64,000 nt of DNA from Methanolobus chelungpuianus (GCF_024500045.1 NZ_JTEO01000002.1:372001-436000), one strand, 5' to 3'. Numbered from the stretch's first letter, positions 1 to 64,000 are shown. The notes: a model not told the origin generated them from the letters alone. Numbers and translations: made by a program.

Positions 1-136
1 CTCTTTTCACATTTTGCAGCATCTCGAGCTGTTTTTCGTAAGAGTAGTCGAGTGTTTCCCTCGGGTCTTCCATCTTATTGAGCATTTTGTTCATTTTAGA
101 CTTAACCACGATTTCCATTCTATTGAATAAACCCAT
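1..136 (-). CDS. pspA: PspA/IM30 (Vipp1) family protein, N-terminal part
   Basis: Only the first 45 codons are in the window; the gene runs off the left edge. The start is well defined: GGGAGG lies 6 nt before the ATG. The peptide begins MGLFNRMEIVVKSKMNKMLN and continues into a DPRETLDYSYEKQLEML stretch, the amphipathic N-terminal helix and first coiled-coil helix of PspA/IM30/Vipp1 proteins. Members of this family assemble ESCRT-III-like polymers on the inner face of the membrane and protect it under stress. A PspC-domain gene lies at 10722, but not in the same operon. The remaining length and the C-terminus cannot be judged. Confidence 0.85.
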   Translation of the reverse strand, partial: MGLFNRMEIVVKSKMNKMLNKMEDPRETLDYSYEKQLEMLQNVKR

Positions 137-412
137 GATCTTCCTCCCGGTATATTTCCTCAAGTAGTGATATTGGCTTATGTTGTATCTGTCTGTCGGA
201 TACTTTAAATTTTCTTTACTGTGTACTATCTAAGTCACAAAAGCATATCATATTTATCCTGCAAGAGTGCCTGCTACTTTGAGCAATTATGATCTTCTCA
301 GATGCAGGGTCACTATTTTGTACTTTTTCATACCAGGTGTATTTTTCTAACGCTCATCTATATTAATATGTAGAAACCAATCATAAGATACTAATTAACA
401 GAAGGAATCGAT
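137..412. promoter_or_regulatory. Divergent promoter region of pspA and flavodoxin gene
   Basis: This 276-nt gap holds no plausible gene. For the rightward flavodoxin gene there is a TATA-like box ctatattaatatg at 358-370, placing transcription start near 392, followed by an AAGGA ribosome site before 413. For the leftward pspA gene the TATA-like sequence is at about 202-212 (read on the minus strand AAATTTAAAGT). Between them the sequence is AT-rich without an evident palindrome. Confidence 0.45.
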
Positions 413-910
413 ATGAAAACACTGGTAACGTACCTCTCACAGACCGGAAAAACACAAAAAGTAGCTGAAGCCATCTATGGAGAACTCACAGAGGAAAAGG
501 ATATTAAGCCAATCTCTGAGGTCAAGGACCTTGCAGGATACGACCTTGCCTTCATAGGCTTCCCTGTGATGCAGTTCGACATCCCTCCAAAGATGCGTAG
601 CTTCATTGAGAATAATACCAAAGGCAAGAACATTGCAGTGTTCATGACGCATGCTGTCCCGGAAGGTTTTGAAGCTATCCAGTCCTGGACAGGTTCAGTC
701 AGGCAGACCGTGGCAGACGCTAATCTCCTTGGGATATTCGAATGCCAGGGTGAGCTTGCCCAGCATGTTATCGATATGCTGCTCAAGGCGGAAGACCCCC
801 AGATGAAGGCATTCGGCGAGATGGGACCATCCACGAAGGGACAGCCTGACGAGAGCCGCCTTAAGAAGGCGCGCCAGTTCGCCAAGGAAATCCAGTCCAA
901 GGTTAAATAA
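413..910 (+). CDS. Flavodoxin-family protein
   Basis: 165 aa, cytoplasmic. The N-terminus (KTLVTYLSQTGKTQKVAEAIY) fits the FMN phosphate-binding loop of flavodoxins, with T/S-x-T-G-x-T spacing, and a second strand ending FIGFPV precedes the region that contacts the flavin ring. It should carry low-potential electrons through FMN; the partner is unknown. Length is typical for stand-alone archaeal flavodoxins. The ATG is preceded by AAGGA at good spacing. A 65-aa cysteine protein follows 23 nt downstream and is probably co-transcribed. Assignment to flavodoxin is firm; the specific role is not. Confidence 0.85.
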   Translation: MKTLVTYLSQTGKTQKVAEAIYGELTEEKDIKPISEVKDLAGYDLAFIGFPVMQFDIPPKMRSFIENNTKGKNIAVFMTHAVPEGFEAIQSWTGSVRQTVADANLLGIFECQGELAQHVIDMLLKAEDPQMKAFGEMGPSTKGQPDESRLKKARQFAKEIQSKVK

Positions 911-933
911 GCAAGTTTAAAGGAGACCGCCCC

Positions 934-1131
934 ATGTCAGACCAAAAAAAAGCTCCGGTATTCTGCGAGAACTATTGCTTCATATGTAAAGGCGCAAGGG
1001 CCGGAAATAGTCTCTTTAAGAAGCTGCAGAACATAGAGTTGAAGATAGTCGGGAAGAACGGATGCATATGGGGTAAGGCAAGGACACAGTACTACGGTGT
1101 CACGCCAGACAAGCCATTGCCTAAAAAATAA
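934..1131 (+). CDS. Small cysteine-containing protein of unknown function
   Basis: 65 aa, basic, no membrane segment. AAAGGAG lies 8 nt before the ATG, so it is very likely translated. Four cysteines are present: a C-x3-C-x2-C group at residues 11, 15 and 18 and a fourth at about 44. Four cysteines in so small a protein suggest zinc or an Fe-S cluster, but the spacing does not match a family I can name. It follows the flavodoxin gene by 23 nt and ends just before a strong hairpin, so the two form a two-gene transcript; a redox partnership is an inference from position only. Confidence 0.7.
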   Translation: MSDQKKAPVFCENYCFICKGARAGNSLFKKLQNIELKIVGKNGCIWGKARTQYYGVTPDKPLPKK

Positions 1132-1137
1132 GGATCA

Positions 1138-1165
1138 GATAAAAGGCCGGTTTCTGCCTTTTATC
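1138..1165. terminator. Hairpin terminator between convergent genes
   Basis: Perfect 10-bp stem GATAAAAGGC / GCCTTTTATC with an 8-nt loop, located directly after the small cysteine protein gene and 26 nt before the end of the convergent oxidase gene. The stem itself carries T-rich 3' arms on both strands, so it could end transcription in both directions. Confidence 0.65.
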
Positions 1166-1190
1166 CTTCTTAGTCCTGTTTTTCTGTTCC

Positions 1191-4100
1191 TCAGTTAGCC
1201 TTGATGTACTCTATCATCTTCGGCGTCAGCAGCGGTGCGATCTGAGGCAGCATATTGGGCATCAGGTTCGCCATTGCCGCAGGCATGAGGTCAGGCATCT
1301 GCTCCTTCATGTGTGGGGGCATGGGCACTCTCTTCTCAACCGCCACGAGCATCTTCGGCATGACCTTGGGCATCAGGGACGGCATGAGCAGGGGCATCAT
1401 TTTTGGCATCATGGGCTTCATGAGCGCATCCATGCCCGGCACGTACTTGACAGTCTTCATCATGGCCTGCATGTATGAAGGCATGGCGCCTATCATATCC
1501 GGCAGCAGCTCAACCATCATCTCTGTCATGTTCTCGGGCTCCATCAGCTCGATCATCTTCTCGAAGGTGACCCAGGCTCCCAGTGCCACATTGGTGGTGT
1601 CCGGGATATCGTACCCCAGGCTGCGGGCTGCCAGCGCTCCAAGGTCCTGTATCTCCATGTTGACATTGTTATCCCTTGCGGCCACCCTGAACTGTACAAG
1701 ACAGCAGGGACAGAGCGCGGCCATGATATCAGCCTTCTGGTCCTTCGCCTCCTGCAGGCGAACGTTACCGATCTTACTTGCCACCTCCGGCTCATCGATA
1801 AGCGTCACGACGGAGCCGCAGCATAGTGCTCTCTCCCTGTTGTGCTCCATTTCCCTGAACTCCACACCCGGTATGGCCTTGAGCAGTTCCCTGGGGGCGT
1901 CGTATATGCCGGCACCCGCCCTTCCGATATGGCACGAGTCGTGCCATGCCACAACCTTGTTCAGGGGCTGCTTGAACTTCGGCTTGAGCACGTCAAGCTT
2001 ATCGGCCAGCACTTCCGAGTAGTGCTTTGCCTCTATCCCGTACTCCATCCCCAGTTTCTCAGCCCACTGAGGGTAGATGGTCCTCCACATGAGCAGGCAT
2101 GCGGGACATGAGGTGACAACCGTCTTTACACCCTTCTTCTGCATATTGGCGGTATTCATCTTCATGATCTTCTCGAACAGGTCCCATTTGCCTGCAACAA
2201 GCATGGGAATGCCGCAGCAGGATTCCTTATCTCCGAGGTATGTGAACTCCACTCCTGCCTCATCAAGCAGGCGCACGGTGCCCACGGCAACATCCCTTTC
2301 CACAAAGGAGGCAGTACATCCTGCAAAATAACCGATCTCTGCCTTGTCCTTGATCTTGGCCCTGATATCATCGGGAAGCCACTGATCCCTGTCCTTCCTG
2401 TAACTGGCCCAGATGTTCCTCTCCTTCTCCAGGCTCTGCGCCATGATCTCAAAGGGAGGGATGGTCATCATCTTCTTCTTCTGGACCAGATTCTCCCTGA
2501 GTGTCATCCAGGAACGCTCGATCGGCAGGTCCAGCTGGCAGTAATGATCGCACATCTCACATGTGGTGCATGCAAGGAAAGTGTCAGCCTGTTCCTGGTC
2601 CAGCTCCATTCTTCCCCCGACGTATTCCTTAAGGAAGAACCACTTGCCCCTGGGTGACTGGGATTCCCATCCCCTTCCATAGTACTGGTCGCATTCGTTG
2701 ACGCAGTATCCGCACTGTGCGCAGGTGAAAGCGTGTGAGAGCACGTCCCCCGGAATGCCTTTCTCGTCCCTGAACTCCTGCCTGCCGACCCCTGACATGT
2801 TGCCCATGGTGCGTGCCATGGGTTCGAATGCCCTTGCAAAGGAAAGCCCTGTCTGCATAAGGGATTTGCCTGTCAGTGTCTCAGGATTCATGATGTCATC
2901 GGGGTCCGTGCTCTTCTTGAGTTCCCGTATGCTTTTCAGCCTTTCTCCAAAGACCTTTTCCGCCTTCCTGGAGAAGTACAGCCCCGATGAATAGATCCTT
3001 CCGCCGTTATCCTCTGCTATCTTTACAATACTCAGAGCCAGCGGGAAAGCAAGATTATATTTGGAAGACCTTTCGGAATGAGGTATGAAGCACAGCATAA
3101 CTGCCTCGTGGCCCTTGACGACCATGCCTTCCACAAGTACCGGGAGGCCGATCTTCTTTCCGATCTCCTCGAACATCGTCCCTATGCTGCCAACAGGCAC
3201 GACCACTTCGGCGGGTATGAAGGAAGGACCAAGCCTCTTGACCTTCATGGACCTGAACCATTCCTGTGTCTCATGTTCTGCTATCTCTTCCGGGAGCACC
3301 TCCCCGCCAGCTTCCCTTATGATATCCTTAAGGCCGCTTACATCCCTGGATGCCGGGTAAGCGAAATTGCATATATATAGTTCCGGCAGGTGAGGCCTGT
3401 GCTCGTCCACAGGCTTTCCGTAGTGGGTCTTAGGCGGCGCCTGGTTCTTCATATTCGCCCATTGAGGGTTCAGGAAAGAGACAGCCCACACCGGGACCTT
3501 CCTCTCACCGACTTTCTGTATGGCTGCCTGCATGCTCCGGGCATCCGGGAATCCTGCCGAGATGGCAGCTGTCTTCTCATGCTCCCTTACCCGGAGAGTG
3601 ACCTGTGTGATTATACCGACGGTTCCCATGCTGCCTGTTATCTTGCCCAGCTCTTCTCCTGGGAAATCCCTTACCTCTCCGTTTGGCAGCACCACCCGGG
3701 CGGATTCCATGGTGTCCTGTGACCAGCCGTATTCGTAGCTCCCGTATCCCACACCATTCTGGGCAAGCCAGCCTCCGACGGTTGCTGATAATGCGCTTGA
3801 GGGAACGGCCTGCACTGCCAAGCCTTCCTCATTCAGTTTTGTCTCAAGATCGTACCAGATGATGCCTGCTCCCACGGTAACCCGGAAATTGTCTTTATCC
3901 ACCTTGATTATGTCCCTCATGGGCGTGACATCGGCTATTATCCCTCCTTTTGTGGGAATGACGCCGCCGTAGCCTGAGGAGGCGCCTGCCCTTGGTACTA
4001 CAGGTATGCCATATTTGCGGGCAAAATTCACAAGCTTTACCGCATCATCTTCATTTCTCAGTTTTACGATCGCAGCCGGTTTTGTGTTACCCAGCATCTT

Positions 4101-4238
4101 TTTCACAAGGGACGGCAGCGCACCCACATCGTGAGTGTAGAAATGTCTCTCCCTATCGCTGAAGTTTACCCCTTTGCCAAACATGGATGAAAGTCCCTGT
4201 TTTTGTTCATCCGTCAACTCATATGTCGTATTTGCCAT
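1191..4238 (-). CDS. FAD-binding oxidase fused to CCG-domain Fe-S protein (D-lactate/glycolate dehydrogenase-like)
   Basis: 1015 aa. Domain order: FAD-binding PCMH-type domain (glycine-rich RAGASSGYGG near residues 83-92), FAD-oxidase C-terminal domain, a 2[4Fe-4S] ferredoxin-like module (CAQCGYCVNEC near 505-516 and CTTCEMC near 557), then two CCG domains (CCGIPM near 672, CCGSVV near 803) as in GlpC and HdrB/D. Such fusions oxidise D-2-hydroxyacids such as lactate or glycolate and pass electrons through Fe-S clusters to a membrane or heterodisulfide acceptor; the substrate here is inferred from family only. Residues about 903-1011 form an unusual Met/Pro-rich repeat tail. GGGAG lies 6 nt before the ATG. 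The neighbour across the shared promoter is pyruvate kinase, compatible with a lactate/pyruvate link. Confidence 0.85.
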   Translation of the reverse strand: MANTTYELTDEQKQGLSSMFGKGVNFSDRERHFYTHDVGALPSLVKKMLGNTKPAAIVKLRNEDDAVKLVNFARKYGIPVVPRAGASSGYGGVIPTKGGIIADVTPMRDIIKVDKDNFRVTVGAGIIWYDLETKLNEEGLAVQAVPSSALSATVGGWLAQNGVGYGSYEYGWSQDTMESARVVLPNGEVRDFPGEELGKITGSMGTVGIITQVTLRVREHEKTAAISAGFPDARSMQAAIQKVGERKVPVWAVSFLNPQWANMKNQAPPKTHYGKPVDEHRPHLPELYICNFAYPASRDVSGLKDIIREAGGEVLPEEIAEHETQEWFRSMKVKRLGPSFIPAEVVVPVGSIGTMFEEIGKKIGLPVLVEGMVVKGHEAVMLCFIPHSERSSKYNLAFPLALSIVKIAEDNGGRIYSSGLYFSRKAEKVFGERLKSIRELKKSTDPDDIMNPETLTGKSLMQTGLSFARAFEPMARTMGNMSGVGRQEFRDEKGIPGDVLSHAFTCAQCGYCVNECDQYYGRGWESQSPRGKWFFLKEYVGGRMELDQEQADTFLACTTCEMCDHYCQLDLPIERSWMTLRENLVQKKKMMTIPPFEIMAQSLEKERNIWASYRKDRDQWLPDDIRAKIKDKAEIGYFAGCTASFVERDVAVGTVRLLDEAGVEFTYLGDKESCCGIPMLVAGKWDLFEKIMKMNTANMQKKGVKTVVTSCPACLLMWRTIYPQWAEKLGMEYGIEAKHYSEVLADKLDVLKPKFKQPLNKVVAWHDSCHIGRAGAGIYDAPRELLKAIPGVEFREMEHNRERALCCGSVVTLIDEPEVASKIGNVRLQEAKDQKADIMAALCPCCLVQFRVAARDNNVNMEIQDLGALAARSLGYDIPDTTNVALGAWVTFEKMIELMEPENMTEMMVELLPDMIGAMPSYMQAMMKTVKYVPGMDALMKPMMPKMMPLLMPSLMPKVMPKMLVAVEKRVPMPPHMKEQMPDLMPAAMANLMPNMLPQIAPLLTPKMIEYIKAN

Positions 4239-4275
4239 GGTAGTCTCCCTAAATTCTTAATTGTCATCCGGTCAG

Positions 4276-4323
4276 TTTAAATCTTTTCTATAATGACTAA
4301 TTTAAATTGTGAATATATATACT
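4276..4323. promoter_or_regulatory. Divergent TATA boxes for oxidase and pyruvate kinase
   Basis: Within the 154-nt gap, gtttaaatc at 4276-4284 (minus strand GATTTAAAC) suits the oxidase gene and gaatatatatactc at 4310-4323 suits pyruvate kinase, which would start transcription near 4348 with a leader of about 45 nt. Confidence 0.4.
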
Positions 4324-4392
4324 CAATTGAATACTGCAGAATAAGCCTTAATTCAATCAGTTCCATACTGTACAACATGGGTGTGAACGAGG

Positions 4393-5844
4393 ATGAATGA
4401 GACAATGCATTTGCCGGACAACAAAAGCAAGATAGTGTGTACTATCGGTCCTGCGTCTTCTTCGGAAGAGGTACTACGGGAACTGATCATTGAAGGCATG
4501 AATGTCGCAAGGCTTAATTTCTCCCACGGGGATATCGAAGACCAGCGAGCGGTGATAAGGAGGATACGCAAGTTATCGGCTGAGCTGAACCGGGTGGTGG
4601 CTATACTGGCAGACCTGCCCGGTCCCAAGATAAGGGTCGGTACTTTCGAGAAGGAGCCTGTGTTCCTTAAAAAAGGGGAAAAGGTGACCCTGACATCAAG
4701 GGATGTAGTGGGAACCGAGACCCTGATCCCTGTTAATTATGACCGCCTGTCCAACAGCGTGCAGGCCGGCAAGCCGATATTCCTTAACGACGGCTTCATC
4801 CAGCTGCAGTGCACGGGCACGGAGGGTGAGGATGTCTATTGCGACGTGGTGGTAGGGGGTCCCCTTTCCTCAAACAAGGGCCTCAATCTTCCGGGTGCCA
4901 GGATATACATCGATCCTGTTACCAAGAGGGATCTGGAGATAGTCGACTTTGCACTTGAAGAGGGACTGCATATCTTTGGCGTGTCCTTCATCGAATCGGG
5001 GGAAGATATAAGGAAGCTGCGTGACCATGCGATCCGGAAGGGAAAGGAAATATTCATAATATCCAAGATAGAGCGGGAAAAAGCTGTCAGGAGCATCGAA
5101 AGCATAATGGCTGAGAGCGACGGCATCATGATAGCCCGCGGAGATCTCGGGGTGGAGATTCCCATACAGGATGTGCCCATCGTCCAGAAGAACATCATAC
5201 ACCGGGCCAACCTGCTGAGCAAGCCGGTGATAACGGCAACCCAGATGCTTGAGTCCATGATCGAGAACATCCGCCCCACAAGAGCTGAGGCTACGGATGT
5301 TGCGAATGCTATAATCGACGGTACCGATGCAGTCATGCTCTCAGCAGAGACTGCAGTAGGCAGGCATCCCGTCGAGACCGTCAGGACCATGGTAAGCATA
5401 GCCAGGTCCACCGAGGTTTGGAGAGCCAATACAAAAGAAGGCCTGACACTAATGAAGAAGGCGTTGAACCGGATGAATCCCGGTGTTGAGGACATGATAT
5501 CAATGCAGGTGAACGATGCCCTGCAGGTGCTTCCTGTCAGGTATGTGGTGACTCCCACGGTTTCCGGGAAGACCGCGAGGAACGTTTCCCGTTTCAGGCC
5601 AGACAGGTGGATACTGGCGTTCAGCCGCAATCCTCATACATGCGAGCAGCTTGCACTCCAATACGCCGTACATCCTACTTTTGTCCCCGAACTTAAGGGT
5701 GACTGGGAAAACATGGTTATTGACTACCTTAAAATGTCAGGTGCTGCCGGGCCGGGGGATATGTTCATTCTGACGCAGGGGCAGCCCTCAGGGCGCGGCC
5801 GGCCCGGAGGCACCAATCTGCTGAAGTTTATTCAAGTGGAATAA
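4393..5844 (+). CDS. pyk: Pyruvate kinase
   Basis: 483 aa, usual length. Converts phosphoenolpyruvate and ADP to pyruvate and ATP. Clear signatures: CTIGPASSS at the N-terminus, MNVARLNFSHG, the active-site ISKIEREKAV lysine region, MIARGDLGVEIP, and the VITATQMLESM/RPTRAEATDVANA block that binds metal and phosphoenolpyruvate. The B domain lies in the usual place (about residues 75-170) and the C-terminal allosteric domain is complete. It stands alone on the plus strand with its own promoter, divergent from the FAD/Fe-S oxidase. The protein ends in a Gly/Arg-rich stretch before LLKFIQVE. Confidence 0.97.
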   Translation: MNETMHLPDNKSKIVCTIGPASSSEEVLRELIIEGMNVARLNFSHGDIEDQRAVIRRIRKLSAELNRVVAILADLPGPKIRVGTFEKEPVFLKKGEKVTLTSRDVVGTETLIPVNYDRLSNSVQAGKPIFLNDGFIQLQCTGTEGEDVYCDVVVGGPLSSNKGLNLPGARIYIDPVTKRDLEIVDFALEEGLHIFGVSFIESGEDIRKLRDHAIRKGKEIFIISKIEREKAVRSIESIMAESDGIMIARGDLGVEIPIQDVPIVQKNIIHRANLLSKPVITATQMLESMIENIRPTRAEATDVANAIIDGTDAVMLSAETAVGRHPVETVRTMVSIARSTEVWRANTKEGLTLMKKALNRMNPGVEDMISMQVNDALQVLPVRYVVTPTVSGKTARNVSRFRPDRWILAFSRNPHTCEQLALQYAVHPTFVPELKGDWENMVIDYLKMSGAAGPGDMFILTQGQPSGRGRPGGTNLLKFIQVE

Positions 5845-5910
5845 AACAAATCTATTTTCATATCTTATTTTTTTATTCCAATCTAGTTATATACACAATT
5901 ATATTTATAT

Positions 5911-7746
5911 ATGGATATAGCCATTCTAAGAACGACTAGTAAAAAAGCGCTGGAACATCAGATCCCTTACCACCGCGAGTTGCATAATGTAATGAAGCTA
6001 TATCCGCTGTTTGTCCGATTTTCCTTGCTCTTGGTGCTTTTCGGCTTTTTTTTACTGCCGGCAGCATCGGGTGAAGAAAACGTGTATGTCATCGGGATAC
6101 TTTCCCACAGAGGCCCTGACCACTCCCTGAGTACACTGGCCGGGACCGCAGAGTATCTTTCAGAGGAGGTTCCCAACTGCACTTTTGAAATATTGCCTCT
6201 GGACTATGATGAGATATTCGATGCTGTCAGCAATGACCGGGTCGATTTTGTCCTGACGGACCCGTTCCTGTACGTCGAGCTGGAATCCACTTACGGTATC
6301 AGCAGGATAGCCACCATGAAGAACAGCTGGGGCGGCAACGCCTATACGGAGTATGGCGGAGTGATCATTACCCGGTCTGACAACGATAATATCAATGAAC
6401 TAAGCGACCTCAGGGGCAAGTCCCTGATGGCGGTGGATGAGCATTCATTCGGAGGCTTCTGGATAGGCGTGCGCACCATGGAGCATAATGACATCGACTA
6501 CAGGGAGGATTTCAGTAATATCACATTCGGAAAAACGCATGACGCTGTAGTCTATGCAGTCAGGAGCGGAAGCGTCGATGTGGGGATCATCAGGACCGAT
6601 GTGCTTGAGAGACTGGCGGCTGAAGGGAAAATTAATATTTCCGAGTTCAAGGTCATTAACCAACAACATGCGGAAGCTTTCCCTTTTCTGCTGAGCACTC
6701 AGCTCTATCCCGAATGGGCGTTCTCAAAGGTGAGTTCCACACCTCTTGAGCTTGCTGAGGAAGTAACCATTGCACTCCTCAGTATGCCATCCGATACTCC
6801 TTCCCCGGCAAATGAAAGCAATTCAACTCTGCGGTCAGGTAACTATGCAGGATGGACGATCCCTCTTGATTATACTCCCGTGCATGAGCTCATGAAGGAG
6901 CTGAGACTTGGCCCTTATGAGAACTATGGCAGGGTCCCCCTTAACGAAGCAATAGCGCAGCACTGGTACTGGGTTGTCCTCTTCTTCATGTTGCTTGTTA
7001 TCATTGTCACTTATGACCGTCTGACCACAGAGAAGATAAAAAAGGACGAACTGGAAAAATCCAACAAGCTCAAGGATCTCTTTACCGATATCATGAGACA
7101 TGACCTCCTGAACCCGGCGGGGACTATCAAGGGTTTTAATGATGTCCTGTACCTTAAAGAGGATGATGAGGAAAAGAGGAAGATCATTGAGGCAATAAAC
7201 AGGCAGACCGATAAGCTGATATCCATGATCGATTCGGCTGCAAAACTTGCAAAGCTTGAATCTTCCCATGAGTTGGAGCTCGATAAAAGGGATCTCGGGG
7301 TTATATTGAAGAACGTGGCTGAAAGCCTTGATCACGGGCTGAGGGAAAAGGACATCAGGCTGGAACTTGCAATTCCAGGCAAATATCCTTCCCGGGTGAA
7401 CGAAATAATCGAGGAGGTCTTCACGAATCTGATGTCAAATGCTATCAAGTACAGTCCTGAAGGAAGCAAGGTCAAAGTGGAGATCATCGATGCAGGGTCC
7501 TACTGGAAAGTCCACGTAATAGACAGCGGTGACGGGGTAGCCGATGAGAACAAATCCCGCATATTCGAACGCTTCACCAGGGCTGACAGGAAAGGTATAA
7601 AGGGATCAGGTCTTGGACTTGCTATTGTTAAAAGGATAATCGAGCTGCATAACGGGTTTGTTGGTGTGAACGACAATCCGGAAGGAAAAGGCTCTGTATT
7701 CTGGGTTGCCCTGAAGAAATACGATCATACATCGTCTCACAACTGA
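5911..7746 (+). CDS. Sensor histidine kinase with PhnD-like periplasmic binding domain
   Basis: 611 aa from the first ATG. An N-terminal hydrophobic segment (VRFSLLLVLFGFFLLPAASG) is followed by an extracytoplasmic phosphate/phosphonate-binding (PhnD-like) domain to about residue 330, a transmembrane helix near 351-369, a HisKA domain (MRHDLLNP, His near 397) and a complete HATPase (NAIKYSPEG, DSGDGV, GSGLGLAIVK). It should sense a ligand outside the cell and autophosphorylate. No response regulator lies nearby. The start is uncertain: an in-frame ATG at 5992 puts the signal helix at the very N-terminus, whereas a TATA-like ttatatac at 5886 would suit a leaderless start at 5911. Neither has a good ribosome site. 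Confidence 0.88.
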   Translation: MDIAILRTTSKKALEHQIPYHRELHNVMKLYPLFVRFSLLLVLFGFFLLPAASGEENVYVIGILSHRGPDHSLSTLAGTAEYLSEEVPNCTFEILPLDYDEIFDAVSNDRVDFVLTDPFLYVELESTYGISRIATMKNSWGGNAYTEYGGVIITRSDNDNINELSDLRGKSLMAVDEHSFGGFWIGVRTMEHNDIDYREDFSNITFGKTHDAVVYAVRSGSVDVGIIRTDVLERLAAEGKINISEFKVINQQHAEAFPFLLSTQLYPEWAFSKVSSTPLELAEEVTIALLSMPSDTPSPANESNSTLRSGNYAGWTIPLDYTPVHELMKELRLGPYENYGRVPLNEAIAQHWYWVVLFFMLLVIIVTYDRLTTEKIKKDELEKSNKLKDLFTDIMRHDLLNPAGTIKGFNDVLYLKEDDEEKRKIIEAINRQTDKLISMIDSAAKLAKLESSHELELDKRDLGVILKNVAESLDHGLREKDIRLELAIPGKYPSRVNEIIEEVFTNLMSNAIKYSPEGSKVKVEIIDAGSYWKVHVIDSGDGVADENKSRIFERFTRADRKGIKGSGLGLAIVKRIIELHNGFVGVNDNPEGKGSVFWVALKKYDHTSSHN

Positions 7747-7755
7747 CATAGGCGA

Positions 7756-8736
7756 TCAGTCTGCCTTTCTCAGCACTATTGACCCGTCACGCATACGCAC
7801 TTCTATATATTTTTCTTTCTCAGGCTCGAGCTCATACTTGTTGTAGAGGCCTGCATCTATCCTGCCTGCTTCCATTATCCTGCGCATGAGCGCAGCATCT
7901 TCCTTTCCCATCCTGACCTTTGCAACAGGAGAGTTTATCTTGACCCTGCTTCTGGAATATATCGTCCCGCCGCTCATACCTGCCCCGATGTAGCCTTTGG
8001 CATCCCTGAAGGCAAGAACACCGCCTTTCATGTAGGCGCCTGCGAACTCGCCCACGCTTCCAAGGACTGCCACAGTTCCTCCGTCAAGGTGTGACCCCGT
8101 GTTCATGCCCGCATCTCCGTTGACGATTATTGTACCCTCACGCATGAGCACGCCTGTGCCATTATGTGCTTTGCCTTCGATGCGGAGAGTCACGGGTTTG
8201 TCGCAGCGTGCACCCACCGTGGCCCTGAGGATACCGTCATTGAGCAAAAGCGTACTGTTCTCCGGGTCGTAAATGTTCAACAGCAGAATCTCATCTCCCG
8301 GTCCGTTGCATACAATGTCTGTTATGGAACGGAACTTGCGATATCCACTGATATCTGACCTTACTTCGATTATGTTGCCTAAGGGTTCACTTATGCTGCC
8401 TGCAACATATAGTGTCCCGGAGACCATGCCCATGCCGGCCTCAGGCCCTATATCTCCCTCCACGAAAACATGGCCTGCACTCTCCATGCCTCCGCTCCCG
8501 CCCATATGCTGCAGGTCGGCACCCATGCTGTAGGCAAAGTTCCTGCCCACGTTCCCTCTGATACGGACATCGTCCCCTCTTTTCAGCGCCAGCACAAGGT
8601 CCCGGTATGTAAGCTCAGTGTCTCTCTGGAAAGGGATCGTGCTGTCCGGGTCCAGTGCCCGGTTGTGCCAGTGGAAATTGAAAGTATAGTCCAGCAGATA
8701 GTCTGTGTCTTCTGTTATCTCTATTTCGACAGGCAT
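7756..8736 (-). CDS. GXGXG-domain protein (FwdC/GltB C-terminal type)
   Basis: 326 aa from the ATG at 8736, which follows the ferredoxin stop by 5 nt; a longer frame to 8853 would overlap the ferredoxin gene and is not needed. The protein has repeated G-x-x-G-x-x-M/L-x-G-G units (GDAGMNTGSHLDGGT, GEFAGAYMKGG, GYIGAGMSGG) that build the right-handed beta-helix found in subunit C of formylmethanofuran dehydrogenase and the C-terminal domain of glutamate synthase. In those enzymes the domain is structural, closing a substrate channel. No formylmethanofuran or glutamate synthase partner is adjacent; instead it ends the Dsr-LP operon. Family is clear, function is not. Confidence 0.82.
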   Translation of the reverse strand: MPVEIEITEDTDYLLDYTFNFHWHNRALDPDSTIPFQRDTELTYRDLVLALKRGDDVRIRGNVGRNFAYSMGADLQHMGGSGGMESAGHVFVEGDIGPEAGMGMVSGTLYVAGSISEPLGNIIEVRSDISGYRKFRSITDIVCNGPGDEILLLNIYDPENSTLLLNDGILRATVGARCDKPVTLRIEGKAHNGTGVLMREGTIIVNGDAGMNTGSHLDGGTVAVLGSVGEFAGAYMKGGVLAFRDAKGYIGAGMSGGTIYSRSRVKINSPVAKVRMGKEDAALMRRIMEAGRIDAGLYNKYELEPEKEKYIEVRMRDGSIVLRKAD

Positions 8737-8741
8737 CTTGA

Positions 8742-9110
8742 TTATCCATGTATCAACTTTGGAAGGCAGCGTGTGCAGACCCAGATGCTTTCCATCTTGT
8801 GCCTGACAGGCATAAGATAAGCGCTCTCTTCCCCGCAGTCGCAACTGAAGCACCTGATGGACGTATCGGTCTTTTTGGGTTGAGCATGGGCTTTTTCCGG
8901 GTTGAATTCCAGCGTCTGCCTCTGTTCAATGGATATTGCCCCGACCGGACACAGCCCTATGCAGAATCCCATGCCGTCGCACAGCTCATCGGAAACCACT
9001 TTCGCCTTGCCGTTGACAAGCTCTATTGCCCCTTCAGCGCATGGGGATATGCATTTTCCGCATCCTGTACATTTCTCCTCATCGATCTTGACGATTGATC
9101 TTTTAACCAT
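8742..9110 (-). CDS. Ferredoxin with seven cluster cysteines and a C-terminal cysteine knuckle
   Basis: 122 aa from the ATG at 9110, chosen because GGGGAG lies 8 nt upstream; the longer frame to 9149 lacks this. The first cluster motif is complete (C14-x2-C17-x2-C20-x3-C24). The second has C44, C50 and C54 but Met at the position of the expected second cysteine, so it may hold a [3Fe-4S] cluster or a [4Fe-4S] with an unusual ligand. A separate C-terminal segment adds C87, C90, C92 and C112, C115, resembling a zinc or Fe-S knuckle. It sits between the CGGC and GXGXG genes in the Dsr-LP operon and probably delivers electrons to the siroheme protein (inference). Confidence 0.85.
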   Translation of the reverse strand: MVKRSIVKIDEEKCTGCGKCISPCAEGAIELVNGKAKVVSDELCDGMGFCIGLCPVGAISIEQRQTLEFNPEKAHAQPKKTDTSIRCFSCDCGEESAYLMPVRHKMESIWVCTRCLPKLIHG

Positions 9111-9129
9111 AATGAACTCCCCGGGAACA

Positions 9130-9453
9130 TCAGTGATGTGTTCCCTCAACCATTTTTATACCTGCATTGGTAATAGTCCTTTTTATCTCTTCTATATGTG
9201 GGCACTTGGGATAGTTATCCATCTGCATGCAGGAGCTGAGGTGGATGACGTCAACTCCATGCCTGAGTAAGGATTTTACAAGCCTGTGCACCCTGCGCCC
9301 TGAACATCCGCCGCAGGTAAAGAACGCTACCATCTCGGTATTGCGGTCATAGTCCTTGAAGTGGACCGTACGCTTATTGAAAGCCTTGAAGCATCCTACT
9401 CCAGGGCATGTCTCCGATACGATATCGCATCTTATTACCGCAATCCGTGTTAT
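9130..9453 (-). CDS. CGGC-domain protein, apparently initiated at ATA
   Basis: 107 aa if read from the ATA at 9451-9453. The family's conserved N-terminal half (RIAVIRCD, ETCPGVGCFKAFN, HFKDYD) lies upstream of the first ATG (9333) in the same open frame, so the ATG start would amputate it. The frame is closed by TAG 36 nt further up and contains no ATG, GTG or TTG before 9333; AGAGGATG lies about 10 nt before the ATA. The CGGC motif itself is at residues 47-50, followed by HLSSCM and PKCPHIEEIK and the terminal VEGTHH, all standard. CGGC proteins are thought to bind metal, zinc perhaps; activity is unknown. It is the second gene of the Dsr-LP operon. Confidence 0.75.
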   Translation of the reverse strand: MTRIAVIRCDIVSETCPGVGCFKAFNKRTVHFKDYDRNTEMVAFFTCGGCSGRRVHRLVKSLLRHGVDVIHLSSCMQMDNYPKCPHIEEIKRTITNAGIKMVEGTHH

Positions 9454-9556
9454 ATGCCCGCCATCCTCTGCAATGCCAGCTATAAGATCAGCTCCGCTCT
9501 AAACTCGCCCTGGAATAAAAGGGGATTGAAGATCGTCCCCTGAAAGATGCTGCTGC

Positions 9557-10216
9557 TTAAAGGCCGATCTCTTTCTTGAACTTGTCAAGGCCCATCTCAT
9601 CGATGACCCTGCCCAGCCGGTGCTTTGAACCGTTGGTCTTGCAGAAGCTGATGATTTTATCAACGAGCTGGAGCACTTCATCCTCTGTGAGCTCATCTGC
9701 AATAACATCAGCAAGCCTTGGTCTGATAGCTGCATTCCCGCCGACCATGACCGTATATCCTTTAGGGGTACCCATGACACCGATATCCTTTATGGCCGGT
9801 TCCGAGCATGAGTTGGCACATCCGGAAACTGCCATCTTGAACTTGGATGGAAGTGGCATTCCGTGATATTTCTCATCAAGCTTTAGTCCGAGACCCACAG
9901 CATCCTGTTGTCCGCGCTTACAGAATGTCGTGCCCGGACATATCTTTATGCTCCTGACACAAATGCCAATAGCAGCACCTGGCTTTATCCCCAGGTCCTC
10001 CCAAGCCCTATCGAGGTCCTCTTCCTTCAATCCTACAATAGCAACTCTCTGGGACGAAGTCACTTTCAGTGTTGCTGCATTATATTTCTCAGCAACATCT
10101 GCGATCTTGCGGAGCTGTTCTGCCGAAACGATCCCCCCCGGAAGGTGTGGTGCAATTGCATATGTTTCCTTATCCCTCTGCAGGATCGCTCCTTTTTCAA
10201 GTAGGTCTTTTGACAT
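9557..10216 (-). CDS. Dsr-LP: small siroheme/[4Fe-4S] sulfite-reductase-like protein
   Basis: 219 aa from the ATG at 10216, with GAGGAG upstream at somewhat long spacing. An N-terminal ferrite-reductase half domain (residues about 15-75) is followed by the siroheme/Fe-S signature C93-x5-C99 and C133-x3-C137 (SGCANSCSEP), all four cysteines present. This is the minimal half-size sulfite/nitrite reductase fold known in methanogens as dissimilatory sulfite reductase-like protein. It lacks the inserted ferredoxin domain of DsrA/B and the F420 domain of Fsr. Substrate unknown. First gene of an operon with a CGGC protein, ferredoxin and GXGXG protein, divergent from an HxlR regulator. Confidence 0.9.
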   Translation of the reverse strand: MSKDLLEKGAILQRDKETYAIAPHLPGGIVSAEQLRKIADVAEKYNAATLKVTSSQRVAIVGLKEEDLDRAWEDLGIKPGAAIGICVRSIKICPGTTFCKRGQQDAVGLGLKLDEKYHGMPLPSKFKMAVSGCANSCSEPAIKDIGVMGTPKGYTVMVGGNAAIRPRLADVIADELTEDEVLQLVDKIISFCKTNGSKHRLGRVIDEMGLDKFKKEIGL

Positions 10217-10307
10217 TTTAAAATCACTCCTCATCCACAACTGTTTATGGATTATTGGTATATTGTGACGGGGGACATATATATCCGGTAGTTTCTAATT
10301 GGATACC
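10217..10307. promoter_or_regulatory. Divergent promoter of Dsr-LP operon and HxlR regulator
   Basis: A 91-nt gap. TATA-like catatatatcc at 10276-10286 lies about 24-30 nt before the HxlR ATG at 10308, which predicts a leaderless transcript. The Dsr-LP side has a ribosome site GAGGAG near 10229. The regulator's operator most likely lies in this gap, but I see no strong palindrome; ATCCA...TGGAT (10238-10255) is the only short inverted pair. Confidence 0.5.
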
Positions 10308-10664
10308 ATGAAAGACTGTACTATTTATAAAACAGTTGATATAATCGGAAAGAAATGGTCCCTCTGTATCCTTCTTGAGCTCTACAAGGGCGAAAGGAAG
10401 GAGAAACGCTTCAACGAGCTCAAGGCCAAACTGCAGGACGTTACTCCGAAAACACTCTCCCAGAGGCTAAGAGAACTCGAGGAACAGGGCTTCATTAAGA
10501 AGACCCTGGACGACTCCGCAGTGCCAGTCAAGTGCGAGTACTCCCTCACCGAAAGTGGCGAGGAGTTCCTGAACATTATCCAGAATATCAAGAAGTGGGG
10601 TCTGAAATGGAAATTCGAGAACCATGATTGCGAGAATTCTAACTGCAGATTATGTAAATTGTAA
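10308..10664 (+). CDS. HxlR-family winged-helix transcriptional regulator
   Basis: 118 aa from the ATG at 10308; a TTG three codons earlier is less likely because the TATA box predicts transcription to begin almost at the ATG. The HxlR pattern is clear: DIIGKKWSLCILLEL, RFNELKAKL..VTPKTLSQRLRELEEQGFI, and the beta-wing ending VKCEYSLTESGEEF. Cysteines occur near the N-terminus (residues 4 and 20), as in redox-sensing members, and the tail carries a C-x4-C-x2-C group. It probably controls the divergent Dsr-LP operon in response to redox or electrophile stress (inference from position and cysteines). Confidence 0.92.
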   Translation: MKDCTIYKTVDIIGKKWSLCILLELYKGERKEKRFNELKAKLQDVTPKTLSQRLRELEEQGFIKKTLDDSAVPVKCEYSLTESGEEFLNIIQNIKKWGLKWKFENHDCENSNCRLCKL

Positions 10665-10721
10665 TGGCTTTGATTCAGAAAGGTTAAGTAAAAGTGCGAA
10701 TTAATCTTAAATTGTGATTAT

Positions 10722-10907
10722 ATGGCTAGACAATTAAGACGTTCCAAGAGTAACAGGATGATTGCGGGAGTGTGCGGCGGTCTTGGAGAATATTTTGAGA
10801 TTGACCCCGTGCTCATAAGGCTGCTTCTGGTTGTTGCAACTCTGATGGGTGGATCAGGCATTATCCTGTATCTGCTGGCGTGGGTGCTCATACCTGAAGA
10901 GACATAA
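10722..10907 (+). CDS. pspC: PspC-domain membrane protein
   Basis: 61 aa, a stand-alone PspC domain: basic N-terminus RRSKSNRMIAGVCGGLGEYF, then IDPVLIRLL and one long hydrophobic stretch (about residues 33-57, LLLVVATLMGG..ILYLLAWVLIP). PspC proteins are membrane partners in the phage-shock response. The PspA-family gene lies 10 kb away at the left edge. No Shine-Dalgarno site precedes the ATG; AT-rich sequence ending about 20 nt upstream suggests a leaderless or very short leader transcript. Confidence 0.93.
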   Translation: MARQLRRSKSNRMIAGVCGGLGEYFEIDPVLIRLLLVVATLMGGSGIILYLLAWVLIPEET

Positions 10908-11042
10908 GGTTCCAGGGAACTGCAAGTGCTGATCACGCCAGGCAGAGGTATGCATCGTATCAGTTACCATAATCATAAATAGACGTTTTGTGTTTTATAT
11001 ATGGGGTAATGCGCAGTTTGTAGCAGGCACAGGTGATCCGAT

Positions 11043-11627
11043 GTGAGCAGGCTTCCAAAAATGTTCCTTGTAGCGATTACAGTACTGTGGCTGGTTCTGG
11101 CAGCAGGGTGTATCGGCAATGACGGTAATGAGGCACAGGAAGGTTTGTCTGATACAGAGGATGATGGGTTACGTGAAGACCAGGAGGCAGTTGGTATGCT
11201 TATTTCCAGCAGCGCGTTTGATAATGGCAGCCAGATCCCGGTAAGATATACCTGCGATGGGGAGAACATCAACCCTCCGCTGGAGTTTGGGAACATACCC
11301 GAGGGAACGGAAAGCCTTGTATTGATAATCGATGATCCTGATGCCCCCTCCGGCAGTTTCACCCACTGGGTGGTCTGGGATATCCCACCGGTCTCCCGGA
11401 TAGATGAGAACAGTGTTCCAGGCACAGTAGGAATGAACAGCTTTGGACAGACGGCATATGGAGGTCCATGTCCCTCATCGGGAATGCACCGTTATCAATT
11501 TATGGTGTTTGCACTTGATACTGAGCTCAACCTGACAGGCAGGGCTTCAGCAGACCAGATAGAAGGATCGATGCAGGATCACATCCTTGCACAGGGCCTG
11601 TTGACAGGCAGATATGGAAGAACCTAA
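11043..11627 (+). CDS. YbhB/YbcL-type PEBP family lipoprotein
   Basis: 194 aa starting at GTG, with GGTGAT 6 nt upstream; the ATG two bases earlier reads straight into a stop. A signal sequence ends in the lipobox LAAGC (Cys23), so the protein should be lipid-anchored outside the cell. After an acidic linker comes the phosphatidylethanolamine-binding/Raf-kinase-inhibitor-like fold: CDGENINPPLEF, DDPDAPSGSFTHWVVWDI, GGPCPSSGMHRYQFMVFALD and LLTGRYGR, all conserved. Archaeal members have no established substrate. The kinase gene downstream follows by 30 nt and may be co-transcribed, but the functions do not obviously connect. Confidence 0.9.
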   Translation: MSRLPKMFLVAITVLWLVLAAGCIGNDGNEAQEGLSDTEDDGLREDQEAVGMLISSSAFDNGSQIPVRYTCDGENINPPLEFGNIPEGTESLVLIIDDPDAPSGSFTHWVVWDIPPVSRIDENSVPGTVGMNSFGQTAYGGPCPSSGMHRYQFMVFALDTELNLTGRASADQIEGSMQDHILAQGLLTGRYGRT

Positions 11628-11657
11628 GTTCCTTTACCGTTTCAGGAGAGATAGTCA

Positions 11658-12986
11658 ATGCTAAATGATCTGAGATCTGATGCCATGGGAATTATATCAC
11701 AGGCTATCGCTGCTGTGGATCCCAGTGCATGTGTCCAGCGGTCCGTGAAGAGGGATGGTGATCTTTTGCATATAGGCAGCAGATCCTATGACATCTCCTC
11801 CTACAATAACATCTATGCGGTTGCATTCGGCAAAGCTGCCATACCCATGGCGTCTGCCCTTGAGGATATACTGGGTGGGCAACTGACTGAGGGTTATGCG
11901 ATAACCAAATATGGCTTTGCAGGCTCCCTTAAAAGACTGACCGTGATGGAGGCAGGTCATCCGATACCTGATGATAACGGAGTGCTTGCAGCAAAAAAAG
12001 TACGTGATTTTCTGGAGAAGACAGGACCCAGGGACCTTATTTTCTTCCTGATATCGGGTGGTGGCTCAGCCCTGATGACCCTCCCGAGAAAAGGCATCGC
12101 TCTTTCCGATATTGTCAATCTCACGGACAAGCTCCTCCGGGTGGGAGCCACTATAGATGAGGTGAACACGGTAAGGAAGCACCTTTCCGCAGTAAAGGGC
12201 GGAGGCCTCGCTAAGATGGCATACCCTTCCGAGTCCGTAAGTCTTATACTATCGGACGTCGTAGGCGATCCGCTGGACGTCATAGCTTCCGGACCCACTG
12301 TCCCTGACAGGTCGACATTCGATGATTTCCATGAGATAGTGCTCAGGTATGGACTGCAGCTATCCCCTGCTGTCCAGGGCTTGCTGGAGGACGGGCTTGA
12401 AGGTGTCATAGAGGATACTCCCAAATCAGAAGGTCCCATATTTGAGAAATGCTATAACTTCCTGGTAGGCAATAATTTCCTTGCGCTCCGGGAGGCTGAG
12501 AAGAAGGCGAATGAGCTTGGTTACAACACCCTCGTTCTCACATCATCGCTCGCAGGCGAGGCAAGGGAGGTCGCAAAGGTGTTTGCTTCCATCGCAAAGG
12601 AAGAACGTCGAAGGACCATTCCTCTGCCTCTGCCTGTATGTATCCTGGCAGGCGGGGAGCCCACTGTGACCCTGAAGGGAAGAGGTAAAGGCGGAAGATG
12701 CCAGGAACTGGCCCTTTCATTTGCCATAGAAACTGAAGGCCTTGAGAACATACTGTTGCTGGCTGCCGCAACAGACGGGAACGATGGCCCAACGGATGCG
12801 GCTGGTGCCTTTGCAGACGGCTACACCGTCGAGAAAGGACAGGATGCGCACATGGATGCAAGAGTGATGATTCAGCACAACAATTCCTACCAGTTCTTCA
12901 AGGATATAGGGGACCTTCTTGTCACAGGCCCCACAGGGACCAATGTGATGGACATATACGTCCTGCTTGTAAGAGAGGATCTCTGA
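11658..12986 (+). CDS. gck: Glycerate 2-kinase (MOFRL family)
   Basis: 442 aa, full length for the GckA/MOFRL family. It phosphorylates D-glycerate to 2-phosphoglycerate with ATP. Visible motifs: AFGKAAIPMASALE, the long N-terminal DUF4147 domain with ISGGGSALMTLP, LLRVGATIDEVNTVRKHLSAVKGGGLA, SDVVGDPLDVIASGPT, and the C-terminal MOFRL domain with GGEPTVTLKGRGKGGRCQELAL and DGNDGPTDAAGA. AGGAG lies before the ATG. In methanogens the product would enter gluconeogenesis near pyruvate kinase's substrate; the adjacent pyk is 6 kb away and not co-transcribed. Confidence 0.95.
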   Translation: MLNDLRSDAMGIISQAIAAVDPSACVQRSVKRDGDLLHIGSRSYDISSYNNIYAVAFGKAAIPMASALEDILGGQLTEGYAITKYGFAGSLKRLTVMEAGHPIPDDNGVLAAKKVRDFLEKTGPRDLIFFLISGGGSALMTLPRKGIALSDIVNLTDKLLRVGATIDEVNTVRKHLSAVKGGGLAKMAYPSESVSLILSDVVGDPLDVIASGPTVPDRSTFDDFHEIVLRYGLQLSPAVQGLLEDGLEGVIEDTPKSEGPIFEKCYNFLVGNNFLALREAEKKANELGYNTLVLTSSLAGEAREVAKVFASIAKEERRRTIPLPLPVCILAGGEPTVTLKGRGKGGRCQELALSFAIETEGLENILLLAAATDGNDGPTDAAGAFADGYTVEKGQDAHMDARVMIQHNNSYQFFKDIGDLLVTGPTGTNVMDIYVLLVREDL

Positions 12987-13016
12987 TCGTGGATCTCACT
13001 TGATTTCAGTTCCTCT

Positions 13017-13865
13017 TCAGATCTCGATGTCCACACTATATACTTTTTCGGGGTTTTCCTTGTGCACTTTCCAGAACACATCCTCCCCGTACTGTTCAGC
13101 AAGTTTTAGTGTCCTTTTTGGTATGGTCTTCGGACCCAGTACGGCTCCCGGCCTCTCAGGGTCGTCGATGTAATCCGTTTCCATCATGAACCTGGTGCCC
13201 TGCTGCAGGGCCTCTTCTATGGCTCCCTTTCCTGCAAGCACCCCGGGGAAGATCCCCAGTCTCTCACAAACGCTGACCATAGGCGGAGCGTAGTGCTTCA
13301 CCACTCTGTGCAGCTGTATCCCGGTTTTCCTGGCGCGTTCAGTGATATCGACAAGTTCCGGCTCGCCCACGCTCTCAGTATGTAGCTGCACTGCACAGTC
13401 CAGATCAGACGCAAGGGTGAATGCATGTTCCATGACCTCGTTGGAGGCATCCCATACTTCAGGGCTTACCGGGTAGTGCGGCCTCCCGCTCTTAAGTCCG
13501 ACAGCCAGTCCTCTCTCCACGTAACCTGCAGCTATGTCCAGCCCTCCTTTCATGGTCTCCTTTGCCTTTTCCAGGTCCATGTACTCAAGGAGCTTGCTGA
13601 TCTCCGCAGGATGCACGCCCAGCACAGGGAAAGATATGACACCGGTCCGGTTGATCTGTCTTGATATGTCCACGGTCTCTTCAAAAACCGCAATATGGTC
13701 CTCAGGCCTTGTCACCTTTATCCCCAGGGTCCAGCTTGGCTTCATAACAAGGAAGATATGTGTACCTCCTGCATCCTGGAATTCCTTGACCGCCCTGAGC
13801 CCCTGGGCTCGGGGATCTATGTGCATGTGCTCGTCCGTTATGGGAAAAGGGGCTAAGGTTTTCAT
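13017..13865 (-). CDS. TatD-related metal-dependent hydrolase
   Basis: 282 aa TIM-barrel amidohydrolase of the archaeal TatD-like group. The N-terminal metal site reads ITDEHMHIDP (H-x-H), later metal ligands appear in GVHPAEIS, LHTES, and METDYIDDP. Family members cleave phosphoester or amide bonds; no substrate is established for this archaeal subfamily. It is convergent with glycerate kinase with a 30-nt gap and stands alone on the minus strand. Confidence 0.85.
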   Translation of the reverse strand: MKTLAPFPITDEHMHIDPRAQGLRAVKEFQDAGGTHIFLVMKPSWTLGIKVTRPEDHIAVFEETVDISRQINRTGVISFPVLGVHPAEISKLLEYMDLEKAKETMKGGLDIAAGYVERGLAVGLKSGRPHYPVSPEVWDASNEVMEHAFTLASDLDCAVQLHTESVGEPELVDITERARKTGIQLHRVVKHYAPPMVSVCERLGIFPGVLAGKGAIEEALQQGTRFMMETDYIDDPERPGAVLGPKTIPKRTLKLAEQYGEDVFWKVHKENPEKVYSVDIEI

Positions 13866-13954
13866 TGTTCAAGGATTGTTCCCATTAAGATAATAACCTT
13901 ATGATGACATGATATCTCTCAATTAATTTAAATATCAGTTTTTATCAGTTCTTG

Positions 13955-14998
13955 TCAGGCTTCCGGTCCAAGACCTTTAAAGAATAAGTTCCAGAAGGGA
14001 TCTGTCTCAGGCTCGGTCAGCTTTGAAGTTTTGCCGTTTCTGCAAAATATTGAATGCTCCAGCTTACTGTCAAAAACTCCAAGCTCAAAACTTTTAATAC
14101 CAAGTTCATCCCATGCTCTGCGAATTATCGAAACGCTCTGAGGCTCAACGGCAGCAAGCAGGGTTCCCTCGCTGATAGCATACCATGGATCAAAATCCAG
14201 TGCTTTTGCAAACTCCGTGATATCAGCAGGCACATCGACTGAGTCCAGGTCTACATTGACAGCTATCCCTGCAGCCTCTGCCATTTCATATACGCCCCCG
14301 AGAACACCGCCTTCAGTTGCATCATGCATTGCATGCACTCCTCCGGCACTAAAGGCGCTAAGTGCATCTTCTACAACAGTTATTTCGGTGACGCGTTCAA
14401 GACACCTCTGAAGAGCATCTTCTGTCATACTTCCGGTCATGCGGTCTTTATAAAGAACGGACAGCAAAGCTGTGGCTTCTATTGCCGGCCCCTTTGTCAT
14501 CAGCAGTATATCGCCGTCACGGGCCCCGCCTGGAGAGATCCAGGAGTCCTTATCGGCAATACCCCATACGGTAATGCCTCCTACAGTGGGAATATTGACA
14601 GCATCGTACCATCCTGTATGTCCTCCCGCAATACATATCCCAAGCTTTGCAGCTGCAGACGAAATAGATCGGATTATGGTCTGGGCATCCTCATCAGGGC
14701 AGGTGGGTGGAAGAAGCAGCGTATATGTCATGAACCGGGGATCTATGCCTGTTACAGCAACATCGCTGGCGCCTATATGCACTGTAAACCAGCCCATCAG
14801 GTCAAGTGGAAGTCCCGGAGCAGGGAATATCGGGTCTTCGGCAATAGCCATAACACTCCCGTCTTTCAGTTCAAGCACAGCAGCGTCAAGACCCGGGCCG
14901 GGAGGTACGAGGAGCTGGGCGTTTGGTGCTCCAAAGTTCGTCCCAAGCAAGGACTTCAGCCGGTCAGGTGAAGGTTTACCTGTACGGGTTCTACTCAT
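13955..14998 (-). CDS. AIR synthase-related protein (PurM/HypE/ThiL superfamily)
   Basis: 347 aa. The PurM-like N-terminal domain has the phosphate-binding GPGLDAAVLEL and AEDPIFPAPG, followed by IGASDVAVTGIDPRFM, and the GGHTGW loop typical of HypE; the C-terminal domain has HDATEGGVLGGVYEMAEA. The extreme HypE C-terminal PRIC tail, needed for hydrogenase maturation, is absent (the protein ends FFKGLGPEA), so it is not a standard HypE. The gene overlaps the downstream end of a thiamine-binding-protein gene by 8 nt and lies in one operon with thiE. A role with thiamine or a phosphorylated pathway intermediate is inference. It is not a clear ThiL. Confidence 0.8.
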   Translation of the reverse strand: MSRTRTGKPSPDRLKSLLGTNFGAPNAQLLVPPGPGLDAAVLELKDGSVMAIAEDPIFPAPGLPLDLMGWFTVHIGASDVAVTGIDPRFMTYTLLLPPTCPDEDAQTIIRSISSAAAKLGICIAGGHTGWYDAVNIPTVGGITVWGIADKDSWISPGGARDGDILLMTKGPAIEATALLSVLYKDRMTGSMTEDALQRCLERVTEITVVEDALSAFSAGGVHAMHDATEGGVLGGVYEMAEAAGIAVNVDLDSVDVPADITEFAKALDFDPWYAISEGTLLAAVEPQSVSIIRRAWDELGIKSFELGVFDSKLEHSIFCRNGKTSKLTEPETDPFWNLFFKGLGPEA

Positions 14999-15305
14999 GT
15001 ACTATTCTCCTCTTAAGCACGGATTCCACGTCTTGGACCTTGCCTTTTAATCTTCCGGATGCACCGTTCCTGTCATCAATAGTGATATGTGTGAGAACGC
15101 GCGATGAGTGTGATCTCATATGATTGTGGCAGTCCATGATCACTCCCATGACCTTATCCTGATCGCCTTCTATGGTCGTCTGCATTGCCCCCATAATATA
15201 ATCTACATCAGCAGCCTCAATTATCGGGATAAGTTCAGCTATCAGTTCTTTGAGCTCTTCTTTCTCTCCAATGGGTACCACTGAAAAACTTGCCAGTATT
15301 AACAT
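14991..15305 (-). CDS. MTH1187-family thiamine-binding protein (UPF0045)
   Basis: 104 aa, the usual size. The N-terminus ILASFSVVPIGEKEELKELI and the central ADVDYIMGAMQTTIEGD match the MTH1187/YkoF-like fold, small ferredoxin-like proteins that bind thiamine or related pyrimidines. The gene lies 16 nt after thiE and overlaps the following AIR-synthase-like gene by 8 nt, supporting translational coupling. Its position in a thiamine operon agrees with ligand binding. It might carry or sense the vitamin; no enzymatic motif is seen. Confidence 0.88.
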   Translation of the reverse strand: MLILASFSVVPIGEKEELKELIAELIPIIEAADVDYIMGAMQTTIEGDQDKVMGVIMDCHNHMRSHSSRVLTHITIDDRNGASGRLKGKVQDVESVLKRRIVHE

Positions 15306-15321
15306 CCTCTCCTATCAATAA

Positions 15322-15924
15322 TTATGTGAAAAGTCTCTGAAAATAACTTACTGCTTTTTCTACATCCGGCTCTGCAACTGTGGCACTTACTGCGCATATC
15401 ATATCAGCACCAGCTTTTATAACCTCGCCTGCATTCTCGGGAGTTATGCCCCCTATAGCTATTACAGGCAATGTACATGCATTCCGCACCTCCCGGATAA
15501 GCTGGATGCCTGAAGGAGGCCCGGCATCCTTCTTTGTAGAAGTGTGATAAACAGGGCCGACACCCAGATAATCAGCACCCTCCTCCTCAGCCTGAACAGC
15601 TTCTTCAAGATTGCGTACAGTAACTCCTATTATCTTGTCCGGGCCCAGCAGGTGCCTCACAATTTTAACCGGCAGGTCATCCCGGCCAATATGCACTCCG
15701 TCAGCATCTGTTGCAAGAGCGACATCTACACGGTCATTTACGATAAATCTTGCATTCCCACACAGGCTTTTAAGCTCCATGGCCTCTTTATACAACGATG
15801 CAGTTGTTCCATCTTTTCTTCTATACTGGACAATACTTGCACCCGCCTTTACTGCAGCCCGGACATCGCTTCTGTTGCCGGCAAGACTAAGGTTTGCATC
15901 AGTAATGAAATAGAACCCTTTCAT
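15322..15924 (-). CDS. thiE: Thiamine phosphate synthase
   Basis: 200 aa TIM barrel. Joins hydroxymethylpyrimidine diphosphate with the thiazole phosphate to make thiamine phosphate. Diagnostic blocks: IVQYRRKD, CGNARFIVNDRVDVAL, DGVHIGRDDLP, GVTVRNLEEA, DYLGVGPVYHTSTKKDAGP and VIAIGGITPENAGEVI. GGGAG precedes the ATG by 6 nt and a TATA-like TTTTAAATAATAG (plus-strand 15989-16003 region) lies about 65 nt upstream. First gene of a three-gene operon with the thiamine-binding and AIR-synthase-like genes. No TPP riboswitch was found in the leader. Confidence 0.95.
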   Translation of the reverse strand: MKGFYFITDANLSLAGNRSDVRAAVKAGASIVQYRRKDGTTASLYKEAMELKSLCGNARFIVNDRVDVALATDADGVHIGRDDLPVKIVRHLLGPDKIIGVTVRNLEEAVQAEEEGADYLGVGPVYHTSTKKDAGPPSGIQLIREVRNACTLPVIAIGGITPENAGEVIKAGADMICAVSATVAEPDVEKAVSYFQRLFT

Positions 15925-16427
15925 TGATTTCTCCCGTATTACATCCGCTAGAGGCTCATTTTGGAAAGCTACCTTCTGTTCCCAATGTGATACTATTATT
16001 TAAAATTCGTCCTGCACCTTCTGTATACAGTGATACTGACAGTGTCTTCTGAGACTTTCCCCAAGTTACATTATAATCCTCCTTCCTTTATTGGTTATGA
16101 ATCTGTCATTTGCACCCTGTCAAAATCCTGCCGTTGGCAAGAGGGTTTCAATGTTTTTGAGATGTTCCTGAAAATGTCCCGTGAACATCCTCAGGATTTA
16201 AAAGTTAAACATACATTAAGGGGGTCGGTTAAACTGCGTCTTTACAAAAGCAGGGCTTGGAATTCGAAAGATTTCTTTTCAACCTTTCCCTCTTCGCTGA
16301 GTTTATTTTATCTCTTTATCTTTTAGGTGCATGGCAGGTACTATTCCGGCAACTGCAGGGTTGCATACTTACAATTAAAGATAACCATGTCAGCTTTTTA
16401 ACGGCACAGTCTAATGCGGGACACAGG
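15925..16427. other. 503-nt gene-poor region with a partial leader duplication
   Basis: Apart from the thiE promoter on its left (15989-16003), I see no convincing gene here. Two short plus-strand open frames (16030-16326 and 16257-16478) lack ribosome sites and family resemblance. The region carries at 16209-16233 a near copy of the leader sequence that precedes the isocitrate dehydrogenase gene, and just upstream (16168-16181) a second short match, as if an old promoter/leader copy remained here without its gene. Confidence 0.5.
16209..16233 (+). repeat. Copy A of a 25-nt leader repeat
   Basis: acatacattaagggggtcgg and following ttaaa match the sequence at 17225-17249 at 23 of 25 positions. 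A second shorter match, cctgaaaatgtccc (16168-16181), also has a counterpart upstream of copy B but with different spacing. No gene follows this copy. Confidence 0.6.
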
Positions 16428-16829
16428 CTAAATATCATTAGGATGGTATTTGATAGAGATAAACCTCATCAGGCTTAATACAAGCAACAATGCCGAAAGA
16501 ACAACTAAAATGTCAAACTTAAAATCCTGACTATATACCATCACGGTGATTTCACGCATGATAATTAGGATAGTAGCATCTGTCACGTAGGTGAGCCTGA
16601 TCCTCTCATGAACATCATAATCAGCAAAAGCCTTAAAAAGGTCAATAAGAACAAAGATCGTCAGAATACGGTATACCACCTGACTGAAATCACCCGTTTG
16701 CAGCAATACATATCCTATTGTCTCGAAAATGTTGACCATCGCTATGATTATTGCTAGCAGGAGTATGTAAAGTACTAAGACGGTCACTATGTGGATGGTC
16801 TTCTTATATATTTTATCATGTAGTATCAT
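16428..16829 (-). CDS. psiE: PsiE-family membrane protein
   Basis: 133 aa from the ATG at 16829, which has GGAG 7 nt upstream; a longer frame starting at 16847 would place the ribosome site inside the gene. Four hydrophobic helices are visible (VLVLYILLLAIIIAMVNIF, the VYRILTIFVLIDLFKAF region, TDATILIIMREITVMVY, and ILVVLSALLLVLSLMRF). This arrangement matches PsiE, a phosphate-starvation-inducible membrane protein of unknown function. It stands alone between two long AT-rich gaps. Confidence 0.82.
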   Translation of the reverse strand: MILHDKIYKKTIHIVTVLVLYILLLAIIIAMVNIFETIGYVLLQTGDFSQVVYRILTIFVLIDLFKAFADYDVHERIRLTYVTDATILIIMREITVMVYSQDFKFDILVVLSALLLVLSLMRFISIKYHPNDI

Positions 16830-17254
16830 CCCGATTCTCCAAAGCATTCACAGATGTCTTGACTAACCATTTCCTTTTTTAAATATCAATATTATACCTA
16901 TTATTTTCATATACCTATAAAAATTAATAAAACTAACCTATATATGATATATATATACCAAAATCTATTTATAAGCAGCAACAATATATAGAAACTACAT
17001 AAGTATATAAAATGCAGAACTTGAACTGATTTCTTTGATCGTACGTAGGTATGTTTACTTACTCTGACGAATCCTATCAAGAAACTACTATAGATATTTC
17101 AAAAAGAGATATGTGTGACTGATCTGCCTTATTTGTAAAGAATGCTGGATACTGTACAAAGGGTTCAGAAATTATAGGCATGTGCCAAAATATCCCTGAA
17201 ATGTCCCCAAGGCTTAAGAATCAGACATGCATTAAGGGGGTCGGTGAAAATAAT
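16830..17254. promoter_or_regulatory. 425-nt AT-rich region: psiE promoter and long icd leader
   Basis: Strongly AT-rich left half with several TATA-like stretches (for example 16940-16958 and ctatttataag near 16965). No gene is seen. The right end (17150-17254) forms the leader of isocitrate dehydrogenase and includes copy B of the 25-nt repeat. An in-frame ATG at 17180 exists but would put the repeated leader inside the protein. Confidence 0.4.
17225..17249 (+). repeat. Copy B of a 25-nt leader repeat, just before icd
   Basis: acatgcattaagggggtcgg and following tgaaa, ending 5 nt before the icd start codon; 23 of 25 positions equal copy A at 16209. It contains the probable ribosome-binding purines (GGGGGT, GGTGA), so the shared part may be a translation-control or leader element rather than a mobile sequence. 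Confidence 0.6.
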
Positions 17255-18283
17255 ATGGCCAAGAAAGCAGCGGTAATTAACGGGGACGGAGTAGGTCCCG
17301 AATTGGTCGATGCGATGATAAAGGTAGCGGATGCTGCAAACACAGGTGTCGAGTTCATCAGATGTGATGCTGGTGCCACATGGTGGGAAAAGCACGGAGG
17401 CAATTCACTGATCCCGGATGAGACATGGAATGCACTTGAGAACTCTGATGCATGTTTCAAGGGTCCGACAACAACCCCCGGAGTGGTGGGTGCACCGAGG
17501 AGTGTAGCCGTCTCCATCAGGCAGAAGTACAACCTGTATGCAAACGTCAGGCCCATCAAGACTTTTCCCAACACCCCAAGGCCACTTGGTGATGTTGACT
17601 TCGTGTGCGTCAGGGAAGGTACCGAGGGTCTCTATATCGGCGAGGAGGTCAAGCTCACGGACGATGTCTCCATAGCAATCAGGAAGATAACCCGCACATC
17701 CAGTTCAAAGGTCGCAAGATATGCATTCCAGGAGGCAAAGAGGAGGAACTTCGATACTGTCGTGGCCATCCACAAGAGTAACATTCTCAGGCGCACATGC
17801 GGACTTTTCCTCGAGGAAGTTGAGAAGGCAGGCAAGGAGTATGAGGGCATCGAGCTCTGGGAATACCACATTGACAACATCGCCCAGCAGCTCATCAAGA
17901 ACCCGCAGCTGTTCAACAACAAGGTCCTGCTCTCCACGAACCTGTTCATGGATGTCATCAGCGAGGAGTGCTCGGCGCTGGTGGGTAGCATCGGTCTCAT
18001 TTACTCTGCAAACATAGGCGACAACTACGCTATGTTCGAGCCTGCCCACGGATCAGTACCAAAATACGCAGGTCAGGATAAGGTCAACCCGGTTGCCACT
18101 GTGCTTGCAGGTGCATGGATGCTTGATTACCTGGGAGAGAAGGAGCAGTCAAAGGCTATTTTCAATGCAACCGAGAAGGTCATCTCAGAGGGCAAGTATG
18201 TCACCTACGACCTGGGCGGCAATGCAAAGATGAGCCAGATGACTGATGCTATCGTAAAGTATGTTGAAGCAGAGATGAAGTGA
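17255..18283 (+). CDS. icd: Isocitrate dehydrogenase (isocitrate/isopropylmalate dehydrogenase family)
   Basis: 342 aa from the ATG at 17255; the protein then begins AKKAAVINGDGVGPELVDA, the expected family N-terminus, with GGTGA 7 nt upstream. Motifs: GAPRSVAVSIRQKYNLYANVRP, VREGTEGLYIGEE, and the C-terminal nucleotide/metal region SIGLIYSANIGDNYAMFEPAHGS with NPVATVLAGAWML. It oxidatively decarboxylates isocitrate to 2-oxoglutarate, the end of the oxidative half TCA route in Methanosarcinales. Isopropylmalate dehydrogenase is the alternative, but the convergent citrate-synthase-like gene favours isocitrate. Confidence 0.88.
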   Translation: MAKKAAVINGDGVGPELVDAMIKVADAANTGVEFIRCDAGATWWEKHGGNSLIPDETWNALENSDACFKGPTTTPGVVGAPRSVAVSIRQKYNLYANVRPIKTFPNTPRPLGDVDFVCVREGTEGLYIGEEVKLTDDVSIAIRKITRTSSSKVARYAFQEAKRRNFDTVVAIHKSNILRRTCGLFLEEVEKAGKEYEGIELWEYHIDNIAQQLIKNPQLFNNKVLLSTNLFMDVISEECSALVGSIGLIYSANIGDNYAMFEPAHGSVPKYAGQDKVNPVATVLAGAWMLDYLGEKEQSKAIFNATEKVISEGKYVTYDLGGNAKMSQMTDAIVKYVEAEMK

Positions 18284-18337
18284 TCTCCTGCTTTTCATTT
18301 TTTACAGATCTTATCTTTAATTGAAAAAGAGCATAAT

Positions 18338-18362
18338 GGCGAGGCACATGCCTCGCCTTTTT
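18338..18362 (+). terminator. Hairpin plus T-run terminator after icd
   Basis: Perfect 9-bp stem GGCGAGGCA / TGCCTCGCC with a 2-nt loop, followed by TTTTT on the plus strand. It lies 54 nt beyond icd and 53 nt before the end of the convergent Re-citrate-synthase-like gene. The GC-rich stem and T-run resemble a bacterial intrinsic terminator. Confidence 0.7.
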
Positions 18363-18414
18363 ACAGATAGGTCCGCCGGGCAGATGCCCGTCTTGGATAT
18401 CCTGCTTATTCTCT

Positions 18415-19758
18415 TCAGTCCACACCGTGAAGATGCGGGTCCCTGCTGAACTTGCCTGTCGGCGCTTCCTGCGGATTATCATCTTCATCCTGCCTGTGCA
18501 TATCCTTGCTTACCATGGGGTTGAACATGAAGTATTTCTTGACATAGGCAAGTATCTCCTCGTCGGAGATGCAGGAAACCCTCTTGTCCTCGTTGTAGAG
18601 CTTCTGGATGTCCGCCTGAATCTCCCTGAGGCGCTTGTCGTTCTTGTCCACTTCTATGTGCACATTCATCAGTTCATTGAGCGCTTCCTGGACCTTGTAC
18701 CTGAGCACCTCTATGCCGGATGAATCACCGACAAGGAAGGTTCTCTTACCTCCGACTATCTCGGGCGGATATGGCTCGTATGTGAAGGGATTCTTGATGA
18801 CACCTGCAGTGTGAATGCCCGACTCGTGTGCGAATACGTTCTTGCCTACCACTGATTTGTTCCTCGGTATCCTTATGCCGATCTCCTTTTCCATGAACTG
18901 GGCGAACTCCACAAGGCACTCTAGGTTGTATTTATCAAAGCCTTCAATGCGCCTCATGAGGAAGAGCAGGATCTTCTCCAGCTCCGCATTGCCTGCCCTC
19001 TCTCCGATACCAAGGAAGGTCACATTGGACCAGTTGGCACCATACCAGTATCCTGCAATGGAGTTGGGGACCGCAAGCCCGAAGTCGTCATGGCAGTGTG
19101 TCTCGATGTTCTTCACATTCAGCTCGTTCCTGAGGTGCTTGATAATAGCTGGAAGGCCGTAGGGCTCATCCACGCCTTCGAATGGCACCCCGAATCCGAT
19201 GGTATCACAAATGCGTATGGTGCAGTCAGGGTCGATGTCCATGATCTGTTTGACAAGGGGGAACACGAAATTGTAATTGTCGGCGCGTGTCATGTCCTCG
19301 ATATGGGCCCTTGTCCGCAGGCCGTGGTCAACGGCGTACTGGAGCGCATCAAGGTATTTCTTTTCCGCAGCCTCACGGCTTTTAAGTCCCATCTTGTCGA
19401 AGATGTGAGGGTCGGATACTGACATGAGGATGCCTGTTTCCTCTATGCCGTCGACGTTAAGGACCATATCGATATCTGCAGGGTTTGCACGTGCCCATCC
19501 TGTGATCTCCGGGAACTCATATCCCAGGTCCTGCATGAGCTTTATGGCTTTCCTGTCCCTCTCGTTGTACACGAATGTTTCCAGCTTCTCAATGCCGATC
19601 CTGTGCAGATATTCATATATCTTCACTTTGTGGTGGCTTCTTACAACTATGCCCGGCATCTGGGCACCATCACGTATCGTACTGTCGCTGATAGAGACTT
19701 CCTGCCCGAGTGGCAGTTTTATCTTCGGAAGGTCATCATAGTCCCTGTATATCTTCAT
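18415..19758 (-). CDS. Re-type citrate synthase-like (homocitrate/isopropylmalate synthase family)
   Basis: 447 aa from the ATG at 19758, set by AAGGAGG 6 nt upstream; a longer frame to 19815 has no such site. It is a DRE-TIM acyltransferase: SDSTIRDGAQMPG near residue 22, R/D/E active-site elements, and the metal site HCHDDFGLAVPNS. The DSTIRDGAQMPGIV opening, the IGIEKLE segment and the long acidic C-terminus resemble the (R)-citrate synthase of Clostridium kluyveri more than LeuA or AksA. With icd opposite, it would condense acetyl-CoA and oxaloacetate to feed 2-oxoglutarate synthesis. Specificity (citrate versus homocitrate) is inferred. Confidence 0.8.
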   Translation of the reverse strand: MKIYRDYDDLPKIKLPLGQEVSISDSTIRDGAQMPGIVVRSHHKVKIYEYLHRIGIEKLETFVYNERDRKAIKLMQDLGYEFPEITGWARANPADIDMVLNVDGIEETGILMSVSDPHIFDKMGLKSREAAEKKYLDALQYAVDHGLRTRAHIEDMTRADNYNFVFPLVKQIMDIDPDCTIRICDTIGFGVPFEGVDEPYGLPAIIKHLRNELNVKNIETHCHDDFGLAVPNSIAGYWYGANWSNVTFLGIGERAGNAELEKILLFLMRRIEGFDKYNLECLVEFAQFMEKEIGIRIPRNKSVVGKNVFAHESGIHTAGVIKNPFTYEPYPPEIVGGKRTFLVGDSSGIEVLRYKVQEALNELMNVHIEVDKNDKRLREIQADIQKLYNEDKRVSCISDEEILAYVKKYFMFNPMVSKDMHRQDEDDNPQEAPTGKFSRDPHLHGVD

Positions 19759-20014
19759 TATGTTCCTCCTTCTTCGAGAAAGTTCCTCAGTTCCCGGAAT
19801 AAGTGACTCTCTCAAGGGATGGCAGGATGATTTTAAGCCTGGGTAATGACCATTTGACTCCGGGCAAATATTTATTACTCACTAGCCAGTCTGGTGCTAT
19901 ACACATCTTCATGCTTAAAATGCTTTTCTTTCATACGGCTTCCCTGCGGTTTACAATCTTCCGTCCATAAACTAACCTTATATCTTTATAATTTAAAGTG
20001 CTAACAGGATACTT

Positions 20015-20518
20015 ATGTGGAGTCTATTGCTCAAAAAGTTCGAAAAACACCCTGCGCAACAGAAGGTCCTGAGGCTTATGTTCGAGCGCGGCTTCCAGGT
20101 CAACGACGAAGGCAAGGTTACGTCAGGCAATATAGAGATAGCACACACCCAGCTCGCAAAGGAGGCGGGTGTTGACAGGCGCGTAGTCGATTCAACGACC
20201 GAGGTCATACTTGCCGACGACCTGCTGAGGAATATATTCCAGAACGTGAAGTCCATTCCCCTACTGCGCGAGGTTGCTCCTTTCCTCGGCCTGGGAGTCA
20301 TCATCATCATCCCGGACGATGCGGCTCATGCCGGGATAATCTCTGACGTATCCACAGTGATCGCACGTCATAACATAAGCATACGGCAGGCTGTCTCGGA
20401 CGATCCCTTTTTCACAACGGAGCCCCGCCTGACAATTATCACAGATTCAAAGGTTCCCGGAAGTATCGTTGAAGAGCTCCTCGCCCTGAGTTCAGTGAAA
20501 GGTGTAAGTATTTCCTGA
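20015..20518 (+). CDS. ACT-domain regulator of amino acid metabolism
   Basis: 167 aa. An N-terminal winged-helix-like part (VLRLMFERGFQVNDEGKV, LAKEAGVDRRVVDSTTEVIL) is joined to a C-terminal ACT domain (about residues 90-165: GLGVIIIIPDDAAHAGIISDV, ARHNISIRQAVSDDP, LTIITD). ACT domains bind amino acids, and this archaeal family is annotated as predicted regulators of amino acid metabolism. A TATA-like tttataatttaaag lies about 20-30 nt upstream, so the leader is short. It is divergent from the Re-citrate-synthase-like gene across 256 nt, so it may respond to glutamate-family amino acids (inference). Confidence 0.82.
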   Translation: MWSLLLKKFEKHPAQQKVLRLMFERGFQVNDEGKVTSGNIEIAHTQLAKEAGVDRRVVDSTTEVILADDLLRNIFQNVKSIPLLREVAPFLGLGVIIIIPDDAAHAGIISDVSTVIARHNISIRQAVSDDPFFTTEPRLTIITDSKVPGSIVEELLALSSVKGVSIS

Positions 20519-20526
20519 GATGCCTG

Positions 20527-21744
20527 TCAGAGCACGGCCTTTGCAAAAGCCCTGAATACTCCGAAAAGATGCCTGGAATTACCCGGGCTCAGCATTTTCT
20601 TTATAAGTATGGATGGGTGATCCATGTCACCATAGGTCGTAATTGTCCCGAGCATCGAAGGCTTGTTCATGGATGCCAGAAGATCATTCAATTCAGCATC
20701 GTTCAGGCCGCCGATGAAATCATGTATCCTCATGCCGATGGCAAGTTCCCTGCCAAGTTTTGCCCGCCATCTTCTGTCGTATTCCTCAAGCCGCCTTGCC
20801 GTGGTGTCATTCTCAAGTGCTGCTGCCGCTGCAACTTCTCCGGCTATCTTTGCACAGGCAACGCCAGTGTATATTCCACCCCCTGATGTCGGTTTTACCT
20901 GTCCGGCCGCATCCCCAGCGATCATTACTCCCTGTGCATAGGTCTGGCCTAGAGGTCCTATGGGAATGCCTCCTGCCACCAGGTCAAGTTTCCCTCCTCC
21001 ATAACGGGATGCCACATGGCTGTTATCCCTCAGCAGTCTTTCAAGGTACTCCAGGACACATCCGGGGTCCCTGTGAGCATCCCTGCTATCAACAGCCATT
21101 CCTATGCGGGCTATCTTATCGTTTACGGGGACTGCCCAGGCAAAGAATCCCGGTGCCTGGGAGCCCACGAACAGCTCCACGAAGTCCGGGTCGGTTGCGT
21201 CATAAGGAACTTCTATCTGCACACCGGGAAGGATCTTCTTTACCTGCCCGAGTCCTGCCATCCTTGCAATACCGCTGCGCACGCCATCGGCGCCGATGAT
21301 CACTTTAGCTTTGATCGTTATGGGCGTTCCGTCCTTTATAACTGACAGGAGACTGTGGTCACCTTCATTACTGAAGCCGATTGCCCGCGTTCTCAGCCAG
21401 AGGTCCGCCCCTGCTGCAAGTGCCATGGAAGCTAAAGTGCGATCGAAAATCTTCCTTGATACCACATAGGCTTTTGTCTCTCCGCCATCTATGGGAAGGC
21501 AGTTGCCGTCCATGGAATGCACGAACGCGCCGCGCACCTTGTTAAGCACGAAGCTGTCCGAGGGTTCCACATCACATTCCTGCAATGCTCTCCTGCTGAG
21601 CAGGCCCGTGCAGCCTACAGGTGAGCCTATGAATGCATGTTCCTCTATCAACAGGACCTGTGCTCCGTGCTGAGCCGCATAACGGGCTGCCGTGGAACCT
21701 ACCGGCCCGGCACCCACGACCACCACGTCATATTCAGTCCTCAT
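20527..21744 (-). CDS. Geranylgeranyl reductase-family flavoprotein
   Basis: 405 aa. The dinucleotide-binding VVVGAGPVGSTAARYAAQHGA at the N-terminus, GTGLLS-type PVGCTGLLSRRAL, the second FAD motif GADGVRSGIARM and the GDAAGQVKPTSGGGIYTG block identify the geranylgeranyl reductase family. In archaea these enzymes saturate the isoprenoid chains of membrane lipids. Other archaeal paralogues act on prenyl quinones or remain uncharacterised, so the exact substrate is open. It overlaps the preceding HAD gene by 11 nt on the same strand; convergent with the ACT regulator. Confidence 0.87.
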   Translation of the reverse strand: MRTEYDVVVVGAGPVGSTAARYAAQHGAQVLLIEEHAFIGSPVGCTGLLSRRALQECDVEPSDSFVLNKVRGAFVHSMDGNCLPIDGGETKAYVVSRKIFDRTLASMALAAGADLWLRTRAIGFSNEGDHSLLSVIKDGTPITIKAKVIIGADGVRSGIARMAGLGQVKKILPGVQIEVPYDATDPDFVELFVGSQAPGFFAWAVPVNDKIARIGMAVDSRDAHRDPGCVLEYLERLLRDNSHVASRYGGGKLDLVAGGIPIGPLGQTYAQGVMIAGDAAGQVKPTSGGGIYTGVACAKIAGEVAAAAALENDTTARRLEEYDRRWRAKLGRELAIGMRIHDFIGGLNDAELNDLLASMNKPSMLGTITTYGDMDHPSILIKKMLSPGNSRHLFGVFRAFAKAVL

Positions 21745-22426
21745 CGTCCCTCTCTCTTATAAGCGTCAGGAGGTCACTAAAGCTGTAGAGTATGTGGTCG
21801 GGCTTCTCTTCGATATTAATCCTGTCCCTGTCCGGGTTCCTGTCGCCGTAAAGGGCATAGGCTGCTGCCATCCCAAGCTGCTTGGAGGGTGCGATGTCCC
21901 TTCTCAGGCTATCGCCAACGAACATGGTCTCATGGGGTTTCAGTCCCATGGAGTCCAGTGCGTGCATGAAGGTCCTGTGGGAAGGCTTCTTCCAGCCTGT
22001 TATGTCGTAAGTGAAAAGGGAATCGAACATTGAATAAAGGCCCACTTTCTCAAGCCTTACCCTGGCATTCTTCATCTCGGCATCTGTGAGAAGGCCAAGG
22101 AGGACCCTCCTTGACCGAAGCTCCATAAGAGTGCTTTCCACATCGGGATACAATTCAATTGACCTGGTCTTCTCGTGCTCATATATCCTGCAGCACTCCA
22201 GGAACCCTTCTTCTGAAAAACAGCCGTTGTCGCTCAGGTAGTCACTGATATTCCCAATATCCTCGAATCCGCGCCCCTCCCTGCGGAAATAATCGAGGAG
22301 TTCATGAGCATCACCCCTGCCAAGGTGCCTTATGATAGCTTCGCAGGCAATGGTCTTGACCCTGACAAAATCGAAAAGTGTATTATCCATATCGAAGATT
22401 ATTCCTTTGATCCTGGTTCTGTCCAT
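21734..22426 (-). CDS. HAD-superfamily hydrolase
   Basis: 230 aa from the ATG at 22426; a TTG three codons upstream is less likely. Motif I is IIFDMDNTLFDF, motif II LLGLLTDAE, motif III the lysine in GWKKPSHRTF, and motif IV FVGDSLRRDI, with a helical cap domain between. This is a typical phosphoglycolate-phosphatase-like HAD phosphatase; the substrate cannot be told. A prenyl reductase gene overlaps its 3' end, so they share a transcript. Confidence 0.9.
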   Translation of the reverse strand: MDRTRIKGIIFDMDNTLFDFVRVKTIACEAIIRHLGRGDAHELLDYFRREGRGFEDIGNISDYLSDNGCFSEEGFLECCRIYEHEKTRSIELYPDVESTLMELRSRRVLLGLLTDAEMKNARVRLEKVGLYSMFDSLFTYDITGWKKPSHRTFMHALDSMGLKPHETMFVGDSLRRDIAPSKQLGMAAAYALYGDRNPDRDRINIEEKPDHILYSFSDLLTLIRERDDED

Positions 22427-22593
22427 CAGTGCCAACTCTTTTTACTTTTTGCCTTTTCCGGCTATACGCTGGTCTGGATATGTCTGTTAATGTGCTGGGT
22501 GCAATAATGTGTTTTGTTGACTGCAAGTTATTTATACTTCTTTATTCATACGAATTTATATAAATACGCGAACTGTGCTTGTGGAGGATTGCA

Positions 22594-22767
22594 ATGGTCA
22601 AAGGCAGAGATGTTAATAAACCGGAGTGCACGGCTTCAGAATGTCAGGCTTCAATCAGTGGCCGTGAAAACGATCGCATGAATGAGATTGAAGGCTTTCA
22701 TTCGGTATGCGGGCAGGCATTTATTCGTGTTCCTTCTGATAAGCGTTCTAACATGCGCTCACTATGA
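22594..22767 (+). CDS. Small protein of unknown function (57 aa)
   Basis: Not a recognised family. It is supported by local signals: a TATA-like tttatataaatac at 22553-22565, then GGAGG 6 nt before the ATG, a complete archaeal gene start. The product is hydrophilic with three cysteines (residues 12, 17 and about 39) and ends SDKRSNMRSL. There is no hydrophobic segment. It lies alone between the HAD gene (divergent) and a 249-nt gap. It may be a genuine small protein or the head of a decayed gene. Confidence 0.45.
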   Translation: MVKGRDVNKPECTASECQASISGRENDRMNEIEGFHSVCGQAFIRVPSDKRSNMRSL

Positions 22768-22960
22768 CGTGATCTATTGTAGGGATGAAAATTTCCGGGG
22801 AAAATACAAACTGCATTAGCCAATCTCTTATCAATGGTGCATTCCTATAAGGAATAAAAGGTACATGAAGGTTTGTTTTTATTTCATGAAGGCCGATTAC
22901 TTCATGTACACGTCTTGACAACCTCAACCAACCGATTTTTAAGCGATGTGTACCGACCAC

Positions 22961-22985
22961 TGAAGCACCTCTTTCAGGTGCTTCA
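22961..22985. repeat. Perfect inverted repeat (possible terminator)
   Basis: Stem TGAAGCACCT / AGGTGCTTCA of 10 bp with a 5-nt loop CTTTC, lying 32 nt beyond the end of the FilR1-type regulator gene. No T-run follows on the minus strand, so an RNA-processing or operator role cannot be excluded. Confidence 0.5.
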
Positions 22986-23016
22986 AAAACTCCTTTACAC
23001 GCACTGGATACGTTAT

Positions 23017-23886
23017 CTATGAACTTCTCTTTGAGACCGATTGTTTATTCAGGATCTCGGACCTATCCATGTAATACTTAAAAAGGTCCTCTCCCCACTT
23101 CAATGCCCTTGGCGTGGAACTGACGATAATACGGTTCGTATATCTGCCATTCCTGTCCGATAGCGAGAAAGATAATACCCTGTCCGTAACTGTTATGCTC
23201 ACAGGTCTTACATCCTTGCGGTATATGAGCACGTGTGAGCCCCCGCTGTTGAGAAGAGCTCCGATCTCTTTCTCATATTCCTTCTTCAGGGACGCAGAAA
23301 GGGGATTTTGATCCTGTGAAGACCCGGTATCTGTCCTCATGTCATCCTGCAGGATGTCATATACCTGTTCTGTCATTATGACGTTCAGTTCTATGCCTCT
23401 CTCCAGATAGCTGGAAAATGGGAGGAAGTAGGAGGGATGATATACAGAGATGAACGTGGATATCCTGCTGGACCCGTTTATCCTTCGGAGGATCTCTTCC
23501 TGCTGCTCGAATATGCTCGGAAGGTCCGGTTCCAGAATTTCGCACTGTTCGAGGTCCCCTATCCTGTAAAGCAGTTCCCTGGGAATGGGACCCAGATCAT
23601 GGTCGGACCAGTATTCCAGATTCTCTTCATGGGTATTGAGGCTCATGATAAGATTTTGCATGTTCTCTACGATAGCTTCTCCTGTGGGGGTGAGGGAGTA
23701 TGTATCATTCTCATAAGTAACAAGATTCCATTCCAGTAACTTCTTTATCTGCGGGATCATGGACTTCCATGGAAAAGCAAAATGCTCTCTGATCTCCTCT
23801 TTCGCCTTTGGCCCGTCTTTCAGGAATAACAATAGGTCCTTTCTTTTCTCCGAAAGGAATATAGTGTCAAGTAAGGAACACCTCAT
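23017..23886 (-). CDS. Winged-helix regulator with FilR1 (DUF1724) domain
   Basis: 289 aa. An N-terminal ArsR-type winged helix (KRKDLLLFLKDGPKAKEEI..PQIKKLLEWNLVTYENDTYSLTPTGE) is followed by the FilR1 middle domain, with PRELLYRIGDLEQCEILEP and a C-terminal sensor half (RPVSITVTDRVLSFSLSDRNGRYTN, then WGEDLFKYYMDRSE). This architecture is shared by methanogenesis regulatory proteins and the Msr regulators of methylotrophic pathways in Methanosarcina. The target is unknown; no methyltransferase genes are near. Confidence 0.88.
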   Translation of the reverse strand: MRCSLLDTIFLSEKRKDLLLFLKDGPKAKEEIREHFAFPWKSMIPQIKKLLEWNLVTYENDTYSLTPTGEAIVENMQNLIMSLNTHEENLEYWSDHDLGPIPRELLYRIGDLEQCEILEPDLPSIFEQQEEILRRINGSSRISTFISVYHPSYFLPFSSYLERGIELNVIMTEQVYDILQDDMRTDTGSSQDQNPLSASLKKEYEKEIGALLNSGGSHVLIYRKDVRPVSITVTDRVLSFSLSDRNGRYTNRIIVSSTPRALKWGEDLFKYYMDRSEILNKQSVSKRSS

Positions 23887-24061
23887 TATAACCCCCCTTA
23901 CCTATTTTGCTTTGTATGGATATAAACTATTCCAAAAGCAGCCTGAAAAAACATTCCCCTGAAGTCTTTTAATTACGGAAGAGAGTTCAGTAGGAGGTAC
24001 GAGCCAGATCACAGGGATTAATGAAATGTATCCTGAGAAGGCCAATGTTCCGGAGAACAGG

Positions 24062-24133
24062 CGGACCTGCCGGGACTCGAACCCGGGTTCTAAGCTCCGG
24101 AGGCTTAAGTGATATCCGCTACACCACAGGTCC
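24062..24133 (-). tRNA. tRNA-Arg (anticodon CCG)
   Basis: 72 nt on the minus strand. Acceptor GGACCTG/CAGGTCC, D arm GTG...CAC with AGCGGAT loop, anticodon stem TAAGC/GCTTA with loop CTCCGGA (anticodon CCG, reads CGG), T arm CCGGG-TTCGAGT-CCCGG and discriminator G. No CCA is encoded. A TATA-like sequence (plus strand 24174-24184) lies about 45 nt upstream. Confidence 0.93.
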
Positions 24134-24240
24134 GCAATGAAATGTGCTGAGCGTTTCATGGATACACTTCATTGATAATAAATCTGATGTAGGTGTGTTT
24201 TTTTGGCGGCATGCTTAAGTATCAGGGAAGTTATTTGCGG

Positions 24241-24252
24241 TCACAATTGTGA
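24241..24252. promoter_or_regulatory. Palindromic operator candidate, site 1
   Basis: TCACAATTGTGA, a perfect 12-bp palindrome ending 46 nt before the ThiS/SAMP-like gene. The same motif with one change occurs before the HTH-sufS-fdhD operon and before nadA, and the 9-mer TCACAATTG was noticed nowhere else in the window. Confidence 0.6.
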
Positions 24253-24298
24253 AGAAACATCAGCTCCAGCTAATTATTACATTCAAAAGTGATAACAG

Positions 24299-24493
24299 AT
24301 GAAAATAAAACTCCATTCAGGAAAAACAGAGGAAATAAGCATAGAGTCCATCTCGGTAGAAGGGCTGCTCAGGCAGTTGGGCATCAGCCAGAGCGAGGTA
24401 CTCGTAGTAATGAACGGCGAGGTGATCCCGGAGGACAGGATACTGGACAACGAGGCCCAGGTCCGTATCATTCATGTGGTCTTCGGAGGATGA
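24299..24493 (+). CDS. ThiS/MoaD-like sulfur carrier (SAMP-type ubiquitin fold)
   Basis: 64 aa beta-grasp protein: KIKLHSGKTEEISIESISVEGLLRQLGI, VVMNGEVIPEDRILDN, and the ending VFGG. The terminal Gly-Gly is what an E1-like enzyme adenylates and thiocarboxylates. Such proteins deliver sulfur for thiamine, molybdopterin or tRNA thiolation, and in archaea some act as ubiquitin-like modifiers. A matching E1 gene (26996) and a cysteine desulfurase gene (25323) lie within 3 kb. The gene has site 1 of the palindrome upstream. Which acceptor it serves is not visible. Confidence 0.88.
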   Translation: MKIKLHSGKTEEISIESISVEGLLRQLGISQSEVLVVMNGEVIPEDRILDNEAQVRIIHVVFGG

Positions 24494-24495
24494 GC

Positions 24496-25323
24496 TCAGT
24501 CAGCCCTCTCCCCGGATTCCTCCCCTGTACCTGGACCAGGTTCCGGACCCAGGTATGCAGCGCCTGAGGGTGAGACCTCTGATATCCTTTCCCCGCCGGA
24601 ATAGATGTTCATCTTCTTTCCCCTGACAAAGCCTATGATCGTAAGACCCCGTGCTTTTGCTAGGTCCACGGCGAGGGTAGTGGTAGCACCTCTTGATACG
24701 ATCACCGGTATATTGGCCACCAGGCATTTCCTGACCATTTCAGAGGATATGCGTCCTGAGCAGATAATGTATGTACGGGAAAGGTCAATGCTTTGTTCAA
24801 GCGCATAGCCAATGGCGCGGTCCAGAGCATTGTGCCTGCCGATGTCCTCTATTGCCTGTATCTTTCCTTCTGTGCCATACAGGCCCACGACATGGATACC
24901 ACCGGTCTTAACGTGAAGCTCCGAATCAAGCCCCTCTTTCACAGCGTTTCTGATCTCCTCTGCACTGAGGATAAGACCGGATCTTATCTGCGGAAGTTTC
25001 CCTATGTCAAGGAAGGACATGCTTCCGCCGCATCCGCTCAGGACTGTCTTGTGGGACATCAGTATCCTGAAGGGATCAGTGGTGAGGACATCAGCTGTGT
25101 TTCCTTCTATACTGATGGATTCTATCTCCTCGATACCTTTGATGATGCGCTCGGTATAGAGGAAACCTATCACGAATTCCCTTAGCATGACCGGGCTTGT
25201 CATCGCTGTAAGGGCGTGGCGCCCGTTGACTTTTACAGCAAGAGGCATCTCCTCGATGACAGGATGGGTTTCCTCTGAGAATGATCCTCCGTCTCCCTTT
25301 ATGCAGGGTATCTCCTTGAACAT
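24496..25323 (-). CDS. fdhD: Formate dehydrogenase accessory sulfurtransferase FdhD
   Basis: 275 aa from the second of two adjacent ATGs (25323), which sits 5 nt after GGAGG; the first is only 2 nt from it. FdhD carries sulfur from a cysteine desulfurase to the molybdenum/tungsten bis-pyranopterin cofactor. Its conserved SGCGGS (Cys pair expected CxxC; here one Cys before GG), EDIGRHNALDRAIG and CSGRISSEMVRK, RGATTTLAV are all present. The C-terminus carries a Pro/Gly/Glu-rich tail. The start abuts the end of sufS, giving direct coupling to a sulfur donor. Convergent with the ThiS-like gene (2-nt gap). Confidence 0.93.
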   Translation of the reverse strand: MFKEIPCIKGDGGSFSEETHPVIEEMPLAVKVNGRHALTAMTSPVMLREFVIGFLYTERIIKGIEEIESISIEGNTADVLTTDPFRILMSHKTVLSGCGGSMSFLDIGKLPQIRSGLILSAEEIRNAVKEGLDSELHVKTGGIHVVGLYGTEGKIQAIEDIGRHNALDRAIGYALEQSIDLSRTYIICSGRISSEMVRKCLVANIPVIVSRGATTTLAVDLAKARGLTIIGFVRGKKMNIYSGGERISEVSPSGAAYLGPEPGPGTGEESGERAD

Positions 25324-26513
25324 CATAACCTCCTTGTGATCTCTGCAAGGGTATCCAGCAGCAGATCTATCTCCTCTGCAGTGTTGTACAGGTAAAGGCT
25401 CACCCTGACGGTGCCGCCGGGAATTCCCATGTGATGCATCAGGGGCTGGCAGCAGTGTTCTCCGGAACGCGTCATGATCGCGGCTGCCTCATCCAGTATG
25501 TGCGAGACCTCATGGGGATGCATGCCTTCTATGTTGAAGGAAACGACACCTATTCTCTCTGTATTATCCGTGGGGCCGTAGATGCGGACATGTTCCATTG
25601 ATGCTAGTCCTGTGAGCAGCTTGCCTGTAAGATGCTCTTCGTGCCTTCTTACGGAATCCATGCCTGCACCTTCCAGGTATTCCACAGCTCTCCCGAGCCC
25701 TATCATCCCTGCAATATGGGGTGTTCCGGCCTCGTAGCGCTGATAGCCTGCTGCAAGGGTGTAACTCTCGGCCGAAACGCTCTCGATCATTCCCCCTCCC
25801 ACAAGAAGGGGATCGATATCGTCATCCTTCATCCAGAGTATCCCGGTGCCGGTAGGCCCAAGCATCTTGTGGCCCGAAAAGCAGAAATAATCACATCCTA
25901 TGTCTTTGATACTGACCGGAAGATGAGGTGCCGATTGTGCACCATCGACGAGCAGCCTGGCGCCATGTTCCTTGCAGATGCCGGCGATCTCCTTCACAGG
26001 CAGGACGGTGCCAAGCACGTTGGATGCGTGCGAGAGGGCTACCAGGCGGGTGCTGTCATTAATGGCAAGCTCAAAGGCCGAAAGGTCGAAAGTACCATCA
26101 GCCTGCGGAACCACAACTTCCGTCCTCACTCCTCTGTCGCGCAGCCGCATCCAGGGAAGGAAGTTTGAATGGTGCTCCATGGCAGTTGTTACCACGGTAT
26201 CCCCTTTCTTCCAGCTGAGCCCGCACGCCACCATATTGATCGCTTCGGTGGTGTTCTTGGTCAGTACGGTAGTGCCTTCCCCGGCACCTATGAAACGGGC
26301 GACTTTCTGATGAGCGTTGTGATATTTCTGCGAAGCGAGGCTGGTAAGGCGGTGCACTCCCCTTCCAACGTTAGCCCTGTACAGCCTCTCGTACTCATTC
26401 ATGGCATGGATGACAGGTTCAGGTGAGAGGCTGGTGGCTGCGCTGTCAAAGTATATGATATCTTTCAGAAGCGGAAAATCTCTTCTAATCTCGGTGGATC
26501 TCACTGCAATCAT
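25323..26513 (-). CDS. sufS: SufS-type cysteine desulfurase
   Basis: 396 aa from the ATG at 26513 with AGGGA upstream; frames reaching 26549 exist but start inside the regulator gene. PLP enzyme that takes sulfur from cysteine as a persulfide. Visible: N-terminal YFDSAATSLSPEPV, GVHRLTSLASQKYHNAH, HASNVLGTVLPV, DGAQSAPHLPV, the PLP lysine in FSGHKMLGPTG and the active-site loop RSGEHCCQPLMHHMG. It overlaps the small regulator gene by 29 nt and the fdhD start by one base, so regulator, desulfurase and FdhD are a single coupled unit. Confidence 0.95.
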   Translation of the reverse strand: MIAVRSTEIRRDFPLLKDIIYFDSAATSLSPEPVIHAMNEYERLYRANVGRGVHRLTSLASQKYHNAHQKVARFIGAGEGTTVLTKNTTEAINMVACGLSWKKGDTVVTTAMEHHSNFLPWMRLRDRGVRTEVVVPQADGTFDLSAFELAINDSTRLVALSHASNVLGTVLPVKEIAGICKEHGARLLVDGAQSAPHLPVSIKDIGCDYFCFSGHKMLGPTGTGILWMKDDDIDPLLVGGGMIESVSAESYTLAAGYQRYEAGTPHIAGMIGLGRAVEYLEGAGMDSVRRHEEHLTGKLLTGLASMEHVRIYGPTDNTERIGVVSFNIEGMHPHEVSHILDEAAAIMTRSGEHCCQPLMHHMGIPGGTVRVSLYLYNTAEEIDLLLDTLAEITRRL

Positions 26514-26829
26514 CTTCTTCCCTGCCGCCACACCTGCCATCTGTATCACGTAACTGCATGCATATCCTGCATACCCTGGGTGTGATATCTGCGACGCGGT
26601 TATCTTTGATGTCCCGGGCGAGCAGTCTTATCGAATCCCTGATCTCATCCTCGAAAACTATCCTGTAGCCTCTTTTCTTGGAAAGGTACTGCGAGACGGC
26701 AGAAGGCGCCATGTCCAGTTCCCTGGCTATCTCCTGCTGAGTAAGGCCGCAGTTTGCGAGCTCCTCTGTAATAGCTGCCCTTATGGCAGGCAGGATATCC
26801 CAGACAACTTTCTCACAGGGCAGTTTCAT
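26485..26829 (-). CDS. Small HTH regulator with C-terminal cysteines
   Basis: 114 aa. A helix-turn-helix (ITEELANCGLTQQEIARELDMAPSAVSQYLS) occupies residues 20-50 with the recognition helix after APSAVSQ. Cysteines lie at 5, 27, 87, 90, 100 and 108; the C-terminal group C87-x2-C90-x9-C100-x7-C108 could hold an Fe-S cluster or zinc. GAGG precedes the ATG. It is the first gene of the sufS-fdhD operon and the operator-like palindrome site 2 lies 44 nt before its start. An autoregulated sulfur/Fe-S sensing repressor is the natural reading, but is inference. Confidence 0.8.
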   Translation of the reverse strand: MKLPCEKVVWDILPAIRAAITEELANCGLTQQEIARELDMAPSAVSQYLSKKRGYRIVFEDEIRDSIRLLARDIKDNRVADITPRVCRICMQLRDTDGRCGGREEDDCSEIHRD

Positions 26830-26872
26830 ATTGTAGTCCTCATTTGCCTTGGTCGGTATGCTGCTGACAATT

Positions 26873-26884
26873 TCACAATTGCGA
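26873..26884. promoter_or_regulatory. Palindromic operator candidate, site 2
   Basis: TCACAATTGCGA (plus strand), 11 of 12 matching site 1, 43 nt before the small HTH regulator on the minus strand and about 110 nt before the ThiF-like gene on the plus strand. TATA-like aaagtattttt (26900-26910) lies on its right side. It could serve both divergent genes. Confidence 0.5.
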
Positions 26885-26995
26885 TTGAGCCTGTGACTTA
26901 AAGTATTTTTCGGCCTTGCTGCAGTCTAGGATCACAGATAACCCTGCCCTCCTGCCGGGATCAAGCTTTTGTGCTTTGAGGGGAAAGAATAGGGC

Positions 26996-27733
26996 ATGTT
27001 AAGTGAACACGAACTTGAGCGCTATACAAGACAGATCATGCTGTTTGGAGAAGAAGGCCAGCTAAAGCTGAAACAGGCCAGTGTGTTCATAGCCGGAGCA
27101 GGTGGCCTTGGATGTCCTGTGGCACTGTACCTTGCAGCAGCAGGAGTGGGCCACCTGCGCATTGTGGACAAGGATGTGGCAGAGCGTTCAAATCTCAACA
27201 GGCAGGTGCTCCACTGGGAGCAGGACATAGGGAAAGAGAAGGTCATATCGGTTGAAGAGAAGCTGCTTGCTGTCAATCCCCATATAGGGGTAGAGGCCTT
27301 CTGCAAGGTCATTGATGGGTCCAATGTCTCCGAGCTGGTGGGAGACTCAGATCTGATCGTGGATGCAATGGACAATTATCCCGCAAGATACCTGCTCAAC
27401 CGCACAGCCCATGAGAAGGGCATACCTCTTATCCATGGTGCGATACGCGGTTTTGATGGCCAGGCAACGACTGTGGTCCCTGGAAAGAGTGCATGCCTGA
27501 GCTGTATCTTTCCCTGTGAGCCGCCATCGGAAGTGTTCCCGGTGGTAGGTGTGACCCCTGGTATCATAGGCATGATACAGGCCAATGAGGTGATCAAGTA
27601 TCTGACGGGAGCAGGCGATCTGCTCACAGACAGGCTTCTTATCTGGAATGGCATGTCCTCAGAGATGGAAACCCTGAGGTTCGGCAGGCGCTGCGACTGC
27701 GAAATATGCGGTAGTGCTGCCGGAAAAATATGA
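26996..27733 (+). CDS. HesA/MoeB/ThiF family E1-like adenylyltransferase
   Basis: 245 aa. ATP-binding GAGGLGCPVALYLAAAGVG, the acidic DKDVAERSNLNRQ motif, VDAMDNYPARYLLN, and two zinc CxxC pairs (CLSCIF and the C-terminal CDCEIC) are typical of MoeB/ThiF/UbaA. It adenylates the Gly-Gly terminus of a ubiquitin-fold carrier, here most likely the 64-aa protein at 24299. The family supports thiamine, molybdenum cofactor, tRNA thiolation and protein sampylation. GAGGGG is 12 nt upstream; a nearer AGGG touches the ATG. Convergent with nadA. Confidence 0.92.
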   Translation: MLSEHELERYTRQIMLFGEEGQLKLKQASVFIAGAGGLGCPVALYLAAAGVGHLRIVDKDVAERSNLNRQVLHWEQDIGKEKVISVEEKLLAVNPHIGVEAFCKVIDGSNVSELVGDSDLIVDAMDNYPARYLLNRTAHEKGIPLIHGAIRGFDGQATTVVPGKSACLSCIFPCEPPSEVFPVVGVTPGIIGMIQANEVIKYLTGAGDLLTDRLLIWNGMSSEMETLRFGRRCDCEICGSAAGKI

Positions 27734-27744
27734 GCACAGGCGGC

Positions 27745-28677
27745 CTAACGGATATCAAGCATTCTCCGGATTGCCAGGCGTGCTCCCTCTGCAATGTCAT
27801 CCGGCACTGTTACCCTGGGTTTAAGGGTCTCAAGGGACCTGTGTACTTTAGACAGGTCTGTCTTCTTCATGGTCACACAGACCGCGCCTGAAGACAGGGG
27901 ATAGCATAACTTGCCGGGACAGTCCCTTTTCATACGGTGAAGTATACCCACTTCTGTCCCGATGATGAATTCCCTGCTATCGGTCGAGCATACATGCCTG
28001 ATCATGCCGGACGTGGAGAATACGTGGTCTGCAAGGTCAATGACCTCGGGCCTGCACTCAGGGTGCACCAGTACCTCTGCTCCGGGATGATCCCTGCGGG
28101 CCTGAAGCACATCGGCAGGAGTTATCCTGTCGTGCACAAAGCAGAAGCCTTCCCAGGGAAGTATCCTCTTGTCCGTGAACCTGGCAACATAGCGCCCGAG
28201 GTTCCTGTCCGGGACGAAGAGTATATCTTCCTCTTTCAGTGACCGCACGACCTGCACTGCGTTCGCTGAGGTGCAGCAAACGTCACTCTCAGCCTTGACC
28301 TCTGCACTGGTATTGACATAGCAGACAACAGCAGCCTCAGGGAATCTCTCCTTGAGTACACGCAATTCCCCTGCGGTGATCATGTCAGCCATGGGGCAGT
28401 TGGCATCGGGAGCCGGCAGCAGCACTGTCTTCTCCGGTGAGAGGACGGCTGCTGTCTCTGCCATGAAGTCAACACCGCAGAAGACAATGATCTCATTGTC
28501 AAGGGTGGCTGCTTTTCTTGCGAGTTCCAGCGAATCCCCCGTGAAGTCCGCAATGTCCTGCACATCGGCTGTCTGGTAGTTATGTGCAAGTATGATTGCG
28601 TCCTTCTCTTGTTTGAGCCTTAGTATGCTCTCTTTCAGCAGGTCCATATCAGGGACCTTCTTGTCGATATCAATCAT
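27745..28677 (-). CDS. nadA: Quinolinate synthase
   Basis: 310 aa from the ATG at 28677, which has AAAGGT 8 nt upstream; the longer frame to 28746 runs through the operator-like palindrome and its first residues do not resemble the family. Condenses iminoaspartate with dihydroxyacetone phosphate, using one [4Fe-4S] cluster. HNYQTADVQDIADFTGDSLELAR, SPEKTVLLPAPDANCPMADM, HPECRPEV, IIGTEVGILHRM and KLCYPLSS carry the expected ligands and active-site residues. nadB/nadC are not nearby. Site 3 of the palindrome lies 52 nt upstream. Confidence 0.95.
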   Translation of the reverse strand: MIDIDKKVPDMDLLKESILRLKQEKDAIILAHNYQTADVQDIADFTGDSLELARKAATLDNEIIVFCGVDFMAETAAVLSPEKTVLLPAPDANCPMADMITAGELRVLKERFPEAAVVCYVNTSAEVKAESDVCCTSANAVQVVRSLKEEDILFVPDRNLGRYVARFTDKRILPWEGFCFVHDRITPADVLQARRDHPGAEVLVHPECRPEVIDLADHVFSTSGMIRHVCSTDSREFIIGTEVGILHRMKRDCPGKLCYPLSSGAVCVTMKKTDLSKVHRSLETLKPRVTVPDDIAEGARLAIRRMLDIR

Positions 28678-28726
28678 TATTGGACCTTTCTGGAATTGAT
28701 TTTTTAATGGATACGCGATATCTGTT

Positions 28727-28744
28727 GATTCACAATTGTAAATC
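28727..28744. promoter_or_regulatory. Palindromic operator candidate, site 3 (nadA)
   Basis: GATTCACAATTGTAAATC, an 18-bp near-perfect palindrome (one mismatched pair) whose core TCACAATTGTAA matches site 1 at 11 of 12 positions. It is 52 nt or less before the nadA start and includes a possible TATA box on the minus strand (GATTTACAAT), so a bound protein would block transcription. Confidence 0.55.
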
Positions 28745-28957
28745 AAATGTGTCTATCCTGTTATCCGTATTTATACATATTGTCCTGTGGATTCCAAGTC
28801 TGACAATTATCAAAAATAATGTGCCATGGAAATATTTTATGGCAACTGCTTGTGTTTGTAGGATATCTTTATATTTTAAGCGATTAAATCCTAACTGATT
28901 GCTGGTTATGTCAACACCATTTGCCTAAAAGTATATGTTGTTTTTAAAGGTTCCAAA

Positions 28958-30391
28958 ATGCCCATAATTGCCTCCGAGAAAAAGTACAAAGAACCTGCTA
29001 TCGTGCTCCTGATCCTATTATCCTTGTACCTGATCAGTGCCAGGAATTACCTTTTATTTCACACCGTGGCTGAGATATTCAGTGTTGTTGTAGCATCAGC
29101 AGTCTTTGTCATTGTATGGAACTCCCGGTCATCCATGAAGAACAATTATTTGCTGTTCATTGGTATCGCTTATCTTTTCATAGGAGGTCTTGATCTGCTC
29201 CATACTCTCGGTTATAGGGGAATGGGTGTCTTTCCGGAGCATGATGCAAACCTCCCCACCCAGCTCTGGATCCTTGGAAGGTACATGGAAAGCATTTCCT
29301 TTTTGATCGCACCTTTTTTCCTGGAGCGTGCTCTTAATCCGAAGGCAGTGCTATCCGGATATTTCCTGATCACTGCCCTGGCGCTTGTATCTGTATTCAC
29401 GGGATCCTTCCCGGACAGTTTTATTGAAGGTTCCGGGCTCACAACATTCAAGGTACTGAGTGAGTATCTCATATCCCTGATATTTCTTGGTTCGCTCATC
29501 GTGTTGAGAAAGCACAGGGACAGGTTTGACAGTAATGTATTGTTCCTTCTGTCGGTCTCTATAGCATTGACGATAGCTGCAGAGCTCTTTTTCACATTCT
29601 ATATTGATGTGTACGATTTCTCGAATCTTATGGGTCATTACTTAAAACTGCTTTCCTTTTACCTTGTCTATAAGGCCGTTGTTGTGACAGGTCTGACGAA
29701 GCCGTATGAACTGCTATACAGGGAATTGAAACAAAGCGAGAACGATCTGCGGAAGGAAAAAGAAGCGCAGGCCAATCTGGCGGAAACCCTGTCCCTTGTG
29801 AACAGGATTCTTCGCCATGATGTCCTCAACGACCTTAATGTAATTTATATGGCTTTGGACAACCTGAGTGAAAGGAGCGAATCCCGGGAGACGGAGCTGT
29901 CTAAACAGGCCGTTAACAGGAGCCTTAAACTTATAGAGGAAATGCGTAACCTGGAGGATACCGGCTATTCCGGCTGCCTCAACTCATGTGAACTCAGGCA
30001 GATGATAGGCGAGATATCAGAGGACTTTCCCGTGCAGGTTAATATAAGTGGAGAGTGCAGTGTGATAGCTGACAAGGCTCTGAACTCGGTGATAGGCAAT
30101 ATTATCCGTAACGCCATAGTCCACGGTAAAGCTGATACGATAGATATCCGGCTGGAGCAGGGACCTGAGCTGTGTGAGATACAGATCGCCGATAATGGAT
30201 GCGGGATCCCTGACGATGTGAAGGCACATGTTTTTGAAAAAGGATTCAAGCACGGAGAAACAGGACATACAGGTTTTGGCCTCTACATTGCACATAAGGT
30301 CATAAGCAGATATGGGGAGATAAGCCTGAAGGACAATTATCCTGCCGGGACTGTATTCATACTGAAACTAAAATCTGCTGAACCATCCTGA
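28958..30391 (+). CDS. Sensor histidine kinase with MASE3-type membrane domain
   Basis: 477 aa. Residues 1-250 hold about eight hydrophobic helices with GGLDLLHTLGYRGM, PTQLWILGRYMESISFLIAP and the long GHYLKLLSFYLVYK helix, characteristic of the MASE3 sensor domain. A short coiled linker leads into a His box LRHDVLND (His near 287) and an HATPase with NIIRNAIVHG, DNGCGIPDD and TGFGLYIAHKV. Phosphotransfer to an unlinked regulator is expected. AAAGG precedes the ATG. It ends 140 nt before the convergent S10 gene. Signal unknown. Confidence 0.88.
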   Translation: MPIIASEKKYKEPAIVLLILLSLYLISARNYLLFHTVAEIFSVVVASAVFVIVWNSRSSMKNNYLLFIGIAYLFIGGLDLLHTLGYRGMGVFPEHDANLPTQLWILGRYMESISFLIAPFFLERALNPKAVLSGYFLITALALVSVFTGSFPDSFIEGSGLTTFKVLSEYLISLIFLGSLIVLRKHRDRFDSNVLFLLSVSIALTIAAELFFTFYIDVYDFSNLMGHYLKLLSFYLVYKAVVVTGLTKPYELLYRELKQSENDLRKEKEAQANLAETLSLVNRILRHDVLNDLNVIYMALDNLSERSESRETELSKQAVNRSLKLIEEMRNLEDTGYSGCLNSCELRQMIGEISEDFPVQVNISGECSVIADKALNSVIGNIIRNAIVHGKADTIDIRLEQGPELCEIQIADNGCGIPDDVKAHVFEKGFKHGETGHTGFGLYIAHKVISRYGEISLKDNYPAGTVFILKLKSAEPS

Positions 30392-30465
30392 AAACTTCTG
30401 CAGCACACTGTTTCGCATAAGCACAGACTCCCGTCTTAGCAAAAAATCAAAAGAAGAATTGGGTT

Positions 30466-30487
30466 GTTACAGAATATATTCTGTAAC
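30466..30487. terminator. Stem-loop between histidine kinase and S10
   Basis: Perfect palindrome GTTACAGAAT-AT-ATTCTGTAAC (10-bp arms, 2-nt centre). Together with the second hairpin at 30500-30524 it fills the gap between convergent genes and probably ends transcription from both sides. Confidence 0.55.
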
Positions 30488-30499
30488 TAGGCGGTGATG

Positions 30500-30524
30500 A
30501 TAGTTATTGTTTGACAATAACTAT
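30500..30524 (-). terminator. Hairpin after the ribosomal operon (S10 end)
   Basis: Perfect 10-bp stem ATAGTTATTG / CAATAACTAT with a 5-nt loop, 8 nt beyond the S10 stop codon. This is the likely terminator or 3'-end stabiliser of the RNA polymerase/translation operon. Confidence 0.6.
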
Positions 30525-30531
30525 ACGTTTT

Positions 30532-30852
<321 letters not shown>

Positions 30853-30875
30853 CTAAAAAAGGAAATTTGAGTGTC

Positions 30876-32144
30876 TTACTTCTGCTTGACACTCATGCAC
30901 ATGCCGGCCGCAATGGTCATACCCATATCACGGATGGCGAACCTTCCGAGCTGTGGGATTTCCTTTACTGGCTCGATGACCATTGGCCTAGTTGGCTTCA
31001 CGGTAACGATTGCTGCATCTCCTGCCTTGATAAAGGTTGGGTTCTCTTCCTTTACCTGACCTGACTTAGGATCAAGCTTCTTGTTGATCGCCATCAGTGT
31101 GCATGCAGTCTGTGCAGTGTGGCAGTGGAACACTGGTGTGTATCCTGCTGTGATCGCGGATGGGTGCTGGAGCACTACGATCTGTGCAGTGAACTCGTCT
31201 GCGACAGATGGTGGGTTTGCTGTCGGACCGCACACGTCTCCTCTGCGGACATCGTTCTTGCCTACGCCCCTTACGTTCCAGCCGATGTTGTCGCCAGGTA
31301 CCGCCTGGAGGACTTCTTCGTGGTGCATCTCGATTGACTTGACCTCGCCGCTTGCGCCGCTTGGGTTGAAGACGACGTTCTCACCCTTCTTCATGACACC
31401 GGTCTCGACTCTGCCCACAGGCACAGTTCCGATACCGGAGATGGTGTATGCATCCTGCACAGGGATCCTGAGTGGGAGCTTGTCTGGTTTCTCAGGTTCC
31501 TTAAGTAAGTTGAGGCACTCAAGGATGGATGGGCCGGTGTACCAGGGTGTGTTTGCGCTCTTCTTGGACATGTTGTCGCCGGCGAATGCGGATGTTGGAA
31601 CGAATGGGATCTCGCTTGCCTTGAAGCCGACCATTCCGAGGAGCTGACCGACATCTTTCTTGACCTGCTCGTACCTTTCCTGGCTGTAGTTTGCTGCGTC
31701 CATCTTGTTCACAGCGATGATAAGCTGGTTGATACCGAGGGTCCTGGACAGGAACACGTGCTCCTTGGTCTGGGCCATTACACCATCAGGTGCAGCGACC
31801 ACAAGGATAGCTGCGTCTGCCTGGGATGCGCCGGTGATCATGTTCTTGACGAAGTCACGGTGGCCTGGGCAGTCCACGACTGTGAAGTAGTACTTGTCAG
31901 TGTCGAACCTTCTGTGGGCGATATCGATGGTGATACCTCTCTCACGCTCTTCCTTGAGTGAGTCCATGACCCATGCGAAAGCGAAGGATTCCTTTCCTTT
32001 CTCTCTTGCTTCTGCTTTGTATTTCTCGATCAGGTGAGCAGGAACTGCTCCGGTCTCGAACATCAGTCTTCCGACAAGGGTAGACTTGCCGTGGTCGATG
32101 TGACCGATGACTGCTAAGTTCATGTGTGGTTTGTCAGATGCCAT
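30876..32144 (-). CDS. tuf: Translation elongation factor EF-1 alpha
   Basis: 422 aa GTPase that delivers aminoacyl-tRNA to the ribosome. G1 [10 protein letters not shown]2 region [13 protein letters not shown]3 DCPGHRDF, G4 NKMD, and domains 2 and 3 complete ([38 protein letters not shown]). AGGAG lies upstream of the ATG. The 119-nt gap to EF-2 contains its own TATA-like box, so it may be transcribed both with the operon and independently. Confidence 0.98.
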
Positions 32145-32163
32145 TTATATGTCTCCTATATTT

Positions 32164-32175
32164 GATTATAAATAC
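32164..32175 (-). promoter_or_regulatory. Internal promoter candidate for EF-1 alpha
   Basis: Minus-strand GTATTTATAATC, a TATA-like box about 20-30 nt before the EF-1 alpha start, in the 119-nt gap after EF-2. A leader this short still contains the AGGAG site only if transcription begins at once after it, so the start of transcription needs mapping. Confidence 0.4.
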
Positions 32176-32263
32176 TTCAATTTGATTTGACCTAATAGAC
32201 GTTTACACGTTTAAACCTTTCTGACGAAAAGGGGTTTACGGCAAATGCCGCAACCTCAAATCA

Positions 32264-34456
32264 TCACGGGCTCAGGTAGTCGGATGCCTGTGGAAGCTCC
32301 TTCTTCAGACCCTTCCTCTGCCTTATGGATCCAATGATCTCGGCGGTCAGGTTTGTCGGAAGTGTCTCAAATCCTGTAAACTCTGTGCTCCACATCGCAC
32401 GGCCTTCTGTTGCGGACCTGATATCTCCGGCAAATCCGAACAGTTCGGCTACCGGTGCTTTTGACTCGATGACCGTCATATCTCCTTCAGAGGTCATGTT
32501 AATGATTATACCGCGGCGACCCTGGATCTCTTTGGCCGCTCCTCCCATCTGGTCCTGTGGGACATGAATGAACACTTTCTGGTATGGTTCCAAGAGTGTG
32601 TCATCTGCCATCAGCATTGCAGCCTGGATTCCCTGCCTGGATGCGGGGATGATCTGTGCGGGGCCTCTGTGGACAGCGTCCTCGTGCAGCTTTGCATCAA
32701 CGAGCTTTACTTTTACGCCCATGCATGGCTCCCTTGAGAGTGGTCCGCCCTTCATGACCTCATGGAATCCTTCAAGGATGAGTTCCATGGTCTCACTGAG
32801 GTGCTGGATACCCTTGGTCATATCGAGATAGATGTTGCTTTCAAAGATATCGACAATTCCCTTTGCTTCGTCCTTGTCCATACCTGCTGCCATGAGCTTC
32901 TCTCTGCGCTCTACCTCGCCCATGCGCATGGATATCTCGCCGCTTCTGATAAGTTCCCTGACGCCTTCTTCGAGGGGCTCGACGTGTACGTAGAACCTGT
33001 TGTGCCTGTTCGGGGACTTACCTTCGACCGGTCCCGCCTTTCCGCGGATGGTCTCACGGTATACCACGATAGGTGGCGTGGTTGTGATCTCGACTTTCTT
33101 GTCACGCTCAATCCTGTGTGCAATGACCTCAAGGTGCAGTTCGCCCATACCTGCCATCAGGTGTTCACCGGTCTCTTCGTTGAGGGTGATGCAAAGTGTC
33201 GGGTCCTCCTTTGCTACCTGCCTGAGCACATCGACCAGTTTTGGAAGGTCCTTCATGTGTTTGGCTTCGACAGCTACGGTGACCACAGGTTCGCTTGCGT
33301 GCTTGATGCTCTCGAAAGGTGTCATGCCGTCAAGTGTGGTGACGGTTGAACCGACGATTGCGTCCTTAAGACCCGTTACTGCTGCAATGTTACCTGCCGG
33401 TATGCTCTCCACTTCGAGTCTCTCGGGACCCATGAAGATACCTACCTGCTGGATCCTGTTGGGCTTGGCAGCGCCACTGACATATACTTCAAGACCGCGG
33501 GTGAGGGAGCCACTGAACAACCTTCCTGTTGCGACCTCTCCTGCATGCGGGTCCATGGATATGTCGGTGACCATGAATGCAAGGTGTCCCTTTGCATCTG
33601 CGGTTGCCATTGACCTTGCGATCTCAGACTTCCTGTCGCCATGCCAGATAACCGCAGTCCTGCCTTCCTGGGCCTGCAGCGGGTTTGGCAGGAACCTGAT
33701 GACCATGTCGTTGACTGCCTCATGGAGCGGGCATTTCTCGGCAAGGGTCTTCATATCGCCTTCACGGCAGTAGTTGTAAACATCATTGAAGCTGACGCCT
33801 GTCTTCTTCATCATGGGCACACTGATAGCCCAGTTGTAAAGAGCTGAACCGAAAGCAACGGTACCTACTGCGGCATCGACCTTCCAGCCTGCCTTGTAAC
33901 GCTCCTCGTTCATGCCCTTGATAAGCTTGTTCACGTGGTCGATGAGCTTCCCGAGCCTGATCTGCATCTCCTGGGAGTCGACCTTGAGCTCATTGATAAG
34001 ACGGTCTACCTTGTTGATGAACAGCACCGGCTTGACATGCTCCCTGAGGGCCTGCCTGAGCACGGTCTCTGTCTGTGGCATTGTACCTTCCACAGCATCA
34101 ATGACAACGACTGCTCCGTCCACTGCGCGCATTGCACGGGTAACGTCCCCACCGAAGTCTACGTGGCCTGGTGTGTCTATGAGGTTGATGAGGTAGTCCT
34201 TACCATCATACTGGTGTACCATTGAAACGTTGGATGCATCAATGGTGATACCCCTCTGCTGCTCTTCTTCATCGGAGTCCATGAAGAGCTGCTTGCCTGC
34301 AAGCTCCTTTGAGATCATGCCTGCACCTGCAAGGAGGTTGTCAGACAAGGTGGTCTTTCCGTGGTCGATGTGTGCAACGATACCAATGTTGCGTATCATT
34401 TCCGGCTCATTCATGAGCGCGGTCACACGCTCCACCATCTTCTTTCTTCTGCCCAT
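32264..34456 (-). CDS. fusA: Translation elongation factor EF-2
   Basis: 730 aa GTPase promoting ribosomal translocation. G1 [15 protein letters not shown], switch [14 protein letters not shown]3 DTPGHVDF, G4 NKVD, and domain IV with the [13 protein letters not shown] loop whose second histidine (near residue 597) is the diphthamide site. Length and ending ([15 protein letters not shown]) are normal for archaea. It lies 43 nt after S7 and 119 nt before EF-1 alpha in the standard order. Confidence 0.98.
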
Positions 34457-34499
34457 ATTGATTACCTTTCTTGTGAATATCTAAATGTAAAGGTCAGCA

Positions 34500-35060
34500 T
34501 TAACGTGCTGCCTTTGCAACTCTTTCCTTAGCATCCTTCCTGTTGATGGAGAAGCATTTTGCGTCACGGTTTGCAGCAGCCAGTATCTCTGCAGCAAGGG
34601 CGCTTGCAGCGCTCTTCTTGGATTTGAAGGAGGCCTGCTTTGCACCCATGGAGATGTACCTGAGTGCAGTGTCTACACGTCTCTGGGAGGAAGTATCGAC
34701 TGCCTTTGGCACGGATATGCCTCCGTACTTGAGCCTTACGACCTCTTCCCTGGGTCCGGCATTGGCGATAGCCTCAACAAGCACCTGTACGGGGTTCTTC
34801 TTTGTCTTTGTGTGGATGATGTCCAGAGCTTCGCTTACAACGGCCATTGCATTCTGCTTCTTGCCGGTGTTTGTCTCTTCCCTCATAATGTTGTTGACAA
34901 GGCGCTCAACGATGCAGATCTCTGATTTGTTGAACTGCTGCTTTGCATGCTTACCATTGCTGTGGGGAACTATTACAGGGTCAAGGTTCACGTACTTCTT
35001 GATCCCTGCATCTGCGACCTCTACCTCTGTCAGGTCCCATTTATTGAATAACTTCAGCAT
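34500..35060 (-). CDS. rps7: 30S ribosomal protein S7
   Basis: 186 aa. [27 protein letters not shown] at the N-terminus and [64 protein letters not shown] follow the archaeal S7 pattern. Nucleates assembly of the 30S head. A 5-nt gap separates it from S12, with GGAGAT serving as ribosome site. Confidence 0.98.
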
Positions 35061-35065
35061 AATGA

Positions 35066-35494
35066 TTATCTCCTTGGTTTTTCCTTGCGACCGATGACCA
35101 TTTCCCTCAGGGAGACATTGTTCACTGCGATAACCTTGAAGCGTACTCCGGGGATATCACCCATTGCACCACCCATGCGGCCACCAATCCTCTCTACGGT
35201 GACCTCATCGTGCTCATCGATGAAGTTGATAGCTCCGTCACCGGGACAGAATGCTGATACCTGGCGCCCGTTCTTGATGAGCTGTATCCTCACACATTTC
35301 CTGATGGCTGAGTTGGGCTGCTTTGCCTCGACACCAACTTTTTCAAGTACGATACCTCTTCCCTGCGGGGCGCCACCTAACGGGTCTGCCTTAACGTCCA
35401 GTCCGAGTGTGCGCCTGTTGTAGTAGGGGTCTTTCCACCTTGCGTCTTTGCGAATGCTCTTAAGTGTATGAGCTGCATATTTTCCATTTGGCAT
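35066..35494 (-). CDS. rps12: 30S ribosomal protein S12
   Basis: 142 aa decoding-centre protein. Begins [20 protein letters not shown] and contains the highly conserved [21 protein letters not shown] and [10 protein letters not shown]-type block ([21 protein letters not shown]). The archaeal/eukaryotic S23-like N-terminal extension is present. Start ATG follows GAGGAATCAAC. Coupled to S7. Confidence 0.98.
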
Positions 35495-35542
35495 GTTGAT
35501 TCCTCGATTATATCTGTGAGTTGATTTAGTGTATGATCGTGA

Positions 35543-35968
35543 TCATTGCAGGATGACGTCATCTATATCGTGATGGCGCTTTGCAACAAGCTTGACTTTC
35601 TCTATGTTCTTTCCGTTACGTCCAATGGCAAGTCCCTTGTCCTTATTGGATACTTCTACATAAGCTAATCGCTTGTTGTTCCTGTCCACAATATTAACTG
35701 TTCTGACCGTTACAGGGCTGAAAGCATTCTTTATGAATGCGACAGGCTCGTCAGAGTATTCCACGAGATCGATATGCTTGTCCACAGCTTTTTTGACGCG
35801 ATTTATGTGATCACCATTTCTTCCGATAGCGGCTCCCATGTCACCCGCCTTGATCACATATATTATGCGTCCGTCATCGATTATGCAATCCTTGACAGTT
35901 GCCTTCGTCAGTTCTTCAAATAAAGCTATATACCTAAGCCCTTCCGTAGACAGCTTGATCTCACTCAA
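35543..35968 (-). CDS. nusA: NusA-like KH-domain transcription factor
   Basis: 141 aa from a TTG at 35968 that gives the usual SEIKLSTEGLRYIALFEEL start and has GGGAG 9 nt upstream; the longer frame begins at another TTG (35977) inside that ribosome site. Two KH domains are present: GDMGAAIGRNGDHINRVKKAV and KGLAIGRNGKNIEKVKLVA with both GXXG loops. Archaeal NusA is this short two-KH form, lacking the S1 and N-terminal domains. It lies between L30e and S12 as in most euryarchaea. Confidence 0.95.
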   Translation of the reverse strand: MSEIKLSTEGLRYIALFEELTKATVKDCIIDDGRIIYVIKAGDMGAAIGRNGDHINRVKKAVDKHIDLVEYSDEPVAFIKNAFSPVTVRTVNIVDRNNKRLAYVEVSNKDKGLAIGRNGKNIEKVKLVAKRHHDIDDVILQ

Positions 35969-35983
35969 ATAAGGCAACTCCCT

Positions 35984-36271
35984 TTAAGATGCAGCTAATA
36001 TGTCAGACTCACCGCTGTCAATGATGGCCATTGCAGCAATGATGTAAGGCTTACCGCATGCAGGACCAAGCTCCATGCCGGTTCCCGGGTAGTTGAGGAT
36101 AGGCACATTTGTGCTCTCTATCTTTGTTCTGACATCTTTCGGGCAGTTTGCAGCAAGTACAACCATTTTTGCCTCGTTGTTCACTGCAGCATCGATGGTG
36201 CGGTTTGATCCGATTATGACCTTGCCGGTTCTGATGACTTTGATAAGTGCTTTGTCAAGGTTAATATCCAT
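35984..36271 (-). CDS. rpl30e: 50S ribosomal protein L30e
   Basis: 95 aa. [43 protein letters not shown] and the kink-turn-binding [24 protein letters not shown] identify L30e of the L7Ae family. 15 nt before the NusA start, 100 nt after A''. That gap is AT-rich and includes a TTATAAA sequence about 20 nt before the ATG, a possible internal promoter. Confidence 0.97.
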
Positions 36272-36371
36272 TTATATCAACTCGTTTATAATGTGCTTTT
36301 AGATTTGTATTCTAATACCTGAATCCTTATATGAAGTTTCTGGTTGTTCTTTTTAAACAAGGTAACACTGT

Positions 36372-37514
36372 TCACCTGGAAATAAGGTGTACATCGCCTG
36401 TACCAAGCTTGATTGGCTGTCCTACGATAATGTTCTCCGTAACTCCGTTGAGCTCGTCAAGGTCACCGCGCATTCCGGCATCAAGGAGGTGGTTCACAGT
36501 GACCTCGAAGGCTGCACGGGCGAACACACTGGCCTTCTCACCAGAGATCCCATGCCTTCCGATCTGCTTTACCTCGCCGTCGCAGCACATGATATCTGCC
36601 ACAAGCATGATGTGCCTTATATCCACAGTAAGACCCTGCTCGCCAAGTGTGTTGTTGGCTTCGGTAATGATGGCGTTCCTTGCAGCTTCTATGCCAAATA
36701 CGGAATAGATCTCCTCTATGTTGTTAGTGTATGTCCTTGTGACATCCACACCCTCGATCTGCAGAACATCCTTGAGCTGTGAACCCTCTGTATAGAGTGT
36801 GTACTCGTCGCCATCCTTCCTGATAACAACCCTCTTGATACCTTCGATGCCCTTGAGGGTTATGCCATGGATGTTCTTTGCAAGCTGCAGGAGCTCCCTG
36901 TAAGAGGGAGCATTTGGTGTCAGAATGATCTGGTTTGAGATGTTACCGGAAACGGTTACCACCACATCCATCTTCTCGCGTACCTTGTCGGCAATCTCAT
37001 CTGCTGTGAGGGACCTCTGCTGAAGTGTCTTTTCATTAAGGTCGATGATCAGCTGCATATTTGCGAGGTCTGTGGTTATATCTGCAAGGTTGTCGATGTG
37101 AGTTGCCTCTATCTCCCAGGCGAGCACACGGGCCTTATCCCTGTCTGTTGCATACTCCGGCTCAAGGGCAATTGTCATCATCGGTGTGCTTGGCAGTTTC
37201 CTTGCATCCACGATCTCGATAAGCCTGGGAAGGCCCAGGGTAACGTTGATCTCAGCGACACCGGCGTAGTGGAAGGTACGCATCGTCATCTGTGTGCCCG
37301 GCTCACCGATGGACTGGGCTGAAACGACGCCTACAGCTTCACACGGTTCGACGAGGGCATACCTGTAGCTTTCCCCAAGGCGCTCAATGATCTCCTCAAG
37401 TTCCTTCTTTGTAACATTGGCCTTTAAGGCATCTTCCCTGAGCGTCTTGAGTATGTTCTTCGGAAGGTCCAGCTGCGCGATCATAGAATCAATAGTAGCT
37501 TCACTAATGCTCAT
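36372..37514 (-). CDS. rpoA2: DNA-directed RNA polymerase subunit A''
   Basis: 380 aa, C-terminal part of the largest subunit, separate as in all archaea. [53 protein letters not shown] is the trigger-loop and bridge region. Ends with [27 protein letters not shown]. The 2-nt gap to A' indicates coupled translation. Confidence 0.98.
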
Positions 37515-37516
37515 GT

Positions 37517-40159
37517 TTAGTTCACCTCTCTTCCTGTGACCATCCTCACAATGCGATGCACTGCCTCAGGCTTGCTGTAGTCACTCTTGGTGGAGTCGAT
37601 ACCATCCTCTCCGTACTTGAACTGTACGATGACCCCGCGTGTCTCACGTACAGAACCGTCGTACTGCACTTCAAGATCCTGCAGTGCGTTAACAAGCCTC
37701 CTCTGGAGGTAACCTGACTGTGATGTACGGACGGCAGTGTCCACAAGACCTTCACGGCCACCAATGGCGTGGAAGAAATATTCTGTGGGGTTGAGGCCGC
37801 TCTTGTAGCTCGCCTTAACGAAACCGTGTGCATCCGCTCCAAGGTCGCCCTTATCGAAGTGCGGGAGTGTCCTTCCGCTGTATCCTCTTCTGATCCTCTC
37901 GCCACGGACCGCCTGCTGTCCTACGCAGGCAGCCATCTGGGTAAGGTTGAGCATTGAACCTCTTGCTCCTGATTTAGCCATTATCACTGCAGAGTTCTCA
38001 AGACCCAGCTGCCTTCCGGCAATGTTACCTGCCTGGTCCCTGGCCTTACCGAGTTCCTGCATGATTTTCATCTCGATTGTCTCATCCATTGTACGTCCGG
38101 GGAGCGCTTCGAGCTCCTTCGCCTCATAAGCCTCGATAAGCCTCTGGACGTTCCCTTCAGCCTCGTTCAGCAGATTGATTATCTGCATCCTGGCAGTTGA
38201 GGGTATGTCCTCATCGCTTATTCCGAAACTGAGTCCCGTCTTCATGACCCCGCGTATTGCAAGCCTTGTGAAGTCGTCCACGAACTTGGCTCCTGCCTCG
38301 GTGCCGTATTCCTTTACGATCTTGTCAAGGATCTTGCCCTTGAAGGCTCCGATAGCCTGCTCATCAATGGTTCCCTGGATCATCTCACCATTGTCTATGA
38401 CAACGTATGCATCATACTCGCAGTCCTTCTTTTTGCATGTGTCACACTTGAAGCAGACCTGAGCCGGGAACTCCAGGAAGAGGCCTTTGGGCAATATCTG
38501 GCTGAAGATCTGTTTCCCGTTCCATCTCGGCTCGCCGGATTCGGTATGTGCTGCAGGCTCGGGCAGGTCCCTTATATCGGACTTCCTTAGAAGTTCCAGT
38601 GCAGCGGTCTTTGTGATGTCGTTCTCATTCCTGGTGAGCAGGAAAAGCCCTGAGATGTGGTCGTGGATACCGCCGATGATAGGTCCTCCGAAACGCGGGG
38701 AGAGGATGTTCTCCTGCACCTGCATGAGAATACTTGCCTCGGCCCTGGACTCCTCGGTCTGCAGGACGTGCATGTTCATCTCATCACCATCGAAGTCAGC
38801 GTTGTATGGCGGGCACACGGCCGGGTTAAGCCTGAATGTCTTGTAAGGCAGTACCTTCACCTTGTGGGCCATGATACTCATCTTGTGGAGGGATGGCTGT
38901 CTGTTGAAGAGCACTATGTCGCCGTCCATGAGCTGTCTCTCGACGGTCCATCCCAGCTGTATCTTCTCCGCAAGCTCATCTTTATTTGTTTCAGACACCC
39001 TGATACGCCTTCCGTCCTCACGTATCACGTAGTTCGCACCCGGGTGAACTTCGCTGCCCCTGAGTACGTACATACGCAGCAGCTCGATGTTCCTGCTTGT
39101 GACCTTTTCGGGTATCGTCATCTGGTGAGCTATCTCAAAGGGTACGCCAACCTCGTTGATACTAAGGTTCGGTTCGGGGGACACTACAGTACGTGCAGAG
39201 AAATTGACACGCTTACCTGACAGGCTTCCCCTGAAACGCCCTTCCTTACCCTTAAGACGCTGTGTGAGAGTCTTGAGTGGCCTCCCTGATCTGTGTCTTG
39301 CAGGTGGCACGCCTGATACTTCATTATCGAAGAATGTTGTCACGTGGTATTGCAGCAATTCCCACAGGTCCTCTATGATAAGCTGGGGTGCGCCTGCATC
39401 CCTGTTCTCCTGGAACCTCTGGTTGATGCGGATGATATCCACAAGCTTATGGGTAAGGTCATCCTCGCTCCTCTGGCCGGATTCAAGGGTGATCGATGGC
39501 CTTACGGTGACCGGCGGCACAGGAAGGACTGTAAGCACCATCCACTCGGGCCTTGCACTGCTCGGGTCCATGCCCAGCACTTTCACATCATCGTCGGGTA
39601 TGTTCTCAAAGCGGTCCCTGATCTCGGTAGGGGTGAGCTTGTGGCCGTCCTCTATGTAATCGCTGGGCTTTTCGAACTTGACCTCTTTCTGCTCTGCGGA
39701 GCAATAGGGGCATATTTTTGTCTTGCGGGCTTCCTTGAACACCTCGTTGACTATATCATCAGGCAGGTGGCCCATTTCCTTGGCACTGTTGAGCTGCATG
39801 AGGAAAGTGTTCTTCTGGTCGGCAGTGAGCAGAAGCCTGCTGCAGTTGTGGCATATTGAGCGCAGTGTCTTCCTGATGGTCTTGTTGAAACCCACATGGA
39901 TGACCGGGGCAACAAGCTCGATATGTCCGAAATGTCCCGGACACTCGCCGGCACGGCTTCCGCAGGTCTTGCACTTGAGGCCGGGGTCGATGACCCCGAG
40001 TCTCAGGTCCATAAGTCCCATATCAATTGGGTATCCGTCATCATCGTAAGTGTCAGCAGTGACGATGGACGTCACGCTCATCTTTCTTACCTCTCTGGGT
40101 GACAGCAGACCGAACTTGATAGCTCCGATTCTTTTTGGGATAGATGGCAGGTCTTTCAT
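37517..40159 (-). CDS. rpoA1: DNA-directed RNA polymerase subunit A'
   Basis: 880 aa. The clamp zinc site [20 protein letters not shown] and a second CxxC pair, rudder/lid region [26 protein letters not shown], and the catalytic [12 protein letters not shown] that binds two magnesium ions. Ends [20 protein letters not shown]...[13 protein letters not shown]. 12 nt after rpoB1. N-terminus [20 protein letters not shown] is the normal one for methanogens. Confidence 0.98.
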
Positions 40160-40171
40160 TTCGTGTTCACC

Positions 40172-41986
40172 TCAGACAGCGTCCTCGAGCTGCAGCCTCG
40201 GGGCCACACCAAGGGACTTGATCTCATCAAGCAATAGTTTGAATGCATAACTCATTTCCACCGGATGGATATCTGTCTCAGCACCGCAGTTGGCGCAGTA
40301 TCTGATGTTCCTCTTCCTGTCGAAAGTGGCGATCATTCCGCAGTGTCCGCAGACAAGCTCGACGACCTTGTCAGATTCATCCAGTAATCTTTCTTTCAAT
40401 GTCATTGCAGCGCCATGGCCGATAAGCACATCACGCTCCATTTCTCCGAAACGCAGACCTCCTTCACGGGCGCGTCCTTCGGTTGGCTGGCGGGTCAGCA
40501 CCTGCACGGGTCCGCGGGACCTTGCATGCATCTTTGAGGCAACCATGTGGTGCAGCTTCTGGTAAAGAATGACTCCCACGAACACGTCGGCACGGATCAT
40601 CTGTCCGGTGACGCCGTCGTAGAACACTTCCTTGCCGGTGTGGGCGAAACCATGGTTCTTAAGTGCGGCGCGCAGGTCGTCCTCATACTCTCCTGAGAAC
40701 GCTGTTGCATTGATGCGCCTTCCTTCCATGGACCCTATCTTGCCTCCGATCATCTCAAGCACATGCCCTACAGTCATACGTGACGGGATGGCGTGCGGGT
40801 TGATAACAAGGTCAGGCACCATGCCTGTCTGGGTAAAGGGCATGTCCTCATAGGGTACGATAAGCCCGATAACTCCCTTCTGGCCGTGCCTGGATGCGAA
40901 CTTGTCACCGATCTCGGGTATCCTCTGGTCCCTTATCTTGACCTTTGCAAGGCGGGTACCGTTGATGGATTCTGTCAGCAGTACGGTGTCGACGACTCCT
41001 TTCTCGTTGGAGCGCATCGTGATGGCACTTTCCCTGCGCTGCTCCACGGTAATGCCGAAGTCGGACTGCTCTTCAAGGAAACGCGGCGGGCTGGTCTTAC
41101 CGATGAGCACGTCATTGGGGCCTACAACGGTCTCAGGGTTAACAAGGCCGTCGACGTCAAGGTTTGCGTATGCTTCGGGGCTGCGGGCTCCCCTGAACTC
41201 TGAGTCGGGAATCTCGAACTTGTCTTCCTGGCCGCCGGGGTATCTTCTCTCCTCGCCCTCGAAGGTTCTCAGGAAATGGCTTCTTCCAAGCCCTCTCTCG
41301 ATGGAGCCCTTGTTGAAGACCAGTGCATCTTCAATGTTATGCCCCTCGTAGGACATGACAGCTACGACGAAGTTCTGTCCGGCAGGCCTCTCATCGAAGT
41401 GGATCGCCTCGCAGGTCTGCGTCCTTACCATAGCCTTCTGAGGGTAGTGGAGCAGGTGGGCACGGGTGTCCGGCCTGAGCTTGGTGTTGGACGTGGACAC
41501 GCCGATACACTGCTTTACCATCGCAGCACCCATGGTATTACGCGGGGATGCGTTGTGTTCCGGGTAGGGGACCATGCCCGTACCGATACCCAGGATAAGT
41601 CCCGGGTTGATCTCCATATGAGTGTGATTCGCAACTATTTCGTCGCGGTAAAGGGCGATGAATGCGTTCTCTTCCTCTTCCGCATCAAGGTACTCTATCT
41701 TTCCCAGGGTGAGAAGCTCTTCAAAGGACAGTTCGCCGACTGCGATCAAATCTTCCTCTTCAGGACTTACCATGGCCTGCCCGTTATCAACTACGATGAG
41801 CGGCCTTCTTGCACGTCCCATGTCAGAGTTGATAATGACCTCATGGATATCTTCGTACAGAGTGACGTTGATCTGGCTGGAGATAACTCCTGCTCTGCGC
41901 TGTTTCCTTATGTTTTCCACCAGGTCTGCAGGGTCGTTGTGTGTGCCTATCAGTTCCCCGTTCAGGAACACTTTAGCTTCATTCAT
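40172..41986 (-). CDS. rpoB1: DNA-directed RNA polymerase subunit B'
   Basis: 604 aa, C-terminal half of the second largest subunit. It has the ATGKPRAGQNF-like [49 protein letters not shown], and a terminal zinc ribbon ([22 protein letters not shown]). The start overlaps the end of B'' by 8 nt. A split B gene is characteristic of methanogens and halophiles. Confidence 0.98.
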
Positions 41987-43622
41987 CCAGTAATCCTCCT
42001 AAATTATCGTCCAGTGTATCGGAGTAGTTAGCATATCCAAGCGGCTCTGTATTATCTTCGTCGATGTGCTGGACACCTTCTTCATCAATGAACTCTTCCA
42101 TCTCTCCATCATAGCCCGGTATCTTGTGGAAGGACGAACGGATCAATGTGGGAGTTACTCCCAGGTCAAAAAGTATGCTCTTGATAACCTTGTCCTCGTC
42201 GGACCCTGTGGACAGCTCGACCATCTGGGCGAAGTTCTTCACAAGTCCACAATTCGGCCCTTCAGGCGTTTCGGACGGGCATAGCCTTCCCCACTGTGTC
42301 GGGTGCAGGTCACGGGCCTCGAAGTGTGGCTGTGCCCTGGAAAGCGGGGAAATGACACGTCTCAGGTGGGACAGTGTTGAGATATAATCGGTCCTGTCAA
42401 GAAGCTGTGACACGCCGGTCCTGCCGCCAACCCAGTTGCCGGTTGCAAGCGGGTGCTGCAGGCGGTCGGTAAGCACGTCTGCACGTACCAGTGTGATGAC
42501 GTTCAGCTCGCGGTTCCTCATGTTCGCTCTTTCGAGCTGGTACTTGATGTCGCGGGAAAGCCTGTTGAAAGCCACCCTGAAGAGATCTTCCATAAGGTCG
42601 CCTGTAAGCTTGAGCCTCTTATTGGAATAGTGGTCCTTGTCATCCTCTTTCCTCTTGCTCAGCGCAAGCTCGAAGCATGATTCCGCCATTCTGCCCAGGA
42701 AGTTCGCCTTGGCGACCCTGTTACCAGGCTCGTTGCCAAGGTGTGGCAGCAGGTATCTGTCAATAACGTAGTTGGCACGCTTGATCTGGTAATCCCTGGC
42801 CTGCCCGGAAGCGACGCGGGAGCCGATCTTCTCCATCGCCTCCTCCACTGTTGAGACCTCGGCCTCTTCCAGATTCTCGAACATGAACTTCATTATCTCC
42901 GGGTCAGTGGAAACCACCTTGACGAGATCCTCATCAGTCTCGACGCCAAGCGCCCTCATCAGGGTAATGAAATTAACGCGGCCTGAAATGGATGGGAATG
43001 ACACCTCGAGGAGTGACTTCCTTCCCCTCTCTACTACCACGAGAGCCCTGTATCCTCTTCTCTGGGAGAACACTTTTGCGACCTCGATCATGTCGCCATA
43101 TCTCTCACCATACTCGGTGAGGATCTTGTTCGGAGCAAGGTCTTCCAGTGTCATGACCACGCGCTCCGTGCCGTTGACTATGAAGTATCCTCCGGGGTCC
43201 AGCGGGTCCTCTCCATATTTCACCATTTCCTCATCCGTCAGTTCTGTCAGGTTACAGATGTCGGATTTGATCATTACCGGAAGCTGTCCTATCTTTGCTT
43301 CCTGCGGCTCTTTTTCTTCTTCTCCCACCACTACGCTCATCTGCAGGTAGAGGGGTGCGGAGTAGGAGAGGTTCCTGAGCCTTGCCTCGTTGGGGTAGAG
43401 CTTCTCAATAGCCCCGTCCGCTTCTTTGACAACAGGGTTCTCTACTCTGATCTTTCCCAGCTTGATGTATGTATCTTCAAGATCGGTCTCGATGATCCTT
43501 TGCTCATCGATAATCTTTTGGAGTCCGCTTTCCAGGAACTTGTTAAAAGAATCGATGTGATGCTGCACGATCTTTTCTTTCGTGAAAAACGAATTCGCTA
43601 TTTGCCCTTTACTTAACGCTAT
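41979..43622 (-). CDS. rpoB2: DNA-directed RNA polymerase subunit B'', apparently initiated at ATA
   Basis: 547 aa when read from the ATA at 43620-43622. The first canonical start is GTG at 43568, but 18 conserved-looking residues ([17 protein letters not shown]) precede it in frame and lead directly into [13 protein letters not shown], the expected N-terminus of B''. GAGGG lies 7 nt before the ATA; the frame closes with TGA 45 nt further upstream and contains no ATG, GTG or TTG in that interval. The rest is normal: [31 protein letters not shown]-like rudder, [24 protein letters not shown] and the fork loop. An alternative is that the GTG is used and the protein is 18 residues shorter. Confidence 0.9.
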
Positions 43623-43714
43623 GATAGCACCCTCTTTCTGTGATATGGTAATTGCGCAAAAAAATCATAATGATAATGTCCTTGTTTCTCTGTGAAATGA
43701 ACAGTCCCGGGATT

Positions 43715-43957
43715 TCACGCGATGACAAGCCTATAGTAGAACGCTTCGCCAGCAGTCTGGCTGTTACGGGTGATCCTGACAACTTCTCCCGCCTGTGCCC
43801 CGATCTCTTTTATAACAGGATCCTCAACCTTTATTTTCGGAAGCTGTTCTTTCCCGATATTGTAACTTTTTAAAACAAGCTTTAATTCCTCTTCGGACAT
43901 GATCTCATGCTTGGGAATTAATTCGTGGTTGAGCAGGCTATATTTTCTCTCTGACAC
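43715..43957 (-). CDS. rpoH: DNA-directed RNA polymerase subunit H
   Basis: 80 aa, archaeal RPB5 core. SLLNHELIPKHEIMSEEELKLVLKSYNI, EQLPKIKVEDPVIKEIGAQAGEVVRITRNSQTAGEAFYYRLVI are the standard motifs. Start is GTG, with GGGAGG 7 nt upstream. First protein gene of the RNA polymerase operon, directly after tRNA-Lys, and separated from B'' by a 92-146-nt gap without other genes. Confidence 0.97.
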   Translation of the reverse strand: MSERKYSLLNHELIPKHEIMSEEELKLVLKSYNIGKEQLPKIKVEDPVIKEIGAQAGEVVRITRNSQTAGEAFYYRLVIA

Positions 43958-44009
43958 TGTAGTTCCTCCCTCAAAAATGTGAACGTGGACACTCCTCGCA
44001 AAATCTTGG

Positions 44010-44083
44010 CGGGCTCGTAGGGATTTGAACCCTAGGCCGTCTGGTTAAAAGCCAGACGCTCTGCCTGACTGAGCTACGAGCCC
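44010..44083 (-). tRNA. tRNA-Lys (anticodon TTT)
   Basis: 74 nt: acceptor GGGCTCG/CGAGCCC, D arm AGCTCAGTCAGGCAGAGC, anticodon stem TCTGG/CCAGA with loop CTTTTAA, T arm CTAGG-GTTCAAATC-CCTA pattern, discriminator G. No encoded CCA. It lies 52 nt before rpoH on the same strand, so it may be processed from the rpo transcript. Confidence 0.94.
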
Positions 44084-44157
44084 ATTTTGGTATGTCTTTA
44101 TTCGCCGGAGGTACTGCACGTCCATTCTTCGGTGTAGCGGTGACTAGAGGTTCACAT

Positions 44158-44170
44158 GTTATATATACTT
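44158..44170 (-). promoter_or_regulatory. Promoter for tRNA-Lys and the rpo operon
   Basis: Minus-strand AAGTATATATAAC is the strongest TATA box in the 299-nt gap between tRNA-Lys and the homocysteine hydrolase gene. It would start transcription about 45 nt before the tRNA. No other gene was found in the gap (44084-44382). Confidence 0.5.
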
Positions 44171-44382
44171 TATGGAGGCCTTAAGTCTCTTGCTCATCAG
44201 AGCCTGTAAATGCTTTTTTACTATTTATATTTGTTTATTCGCCATTTTATTTTTATAACTCTAATAAATTATATCTGGCAATCTATATATATCATAAAAC
44301 AGCGACTTTACAAAGTGAGGGGAAATCTCAGGGATATTTCCCCAACTCCGGCTTTCTGATTGTGGGACAGGATCAGGACCTA

Positions 44383-45618
44383 TCAGGTCCCGCATTCCCA
44401 GCCTTCCATGTATTTTGTCTGCTCGGATGAAAGCCTGTCAATACTGATGCCCATGGACTTGAGCTTCATCTCGGCTACACTCATATCCAGCTCACGGGGC
44501 ACTACATGTACTCCGTTGGGAAGCCTGTTCTCGGCTATGTACCTGACACATAGTGCCTGGTTTGCAAAGCTCATGTCCATGACCTCCGCAGGGTGGCCGT
44601 CGCCTGCTGCTAGGTTAACAAGCCTGCCTTCGGCAAGGACATATACTTTCCTGCTGCCGAGGACGTATTCCATTATGTTCTTCCTTGACGTACGCACTGA
44701 TTTTGCCATAGATCCCAGGTCTTCCAGGTTGATCTCCACATTGAAGTGTCCCGCATTGGCAAGAATGGCCCCGTCCTTCATGACCTCGAAGTGTTCCCTG
44801 CTGATGATATCTCTGTTACCTGTGGTTGTCAGGAAGATGTCTCCTATTTTTGCAGCTTCCTTCATGGTCATTACCGCGTTGCCGTCCATACGTGCTTCCA
44901 GTGCCCTGATAACATCGATCTCAGTAACTATTACATTAGCTCCCAGCCCTTTTGCACGCATCGCAGCGCCTTTGCCACACCATCCGTAGCCTGCAACGAC
45001 CACATTCTTCCCGGCAATGAGCAGGTTCGTGGTCCTCATGATCCCGTCCCAGGAAGACTGTCCCGTACCATAGCGGTTATCGAACAGGAACTTTGTCTGG
45101 GCATCATTGACTGCGATGACCGGCATCTTGAGTGCCCCGTCGCGCTCCATGGCCTTGAGCCTGTGAATACCTGTAGTAGTCTCCTCGCATCCGCCCAGTA
45201 TGGTGGGAAGCATTTCGGTGCGTTCTGTATGGAGCTTGAAGATAAGGTCTGCTCCGTCGTCTATTGTGATGTCTGGCCCGAAGTCCAGCACCTTGTCGAT
45301 GGCCTCGTAATACTCGTCATTGCAGCAGTCATACCTTGCATAACAGTCAATGTCCTTGCAGGCATCCAGTGCAAGTGCGACATCGTCCTGGGTGCTCAGC
45401 GGGTTGCACCCTGTTATAGCAACCTCGGCCCCTCCTGCCACCAGGGTCTGTACAAGCACTGCGGTCTTTGCCTCCACATGGAGTGCCATCCCCACCCTGT
45501 GCCCCTTCAGGGGCCTCTCCTTCTCGAACTGTTCCCTTATAGCTGCAAGCACCGGCATATGGCTGCGTGCCCACTCTATTTTCAGTCTTCCGGAATCCAC
45601 CATTTCTGTTTCACTCAT
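44383..45618 (-). CDS. ahcY: S-adenosyl/S-inosylhomocysteine hydrolase
   Basis: 411 aa NAD-dependent hydrolase of the adenosylhomocysteinase family, freeing homocysteine from the methylation by-product. Motifs: [59 protein letters not shown], the NAD fold [25 protein letters not shown], and [12 protein letters not shown]. The preceding gene on the strand encodes a nucleoside deaminase. In methanogens the two work in series: deaminase makes S-inosylhomocysteine, which this hydrolase then cleaves, so S-inosylhomocysteine hydrolase is the more likely activity. Confidence 0.9.
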
Positions 45619-45760
45619 CTGCTATCTCCTCATGATGTATTGTAATTGATCACTCTATGGCCTGCTTTACGCCGGCCAATATCATCTGTATCTTCATTTC
45701 TCGGTCGGTCTGCACTGCATATACTTTTTGTCTATATTAAGTATCTACTGCGTGTCGGTC

Positions 45761-47059
45761 TCACGAGTCGATCCGTGATGCAAGGTTCTTTGATGTCTGC
45801 ACTGCCTTCCCAAGGATGTCCTGTTCATCAAGGCAGGTGACCATGAAATCTTCCATGAGGACTTTTCCGGCCACGATGGTCGTCCTGACATCCTTGCCGC
45901 TTGCGGCATACACAAGCTGTGAGGCAACATCGTGCAGAGGTGTCAGGTGAGGCTTTCTCATGTCCACGATGATCATATCCGCATTGTGCCCTTCCTTCAG
46001 TACACCGCTCTTTATGCCAAGAGCCTTTGCCCCGTTGACGGTCGCCATCTCGAGCACCTGACGTGCAGGCAATGCCGTAGGGTCCATGGTGCCCACTTTC
46101 TGTAGCAGTGCTGCAGTCTTCATCTCCTCGAACATGTCAAGATTGTTGTTGGATGCGCAGCCGTCCGTCCCGAGGCACACGTTGGCACCGCTTGCAATCA
46201 ACTTTGCCACCGGTGCTATGCCGGATGCAAGTTTCATGTTGCTTACGGGGTTGTGGGATATGTTCACCCCGTACTCTGCCAGTATCTTTATGTCGCCGTC
46301 CGAGAGCCAGACACAATGCGCTGCAAGTACGTCAGTACCCCAGAAATCAATATCCTTGAGGAAATGGATGGAGCACATGCCGAAGTTCTCTTTCATGTAG
46401 TTGAGCTCTGCCTCGGTCTCAAGCACGTGGATGTGTATCCTTATCTTATCCTTTACAGCCTGCTCCTTCACCCTTATCAGGAATTCCCTGGAGCATGTGT
46501 TCGGAGCATGGGGACCGTACATGGTGGTGATCCTGCCATCCGCTTTTCCGTTCCACTGGCTGACGAACCTGCTGCCTTCTTTAAGCTCAGCATCGGCCTT
46601 CTCTTTGCTCCCAAAGTCTATCATCCCGTAAGACAATGCAGCCCTGATGCCGGACTCTTTAACGGCCTGGGCAACCCTGTCCATGTGGATATACATATCT
46701 GCAAAGGAAGTGGTACCGGACCTTATCATCTCCAGGCAGGCAAGCAGGCTGCCTATATGGATATCATCGTCCGTGAGCTTGGCTTCCGCAGGCCAGATCC
46801 GATCCTCCAGCCACTCCTTCAGGTGCATGTCATCGGCATAGCCCCTGAACAGTGTCATGCCTGCATGGCAGTGCGTGTTGATAAGCCCGGGCATGACCAC
46901 GCAGCCTCGTGCATCTATTATTTTGTCTGCGGTGCTGCCTGTCGATCTGCCGACCTCTTTGATCAAACCGTTCTCAATGACCACGACCCCGTTCTCAATA
47001 TCGCCTAGATCAGGGTCCATCGTGAGCACATAAGCATTCTTGATGATAATATCTGCCAT
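45761..47059 (-). CDS. dadD: 5'-deoxyadenosine/S-adenosylhomocysteine deaminase (DadD/MtaD)
   Basis: 432 aa amidohydrolase. Zinc ligands in NTHCHAGMTLFRGYADD, IHVLETEAEL and AHCVWLSDGD, plus the final GTDGCASNNNLDMFEEM. In methanogens this enzyme deaminates 5'-deoxyadenosine, methylthioadenosine and S-adenosylhomocysteine to inosine forms. 142 nt upstream of the hydrolase with a TATA-like sequence in the gap, and 26 nt downstream of the HD gene, so partly separate from both. Confidence 0.93.
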   Translation of the reverse strand: MADIIIKNAYVLTMDPDLGDIENGVVVIENGLIKEVGRSTGSTADKIIDARGCVVMPGLINTHCHAGMTLFRGYADDMHLKEWLEDRIWPAEAKLTDDDIHIGSLLACLEMIRSGTTSFADMYIHMDRVAQAVKESGIRAALSYGMIDFGSKEKADAELKEGSRFVSQWNGKADGRITTMYGPHAPNTCSREFLIRVKEQAVKDKIRIHIHVLETEAELNYMKENFGMCSIHFLKDIDFWGTDVLAAHCVWLSDGDIKILAEYGVNISHNPVSNMKLASGIAPVAKLIASGANVCLGTDGCASNNNLDMFEEMKTAALLQKVGTMDPTALPARQVLEMATVNGAKALGIKSGVLKEGHNADMIIVDMRKPHLTPLHDVASQLVYAASGKDVRTTIVAGKVLMEDFMVTCLDEQDILGKAVQTSKNLASRIDS

Positions 47060-47085
47060 GTCAGTTCTCCTTCATTTTTACACAT

Positions 47086-47718
47086 CTACTCCAGTTCGGA
47101 CCTCAGCTCCTCAAGGTACAGGTGCATTATCCTTAACCTCTGCTCCGCTATATCCCTTGCAGTCCGGGTGTTCAGCCTTTCCATTATCCTGAAAGGCTTC
47201 CTTTGCATGTAATCGTAGAACCCGTCGAATGGGTCCTCCGTATAAGCGTTCATTGAGGTTTCCTTGATCGTACCGATGGTGCTCTTCAGAGCCCTCAGTG
47301 CTCCCATGGATACGAGAGAGCGGAAGATCCCCACGGCTCCGAGGGCATCCAGCCTGTCCGCATCCTGCAGTATCATGGCCTCGATGGTCTCGGCCTGCAT
47401 CCCTCTGCTGAAGCGATGGGTGAGGATACAGGAAGCCACATGCTCCACCATATTCTCTTCCAGGCCCCGCTCGGCAAGGAACTGTCTTGCTATCTCGGCG
47501 CTGTAGACTGCGTGGTTTCCGCCTTCCTGATGCTCCCTTACAATGCCGGCATCATGGAGCAGTGCGGCAAGCTGCAGCACCTGCAGGTCTCCTCCCTCGG
47601 TCTCCCGGATGCGCAGGCAGAGCTTTTCCACGCGCTCGATATGCGAGATGTCGTGGGTGCTTGGCTCCCCTTCCAGCAGTCCGGAGACGAACTCCCTGGT
47701 CTGCTCGATCAGATCCAT
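47086..47718 (-). CDS. HD-domain metal-dependent phosphohydrolase
   Basis: 210 aa. HDISHIERVEKLC provides the first His and the HD pair is in LAALLHDAGIVR, followed by HRFSRGM and the last metal residue in LQDADRLDALGAVG. YedJ-like single-domain HD proteins hydrolyse nucleotides or phosphate monoesters; no substrate is known. Its 5' end overlaps the phosphopantoate-ligase gene by 10 nt, so it is co-translated with CoA synthesis genes. Confidence 0.88.
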   Translation of the reverse strand: MDLIEQTREFVSGLLEGEPSTHDISHIERVEKLCLRIRETEGGDLQVLQLAALLHDAGIVREHQEGGNHAVYSAEIARQFLAERGLEENMVEHVASCILTHRFSRGMQAETIEAMILQDADRLDALGAVGIFRSLVSMGALRALKSTIGTIKETSMNAYTEDPFDGFYDYMQRKPFRIMERLNTRTARDIAEQRLRIMHLYLEELRSELE

Positions 47719-48479
47719 CGGATACCTCTCTCTTCGGACTGCTGTTTCAGCCTTTCCTGGATGGCATAGAGGGCATCTGAGATGACCTTGCTGTTATCAT
47801 ACGTTCCAACAACTTCCAGGAGGGACTGCCTGCTCTGCTGCTTCATGTCCCTGGCGAAAAGGGTCATGTTCTGCAGTGCCCGGGTCACATTGTCGACGAT
47901 GGTCACAGTGGCGCTAAGTGAGGTTCTTGACAGCGGGTTCAGGTCAATGGCAATGACAGTCTTGCCCATCTCCACCAGTTTCTGGCAGCGGTCCCCATCT
48001 TCCAGGGGCACCAGCACCACATCTGCGCTGAAGATGCCCTCCTCGTCCACTATCGCCCTGTCATGGGACAGGTCCAGCCTCTTGTCGCCCTTGCCTCCAA
48101 GCACCCTGGAAGCGCCGTGGGACTTGAGCAGCTCCGTGATCTGATGCACTCTGGCATCGCTCCTGTGGAACAGGTTCACTTCAAGGGTCGCCCCGGTGAT
48201 ATCTGCAAGGGCCACCATGCTTTCGGGTACAAGCGCCGCAGTGTTCCCATTCACCGATATGATCGGGTTCCCTGCGAGGAGGATATGTGCCACGGCAGCC
48301 CTTTCCGCCACAGCGGCAGACTCCGTGGTCTTTTCGCCTATAAGGTAATCGAAAGCCTCACCCCTGCCCTGCGCCACCAGCCCTTGCAGACTTGTATAGC
48401 CCATCCTTACGCCTTCCACTATTTTCTCCCTGGTGATCAGGGACTCGTATCTCGGATGGTCCCTGGGAATCTCAGTCAT
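47709..48479 (-). CDS. 4-phosphopantoate-beta-alanine ligase
   Basis: 256 aa. Archaeal replacement of PanC: couples 4-phosphopantoate with beta-alanine to give phosphopantothenate. The N-terminus PRDHPRYESLITREKIVEGVRMGYTSLQGLVAQGRGEAFDYLIGEKT, then AGNPIISVNGNTAALVPESM, NLFHRSDARV and VPLEDGDRCQKLVEMGKTVIAIDLNPLSRTS are clear family marks. It lies 35 nt after the pantoate kinase gene and overlaps the HD gene. Confidence 0.95.
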   Translation of the reverse strand: MTEIPRDHPRYESLITREKIVEGVRMGYTSLQGLVAQGRGEAFDYLIGEKTTESAAVAERAAVAHILLAGNPIISVNGNTAALVPESMVALADITGATLEVNLFHRSDARVHQITELLKSHGASRVLGGKGDKRLDLSHDRAIVDEEGIFSADVVLVPLEDGDRCQKLVEMGKTVIAIDLNPLSRTSLSATVTIVDNVTRALQNMTLFARDMKQQSRQSLLEVVGTYDNSKVISDALYAIQERLKQQSEERGIRWI

Positions 48480-48514
48480 ATATCCGTCTCCTTGATCATT
48501 CTTGCGTCACCCTT

Positions 48515-49399
48515 TCAGATCATTCTGATACTGCCCGGATTTATCCTGTAGTGCAGCACCTGGCCGAAACCGGAGAGAACCTCCTTCAATTCTGCACCCG
48601 TGCTCTCTGTCCCGACTGCAAAGACCGTGTTGCCCAGCATGGCCTGGGATGCCATTCCACCTATGGCCTCCACAGCCTCAATAATATCCGTGATCTCATC
48701 AGTAGCAAGGTTTGCACCAATGGAAAAGTCCCTGGCACATCTCATGAAATTCTCCATGCAGGGTCTTACCATAAGCCTTTTCATGGCTTCCTTTCCTGCA
48801 TCATTTATATTTCTCACAGCCTCTCGGCTTCCCAGCACCATGCCCGTGGACAGCTTTCCCAGGACCACACAGTATACATCCGATTCGCCTGAAGGTATCC
48901 TGTCGCATGAACCCACACCCGGAGCCCCCGGTGAGGTTCTTATCACGGCTCCTCCCAGTGACTGCGCTGCCACATCCCCGAGCCCGCTGCTGTTGCGGAC
49001 TTCAGCAACATGCGCTATCCCGTTGAGCTTATTGGTGGTAAGGTTCAGCGACAGTACCCGGTTTAGCGCATAGGCCGTTCCAAGGGAGCCGGCGCCGGAT
49101 GCACCCAGTCCGCATTCAACCGGCACCTGGGTAGTGCTCTCAACCCTGACAGGCCTATCGGTAAGCATTTCCACAACAGTCCTGCTGGTAATCCCTTCAA
49201 CTTCTTTCCCGTTCAGCAGGATGACTGTCTCTTCGATGCCTTCACCCATGGTCACCGTTGTCTCGATCCCTGCACTGAGCACTATCCCGCAGCCTGTGGA
49301 GCCTTTTTTCATAGGGTCCGCATGGTCGTGCACTTCGAAAAAACCTGTTATGTGGGCAGGTGCAAAAGCTCTGGCACTGAGCGCATAATGACTGTTCAT
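48515..49399 (-). CDS. Pantoate kinase (GHMP family)
   Basis: 294 aa. Phosphorylates pantoate, the first step of the archaeal CoA route. Starts with ARAFAPAHITGFFEV and MKKGSTGCGIVLSAG, and has the GHMP ATP-binding loop PVECGLGASGAGSLGTAYALN and SGLGDVAAQSLGG, with a C-terminal GTESTGAELKEVLSGFG region. Overlaps the CoaBC gene by 4 nt (ATGA type). Confidence 0.95.
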   Translation of the reverse strand: MNSHYALSARAFAPAHITGFFEVHDHADPMKKGSTGCGIVLSAGIETTVTMGEGIEETVILLNGKEVEGITSRTVVEMLTDRPVRVESTTQVPVECGLGASGAGSLGTAYALNRVLSLNLTTNKLNGIAHVAEVRNSSGLGDVAAQSLGGAVIRTSPGAPGVGSCDRIPSGESDVYCVVLGKLSTGMVLGSREAVRNINDAGKEAMKRLMVRPCMENFMRCARDFSIGANLATDEITDIIEAVEAIGGMASQAMLGNTVFAVGTESTGAELKEVLSGFGQVLHYRINPGSIRMI

Positions 49400-50643
49400 T
49401 TAATTTTATCCCCTGCAGAAAGCATCATTGCGATCTCGTCCATCAGGGCACCTGCGATCAGGCTCTTCGGACCCCTTATATTGCCATGCTCCTTCCTGTC
49501 GGGCCTGATAAGATACACACTGTTCTCATCCGTTCCCATGCCTCCCTGGCTGACATCGTTGGCAACTATCATGTCAAGGCCGGAGTTGGCGAGTGTCTGC
49601 AATGCACGGTGGAAAAGCTCTTCTCTGTCTATTCCTGTCTCCGCCTTGAACCCTATTATCCTTATTTCCGGGAACGCTTTCCTTGCTTCCGTTATCAGCT
49701 TGCGCGTGGGTGTAAGTGAGATTACGGGTGAGCCTCCGGACTTGATCTTCGTCCCGGCTGCCTCCAGTGTATAGTCCCCGATGGCTGCAGCGCTTATCAG
49801 CACGTCGTAACCTTCTGAGAGCTCCTCCAGCACGGCATCTGTCATCTGCCCTGCGCTCTCTGCGAAAATCTCCCGGATACCGCCCATGCCAAGCCTGTTC
49901 CTGTGAACGATTGTAACCTCGGCGCCCCTGCGATAGGCTTCCAGCGCCAGTTCGGCACCTGTCTTTCCCGATGCACGGTTGGTGAGGATCCTTATGGGAT
50001 CAACAGCTTCTGCCGTCGAGCCGCTTGTGATGAGTATCTTCTTCCCTCGCAGGCTGTGGCCTTTTAACATCCGCTCGGTCTCAAGCACTATCTCTTCGTT
50101 GCTGCTTATCTTGGCGATACCCTCTTCCATCCTGGGCCCAACGATGGCTATCCCCCACGACCTTAATTTCTCCAGGTTATCTGCCACAGCAGGGTGCCTG
50201 TACATATCCTCATGCATGGCAGGCACCACCATGACAGGCTTGCCTGCTCCGATGGCAGTAGTTGCAAAGGTCGTTACAGGTGTGTCATCTATACCTGTCG
50301 CCATCTTTCCGACAGTGTTGGCAGTTGCAGGTGCCACAAGAAGTAGGTCGGCCCTGCCTTCTTTCCCAAAGAACTCCACATGCTCCACCTTTCCGGAGAT
50401 CGCAGTGACTACCTCATTCCCTGTAGCGTAGTGCAGGGCCATGGGATTGATGATCCAGGATGCGGCCTCGCTCATGACCGCATATACGTCCGCTCCCCTG
50501 CGTATCAGTTCCCGTGCAAGCTCCACTGTCCGCACGGCTGCTATGCTGCCTGTGACCGCCAGCACTATGGTCCTGCCTTCCAGTGAGCCGGACTTTGAGG
50601 ATCTGATCCAGAGGGTGGGATGTCTGTTTGGAATCTGGGGCAT
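49396..50643 (-). CDS. coaBC: Bifunctional phosphopantothenoylcysteine decarboxylase / phosphopantothenate-cysteine ligase
   Basis: 415 aa. The N-terminal flavoprotein half (VLAVTGSIAAVRTVELARELI, PATANTVGKMATGIDDTPVTT, AMHEDMYRHPAV) is followed by the CoaB ligase half (ITSGSTAEAVDPIRILTNRASGKTGAELA, SAAIGDYTL, IIGFKAETG, NDVSQGGMGTDENSVYLI). Makes 4-phosphopantetheine from phosphopantothenate and cysteine. AAGGACGG precedes the ATG. First gene of the CoA operon. Confidence 0.97.
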   Translation of the reverse strand: MPQIPNRHPTLWIRSSKSGSLEGRTIVLAVTGSIAAVRTVELARELIRRGADVYAVMSEAASWIINPMALHYATGNEVVTAISGKVEHVEFFGKEGRADLLLVAPATANTVGKMATGIDDTPVTTFATTAIGAGKPVMVVPAMHEDMYRHPAVADNLEKLRSWGIAIVGPRMEEGIAKISSNEEIVLETERMLKGHSLRGKKILITSGSTAEAVDPIRILTNRASGKTGAELALEAYRRGAEVTIVHRNRLGMGGIREIFAESAGQMTDAVLEELSEGYDVLISAAAIGDYTLEAAGTKIKSGGSPVISLTPTRKLITEARKAFPEIRIIGFKAETGIDREELFHRALQTLANSGLDMIVANDVSQGGMGTDENSVYLIRPDRKEHGNIRGPKSLIAGALMDEIAMMLSAGDKIK

Positions 50644-50811
50644 ATTCCGTCCTTTTTTGATTAAATAAGTGGATTTTTAGTATTTAAGGAGGGTGGCCAG
50701 AACAGTTACATTTTTTCCGCAGGTCAAACCAGTTTAGTTTCTGTAATCCCTTATTATATGTGTGCCATATACTTATACAGGTTAAATAGCTGAAAAGCAG
50801 GTGCCTTTACA

Positions 50812-51348
50812 TTGACCCCTCTGATATTTCCACGTCCTGGAACCCTTGAAGACAAGCACAAGCTTTTAGTCCTCTATCGTGAAGTTGCCACTCTTTCAGG
50901 CGGCATTATCCGGGAAGCCTCTGAGGTCACAGAGGAATATGTGGACAAGTTTGTCAGGAACAGTCTTACAGGCGGCATGATCTTTGTAGTCGATGATGCC
51001 GGGAGCGACAGGCTCATCGGGGAGATACACACCTACAGGCCTGCCCTCAAGGCTCTTTCTCATGTTCTTGAGCACCTGACAGTCGTAGTGCATCCCGACT
51101 TCCAGAGGAAAGGCATTGGGAGGACGCTTTTCAAAACAATGCTTGATAAGGTGAGGTCAGAACATCCCGGGGTTCTCAGGGTCGAGCTGATAGCAAAGGA
51201 GAGCAATTACGCTGCACTGAACCTTTACAGTTCTCTTGGCTTTATCGAGGAGGGCAGGATGGTAAAAAGGATACGGAGGCCTGATGGCAGTCTTGAGGAT
51301 GACGTACTGCTGGTGTGGATGAATCCGGATTATAAAGGGATTCGGTAA
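50812..51348 (+). CDS. GNAT-family N-acetyltransferase
   Basis: 178 aa starting at TTG, with AGGTG 8 nt upstream. The GNAT fold has the acetyl-CoA motif HLTVVVHPDFQRKGIGRTLFKTML and the following VELIAKESNYAALNLYSSLGFIEEGR. Similar proteins acetylate ribosomal proteins, amines or small molecules; this one cannot be assigned. It is divergent from coaBC across 168 nt of AT-rich sequence. Confidence 0.86.
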   Translation: MTPLIFPRPGTLEDKHKLLVLYREVATLSGGIIREASEVTEEYVDKFVRNSLTGGMIFVVDDAGSDRLIGEIHTYRPALKALSHVLEHLTVVVHPDFQRKGIGRTLFKTMLDKVRSEHPGVLRVELIAKESNYAALNLYSSLGFIEEGRMVKRIRRPDGSLEDDVLLVWMNPDYKGIR

Positions 51349-51489
51349 CATCGCAGAATCCAAAGATGGCTTTAGTGCCATTATTGTTCCGGAATTGCCC
51401 CTGAATTATTCCGGTATTGGCTGCCCCGGAGCTGGCTATATGGATACCTATTAATATATCATGTCTGAAAAATGCCATAAGTGGTACTT

Positions 51490-52323
51490 ATGTGGTGCGA
51501 TACTAAAAGAGTAATATCTATCCTTATAGTGCTCCTTTTAGCTATATCAGTTACAGGATGCACTTCAGATGACAATGGTGACGATAATGCAGATGGCAGT
51601 CTGTCCTCAGGCACTGGGGATGCAGGTGATGAGCTCACCAACTCCATAGGTATGGAATTCCGGTATGTGGAAGCCGGCACTTTCACAATGGGCTCTCCCA
51701 AGTATGCCGCTTCCCAGCCGGTACATCAGGTGAGGCTGCAGAAGCCGTTCTATATCGGCAGGTATGAGGTCACCCAGGAGCAGTGGGTCGAGATCATGGG
51801 CAGCAATCCTTCAGTATCACAGGGCAATAAGAAGCCTGTAGAGAGTGTGTCCTGGAACGAGGTTCAGGAATTCATAGCCAAGCTCAATAAAGAGGAGGGC
51901 ACTGCCAAATACAGGCTGCCTACAGAGGCAGAATGGGAGTATGCGTCCAGGGCAGGCACGACCACTCTTTACTCGCTCGGCGAGATGGACGAAAAGGAAG
52001 GTCCCTTCCTGAGAGACTATGCATGGTATCAACCCAATTCAGGGGGAAGCACTCACAATGTCGGTGAAAAGCTTCCAAATCCCTGGGGACTGCATGACAC
52101 ATACGGCAACGTGGCCGAACTCGTGCAGGACAGCTGGGGAGATACCTATTCGGCTGCAAAGGAAGACGGCAGTGCAGTAGTGAAGAGCGGAAGCACACTT
52201 GTGGTCGCCAGGGGCGGAAGTTACTCCAGCAAGGATAATGCGCTTGAATCTGCCTACCGTGCAAAGAAGGACGCCCGCGATGGGGATGCTAATACCGGTT
52301 TCAGGCTCGTGATGGAGGCCTGA
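51490..52323 (+). CDS. Lipoprotein with formylglycine-generating-enzyme-like (SUMF1) domain
   Basis: 277 aa from the ATG at 51490; an upstream GTG is possible but lacks a signal advantage. A signal helix ends in the lipobox SVTGC (Cys24), then an Asp-rich linker precedes the SUMF1 domain: GMEFRYVEAGTFTMGSPKY, YIGRYEVTQEQWVEIMGSNPS, PVESVSWNEVQEFI, YRLPTEAEWEYASRAGTTT, NPWGLHDTYGNVAE and RGGSYSSKDNALESAYRA. The two catalytic cysteines of true FGE, near RGGS-x-C, are replaced by serines, so sulfatase activation is unlikely. A ligand-binding surface protein is more plausible. Confidence 0.85.
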   Translation: MWCDTKRVISILIVLLLAISVTGCTSDDNGDDNADGSLSSGTGDAGDELTNSIGMEFRYVEAGTFTMGSPKYAASQPVHQVRLQKPFYIGRYEVTQEQWVEIMGSNPSVSQGNKKPVESVSWNEVQEFIAKLNKEEGTAKYRLPTEAEWEYASRAGTTTLYSLGEMDEKEGPFLRDYAWYQPNSGGSTHNVGEKLPNPWGLHDTYGNVAELVQDSWGDTYSAAKEDGSAVVKSGSTLVVARGGSYSSKDNALESAYRAKKDARDGDANTGFRLVMEA

Positions 52324-52594
52324 GATCCTTTTTTTCCTGCCTTGCATTCGCCGGAATTAACTATCCAGTAGCTGGATACAAAGTTGATAACAACAGGGTC
52401 GTGTGAACAATTGCATGGATATCATGAAACAGTAAAGGCGCTGTGGCCGGATTCTGCCGGTTTGTATTCTTTATGCAGGAGCCCTCATATCCCCCAGCGG
52501 GTCTGCTTCTGTTTGCAAAGGTGATGCTCCCGCTAACCGGGAAAGGAACAGGGATAGATAGGCTTTTTATATAGAAATTTCTATTGATGTTTTG
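52324..52594. promoter_or_regulatory. Gap before VLRF1 gene with TATA box and oligo-T
   Basis: 271 nt without a gene. An oligo-T run (52329-52335) just after the SUMF1 gene is a likely archaeal termination signal; tatccag-tag-ctggata at 52362-52378 is a 7-bp hairpin. At the right end ctttttatatag (52563-52574) is a TATA box about 25 nt before the ATG of the next gene. Confidence 0.45.
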
Positions 52595-53635
52595 ATGGCA
52601 GAACAGGGCAAGCCTGAAAAAGGCAAACTTACGGGCAACATCAATTCCCTATTCAGCAGGTATACGGGGAAGGAAAAGCTGGAGGAAGAGATCAGCCGGC
52701 TGAACTCACGTATAGCTGAACTCGAAGCGGAGGCAGGCATCCTGCAAAAGCGCATGGATAAGTGTGCTGAGAGTGAAAAGAGAGCTGTGGCAGCAAAGCA
52801 AGCTGCGGAAGAGAGCCTTAATGCCGCAGAAGTGAGAATCGTCACCCTTGAGCACGAGCTTGAGTCCCATAAGGGTTCCGCTCCTTCGCAGGCAGGCTAC
52901 AGGCTTGTCGAAACTCTCTCCCTGCGCAGGGCAAAGGATCACTTGCAGTCCTTATCCTCATTAAGGTCATCCTCTGCTGACCTGCTGACAGCATACATGC
53001 CTCCCGGGAGATCCCTGTCAGGGGAGGCATACAGAGATATGCCTGCAGCCCTGATCGACCCGGAGGCTCTGCAGCTTATCCAGAGAACTGACTCTTCCAC
53101 AGGATGGGTGCTTTTCTATGACCCGGGTCACTTGGTCAACGAGTTGCTTGTCCCCCCGTTCCAGGTAGGACATGCTGAATGGTCTGCAGGGAGCTCTTTC
53201 AATGTGGAGCCTTTGCTGAAGCTGATAGAGCGGGAGGAAGCAGCCCTGGTGATTGTCGCCCATGCAGGCGAGTCCCTTGTAGCTTACTCCCGCGACTCGG
53301 GGGAGACAGACTTCTACGAACTTGTCCGGAGCAACGTTAAGTCCAAGCACTCGAAAGGGGGATTCAGCCAGAGGCGATTTGAGCGACTCCGGGATGAGGA
53401 AGTGGTTCATCATGCTGAAAAGGCACGGGCTGCCCTTATAAAGCTGCTTGGGTCCCTGCAGGTGGCTCCTGATTACTTCCTGCTCGGAGGCGATGAACAG
53501 CTGGCAAAGGCGATAAGCTCAGGTGTGGCGGAAGATACACCGCGGCTGGTGTCGTCTGCAGATGTGCGTATTGAAAAACATAATATCAATGAGATAATGA
53601 AGCAAATGCTCGTTCTGAGACGTTACAAGTTGTGA
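52595..53635 (+). CDS. VLRF1/Vms1-like peptidyl-tRNA release factor
   Basis: 346 aa from the ATG at 52595 (a TTG one codon earlier is not needed). The TATA box at 52564 predicts transcription to begin near 52593, so it is probably leaderless. Residues 25-90 form a coiled coil. The C-terminal half has an eRF1-like fold with AALVIVAHAGESLVAYSRDSGETD, and KGGFSQRRFERLRDEE near 253-267. This is the GGx2Q loop of the Vms1/ANKZF1 release factor domain, which cuts the nascent chain with its terminal tRNA nucleotides off stalled large subunits. It is followed by an unknown gene and RlmE, supporting a ribosome role. Confidence 0.82.
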   Translation: MAEQGKPEKGKLTGNINSLFSRYTGKEKLEEEISRLNSRIAELEAEAGILQKRMDKCAESEKRAVAAKQAAEESLNAAEVRIVTLEHELESHKGSAPSQAGYRLVETLSLRRAKDHLQSLSSLRSSSADLLTAYMPPGRSLSGEAYRDMPAALIDPEALQLIQRTDSSTGWVLFYDPGHLVNELLVPPFQVGHAEWSAGSSFNVEPLLKLIEREEAALVIVAHAGESLVAYSRDSGETDFYELVRSNVKSKHSKGGFSQRRFERLRDEEVVHHAEKARAALIKLLGSLQVAPDYFLLGGDEQLAKAISSGVAEDTPRLVSSADVRIEKHNINEIMKQMLVLRRYKL

Positions 53636-53686
53636 GTGTGTACTGAGAGCAGGCGACCAGATAGAAGATAGGCTGAGGCGAACCCC

Positions 53687-54277
53687 ATGATCACAAAGGA
53701 TGAACTGTCAGGTATAATTGATGCGCTTGGCGCTTTAAGCGAGAAGGAAGTGTGCTCCGTGGCACAGGAGATATCTTTTATCAGGAAGGAGGATTTCTCG
53801 CCGGACATTATCACTCAGATGTGCCGCGAGGCACTTGATGAGCATCTGCTCGAACTCATAGGCCCTGCTGAGATTCGTCCCACGTCAGCACAAAAGGCAG
53901 CATCGGATGGTGGCACTGAGGGACCGGCCTGTTATATTCCCGGTCCGAATGCGTTCCCTGATGTTCCATTCGAGCTGAGTGAGGCCATCGATATCCTCAT
54001 GATCACAAAAAAGGAAGTGGACTGGGAAAAGGTCTCATCACGCTTTTCTGCAAGCCTGCACGCTAAGGCTATGCAAATGAGCGAGGACATCTCCTCTCTC
54101 CCCGGAGGCAGGCCGGCTGAAAAAGAGCTATCCTGTCTTTCCGAGCGGTACAGCAATCTGCTAAATCTCTACTACGATTACGATTCCTGGCTGCCTGATG
54201 GAATGGGCGACATGGAAGATGAACTGCAGGATCTTAGCATGAAGCTTGAGGATCTCAGGGCTGCACAAGGTATTTGA
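53687..54277 (+). CDS. Conserved protein of unknown function (DUF7109-like)
   Basis: 196 aa, acidic, cytoplasmic. TKDELSGIIDALGALSEKEVCSVAQEISFIRK and the second half VDWEKVSSRFSASLHAKAM... YSNLLNLYYDYDSWLPDGM are mostly helical. I recall a similar halophile family called DUF7109, but cannot verify it. GAGGCG precedes the ATG. Lying 51 nt after the VLRF1 gene and 31 nt before rlmE, it is likely part of the same transcript and of ribosome maintenance. Confidence 0.7.
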   Translation: MITKDELSGIIDALGALSEKEVCSVAQEISFIRKEDFSPDIITQMCREALDEHLLELIGPAEIRPTSAQKAASDGGTEGPACYIPGPNAFPDVPFELSEAIDILMITKKEVDWEKVSSRFSASLHAKAMQMSEDISSLPGGRPAEKELSCLSERYSNLLNLYYDYDSWLPDGMGDMEDELQDLSMKLEDLRAAQGI

Positions 54278-54308
54278 TACTTGGATTTAATCAGGCTAAC
54301 AGATCCAT

Positions 54309-55085
54309 ATGGCAAGAGACAGACGAGACAAGTATTACTGGAGGGCCAAGGATGAGGGCTTTCGTTCACGGGCATCCTATAAGCTTTTCCAGATCAACGA
54401 GAAACATCATATCATTAAGCAGGGAGATACCGTGGTCGACCTGGGAGCTGCACCGGGAGGCTGGCTCGAGGTTGCAAAACAGATCTCCGGCGGAAGGGTC
54501 ATTGGAGTGGACCTGCAGAAGATCTCTCCTATCGAAGGTATCGAAACAATAAAAGGTGACATCACCTCCGACAGGACCATTGAGAAAATAGTGGGAATGG
54601 TAGGTGTAAGAGGTGCTGATGTCGTTATCTGTGATGCCGCCCCCAATCTTTCAGGCAACTGGAGCCTGGACCATGCAAAATCCATAGACCTGACCACTTC
54701 GGCCCTTGGCTGCGCCAAGAAGATCCTCAAGCCTGGCGGCAACTTTGTTGTCAAGGTCTTCCAGGGCGACATGTTCAAGGATTTCGTTGACAGGGTGGGC
54801 AGGAATTTCTCCTACGTACACTCCTATACCCCGGATGCGTCCCGCTCCCAGAGCGCAGAGATATATGTTGTCGGGAAAAAGTTCCTCACATCTCCTGTCC
54901 GCAAAGGCGATGAGTTCGATGTGGAAATAAACGAGCTTGGCGCAAGCGGTGACGGTGCAGTGCTGATCGATAATTTCGTGGTCTTCGTGAAGGATGTCAA
55001 AGTAGGCGACAATGTGCGCATAAAGATCGAAGATGTGAAGCCGAATTTCGCATTTGCTAAGGTCATGGGGCAGAAAGGTGAATAA
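54309..55085 (+). CDS. rlmE: 23S rRNA (uridine-2'-O-)methyltransferase RlmE with TRAM domain
   Basis: 258 aa. FtsJ-type methyltransferase: KYYWRAKDEGFRSRASYKLFQIN, VVDLGAAPGGWLEVAKQ (SAM loop), VICDAAPNLSGNW and GGNFVVKVFQGDMF, including the K-D-K-E catalytic set. The last 60 residues form a TRAM RNA-binding domain (GDEFDVEINELGASGDGAVLIDNFVVFV, KVGDNVRIKIEDVKPNFAFA). Archaeal RlmE proteins commonly carry this extension. Methylates the A-loop uridine of large-subunit RNA. Confidence 0.94.
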   Translation: MARDRRDKYYWRAKDEGFRSRASYKLFQINEKHHIIKQGDTVVDLGAAPGGWLEVAKQISGGRVIGVDLQKISPIEGIETIKGDITSDRTIEKIVGMVGVRGADVVICDAAPNLSGNWSLDHAKSIDLTTSALGCAKKILKPGGNFVVKVFQGDMFKDFVDRVGRNFSYVHSYTPDASRSQSAEIYVVGKKFLTSPVRKGDEFDVEINELGASGDGAVLIDNFVVFVKDVKVGDNVRIKIEDVKPNFAFAKVMGQKGE

Positions 55086-55186
55086 ATAAATATTGTTTTT
55101 ATACCATCTCATCCATATCCTCTTATATCAGTTGCTCTGTCAATTGCTCTGAGCCTGTTTCGGTAATGTCCGGGTGAATATCATCG

Positions 55187-56185
55187 ATGGCACTGGAAGA
55201 ACTGTTCTCAAAAGGTGTTCCCAAACGCAGCATCCTGGCCATTCTAATCGTCCTCGTTATTCTGACAGGCTGCATCTTCATTGGCGATTACTCAAAGAAG
55301 CGCACATCCGCCGAGGTGGAGGCACGGTGGGAGCAGGCCCTGATCCACAGGCAACAAAAGGATTTCGGGAGCGCGGTCAGTACATATAACAGCGTTTTTG
55401 GGATCATCTCCTCGTCCGACTATCCTGATGAGTATGCAATGACCCATTACCATCTTGGAAAGATATATGAAGAGATGGCCCTGTATGGGAACACTTCCGC
55501 CAACCTTCAGAACAGTATCTCTTCTTATTCAAATGCACTCGCATTCTTCTCAAAGGAAGGCAGCCCTGCAGAGCATGCTCTTGTACAGTATAGCCTTGGA
55601 GATGCATATCTCCGATTATATGATTCAAGCGGCGATCCTGAAAGGCTGGACACTTCAATAACCGCTTACAAGGAGTCTCTCAGTTACTACACCTTTGCAA
55701 GGGACCCGGTATATTACGCCTCAGCAAATAATAAGCTTGGGAACGCATACAGGAAGAAGGGCCTTTCAGGCGGGGAAACGAATACACTTTCTGAAGCTAT
55801 CGGCTTCTATAATGAATCGCTGAGGGTCTTCAGGAAAGACACCTACCCGCAGGAATATGCAGGCGTGCAGAACAACCTTGGTAACCTCTACATGGAGATG
55901 GCTCGCATGGAGGGCAGTCCTGATAAGCTTAACCTGGCTATAATTTCCTACAACAATGCCCTTGAGGTACTTACCCTGGAGAACAATCCGGTAGAGTATG
56001 TCACAGTCCAGAATAACCTGGGAAATGCCTATTTCGAGTTATCCGCGACCAGGGACAGGTCTGAGAACATTGAGAAGTCTGTGAATGCCTATCGCGAATC
56101 CTTGAAGGTCTTTACCATAGACCTCTTTCCGGTAGAGCATAAGGGTGTTCTGGCTAATATCGCCAGGGCCTATAAAAGCCTCTAA
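55187..56185 (+). CDS. TPR-repeat lipoprotein
   Basis: 332 aa. A hydrophobic N-terminal segment (RSILAILIVLVILTGC) ends in a lipobox-like cysteine (Cys29), then roughly seven TPR-like helical pairs follow, with repeated units such as NNLGNAYFELSATRD, NKLGNAYRKKGLSGG and NNLGNLYMEMARMEG at about 34-56-residue spacing. TPRs bind proteins; the partner is unknown. GGGTGA is placed before the ATG. It follows rlmE by 101 nt and precedes a PHP gene by 97 nt. Confidence 0.83.
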   Translation: MALEELFSKGVPKRSILAILIVLVILTGCIFIGDYSKKRTSAEVEARWEQALIHRQQKDFGSAVSTYNSVFGIISSSDYPDEYAMTHYHLGKIYEEMALYGNTSANLQNSISSYSNALAFFSKEGSPAEHALVQYSLGDAYLRLYDSSGDPERLDTSITAYKESLSYYTFARDPVYYASANNKLGNAYRKKGLSGGETNTLSEAIGFYNESLRVFRKDTYPQEYAGVQNNLGNLYMEMARMEGSPDKLNLAIISYNNALEVLTLENNPVEYVTVQNNLGNAYFELSATRDRSENIEKSVNAYRESLKVFTIDLFPVEHKGVLANIARAYKSL

Positions 56186-56282
56186 GCTGACAGCATATGA
56201 AGTCCTGCTTCTATGAATGGGTTTATTTAAGTGGAAAGCATAGGCAGGCATATACTAAACAAAATATCCTTGAGGTGTTGTC

Positions 56283-56924
56283 ATGATAGATATGCATACC
56301 CATACGATTTTCAGTGACGGAGAGCTTATACCCAGCGAGCTTGTAAGGAGGGCTGTGGTCCATGGCTACAGGGCGATAGGCATCACTGATCATGTTGACT
56401 TCTCCAACGTGGAGCATGTCATAAGCAATGTTAAAAAGGCCAAGTACCTGGAGGATGAGTACGATATCCGGGTGCTGGTGGGTGTCGAGATCACTCACGT
56501 GCCGCCTGCCAGGATAGCGGCCCTGGCAAGGAAATCCAGGCAGCTTGGAGCGGAGATCGTTGTGGTCCACGGTGAGACCCTCAGCGAGCCTGTCATGCCG
56601 GGAACCAATGCTGCGGCAGTGGAACTGAGCGACGTGGATATCCTTGCCCATCCGGGATTCATAACAATTGAAGAGGCTGAAGCCGCATGTGATAATGATG
56701 TATGTCTTGAGATCACCGCACGCAACGGCCATAACAGGACTAACGGCCATGTCGCACGCATAGGTATGGAAGCCGGCGCGATACTGGTAGTGGACACCGA
56801 CGCCCACAGCCCTGAGAATCTTATTACCCGGGACTATGCCAGGAAAGTTGCCATGGGCTCCGGACTTACGGAAAAGCAGGCTAACGGGGTGCTGGACAAT
56901 TCCCTGCGCTTCCTGAAATATTAA
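56283..56924 (+). CDS. PHP-domain phosphoesterase (histidinol-phosphatase-like)
   Basis: 213 aa. PHP metal motifs: MIDMHTHTIFSDGE, GITDHVDFSN, GVEITHVPP, VVHGETLSE, ILAHPGFI and VVDTDAHSPENL, the complete four-part metal site. Related archaeal proteins are annotated histidinol phosphatase or PHP hydrolase; no histidine genes are nearby, so the substrate is open. GAGGTG precedes the ATG by 5 nt. Confidence 0.88.
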   Translation: MIDMHTHTIFSDGELIPSELVRRAVVHGYRAIGITDHVDFSNVEHVISNVKKAKYLEDEYDIRVLVGVEITHVPPARIAALARKSRQLGAEIVVVHGETLSEPVMPGTNAAAVELSDVDILAHPGFITIEEAEAACDNDVCLEITARNGHNRTNGHVARIGMEAGAILVVDTDAHSPENLITRDYARKVAMGSGLTEKQANGVLDNSLRFLKY

Positions 56925-56955
56925 GCACCCAGATCGTCTCAGCCGGGAGTGCAGC

Positions 56956-57621
56956 ATGCATGGCAGGATACTCGACATCACTGTAGGTATCTCAAGGGAC
57001 ACCCCGGTATTTCCGGGCGACCCTGAAACCCGGATAGAAGCTGTTTCTTCAATACCGTCCGAAGGGTATGCGGTCTCAAGGGTAACATTCGGGACCCATA
57101 CAGGAACGCACGTGGACTCACCAGCTCACATCTTTGAAAATGGGCTAAGTATTGACCGGGTCCCTCTCAGCTCCATGATAGGTAAAGCACTTGTCCTGGA
57201 CCTCTCCGATGGGACCGCCGATATCTCTCAAAGGGAACTGAAGGCAGCTTTCATGAACTCGTGTGCTGAGAACACAACAGGTGTTGACATCCTGCTGCTA
57301 AAGACCCGCAGGGTCAGTAATGGCATGTGCCAAAGCACAAATGGTCACGACACAGGTATCCGCGGACTCATGCCTGACGCAGGGATCTGGGTGGCAGAGC
57401 AGGGGTTCAAGCTTATTGGTACGGATACTCTTTCTGTGGACGCGGGCACTTCTCTGGACAATCACAGGCTCTTTCTGGAAAACAACGTTGTCATCCTGGA
57501 GAATATTGACGTTTCCGAAGTGTCAGAAGGTTCATATCACTTCATCTGCCTTCCATTGAAACTGGAGGGCTGCGATGCAGCACCTGCCCGTGTTGTATTG
57601 ATAGAAGGCGGATTCTTCTGA
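56956..57621 (+). CDS. Cyclase-family metal-dependent hydrolase (kynurenine-formamidase-like)
   Basis: 221 aa. The zinc signature HTGTHVDSPAHIFENG is intact, with DITVGISRDTPVFPGDP at the N-terminus and VSVDAGTSLDNHRLFLENNVVILENI near the end. This family includes arylformamidase and polyketide-cyclase-like hydrolases acting on amide or lactone substrates; the archaeal substrate is unknown. GGGAGTG is 4 nt upstream. 31 nt after the PHP gene, probably co-transcribed. Confidence 0.88.
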   Translation: MHGRILDITVGISRDTPVFPGDPETRIEAVSSIPSEGYAVSRVTFGTHTGTHVDSPAHIFENGLSIDRVPLSSMIGKALVLDLSDGTADISQRELKAAFMNSCAENTTGVDILLLKTRRVSNGMCQSTNGHDTGIRGLMPDAGIWVAEQGFKLIGTDTLSVDAGTSLDNHRLFLENNVVILENIDVSEVSEGSYHFICLPLKLEGCDAAPARVVLIEGGFF

Positions 57622-57849
57622 TATGGCTGTTCTCTTATAGTCTGAATAAATGCAACTATTTATATATTACCAATTTTATTATATATGTGAGACAGCTGAG
57701 AATCAGTTTATAGTGCAGAATGTCCTTAATGTCCAAACCTGACAACGGTTAAATAACAGCATTAATATACTATAAACTATATACTCCTGTTACACGATTG
57801 CTACAACGTTTGATGAGGGAAGCGCACGAAAGCAAATCAAAAACAGTCA
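57622..57849. promoter_or_regulatory. AT-rich promoter region of the archaellin gene
   Basis: 228 nt with several TATA-like clusters (57660-57672, 57676-57690 and aatatactataaactatatac at 57764-57783). The last would give a leader of about 40 nt. No ribosome site is adjacent to the ATG; GAGGGA at 57815-57820 is about 30 nt away. No gene seen. Confidence 0.4.
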
Positions 57850-58716
57850 ATGCACAGTGACAACCGTGCACAGGTAGGTATAGGTACCTTAATCATATTC
57901 ATTTCCATGGTACTGGTAGCGGCAGTCGCATCAGCTCTTCTGATCAAGACCTCCGGCGTACTCCAGCAAAAAGCTGCCCAGACAGGTACTGAAACAACAA
58001 GAGAGGTTGCTTCCAACATGCGTGTTGATCGTGTGGACGGCGAACGTGCGGCTTATTTCACGGTGACCGTAAGTGGTGGTTCTCCCTCTGCTACTACTAT
58101 CTATATTGATAAGGGCGCAGTGGTAGAGTGGATATCCGAATACGGTGCTTTCTACATATCTGTGGATGGCGTTAATGATTCGGTATCACATGGTTCCTAT
58201 TTTGAGCACCGTTTTACCCAGTCCGGGGCTTATCCCGTTACAATTAATGGCAGCAGTGCAGGAATCGTTATCGTAAGCGATACCCTTGAATACGGGCAGG
58301 TCACGAAGTTACATATATCTGTGTCTCTTGGACCTGGAAGTGAGGATGTGGACCTGTCGCAGATCATTATTTATCTGTCAGATGGAGCTCATGTTTCCAA
58401 TGTGAGGTATGACATCTCCGATACCAGCGCTGCCATACACAAGCCCACGGCAGAGTATTTCTCTGTTGAGCCGGTGCGCATCCGTGACCAGAGTACTTTC
58501 AAGGCCACCCAGCCTGTACTAAGGACCGGTGACATCATGGAGATTGTCGTTGATGTCCGCAAAGTGTTTGGTGAGGAAGACCTTGGTTATGAGGGTATAA
58601 CTCCCAGGACAGAGGTATCCGTCCAGATCAGGCCCGAAGCAGGTTCTCTGGTGTTCTTTGATTTTATAACACCCGGAGCATACTTCGATCTCAAGTACAT
58701 CTCGCTGAAGTATTAA
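57850..58716 (+). CDS. Archaellin with an extra cupredoxin-like domain
   Basis: 288 aa. Class III signal peptide: basic MHSDNRA, cleavage predicted after Ala7, then [20 protein letters not shown], the archaellin assembly helix. Typical archaellins pass from the helix (to about residue 65) into the conserved [26 protein letters not shown] beta region; here residues about 78-145 are inserted and look like a cupredoxin fold ([41 protein letters not shown]) without the His/Cys/Met copper ligands. This domain should face outward on the filament. No other archaellum genes are in the window. Confidence 0.85.
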
Positions 58717-58718
58717 GG

Positions 58719-58734
58719 ACATCTTTTTAGATGT
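58719..58734 (+). terminator. Weak hairpin after the archaellin gene
   Basis: ACATCT-TTTT-AGATGT, a 6-bp stem with a T loop, 3 nt after the stop codon region. Short but well placed; could stabilise the 3' end. Confidence 0.4.
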
Positions 58735-58868
58735 TCCCTTGATCGTTTTCCTCTTTCAGGAAATGATCCTCTCAAGTACCTCAAGTTTATCAGAACTGGG
58801 ATGGGGTACATTTCCTGTATGAAAGGACCAGTTCAAAAACATAGTCTCCATTAACGGTCTTTCAATGA

Positions 58869-59367
58869 CTATTCCATATTGTCATGAACCGAGTATGTGC
58901 CAATTACCCCGCTAGCTTTTGCATGCAGTCTTCCCTGCCTGAACATTATGTTCTCACCGCTGATGATGAACGGGTTCCTATGCCCGCTGTCATATCGGAC
59001 AGGGATGGTATTATTCTCAGGCAGCCATAGGGAATTGCTCAGGTTCCCGTCTGCATCGGGGTCAGGGTCCACGCCCATAGCAAGGAATCTTACCTTTTCC
59101 GGCAGCAACAGCCTGACAATACACATAGAGCCTTCAATGCTTCCCGAGACCAGAAGGTTTTCCGCATGACCATTCTCTATAGAGAGCAGTTCCACCGAAA
59201 GACCGTTGATCTGATCTTCAGTAGGGTATCCTGCAAAAAGGGTGATATGCTGTTCCAGGAAGCAGTGTAAGGAAGATGATGGTTCCTGTGAGTACCAGAT
59301 AAAACACCATCTTCCGGGGAACTGTATCGATAGCTCTTGCATCACGCAGGGTTCCCTGCCTTTTTAC
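58869..59367 (-). pseudogene. Frameshifted membrane-anchored protein gene
   Basis: Two frames together read as one protein. Frame one starts at about 59367 (codon GTA where a start is expected, 5 nt after GGAGGAG) and gives VKRQGTLRDARAIDTV, then a transmembrane helix. It ends prematurely. A sequence SWNSISPF appears in a second frame and the rest (AGYPTEDQINGLSVELLSIENG ... GSMCIVRLLLP ... GVDPDPDADGNLSN) in a third. One-base losses near 59262 and in the T-run near 59245 would restore a single product of about 165 aa. Either a decayed gene or sequence errors. It follows the XTP diphosphatase gene by 13 nt. Family not recognised beyond a single-pass exported protein. Confidence 0.5.
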
Positions 59368-59380
59368 AGAATCTCCTCCT

Positions 59381-59926
59381 TCAGTCAAGCCACTCGCAGA
59401 ACTTGTCGAGGGCTCTTCTGCGGTGTGAGACCTTGTTCTTCTCCTCGTCTCCAAGCTCACCGAAGGTCTTCCCGTTGTAATCAAAAATGGGATCGTACCC
59501 AAATCCGCCTGTCCCTCGCTCCTCAAGCGCAATAGTTCCTTCCACGGTCCCGGTAAATACTACCGGCTCCTTACCAGGCTCGCAGTAGCCTATCACCGAC
59601 CTGAAGACCGCGGTTCTGTCCTTCTCATCCTCCATGAGCTTGAGGACTCGCCCGTTGCCAAGATGCTCCTCCACAAAAGCCGAATACGGCCCGGGAAATC
59701 CGTTAAGGGCTTTGATGAAGAGCCCGGAATCGTCCACCATGACAGGCATGCCCAGCTTCCCGGCTGCCCAGCTGGCCCCATAGGCCGCTATGGGTTCCAG
59801 TTCATCCTCCTGCAGCTCCGGATAGCCATCACTGTTCTGGATGACCTCTATGCCTTTTGAGGTAAGTATGTCCATGGCCTCTCTTAACTTTCCCTTGTTA
59901 CGTGTAACAAAAACGATCTTACGCAT
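59381..59926 (-). CDS. XTP/dITP diphosphatase
   Basis: 181 aa Ham1/RdgB family. IVFVTRNKGKLREAMDIL at the N-terminus, DDSGLFIKALNGFPGPYSAF, and GGFGYDPIF with a C-terminal KNKVSHRRRALDKF are standard. Removes XTP and dITP from the nucleotide pool, keeping deaminated bases out of nucleic acids. Overlaps Bud32 by 8 nt. Confidence 0.96.
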   Translation of the reverse strand: MRKIVFVTRNKGKLREAMDILTSKGIEVIQNSDGYPELQEDELEPIAAYGASWAAGKLGMPVMVDDSGLFIKALNGFPGPYSAFVEEHLGNGRVLKLMEDEKDRTAVFRSVIGYCEPGKEPVVFTGTVEGTIALEERGTGGFGYDPIFDYNGKTFGELGDEEKNKVSHRRRALDKFCEWLD

Positions 59927-60527
59927 ATCTTCCTCTCTTCTCTATTTCTGTAACCCTTTCAAGTATCTCGTCAGCACCCGAAAAAGAGCGCCTGTAACCC
60001 CTGCAGAAAGCTTTGGCCAGTGATTCGTGGTCGCGATGGGTGCTCTCAAAGGTCTGGAACAGCACATGCACGTCCACTCCCCTTGCTTCTACTGCCGGGC
60101 TCATGAAAGCCAGCCCGAAATCTATCATGTAGAGCCTGTCATTATAATATATCAGGTTCGATGTGGTCAGGTCTCCATGTATGATGCCGCCTGTATGAAG
60201 AAGTCCTACAAGCTCTCCTAGGCGCTCGCTCAGTTCCTCGTTGATCACATGCTTCAGGGCTGTTCCGGGAATGTACTGCATCCTGATCATCGAGTTTTCC
60301 ACATCGTGAATGATCGGCGTAGGCACTCCAAGGCGCCTTGCTTCTGACATTATGCGGCTCTCGGCTCGGTTCCTCTCCTTCCGTATGCGCTCGTCAAGCT
60401 CCGGAAGACGGTATCTTTTCGGGATCCTTTCCTTGACCACAAGCCCGTTCTCCATTCTCACACTTGCTTCGGCACCGTTTGTAAGCTCCATTATACCATC
60501 GCCAACTCTTAAAGCCATCCCGATCAC
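59919..60527 (-). CDS. bud32: KEOPS complex kinase Bud32
   Basis: 202 aa small RIO-like kinase: N-terminal VKERIPKRYRLPELDERIRKERNRAESRIMSEA, catalytic IHGDLTTSNLIYYND, and IDFGLAF in the metal loop. Bud32 stimulates Kae1 in making the t6A37 of tRNAs. The start at 60527 overlaps the Kae1 stop by 4 nt; another Met two codons on is possible. In many archaea the two proteins are fused; here they are separate, coupled genes. Confidence 0.95.
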   Translation of the reverse strand: MIGMALRVGDGIMELTNGAEASVRMENGLVVKERIPKRYRLPELDERIRKERNRAESRIMSEARRLGVPTPIIHDVENSMIRMQYIPGTALKHVINEELSERLGELVGLLHTGGIIHGDLTTSNLIYYNDRLYMIDFGLAFMSPAVEARGVDVHVLFQTFESTHRDHESLAKAFCRGYRRSFSGADEILERVTEIEKRGRYA

Positions 60528-61516
60528 TCCAGCCAGGTGACATCCACATCATCCGGCCTGAAATTAGGATTGACATGAGAATTCTCTATACTCAGGACAT
60601 CTCCTGCCTCGTACATCAGAAGGCCAAGATAAGCTATCATTGCCCCGTTATCACCCATGAACCTTTTTTCAGGCACATGGAATGACACTCTCCTGTCATT
60701 GCACATGATATCCAGCATTTCCCGGAGTCTCATATTGGCTCCCACCCCGCCTGCCAGCAACACCTCGCTCTTGCCGGTATGCGCAAGTGCCCGCTCGGTG
60801 ACTTCCACGATCATCGCAAAGGCAGTTTCCTGCAGTGAGTAGCACACATCCTCAAGGGAATTACTCTTGAGTGCCTCAGTGGCTGCTGTGGAAAGTCCTG
60901 AGAAGGAGAGATCCATACCCTTTACTACATAGGGCAAAGGTATGTAATTCGTGGACTTCTTCGCAAGCTGCTCTATCTTGGGGCCACCGGGATGAGTTAA
61001 GCCCGCGCTGCGTGCGAACTTATCGAACGCATTGCCAAGACCGATATCCAGCGTCTCGCCGAAAACCCTGTATCTTCCCATCCTGTAAGCCAGCACTTGG
61101 GAATTCGCACCGCTGACATACAGGGTCACAGGGTCCCTTGCAGGTGTTTTCCAGCGACCTACCTCTATGTGGGCCAGACAGTGGTTAACGCCCACAAGCG
61201 GCACGTCGTACGTTATAGCCAGCGTCCTTGCAGCCGTTGCCACAGTGCGCAGGCATGCTCCGAGCCCCGGTCCCCGGGAGAATGCGATGGCATCAATATC
61301 AGAAGGTGAGACTCCTTTCTCCTTTGCTCCTTCCAGCACTTTCCTGATGACCATGGAGGCATACTTTGCATGGTGCTGGGCAGCTTCACGCGGATGGATG
61401 CCCCCGGTAGCGGGGCTATAAATATCTGTAGCTTCTGCAATGACATCTTTCTCATTGACTATGGCTGCGCTGAGATTCCATGCGGTACCCTCTATTCCAA
61501 GGACTGTTCCTTTCAA
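60524..61516 (-). CDS. kae1: KEOPS subunit Kae1 (tRNA t6A threonylcarbamoyltransferase)
   Basis: 330 aa of the TsaD/Kae1 family. VLGIEGTAWNLSAAIV, RGPGLGACLRTVATAARTLA, NHCLAHIEVGRWKT (metal His pair), YVSGANSQVLAYR, GGPKIEQLAKKS and LAGGVGANMRLREML are complete. Transfers threonylcarbamoyl to A37 of ANN-decoding tRNAs. First of three overlapping genes (kae1, bud32, XTP diphosphatase). Confidence 0.97.
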   Translation of the reverse strand: MKGTVLGIEGTAWNLSAAIVNEKDVIAEATDIYSPATGGIHPREAAQHHAKYASMVIRKVLEGAKEKGVSPSDIDAIAFSRGPGLGACLRTVATAARTLAITYDVPLVGVNHCLAHIEVGRWKTPARDPVTLYVSGANSQVLAYRMGRYRVFGETLDIGLGNAFDKFARSAGLTHPGGPKIEQLAKKSTNYIPLPYVVKGMDLSFSGLSTAATEALKSNSLEDVCYSLQETAFAMIVEVTERALAHTGKSEVLLAGGVGANMRLREMLDIMCNDRRVSFHVPEKRFMGDNGAMIAYLGLLMYEAGDVLSIENSHVNPNFRPDDVDVTWLE

Positions 61517-61554
61517 AATCTATTCTCCAGCGCTTAATGGTCAGCTTCATAATA

Positions 61555-64000
61555 TTAATTTTGCTGTCCTCTTCGTCTTAATATATAAGCACATGTAAGT
61601 GCAACGCCGGAGAGGCCCAGGAGTGTATCGGAAAGCATATCCTTTTCGGTGTTATCACTATTGTTTTCGTCATCTGTCAGAGATACCATGTTACCTTCCA
61701 GATCCAGTAATAGTTCCTGAGGCTCTCTTCCCTGCCTGGCAAGGGCGAACTGTTTGCCCGTAATGGCAAAAGGTGAGAATCCGGGGGTCTTTGCCTCGAA
61801 ATAGAGGTAGTTGTCATCGAAACCCGTCTGTTCCGTGGCAAGCTCCTCCCAAGCCCCGCCGGAGTACCTGTTGAGCTTTACTGTATAGGGGTCAATGGCG
61901 TTACTGAGAACCCAGGCCTGGCTGACACGGAAACCTATGACAGGCTCCATTATATTGTTCTCCGTAGCATATCCTGTCTTGCCGACCCAGATATTGATAT
62001 TCCTGTAGGTGAGGTCCGGGGCTGCGTTCGCTGCAAAGCCGGAAGTGTTCTTCAGTACTTCAATAGTGGTGCTTATCTTGCCCGAGTTCTTCAGTGACAG
62101 GTACCTTATATACTGTATGTCATTCACCTCGTTGTCAAACTCGAATGTGGTGACCGTATCTTTCATAGTATTGACTGCAAGCACATCCTTGAAGAGGATG
62201 TTCTCGGCGCTCTCTCCACTGGAACCTCCGCCACCTCCTCCGGAGCCAGGTGATGAGGTCTGACTTGTTGTTACACTGATATTGGACCATTCACCGACGT
62301 TGACAACGAAGTCAATCGCCCTGAGGCTATAGGTGCATGTGGTGCCCGGTGGCAGGCCGCTGTCAGTCAGGGTTGAGCCAGAAGTGGTAGTGAGTGGAGC
62401 GCCGTTCCTTCTGATTTCCACATGGTCGGCATCAGCCGAGTTTTTCCATGCAAGGGTAACTGACGTGGTAGTCCTTGAGCTTGAGAGACCAGTAATGACA
62501 GGCGCAGTATTGTCCTCAACAGGGGCATATACGCTCAGGTGGGTGATGTTTGTGGTAATGGTATGTGCGGAACTGTTAACCGCACTTCTGAAAGGCGTCC
62601 AGTTTTCTTCAACAGGGTCGTACCATGCAATAGCAAGTTTGTCTGCATTACCCACGAAAGTCGGGTCATATCCAAGGGTAAGGGAGACATTCTTCCTGAA
62701 TTCGTATGTGCTCACAGGCTCAGAGTCATTCATCACTCTGATATCAATAGCAGGGCCTGTAAAAGTGGATCCGCTGCAAGGGTCCTGCCCTCTGACAACA
62801 GCCGCAGCCAGGCTTCCCGGATTGGCGGATGTGCCTGTTATGTTGAAATTGAGGAGCGGGTAGGGGACAGTCCCAATCCCGGGAACCGGAAGCATTGCTT
62901 CATCGCTTCCACCTGCAGGGAAGATCTCTCCCACGCTCAGGTATATCGTGGTGTTATTACTGAAATACTTCTGATTGGAATAGTTTAGGATGGAAGTAAT
63001 GTCCACGGTATTTATACCATTCAAAAGTGGGATATTGTCAATATTGAATGCTCCGTTCGAGGCAGGATGATAACTGTTGTTGATCTCCCCGTTGACATAA
63101 ACCGAGACATTGGTCGCTATTCCGGCATTGCCGCTTATGTTAAACGTATTGTCGGGCAGGTAATATACTGTGCCGGAAGCCGGTGAGGTGATGGCAGGCT
63201 GGCTTGTAAACACGGTGAAGTTGATGGCTGTGGAGATTGTCTCTCCTCCCATCTCACGGGCAAACACTGTTATATTGTGGCTTCCGTCTGTAAGGTTAAG
63301 TGTAGTATTCAAATAATACGCCCTGGTCATAGTAGAATTTACTGCGCTGTCGATTTTGTAGCATATGTCACTGTATTTGTGACTTTTTATGTTGATACTG
63401 GGGTTGTTGCACTGGATTACTTCATCTTCGGTGATTCCCTGAAAGGTGATATAATTATCTTCTTTGAATGACAGGACCAGGGAAAAACTCTGCGGCTCCG
63501 GCTGCGTATGAATCTTCGCAGCATTCACATAGATTGTATAATTTCCTACAGCAGGGGTGGGTATATTTATGCATTCTACGTTGTTCGTATTGTCAGGTTC
63601 ACTTCCACCGTTTCCAAGGTATGGGCCTGCTGGTCCAATGACTGCGAGATCAAGGTCGTTGACAAGTGCCTTTGAGGAAGGTAGACTTGCAGGATAATCA
63701 GTCCACACAAGAGTGGCCTGGAAGGGCTCCGTTGAATAGTTTACGCTATATGTTACATTCCACGAATCCCCGGTATCATTTAACCTCAGATTGTCGTGGT
63801 ATTTTAATACCACCGAGTTTTGAGGAAAGAGTGAATTTTCCACGTCGACACGACCCCAGCCCTGAGAATTGTCAGGCCTTCTTTGAACTTCCTGATAACT
63901 CCCGGTGCCGTACTGTCCGGGGGTCATGTCATAGGCACCATTGATCAGAGTAGCTTTTATCAGTGCAGCACTAGGATTTTCCAATCCTTCAATGTCTGTA
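61555..64000 (-). CDS. Surface S8-family peptidase with Fn3 and PGF-pre-PGF domains, C-terminal part
   Basis: The frame stays open to the right edge, so the N-terminus with the subtilase core is missing; 815 residues are visible. The visible part begins at the C-terminal end of a subtilisin domain (NPSAALIKATLINGAYDMTPG), then a jelly-roll C-terminal domain with GNYTIYVNAAKI, Ig-like repeats, a Fn3 domain (ITGLSSSRTTTSVTLAWKNS), a Ser/Gly linker, a PGF-pre-PGF domain (FKDVLAVNTMKDTVTTFEFDNEVND and following) and a C-terminal transmembrane anchor ending in RRRGQQN. A cell-surface protease attached to the membrane or S-layer is expected. The Asp/His/Ser triad itself is not in view. Confidence 0.85.
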   Translation of the reverse strand, partial: TDIEGLENPSAALIKATLINGAYDMTPGQYGTGSYQEVQRRPDNSQGWGRVDVENSLFPQNSVVLKYHDNLRLNDTGDSWNVTYSVNYSTEPFQATLVWTDYPASLPSSKALVNDLDLAVIGPAGPYLGNGGSEPDNTNNVECINIPTPAVGNYTIYVNAAKIHTQPEPQSFSLVLSFKEDNYITFQGITEDEVIQCNNPSINIKSHKYSDICYKIDSAVNSTMTRAYYLNTTLNLTDGSHNITVFAREMGGETISTAINFTVFTSQPAITSPASGTVYYLPDNTFNISGNAGIATNVSVYVNGEINNSYHPASNGAFNIDNIPLLNGINTVDITSILNYSNQKYFSNNTTIYLSVGEIFPAGGSDEAMLPVPGIGTVPYPLLNFNITGTSANPGSLAAAVVRGQDPCSGSTFTGPAIDIRVMNDSEPVSTYEFRKNVSLTLGYDPTFVGNADKLAIAWYDPVEENWTPFRSAVNSSAHTITTNITHLSVYAPVEDNTAPVITGLSSSRTTTSVTLAWKNSADADHVEIRRNGAPLTTTSGSTLTDSGLPPGTTCTYSLRAIDFVVNVGEWSNISVTTSQTSSPGSGGGGGGSSGESAENILFKDVLAVNTMKDTVTTFEFDNEVNDIQYIRYLSLKNSGKISTTIEVLKNTSGFAANAAPDLTYRNINIWVGKTGYATENNIMEPVIGFRVSQAWVLSNAIDPYTVKLNRYSGGAWEELATEQTGFDDNYLYFEAKTPGFSPFAITGKQFALARQGREPQELLLDLEGNMVSLTDDENNSDNTEKDMLSDTLLGLSGVALTCAYILRRRGQQN

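Follow-up and report, generated by a model that had tools for sequence, protein, structure and literature searches.

A conserved HxlR-linked siroheme protein operon of Methanosarcinales with a CGGC gene that appears to start at an isoleucine codon

Introduction

Siroheme proteins of the alSir type have been studied since the 1980s, and no clear physiological role has emerged for them. In the literature, alSir corresponds to Group I of the Dsr-LP proteins (PMC3448663, PMC6286981), one of which, P590 of Methanosarcina barkeri, weakly reduces sulfite in vitro (PMC3448663). A preliminary description of the locus considered here held that Dsr-LP proteins have no firmly assigned reaction, which stands for their physiological role (unclear; PMC3448663, PMC6286981) but passes over this in vitro activity of an alSir-type protein. 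Besides P590 and DVU_1597 of Desulfovibrio vulgaris, the closest described systems are NirB, the large subunit of NADH nitrite reductase; the RrpA/RrpB-type redox regulators of the HxlR family; and the GXGXG proteins represented by formylmethanofuran dehydrogenase subunit C (FwdC) and the GXGXG domain of glutamate synthase. A further parallel concerns translation initiation: infC of Escherichia coli starts at AUU. In bacteria, starts at AUU, AUC or AUA (hereafter AUH) occur but are uncommon (PMC4611024, PMC5622118). A reconstruction across 36 groups of bacterial and archaeal genomes yielded just two changes to AUU (PMC5622118), and in archaea aIF1 disfavors non-canonical starts (PMC8211752).

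Here we analyzed a 64,000-nt stretch of Methanolobus chelungpuianus DNA (GCF_024500045.1, NZ_JTEO01000002.1:372001-436000), hereafter the window, which carries genes for an alSir, a CGGC-domain protein, a ferredoxin, a GXGXG protein and an HxlR regulator. In the literature, we found no description of an HxlR-CGGC-ferredoxin-GXGXG set around an alSir and no function already assigned to the four-gene set. We tentatively infer, with a probability of roughly 40%, that the locus is an HxlR-controlled, ferredoxin-fed operon of Methanosarcinales for nitrite/sulfite detoxification, in which the CGGC protein is made at a low level from an AUH start. The most novel element, the AUH start, is independent of the functional reading of the operon.

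Gene content and layout

All five genes claimed for positions 7756-10664 were recovered there by the ORF list and domain profiles. The minus-strand order in M. chelungpuianus is alSir, CGGC, ferredoxin and GXGXG (10216-7756), with HxlR divergent, and the gap between the alSir and HxlR start codons has the 91 nt originally given. The features are as follows.

10308..10664, plus strand: HxlR regulator, 118 aa, with conserved Cys4 and C-terminal CX4CX2C
10217..10307, no strand assigned: divergent promoter region, 91 nt, with a conserved TATATA/GAAAC element
9557..10216, minus strand: alSir (Group I Dsr-LP), 219 aa, with siroheme-[4Fe-4S] motifs CX5C and CX3C
9487..9495, minus strand: Shine-Dalgarno-like GGAGCTGAT before the proposed CGGC start
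9481..9483, minus strand: proposed AUA initiation codon of the CGGC gene; ATG at this position in the sister genome G055
9130..9483, minus strand: CGGC-domain protein (PF08821), proposed 117 aa from the ATA start
8742..9110, minus strand: ferredoxin, 122 aa, with four-Cys and three-Cys cluster motifs and a C-terminal CX2C...CX2C ribbon
7756..8736, minus strand: GXGXG beta-helix protein, 326 aa, assigned by GXGXG domain score

Convergent with the operon and 9 nt away lies a histidine kinase gene (5911-7746, plus strand) with an extracellular phosphonate-binding-type domain; it weakly resembles the tetrathionate kinase TtrS (189 bits against a cut-off of 750), and a relative from the same cluster is also found near the CGGC-ferredoxin-GXGXG triad in some ANME-3 loci (L044, L049, L051). 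No Rfam structured RNA matched in or around the operon.

The siroheme protein is a Group I Dsr-LP with a NirB-like pocket

The siroheme protein contains the coupled siroheme-[4Fe-4S] motif (CX5C ... CX3C), and in its 219 residues only the NIR_SIR domains score above cut-off (NIR_SIR, 112 bits; NIR_SIR_ferr, 67 bits), with no domain for a peripheral or additional ferredoxin cluster. Three of the four anion-binding Arg/Lys residues are kept and the first is missing, the pattern of subgroup Ia. By the definitions of PMC3448663, the protein is a Group I Dsr-LP (alSir) of subgroup Ia. It shares with P590 and DVU_1597 its size, its siroheme-[4Fe-4S] motifs, the lack of a ferredoxin insert and the missing first anion-binding basic residue, but differs from them in belonging to a conserved HxlR-CGGC-ferredoxin-GXGXG set.

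Among curated models, the best match of alSir is NirB (180 bits, compared with 66 for AsrC and 58 for DsrA), although the full-length NirB cut-off is 578 bits and only the siroheme region aligns. Over that region the identity is 35-37% and four pocket positions are shared, whereas the flavin/NADH part of NirB is lacking. At the first pocket position, alSir reads T-S-S-Q-R and NirB T-G-S/G-Q-R, and the residue there, non-Arg in both, is Arg in CysI, AsrC, Group III and the genome's other siroheme protein, which has the reverse order of scores (AsrC, 167 bits; NirB, 93 bits). The latter protein (G000:C5:110199-111020, locus L002; about 287 aa) is AsrC/Group III-like, contains a ferredoxin insert and retains the first pocket Arg. 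As judged from these residues, the NirB-like pocket favors nitrite as the alSir substrate, with sulfite also possible, and the likeness to NirB could stem from ancestry instead of substrate.

The alternative that fares best is that alSir reduces sulfite to sulfide, either as a safeguard for methyl-coenzyme M reductase or as a supply for sulfur assimilation, with nitrite an incidental substrate. It is in keeping with the sulfite reduction by P590 in vitro (PMC3448663), with alSir being one of the most highly expressed sulfur proteins in ANME (PMC6286981) and with the weak, below-cut-off likeness of the convergent downstream sensor kinase to TtrS. However, P590 has only weak activity and M. barkeri is sensitive to sulfite (PMC3448663), which also inhibits Methanococcoides burtonii, a species with alSir (PMC6286981), and the pocket is NirB-like. 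We consider this alternative rather unlikely.

Conservation of gene order

The survey of gene order called for in the preliminary description showed the order to be conserved. By whole-genome coordinates, the CGGC and ferredoxin genes are adjacent in 93/95 genomes, the ferredoxin and GXGXG genes in 54/54, and the alSir and CGGC genes in 65/87; with adjacency of 54/54 and 93/95, the arrangement is well beyond chance. Because alSir is the looser member by these counts, the tightest unit is CGGC-ferredoxin(-GXGXG) rather than the siroheme protein, and alSir, with its inconstant adjacency, may not be the partner of the ferredoxin. Where CGGC is not its neighbor, alSir often stands next to hdrED-like or rubrerythrin genes. 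The full order, with HxlR divergent from alSir, CGGC, ferredoxin and GXGXG, recurs across Methanolobus species at loci with sufficient flank. In Methanosarcina, HxlR is divergent from alSir, which is followed by a cupin gene, CGGC and, further along, the ferredoxin, and GXGXG is absent; in Methanococcoides, a DUF166 gene lies between alSir and CGGC. In a sample of 393 genomes from the phylum, the ferredoxin was found only in Methanosarcinales.

These variants bear on the original view of a complete small enzyme system centered on the Dsr-LP, which did not hold: the CGGC-ferredoxin-GXGXG triad occurs without an adjacent alSir in Methanohalophilus, ANME-3 and genus g11, and the siroheme, CGGC and ferredoxin genes of Methanosarcina occur without GXGXG. 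They also raise the possibility that the triad is a separate system, for metal handling or the maturation of cofactors, which in some lineages has just its promoter in common with alSir. In Methanohalophilus, ANME-3, g9, g11 and g12, all three genes, or at least CGGC and the ferredoxin, are kept together with alSir absent from the neighborhood. Yet CGGC has alSir as its neighbor in all tested genomes of Methanolobus, Methanococcoides, g4 and g5 and in 25 of the 26 Methanosarcina genomes, and in some ANME-2 alSir is again found near the ferredoxin and GXGXG genes. We judge a separate triad unlikely.

In the sister genome G055 (L125, about 3200-11470), the operon is broken by an integrated element that carries genes for a tyrosine integrase and a UvrD-type helicase, among others. 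The break lies at the 3' end of the CGGC gene, of whose 106 conserved residues about 98 remain.

HxlR regulator and divergent promoter

The regulator matches the HxlR family (PF01638) above the gathering score, at 88 bits. Its extra cysteines, pointed out in the preliminary description, are conserved: Cys4 and the C-terminal CX4CX2C are kept in the orthologs that reach the C-terminus. Like the RrpA/RrpB-type redox regulators, it scores above the Pfam HxlR cut-off and has an N-terminal Cys before the winged-helix domain, but it scores below the RrpA/RrpB cut-offs and carries the added C-terminal motif. The 91-nt gap, proposed earlier as the promoter site, does contain a conserved divergent promoter element, GAAAC...TATATA. 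Just behind this element, several relatives have the inverted repeat GTAT-N7-ATAC, one half-site of which is degenerate in the window.

Ferredoxin, GXGXG and CGGC proteins

Across 58 distinct sequences, the ferredoxin has 11 invariant Cys. Seven of these belong to the cluster motifs CX2CX2CX3C and CX5CX3C, as implied by its initial designation as a seven-Cys ferredoxin, which left out the conserved C-terminal CX2C...CX2C ribbon and hence understated the total. The motifs are consistent with a 4Fe cluster and, probably, a 3Fe cluster, followed by a zinc-ribbon-like tail.

The GXGXG protein scores 34 bits against the GXGXG domain (cut-off, 32.5), and its nearest relatives are Methanolobus records. 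Its predicted structure (pLDDT 90) gave weak fold matches, with which the sequence agrees, to formyltransferase/hydrolase, formylmethanofuran dehydrogenase subunit C and the GXGXG domain of glutamate synthase; these matches, the best obtained, suggest that it shares the repeat motif and a beta-helix with the latter two. It is nevertheless a stand-alone protein of 326 aa, with no Fwd or Glt partner encoded at any locus examined, and by its score (55.7 bits against the subunit C cut-off of 130.65) it does not belong to that subunit family. A search for plasmid-borne relatives found none. In Methanoperedens (L062-L093), the gene immediately upstream of a GXGXG homolog often encodes a 325-aa FtsZ/tubulin-like protein; in L086-L088 it encodes a Group III-like Dsr-LP.

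The CGGC protein matches PF08821 above the gathering score (124 bits), and the CGGC motif is invariant across 22 sequences. Its predicted structure (pLDDT 82) has an alpha/beta fold, with no match in the PDB at E <= 0.001, only generic alpha/beta folds.

Apparent AUH start of the CGGC gene

From the in-frame stop upstream to the conserved IAVIRC motif, the CGGC gene of the window contains no ATG, GTG or TTG, a point missed in the preliminary description, and it has an AUH codon at Shine-Dalgarno spacing. The mechanical ORF list shortens the gene to 67 aa (9130-9333), while the conserved sequence extends up towards the ATA at 9481-9483. Placement of the start there is supported by the sister genome G055, which has ATG at exactly this position (GGAGCTGATCTT ATG, compared with GGAGCTGATCTT ATA in the window).

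The same situation recurs in relatives. An in-frame canonical start is missing from 30 of 70 distinct CGGC orthologs, a count that includes one Methanosarcina sequence (L150) with a stop at the first residue that looks degenerate, and from 0 of 254 control genes, representing nine other genes and including five nominal exceptions that, when checked, proved to have an ATG just inside the aligned start. At Shine-Dalgarno spacing, Methanolobus genes have ATC or ATA, some of them ATT ATC, and many contain two adjacent ATH candidates; in 20 aligned genes, the codon at the start position is ATC 19 times, ATA once and never ATG. The corresponding codon is ATT in 7/7 Methanococcoides genes, ATC or ATA in 6/6 ANME-3 genes and mostly ATT in ANME-2 (9/9 with AUH). 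The CGGC genes of Methanosarcina and Methanohalophilus have canonical starts. In four of the 7 Methanococcoides genes, the first residue of the domain is encoded by GTG or TTG, with no Shine-Dalgarno site, and in L131, L133 and L136 of this genus no canonical codon precedes the CGGC domain and a GAGGTGAT or GAGGCGAT site stands just before ATC ATT. From this comparison, translation of the CGGC gene appears to start at an isoleucine codon (AUA/AUC/AUU), not AUG, in at least four lineages.

That the gene is instead translated from another, unrecognized site, through recoding, or is decaying seems quite unlikely to us. Such accounts can draw on the in-frame GTG that ANME genes carry inside the Shine-Dalgarno site. 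This GTG is a possible actual start, but it lacks a separate Shine-Dalgarno site, and nothing corresponds to it in Methanococcoides or in most Methanolobus. Decay is at odds with a reading frame that is intact and constrained in many species; the protein is under purifying selection, with diversity of 0.13, 0.07 and 0.48 at codon positions 1, 2 and 3. Readthrough of UAG (pyrrolysine) is rejected as a general cause, 25 of the 30 upstream stops being TAA or TGA; for the window, where the upstream stop is TAG, the argument comes from the relatives. Frameshifting from a canonical start is contradicted by two distinct sequences without ATG, GTG or TTG in any frame between the Shine-Dalgarno site and the domain.

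Returning to the AUH start, we give even odds to the idea that selection holds the CGGC gene at such a codon across several Methanosarcinales genera as a translational throttle on one operon subunit, possibly sensitive to initiation stringency, which would make it an archaeal counterpart of infC-type starts. As in the bacterial cases (infC; PMC4611024), a non-AUG AUH codon behind a Shine-Dalgarno site would be evolutionarily kept; the CGGC gene differs in being archaeal, in belonging to a redox operon unrelated to initiation factors, and in having a start that is proposed from sequence comparison. Our literature search found no papers on an AUH start in the CGGC gene. If true, such conservation of an AUC/AUA/AUU start would be highly unusual for an archaeal gene family and very rare in nature, and ORF callers limited to ATG, GTG and TTG would shorten or miss the gene, as did the mechanical list.

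A proposed redox-stress operon

In the scheme that we infer for the regulation, electron flow, substrate, scaffolding and throttling of the detoxification operon, a reactive oxidant or oxyanion would modify the HxlR cysteines (Cys4 and the C-terminal CX4CX2C) and thereby release repression. The ferredoxin would pass electrons to alSir, whose siroheme-[4Fe-4S] center would reduce nitrite, sulfite or a related small species, nitrite being favored by the NirB-like pocket. The CGGC protein and the ferredoxin may act as a pair, and the GXGXG protein may serve as a beta-helical scaffold in the lineages that have it. Because of its AUH start behind a Shine-Dalgarno site, synthesis of the CGGC protein would probably be throttled below that of its neighbors. 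The conserved adjacency, the divergent regulator with its conserved cysteines and promoter, and the rubrerythrin genes found beside alSir copies in several genomes argue for a redox-stress operon; the absence of GXGXG from Methanosarcina argues against it.

Earlier authors have suggested the reverse reaction, oxidation of sulfide to sulfite for coenzyme M synthesis (see the discussions in PMC3448663 and PMC6286981), but this is very unlikely, as some methanogens lack both Dsr-LP and Fsr although coenzyme M is essential (PMC3448663), and the divergent regulator and linked ferredoxin suggest induced reduction.

The proposed detoxification operon would provide alSir with directly testable candidate partners, namely a conserved ferredoxin, two accessory proteins and a redox-type regulator encoded divergently, and the NirB-like pocket points to a testable substrate.

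A second type of alSir locus (L115, L116, L117, L121, L127) places the gene directly upstream of two hdrE-/hdrD-like (heterodisulfide reductase) genes, so named from their size, order and a cysteine-rich-domain match, with no curated hit. A tree asking whether the HxlR-linked alSir derives from the hdrED-linked copy was largely unresolved and joined long branches. In Methanosarcina and Methanohalophilus, a rubrerythrin gene stands in front of this second locus type.
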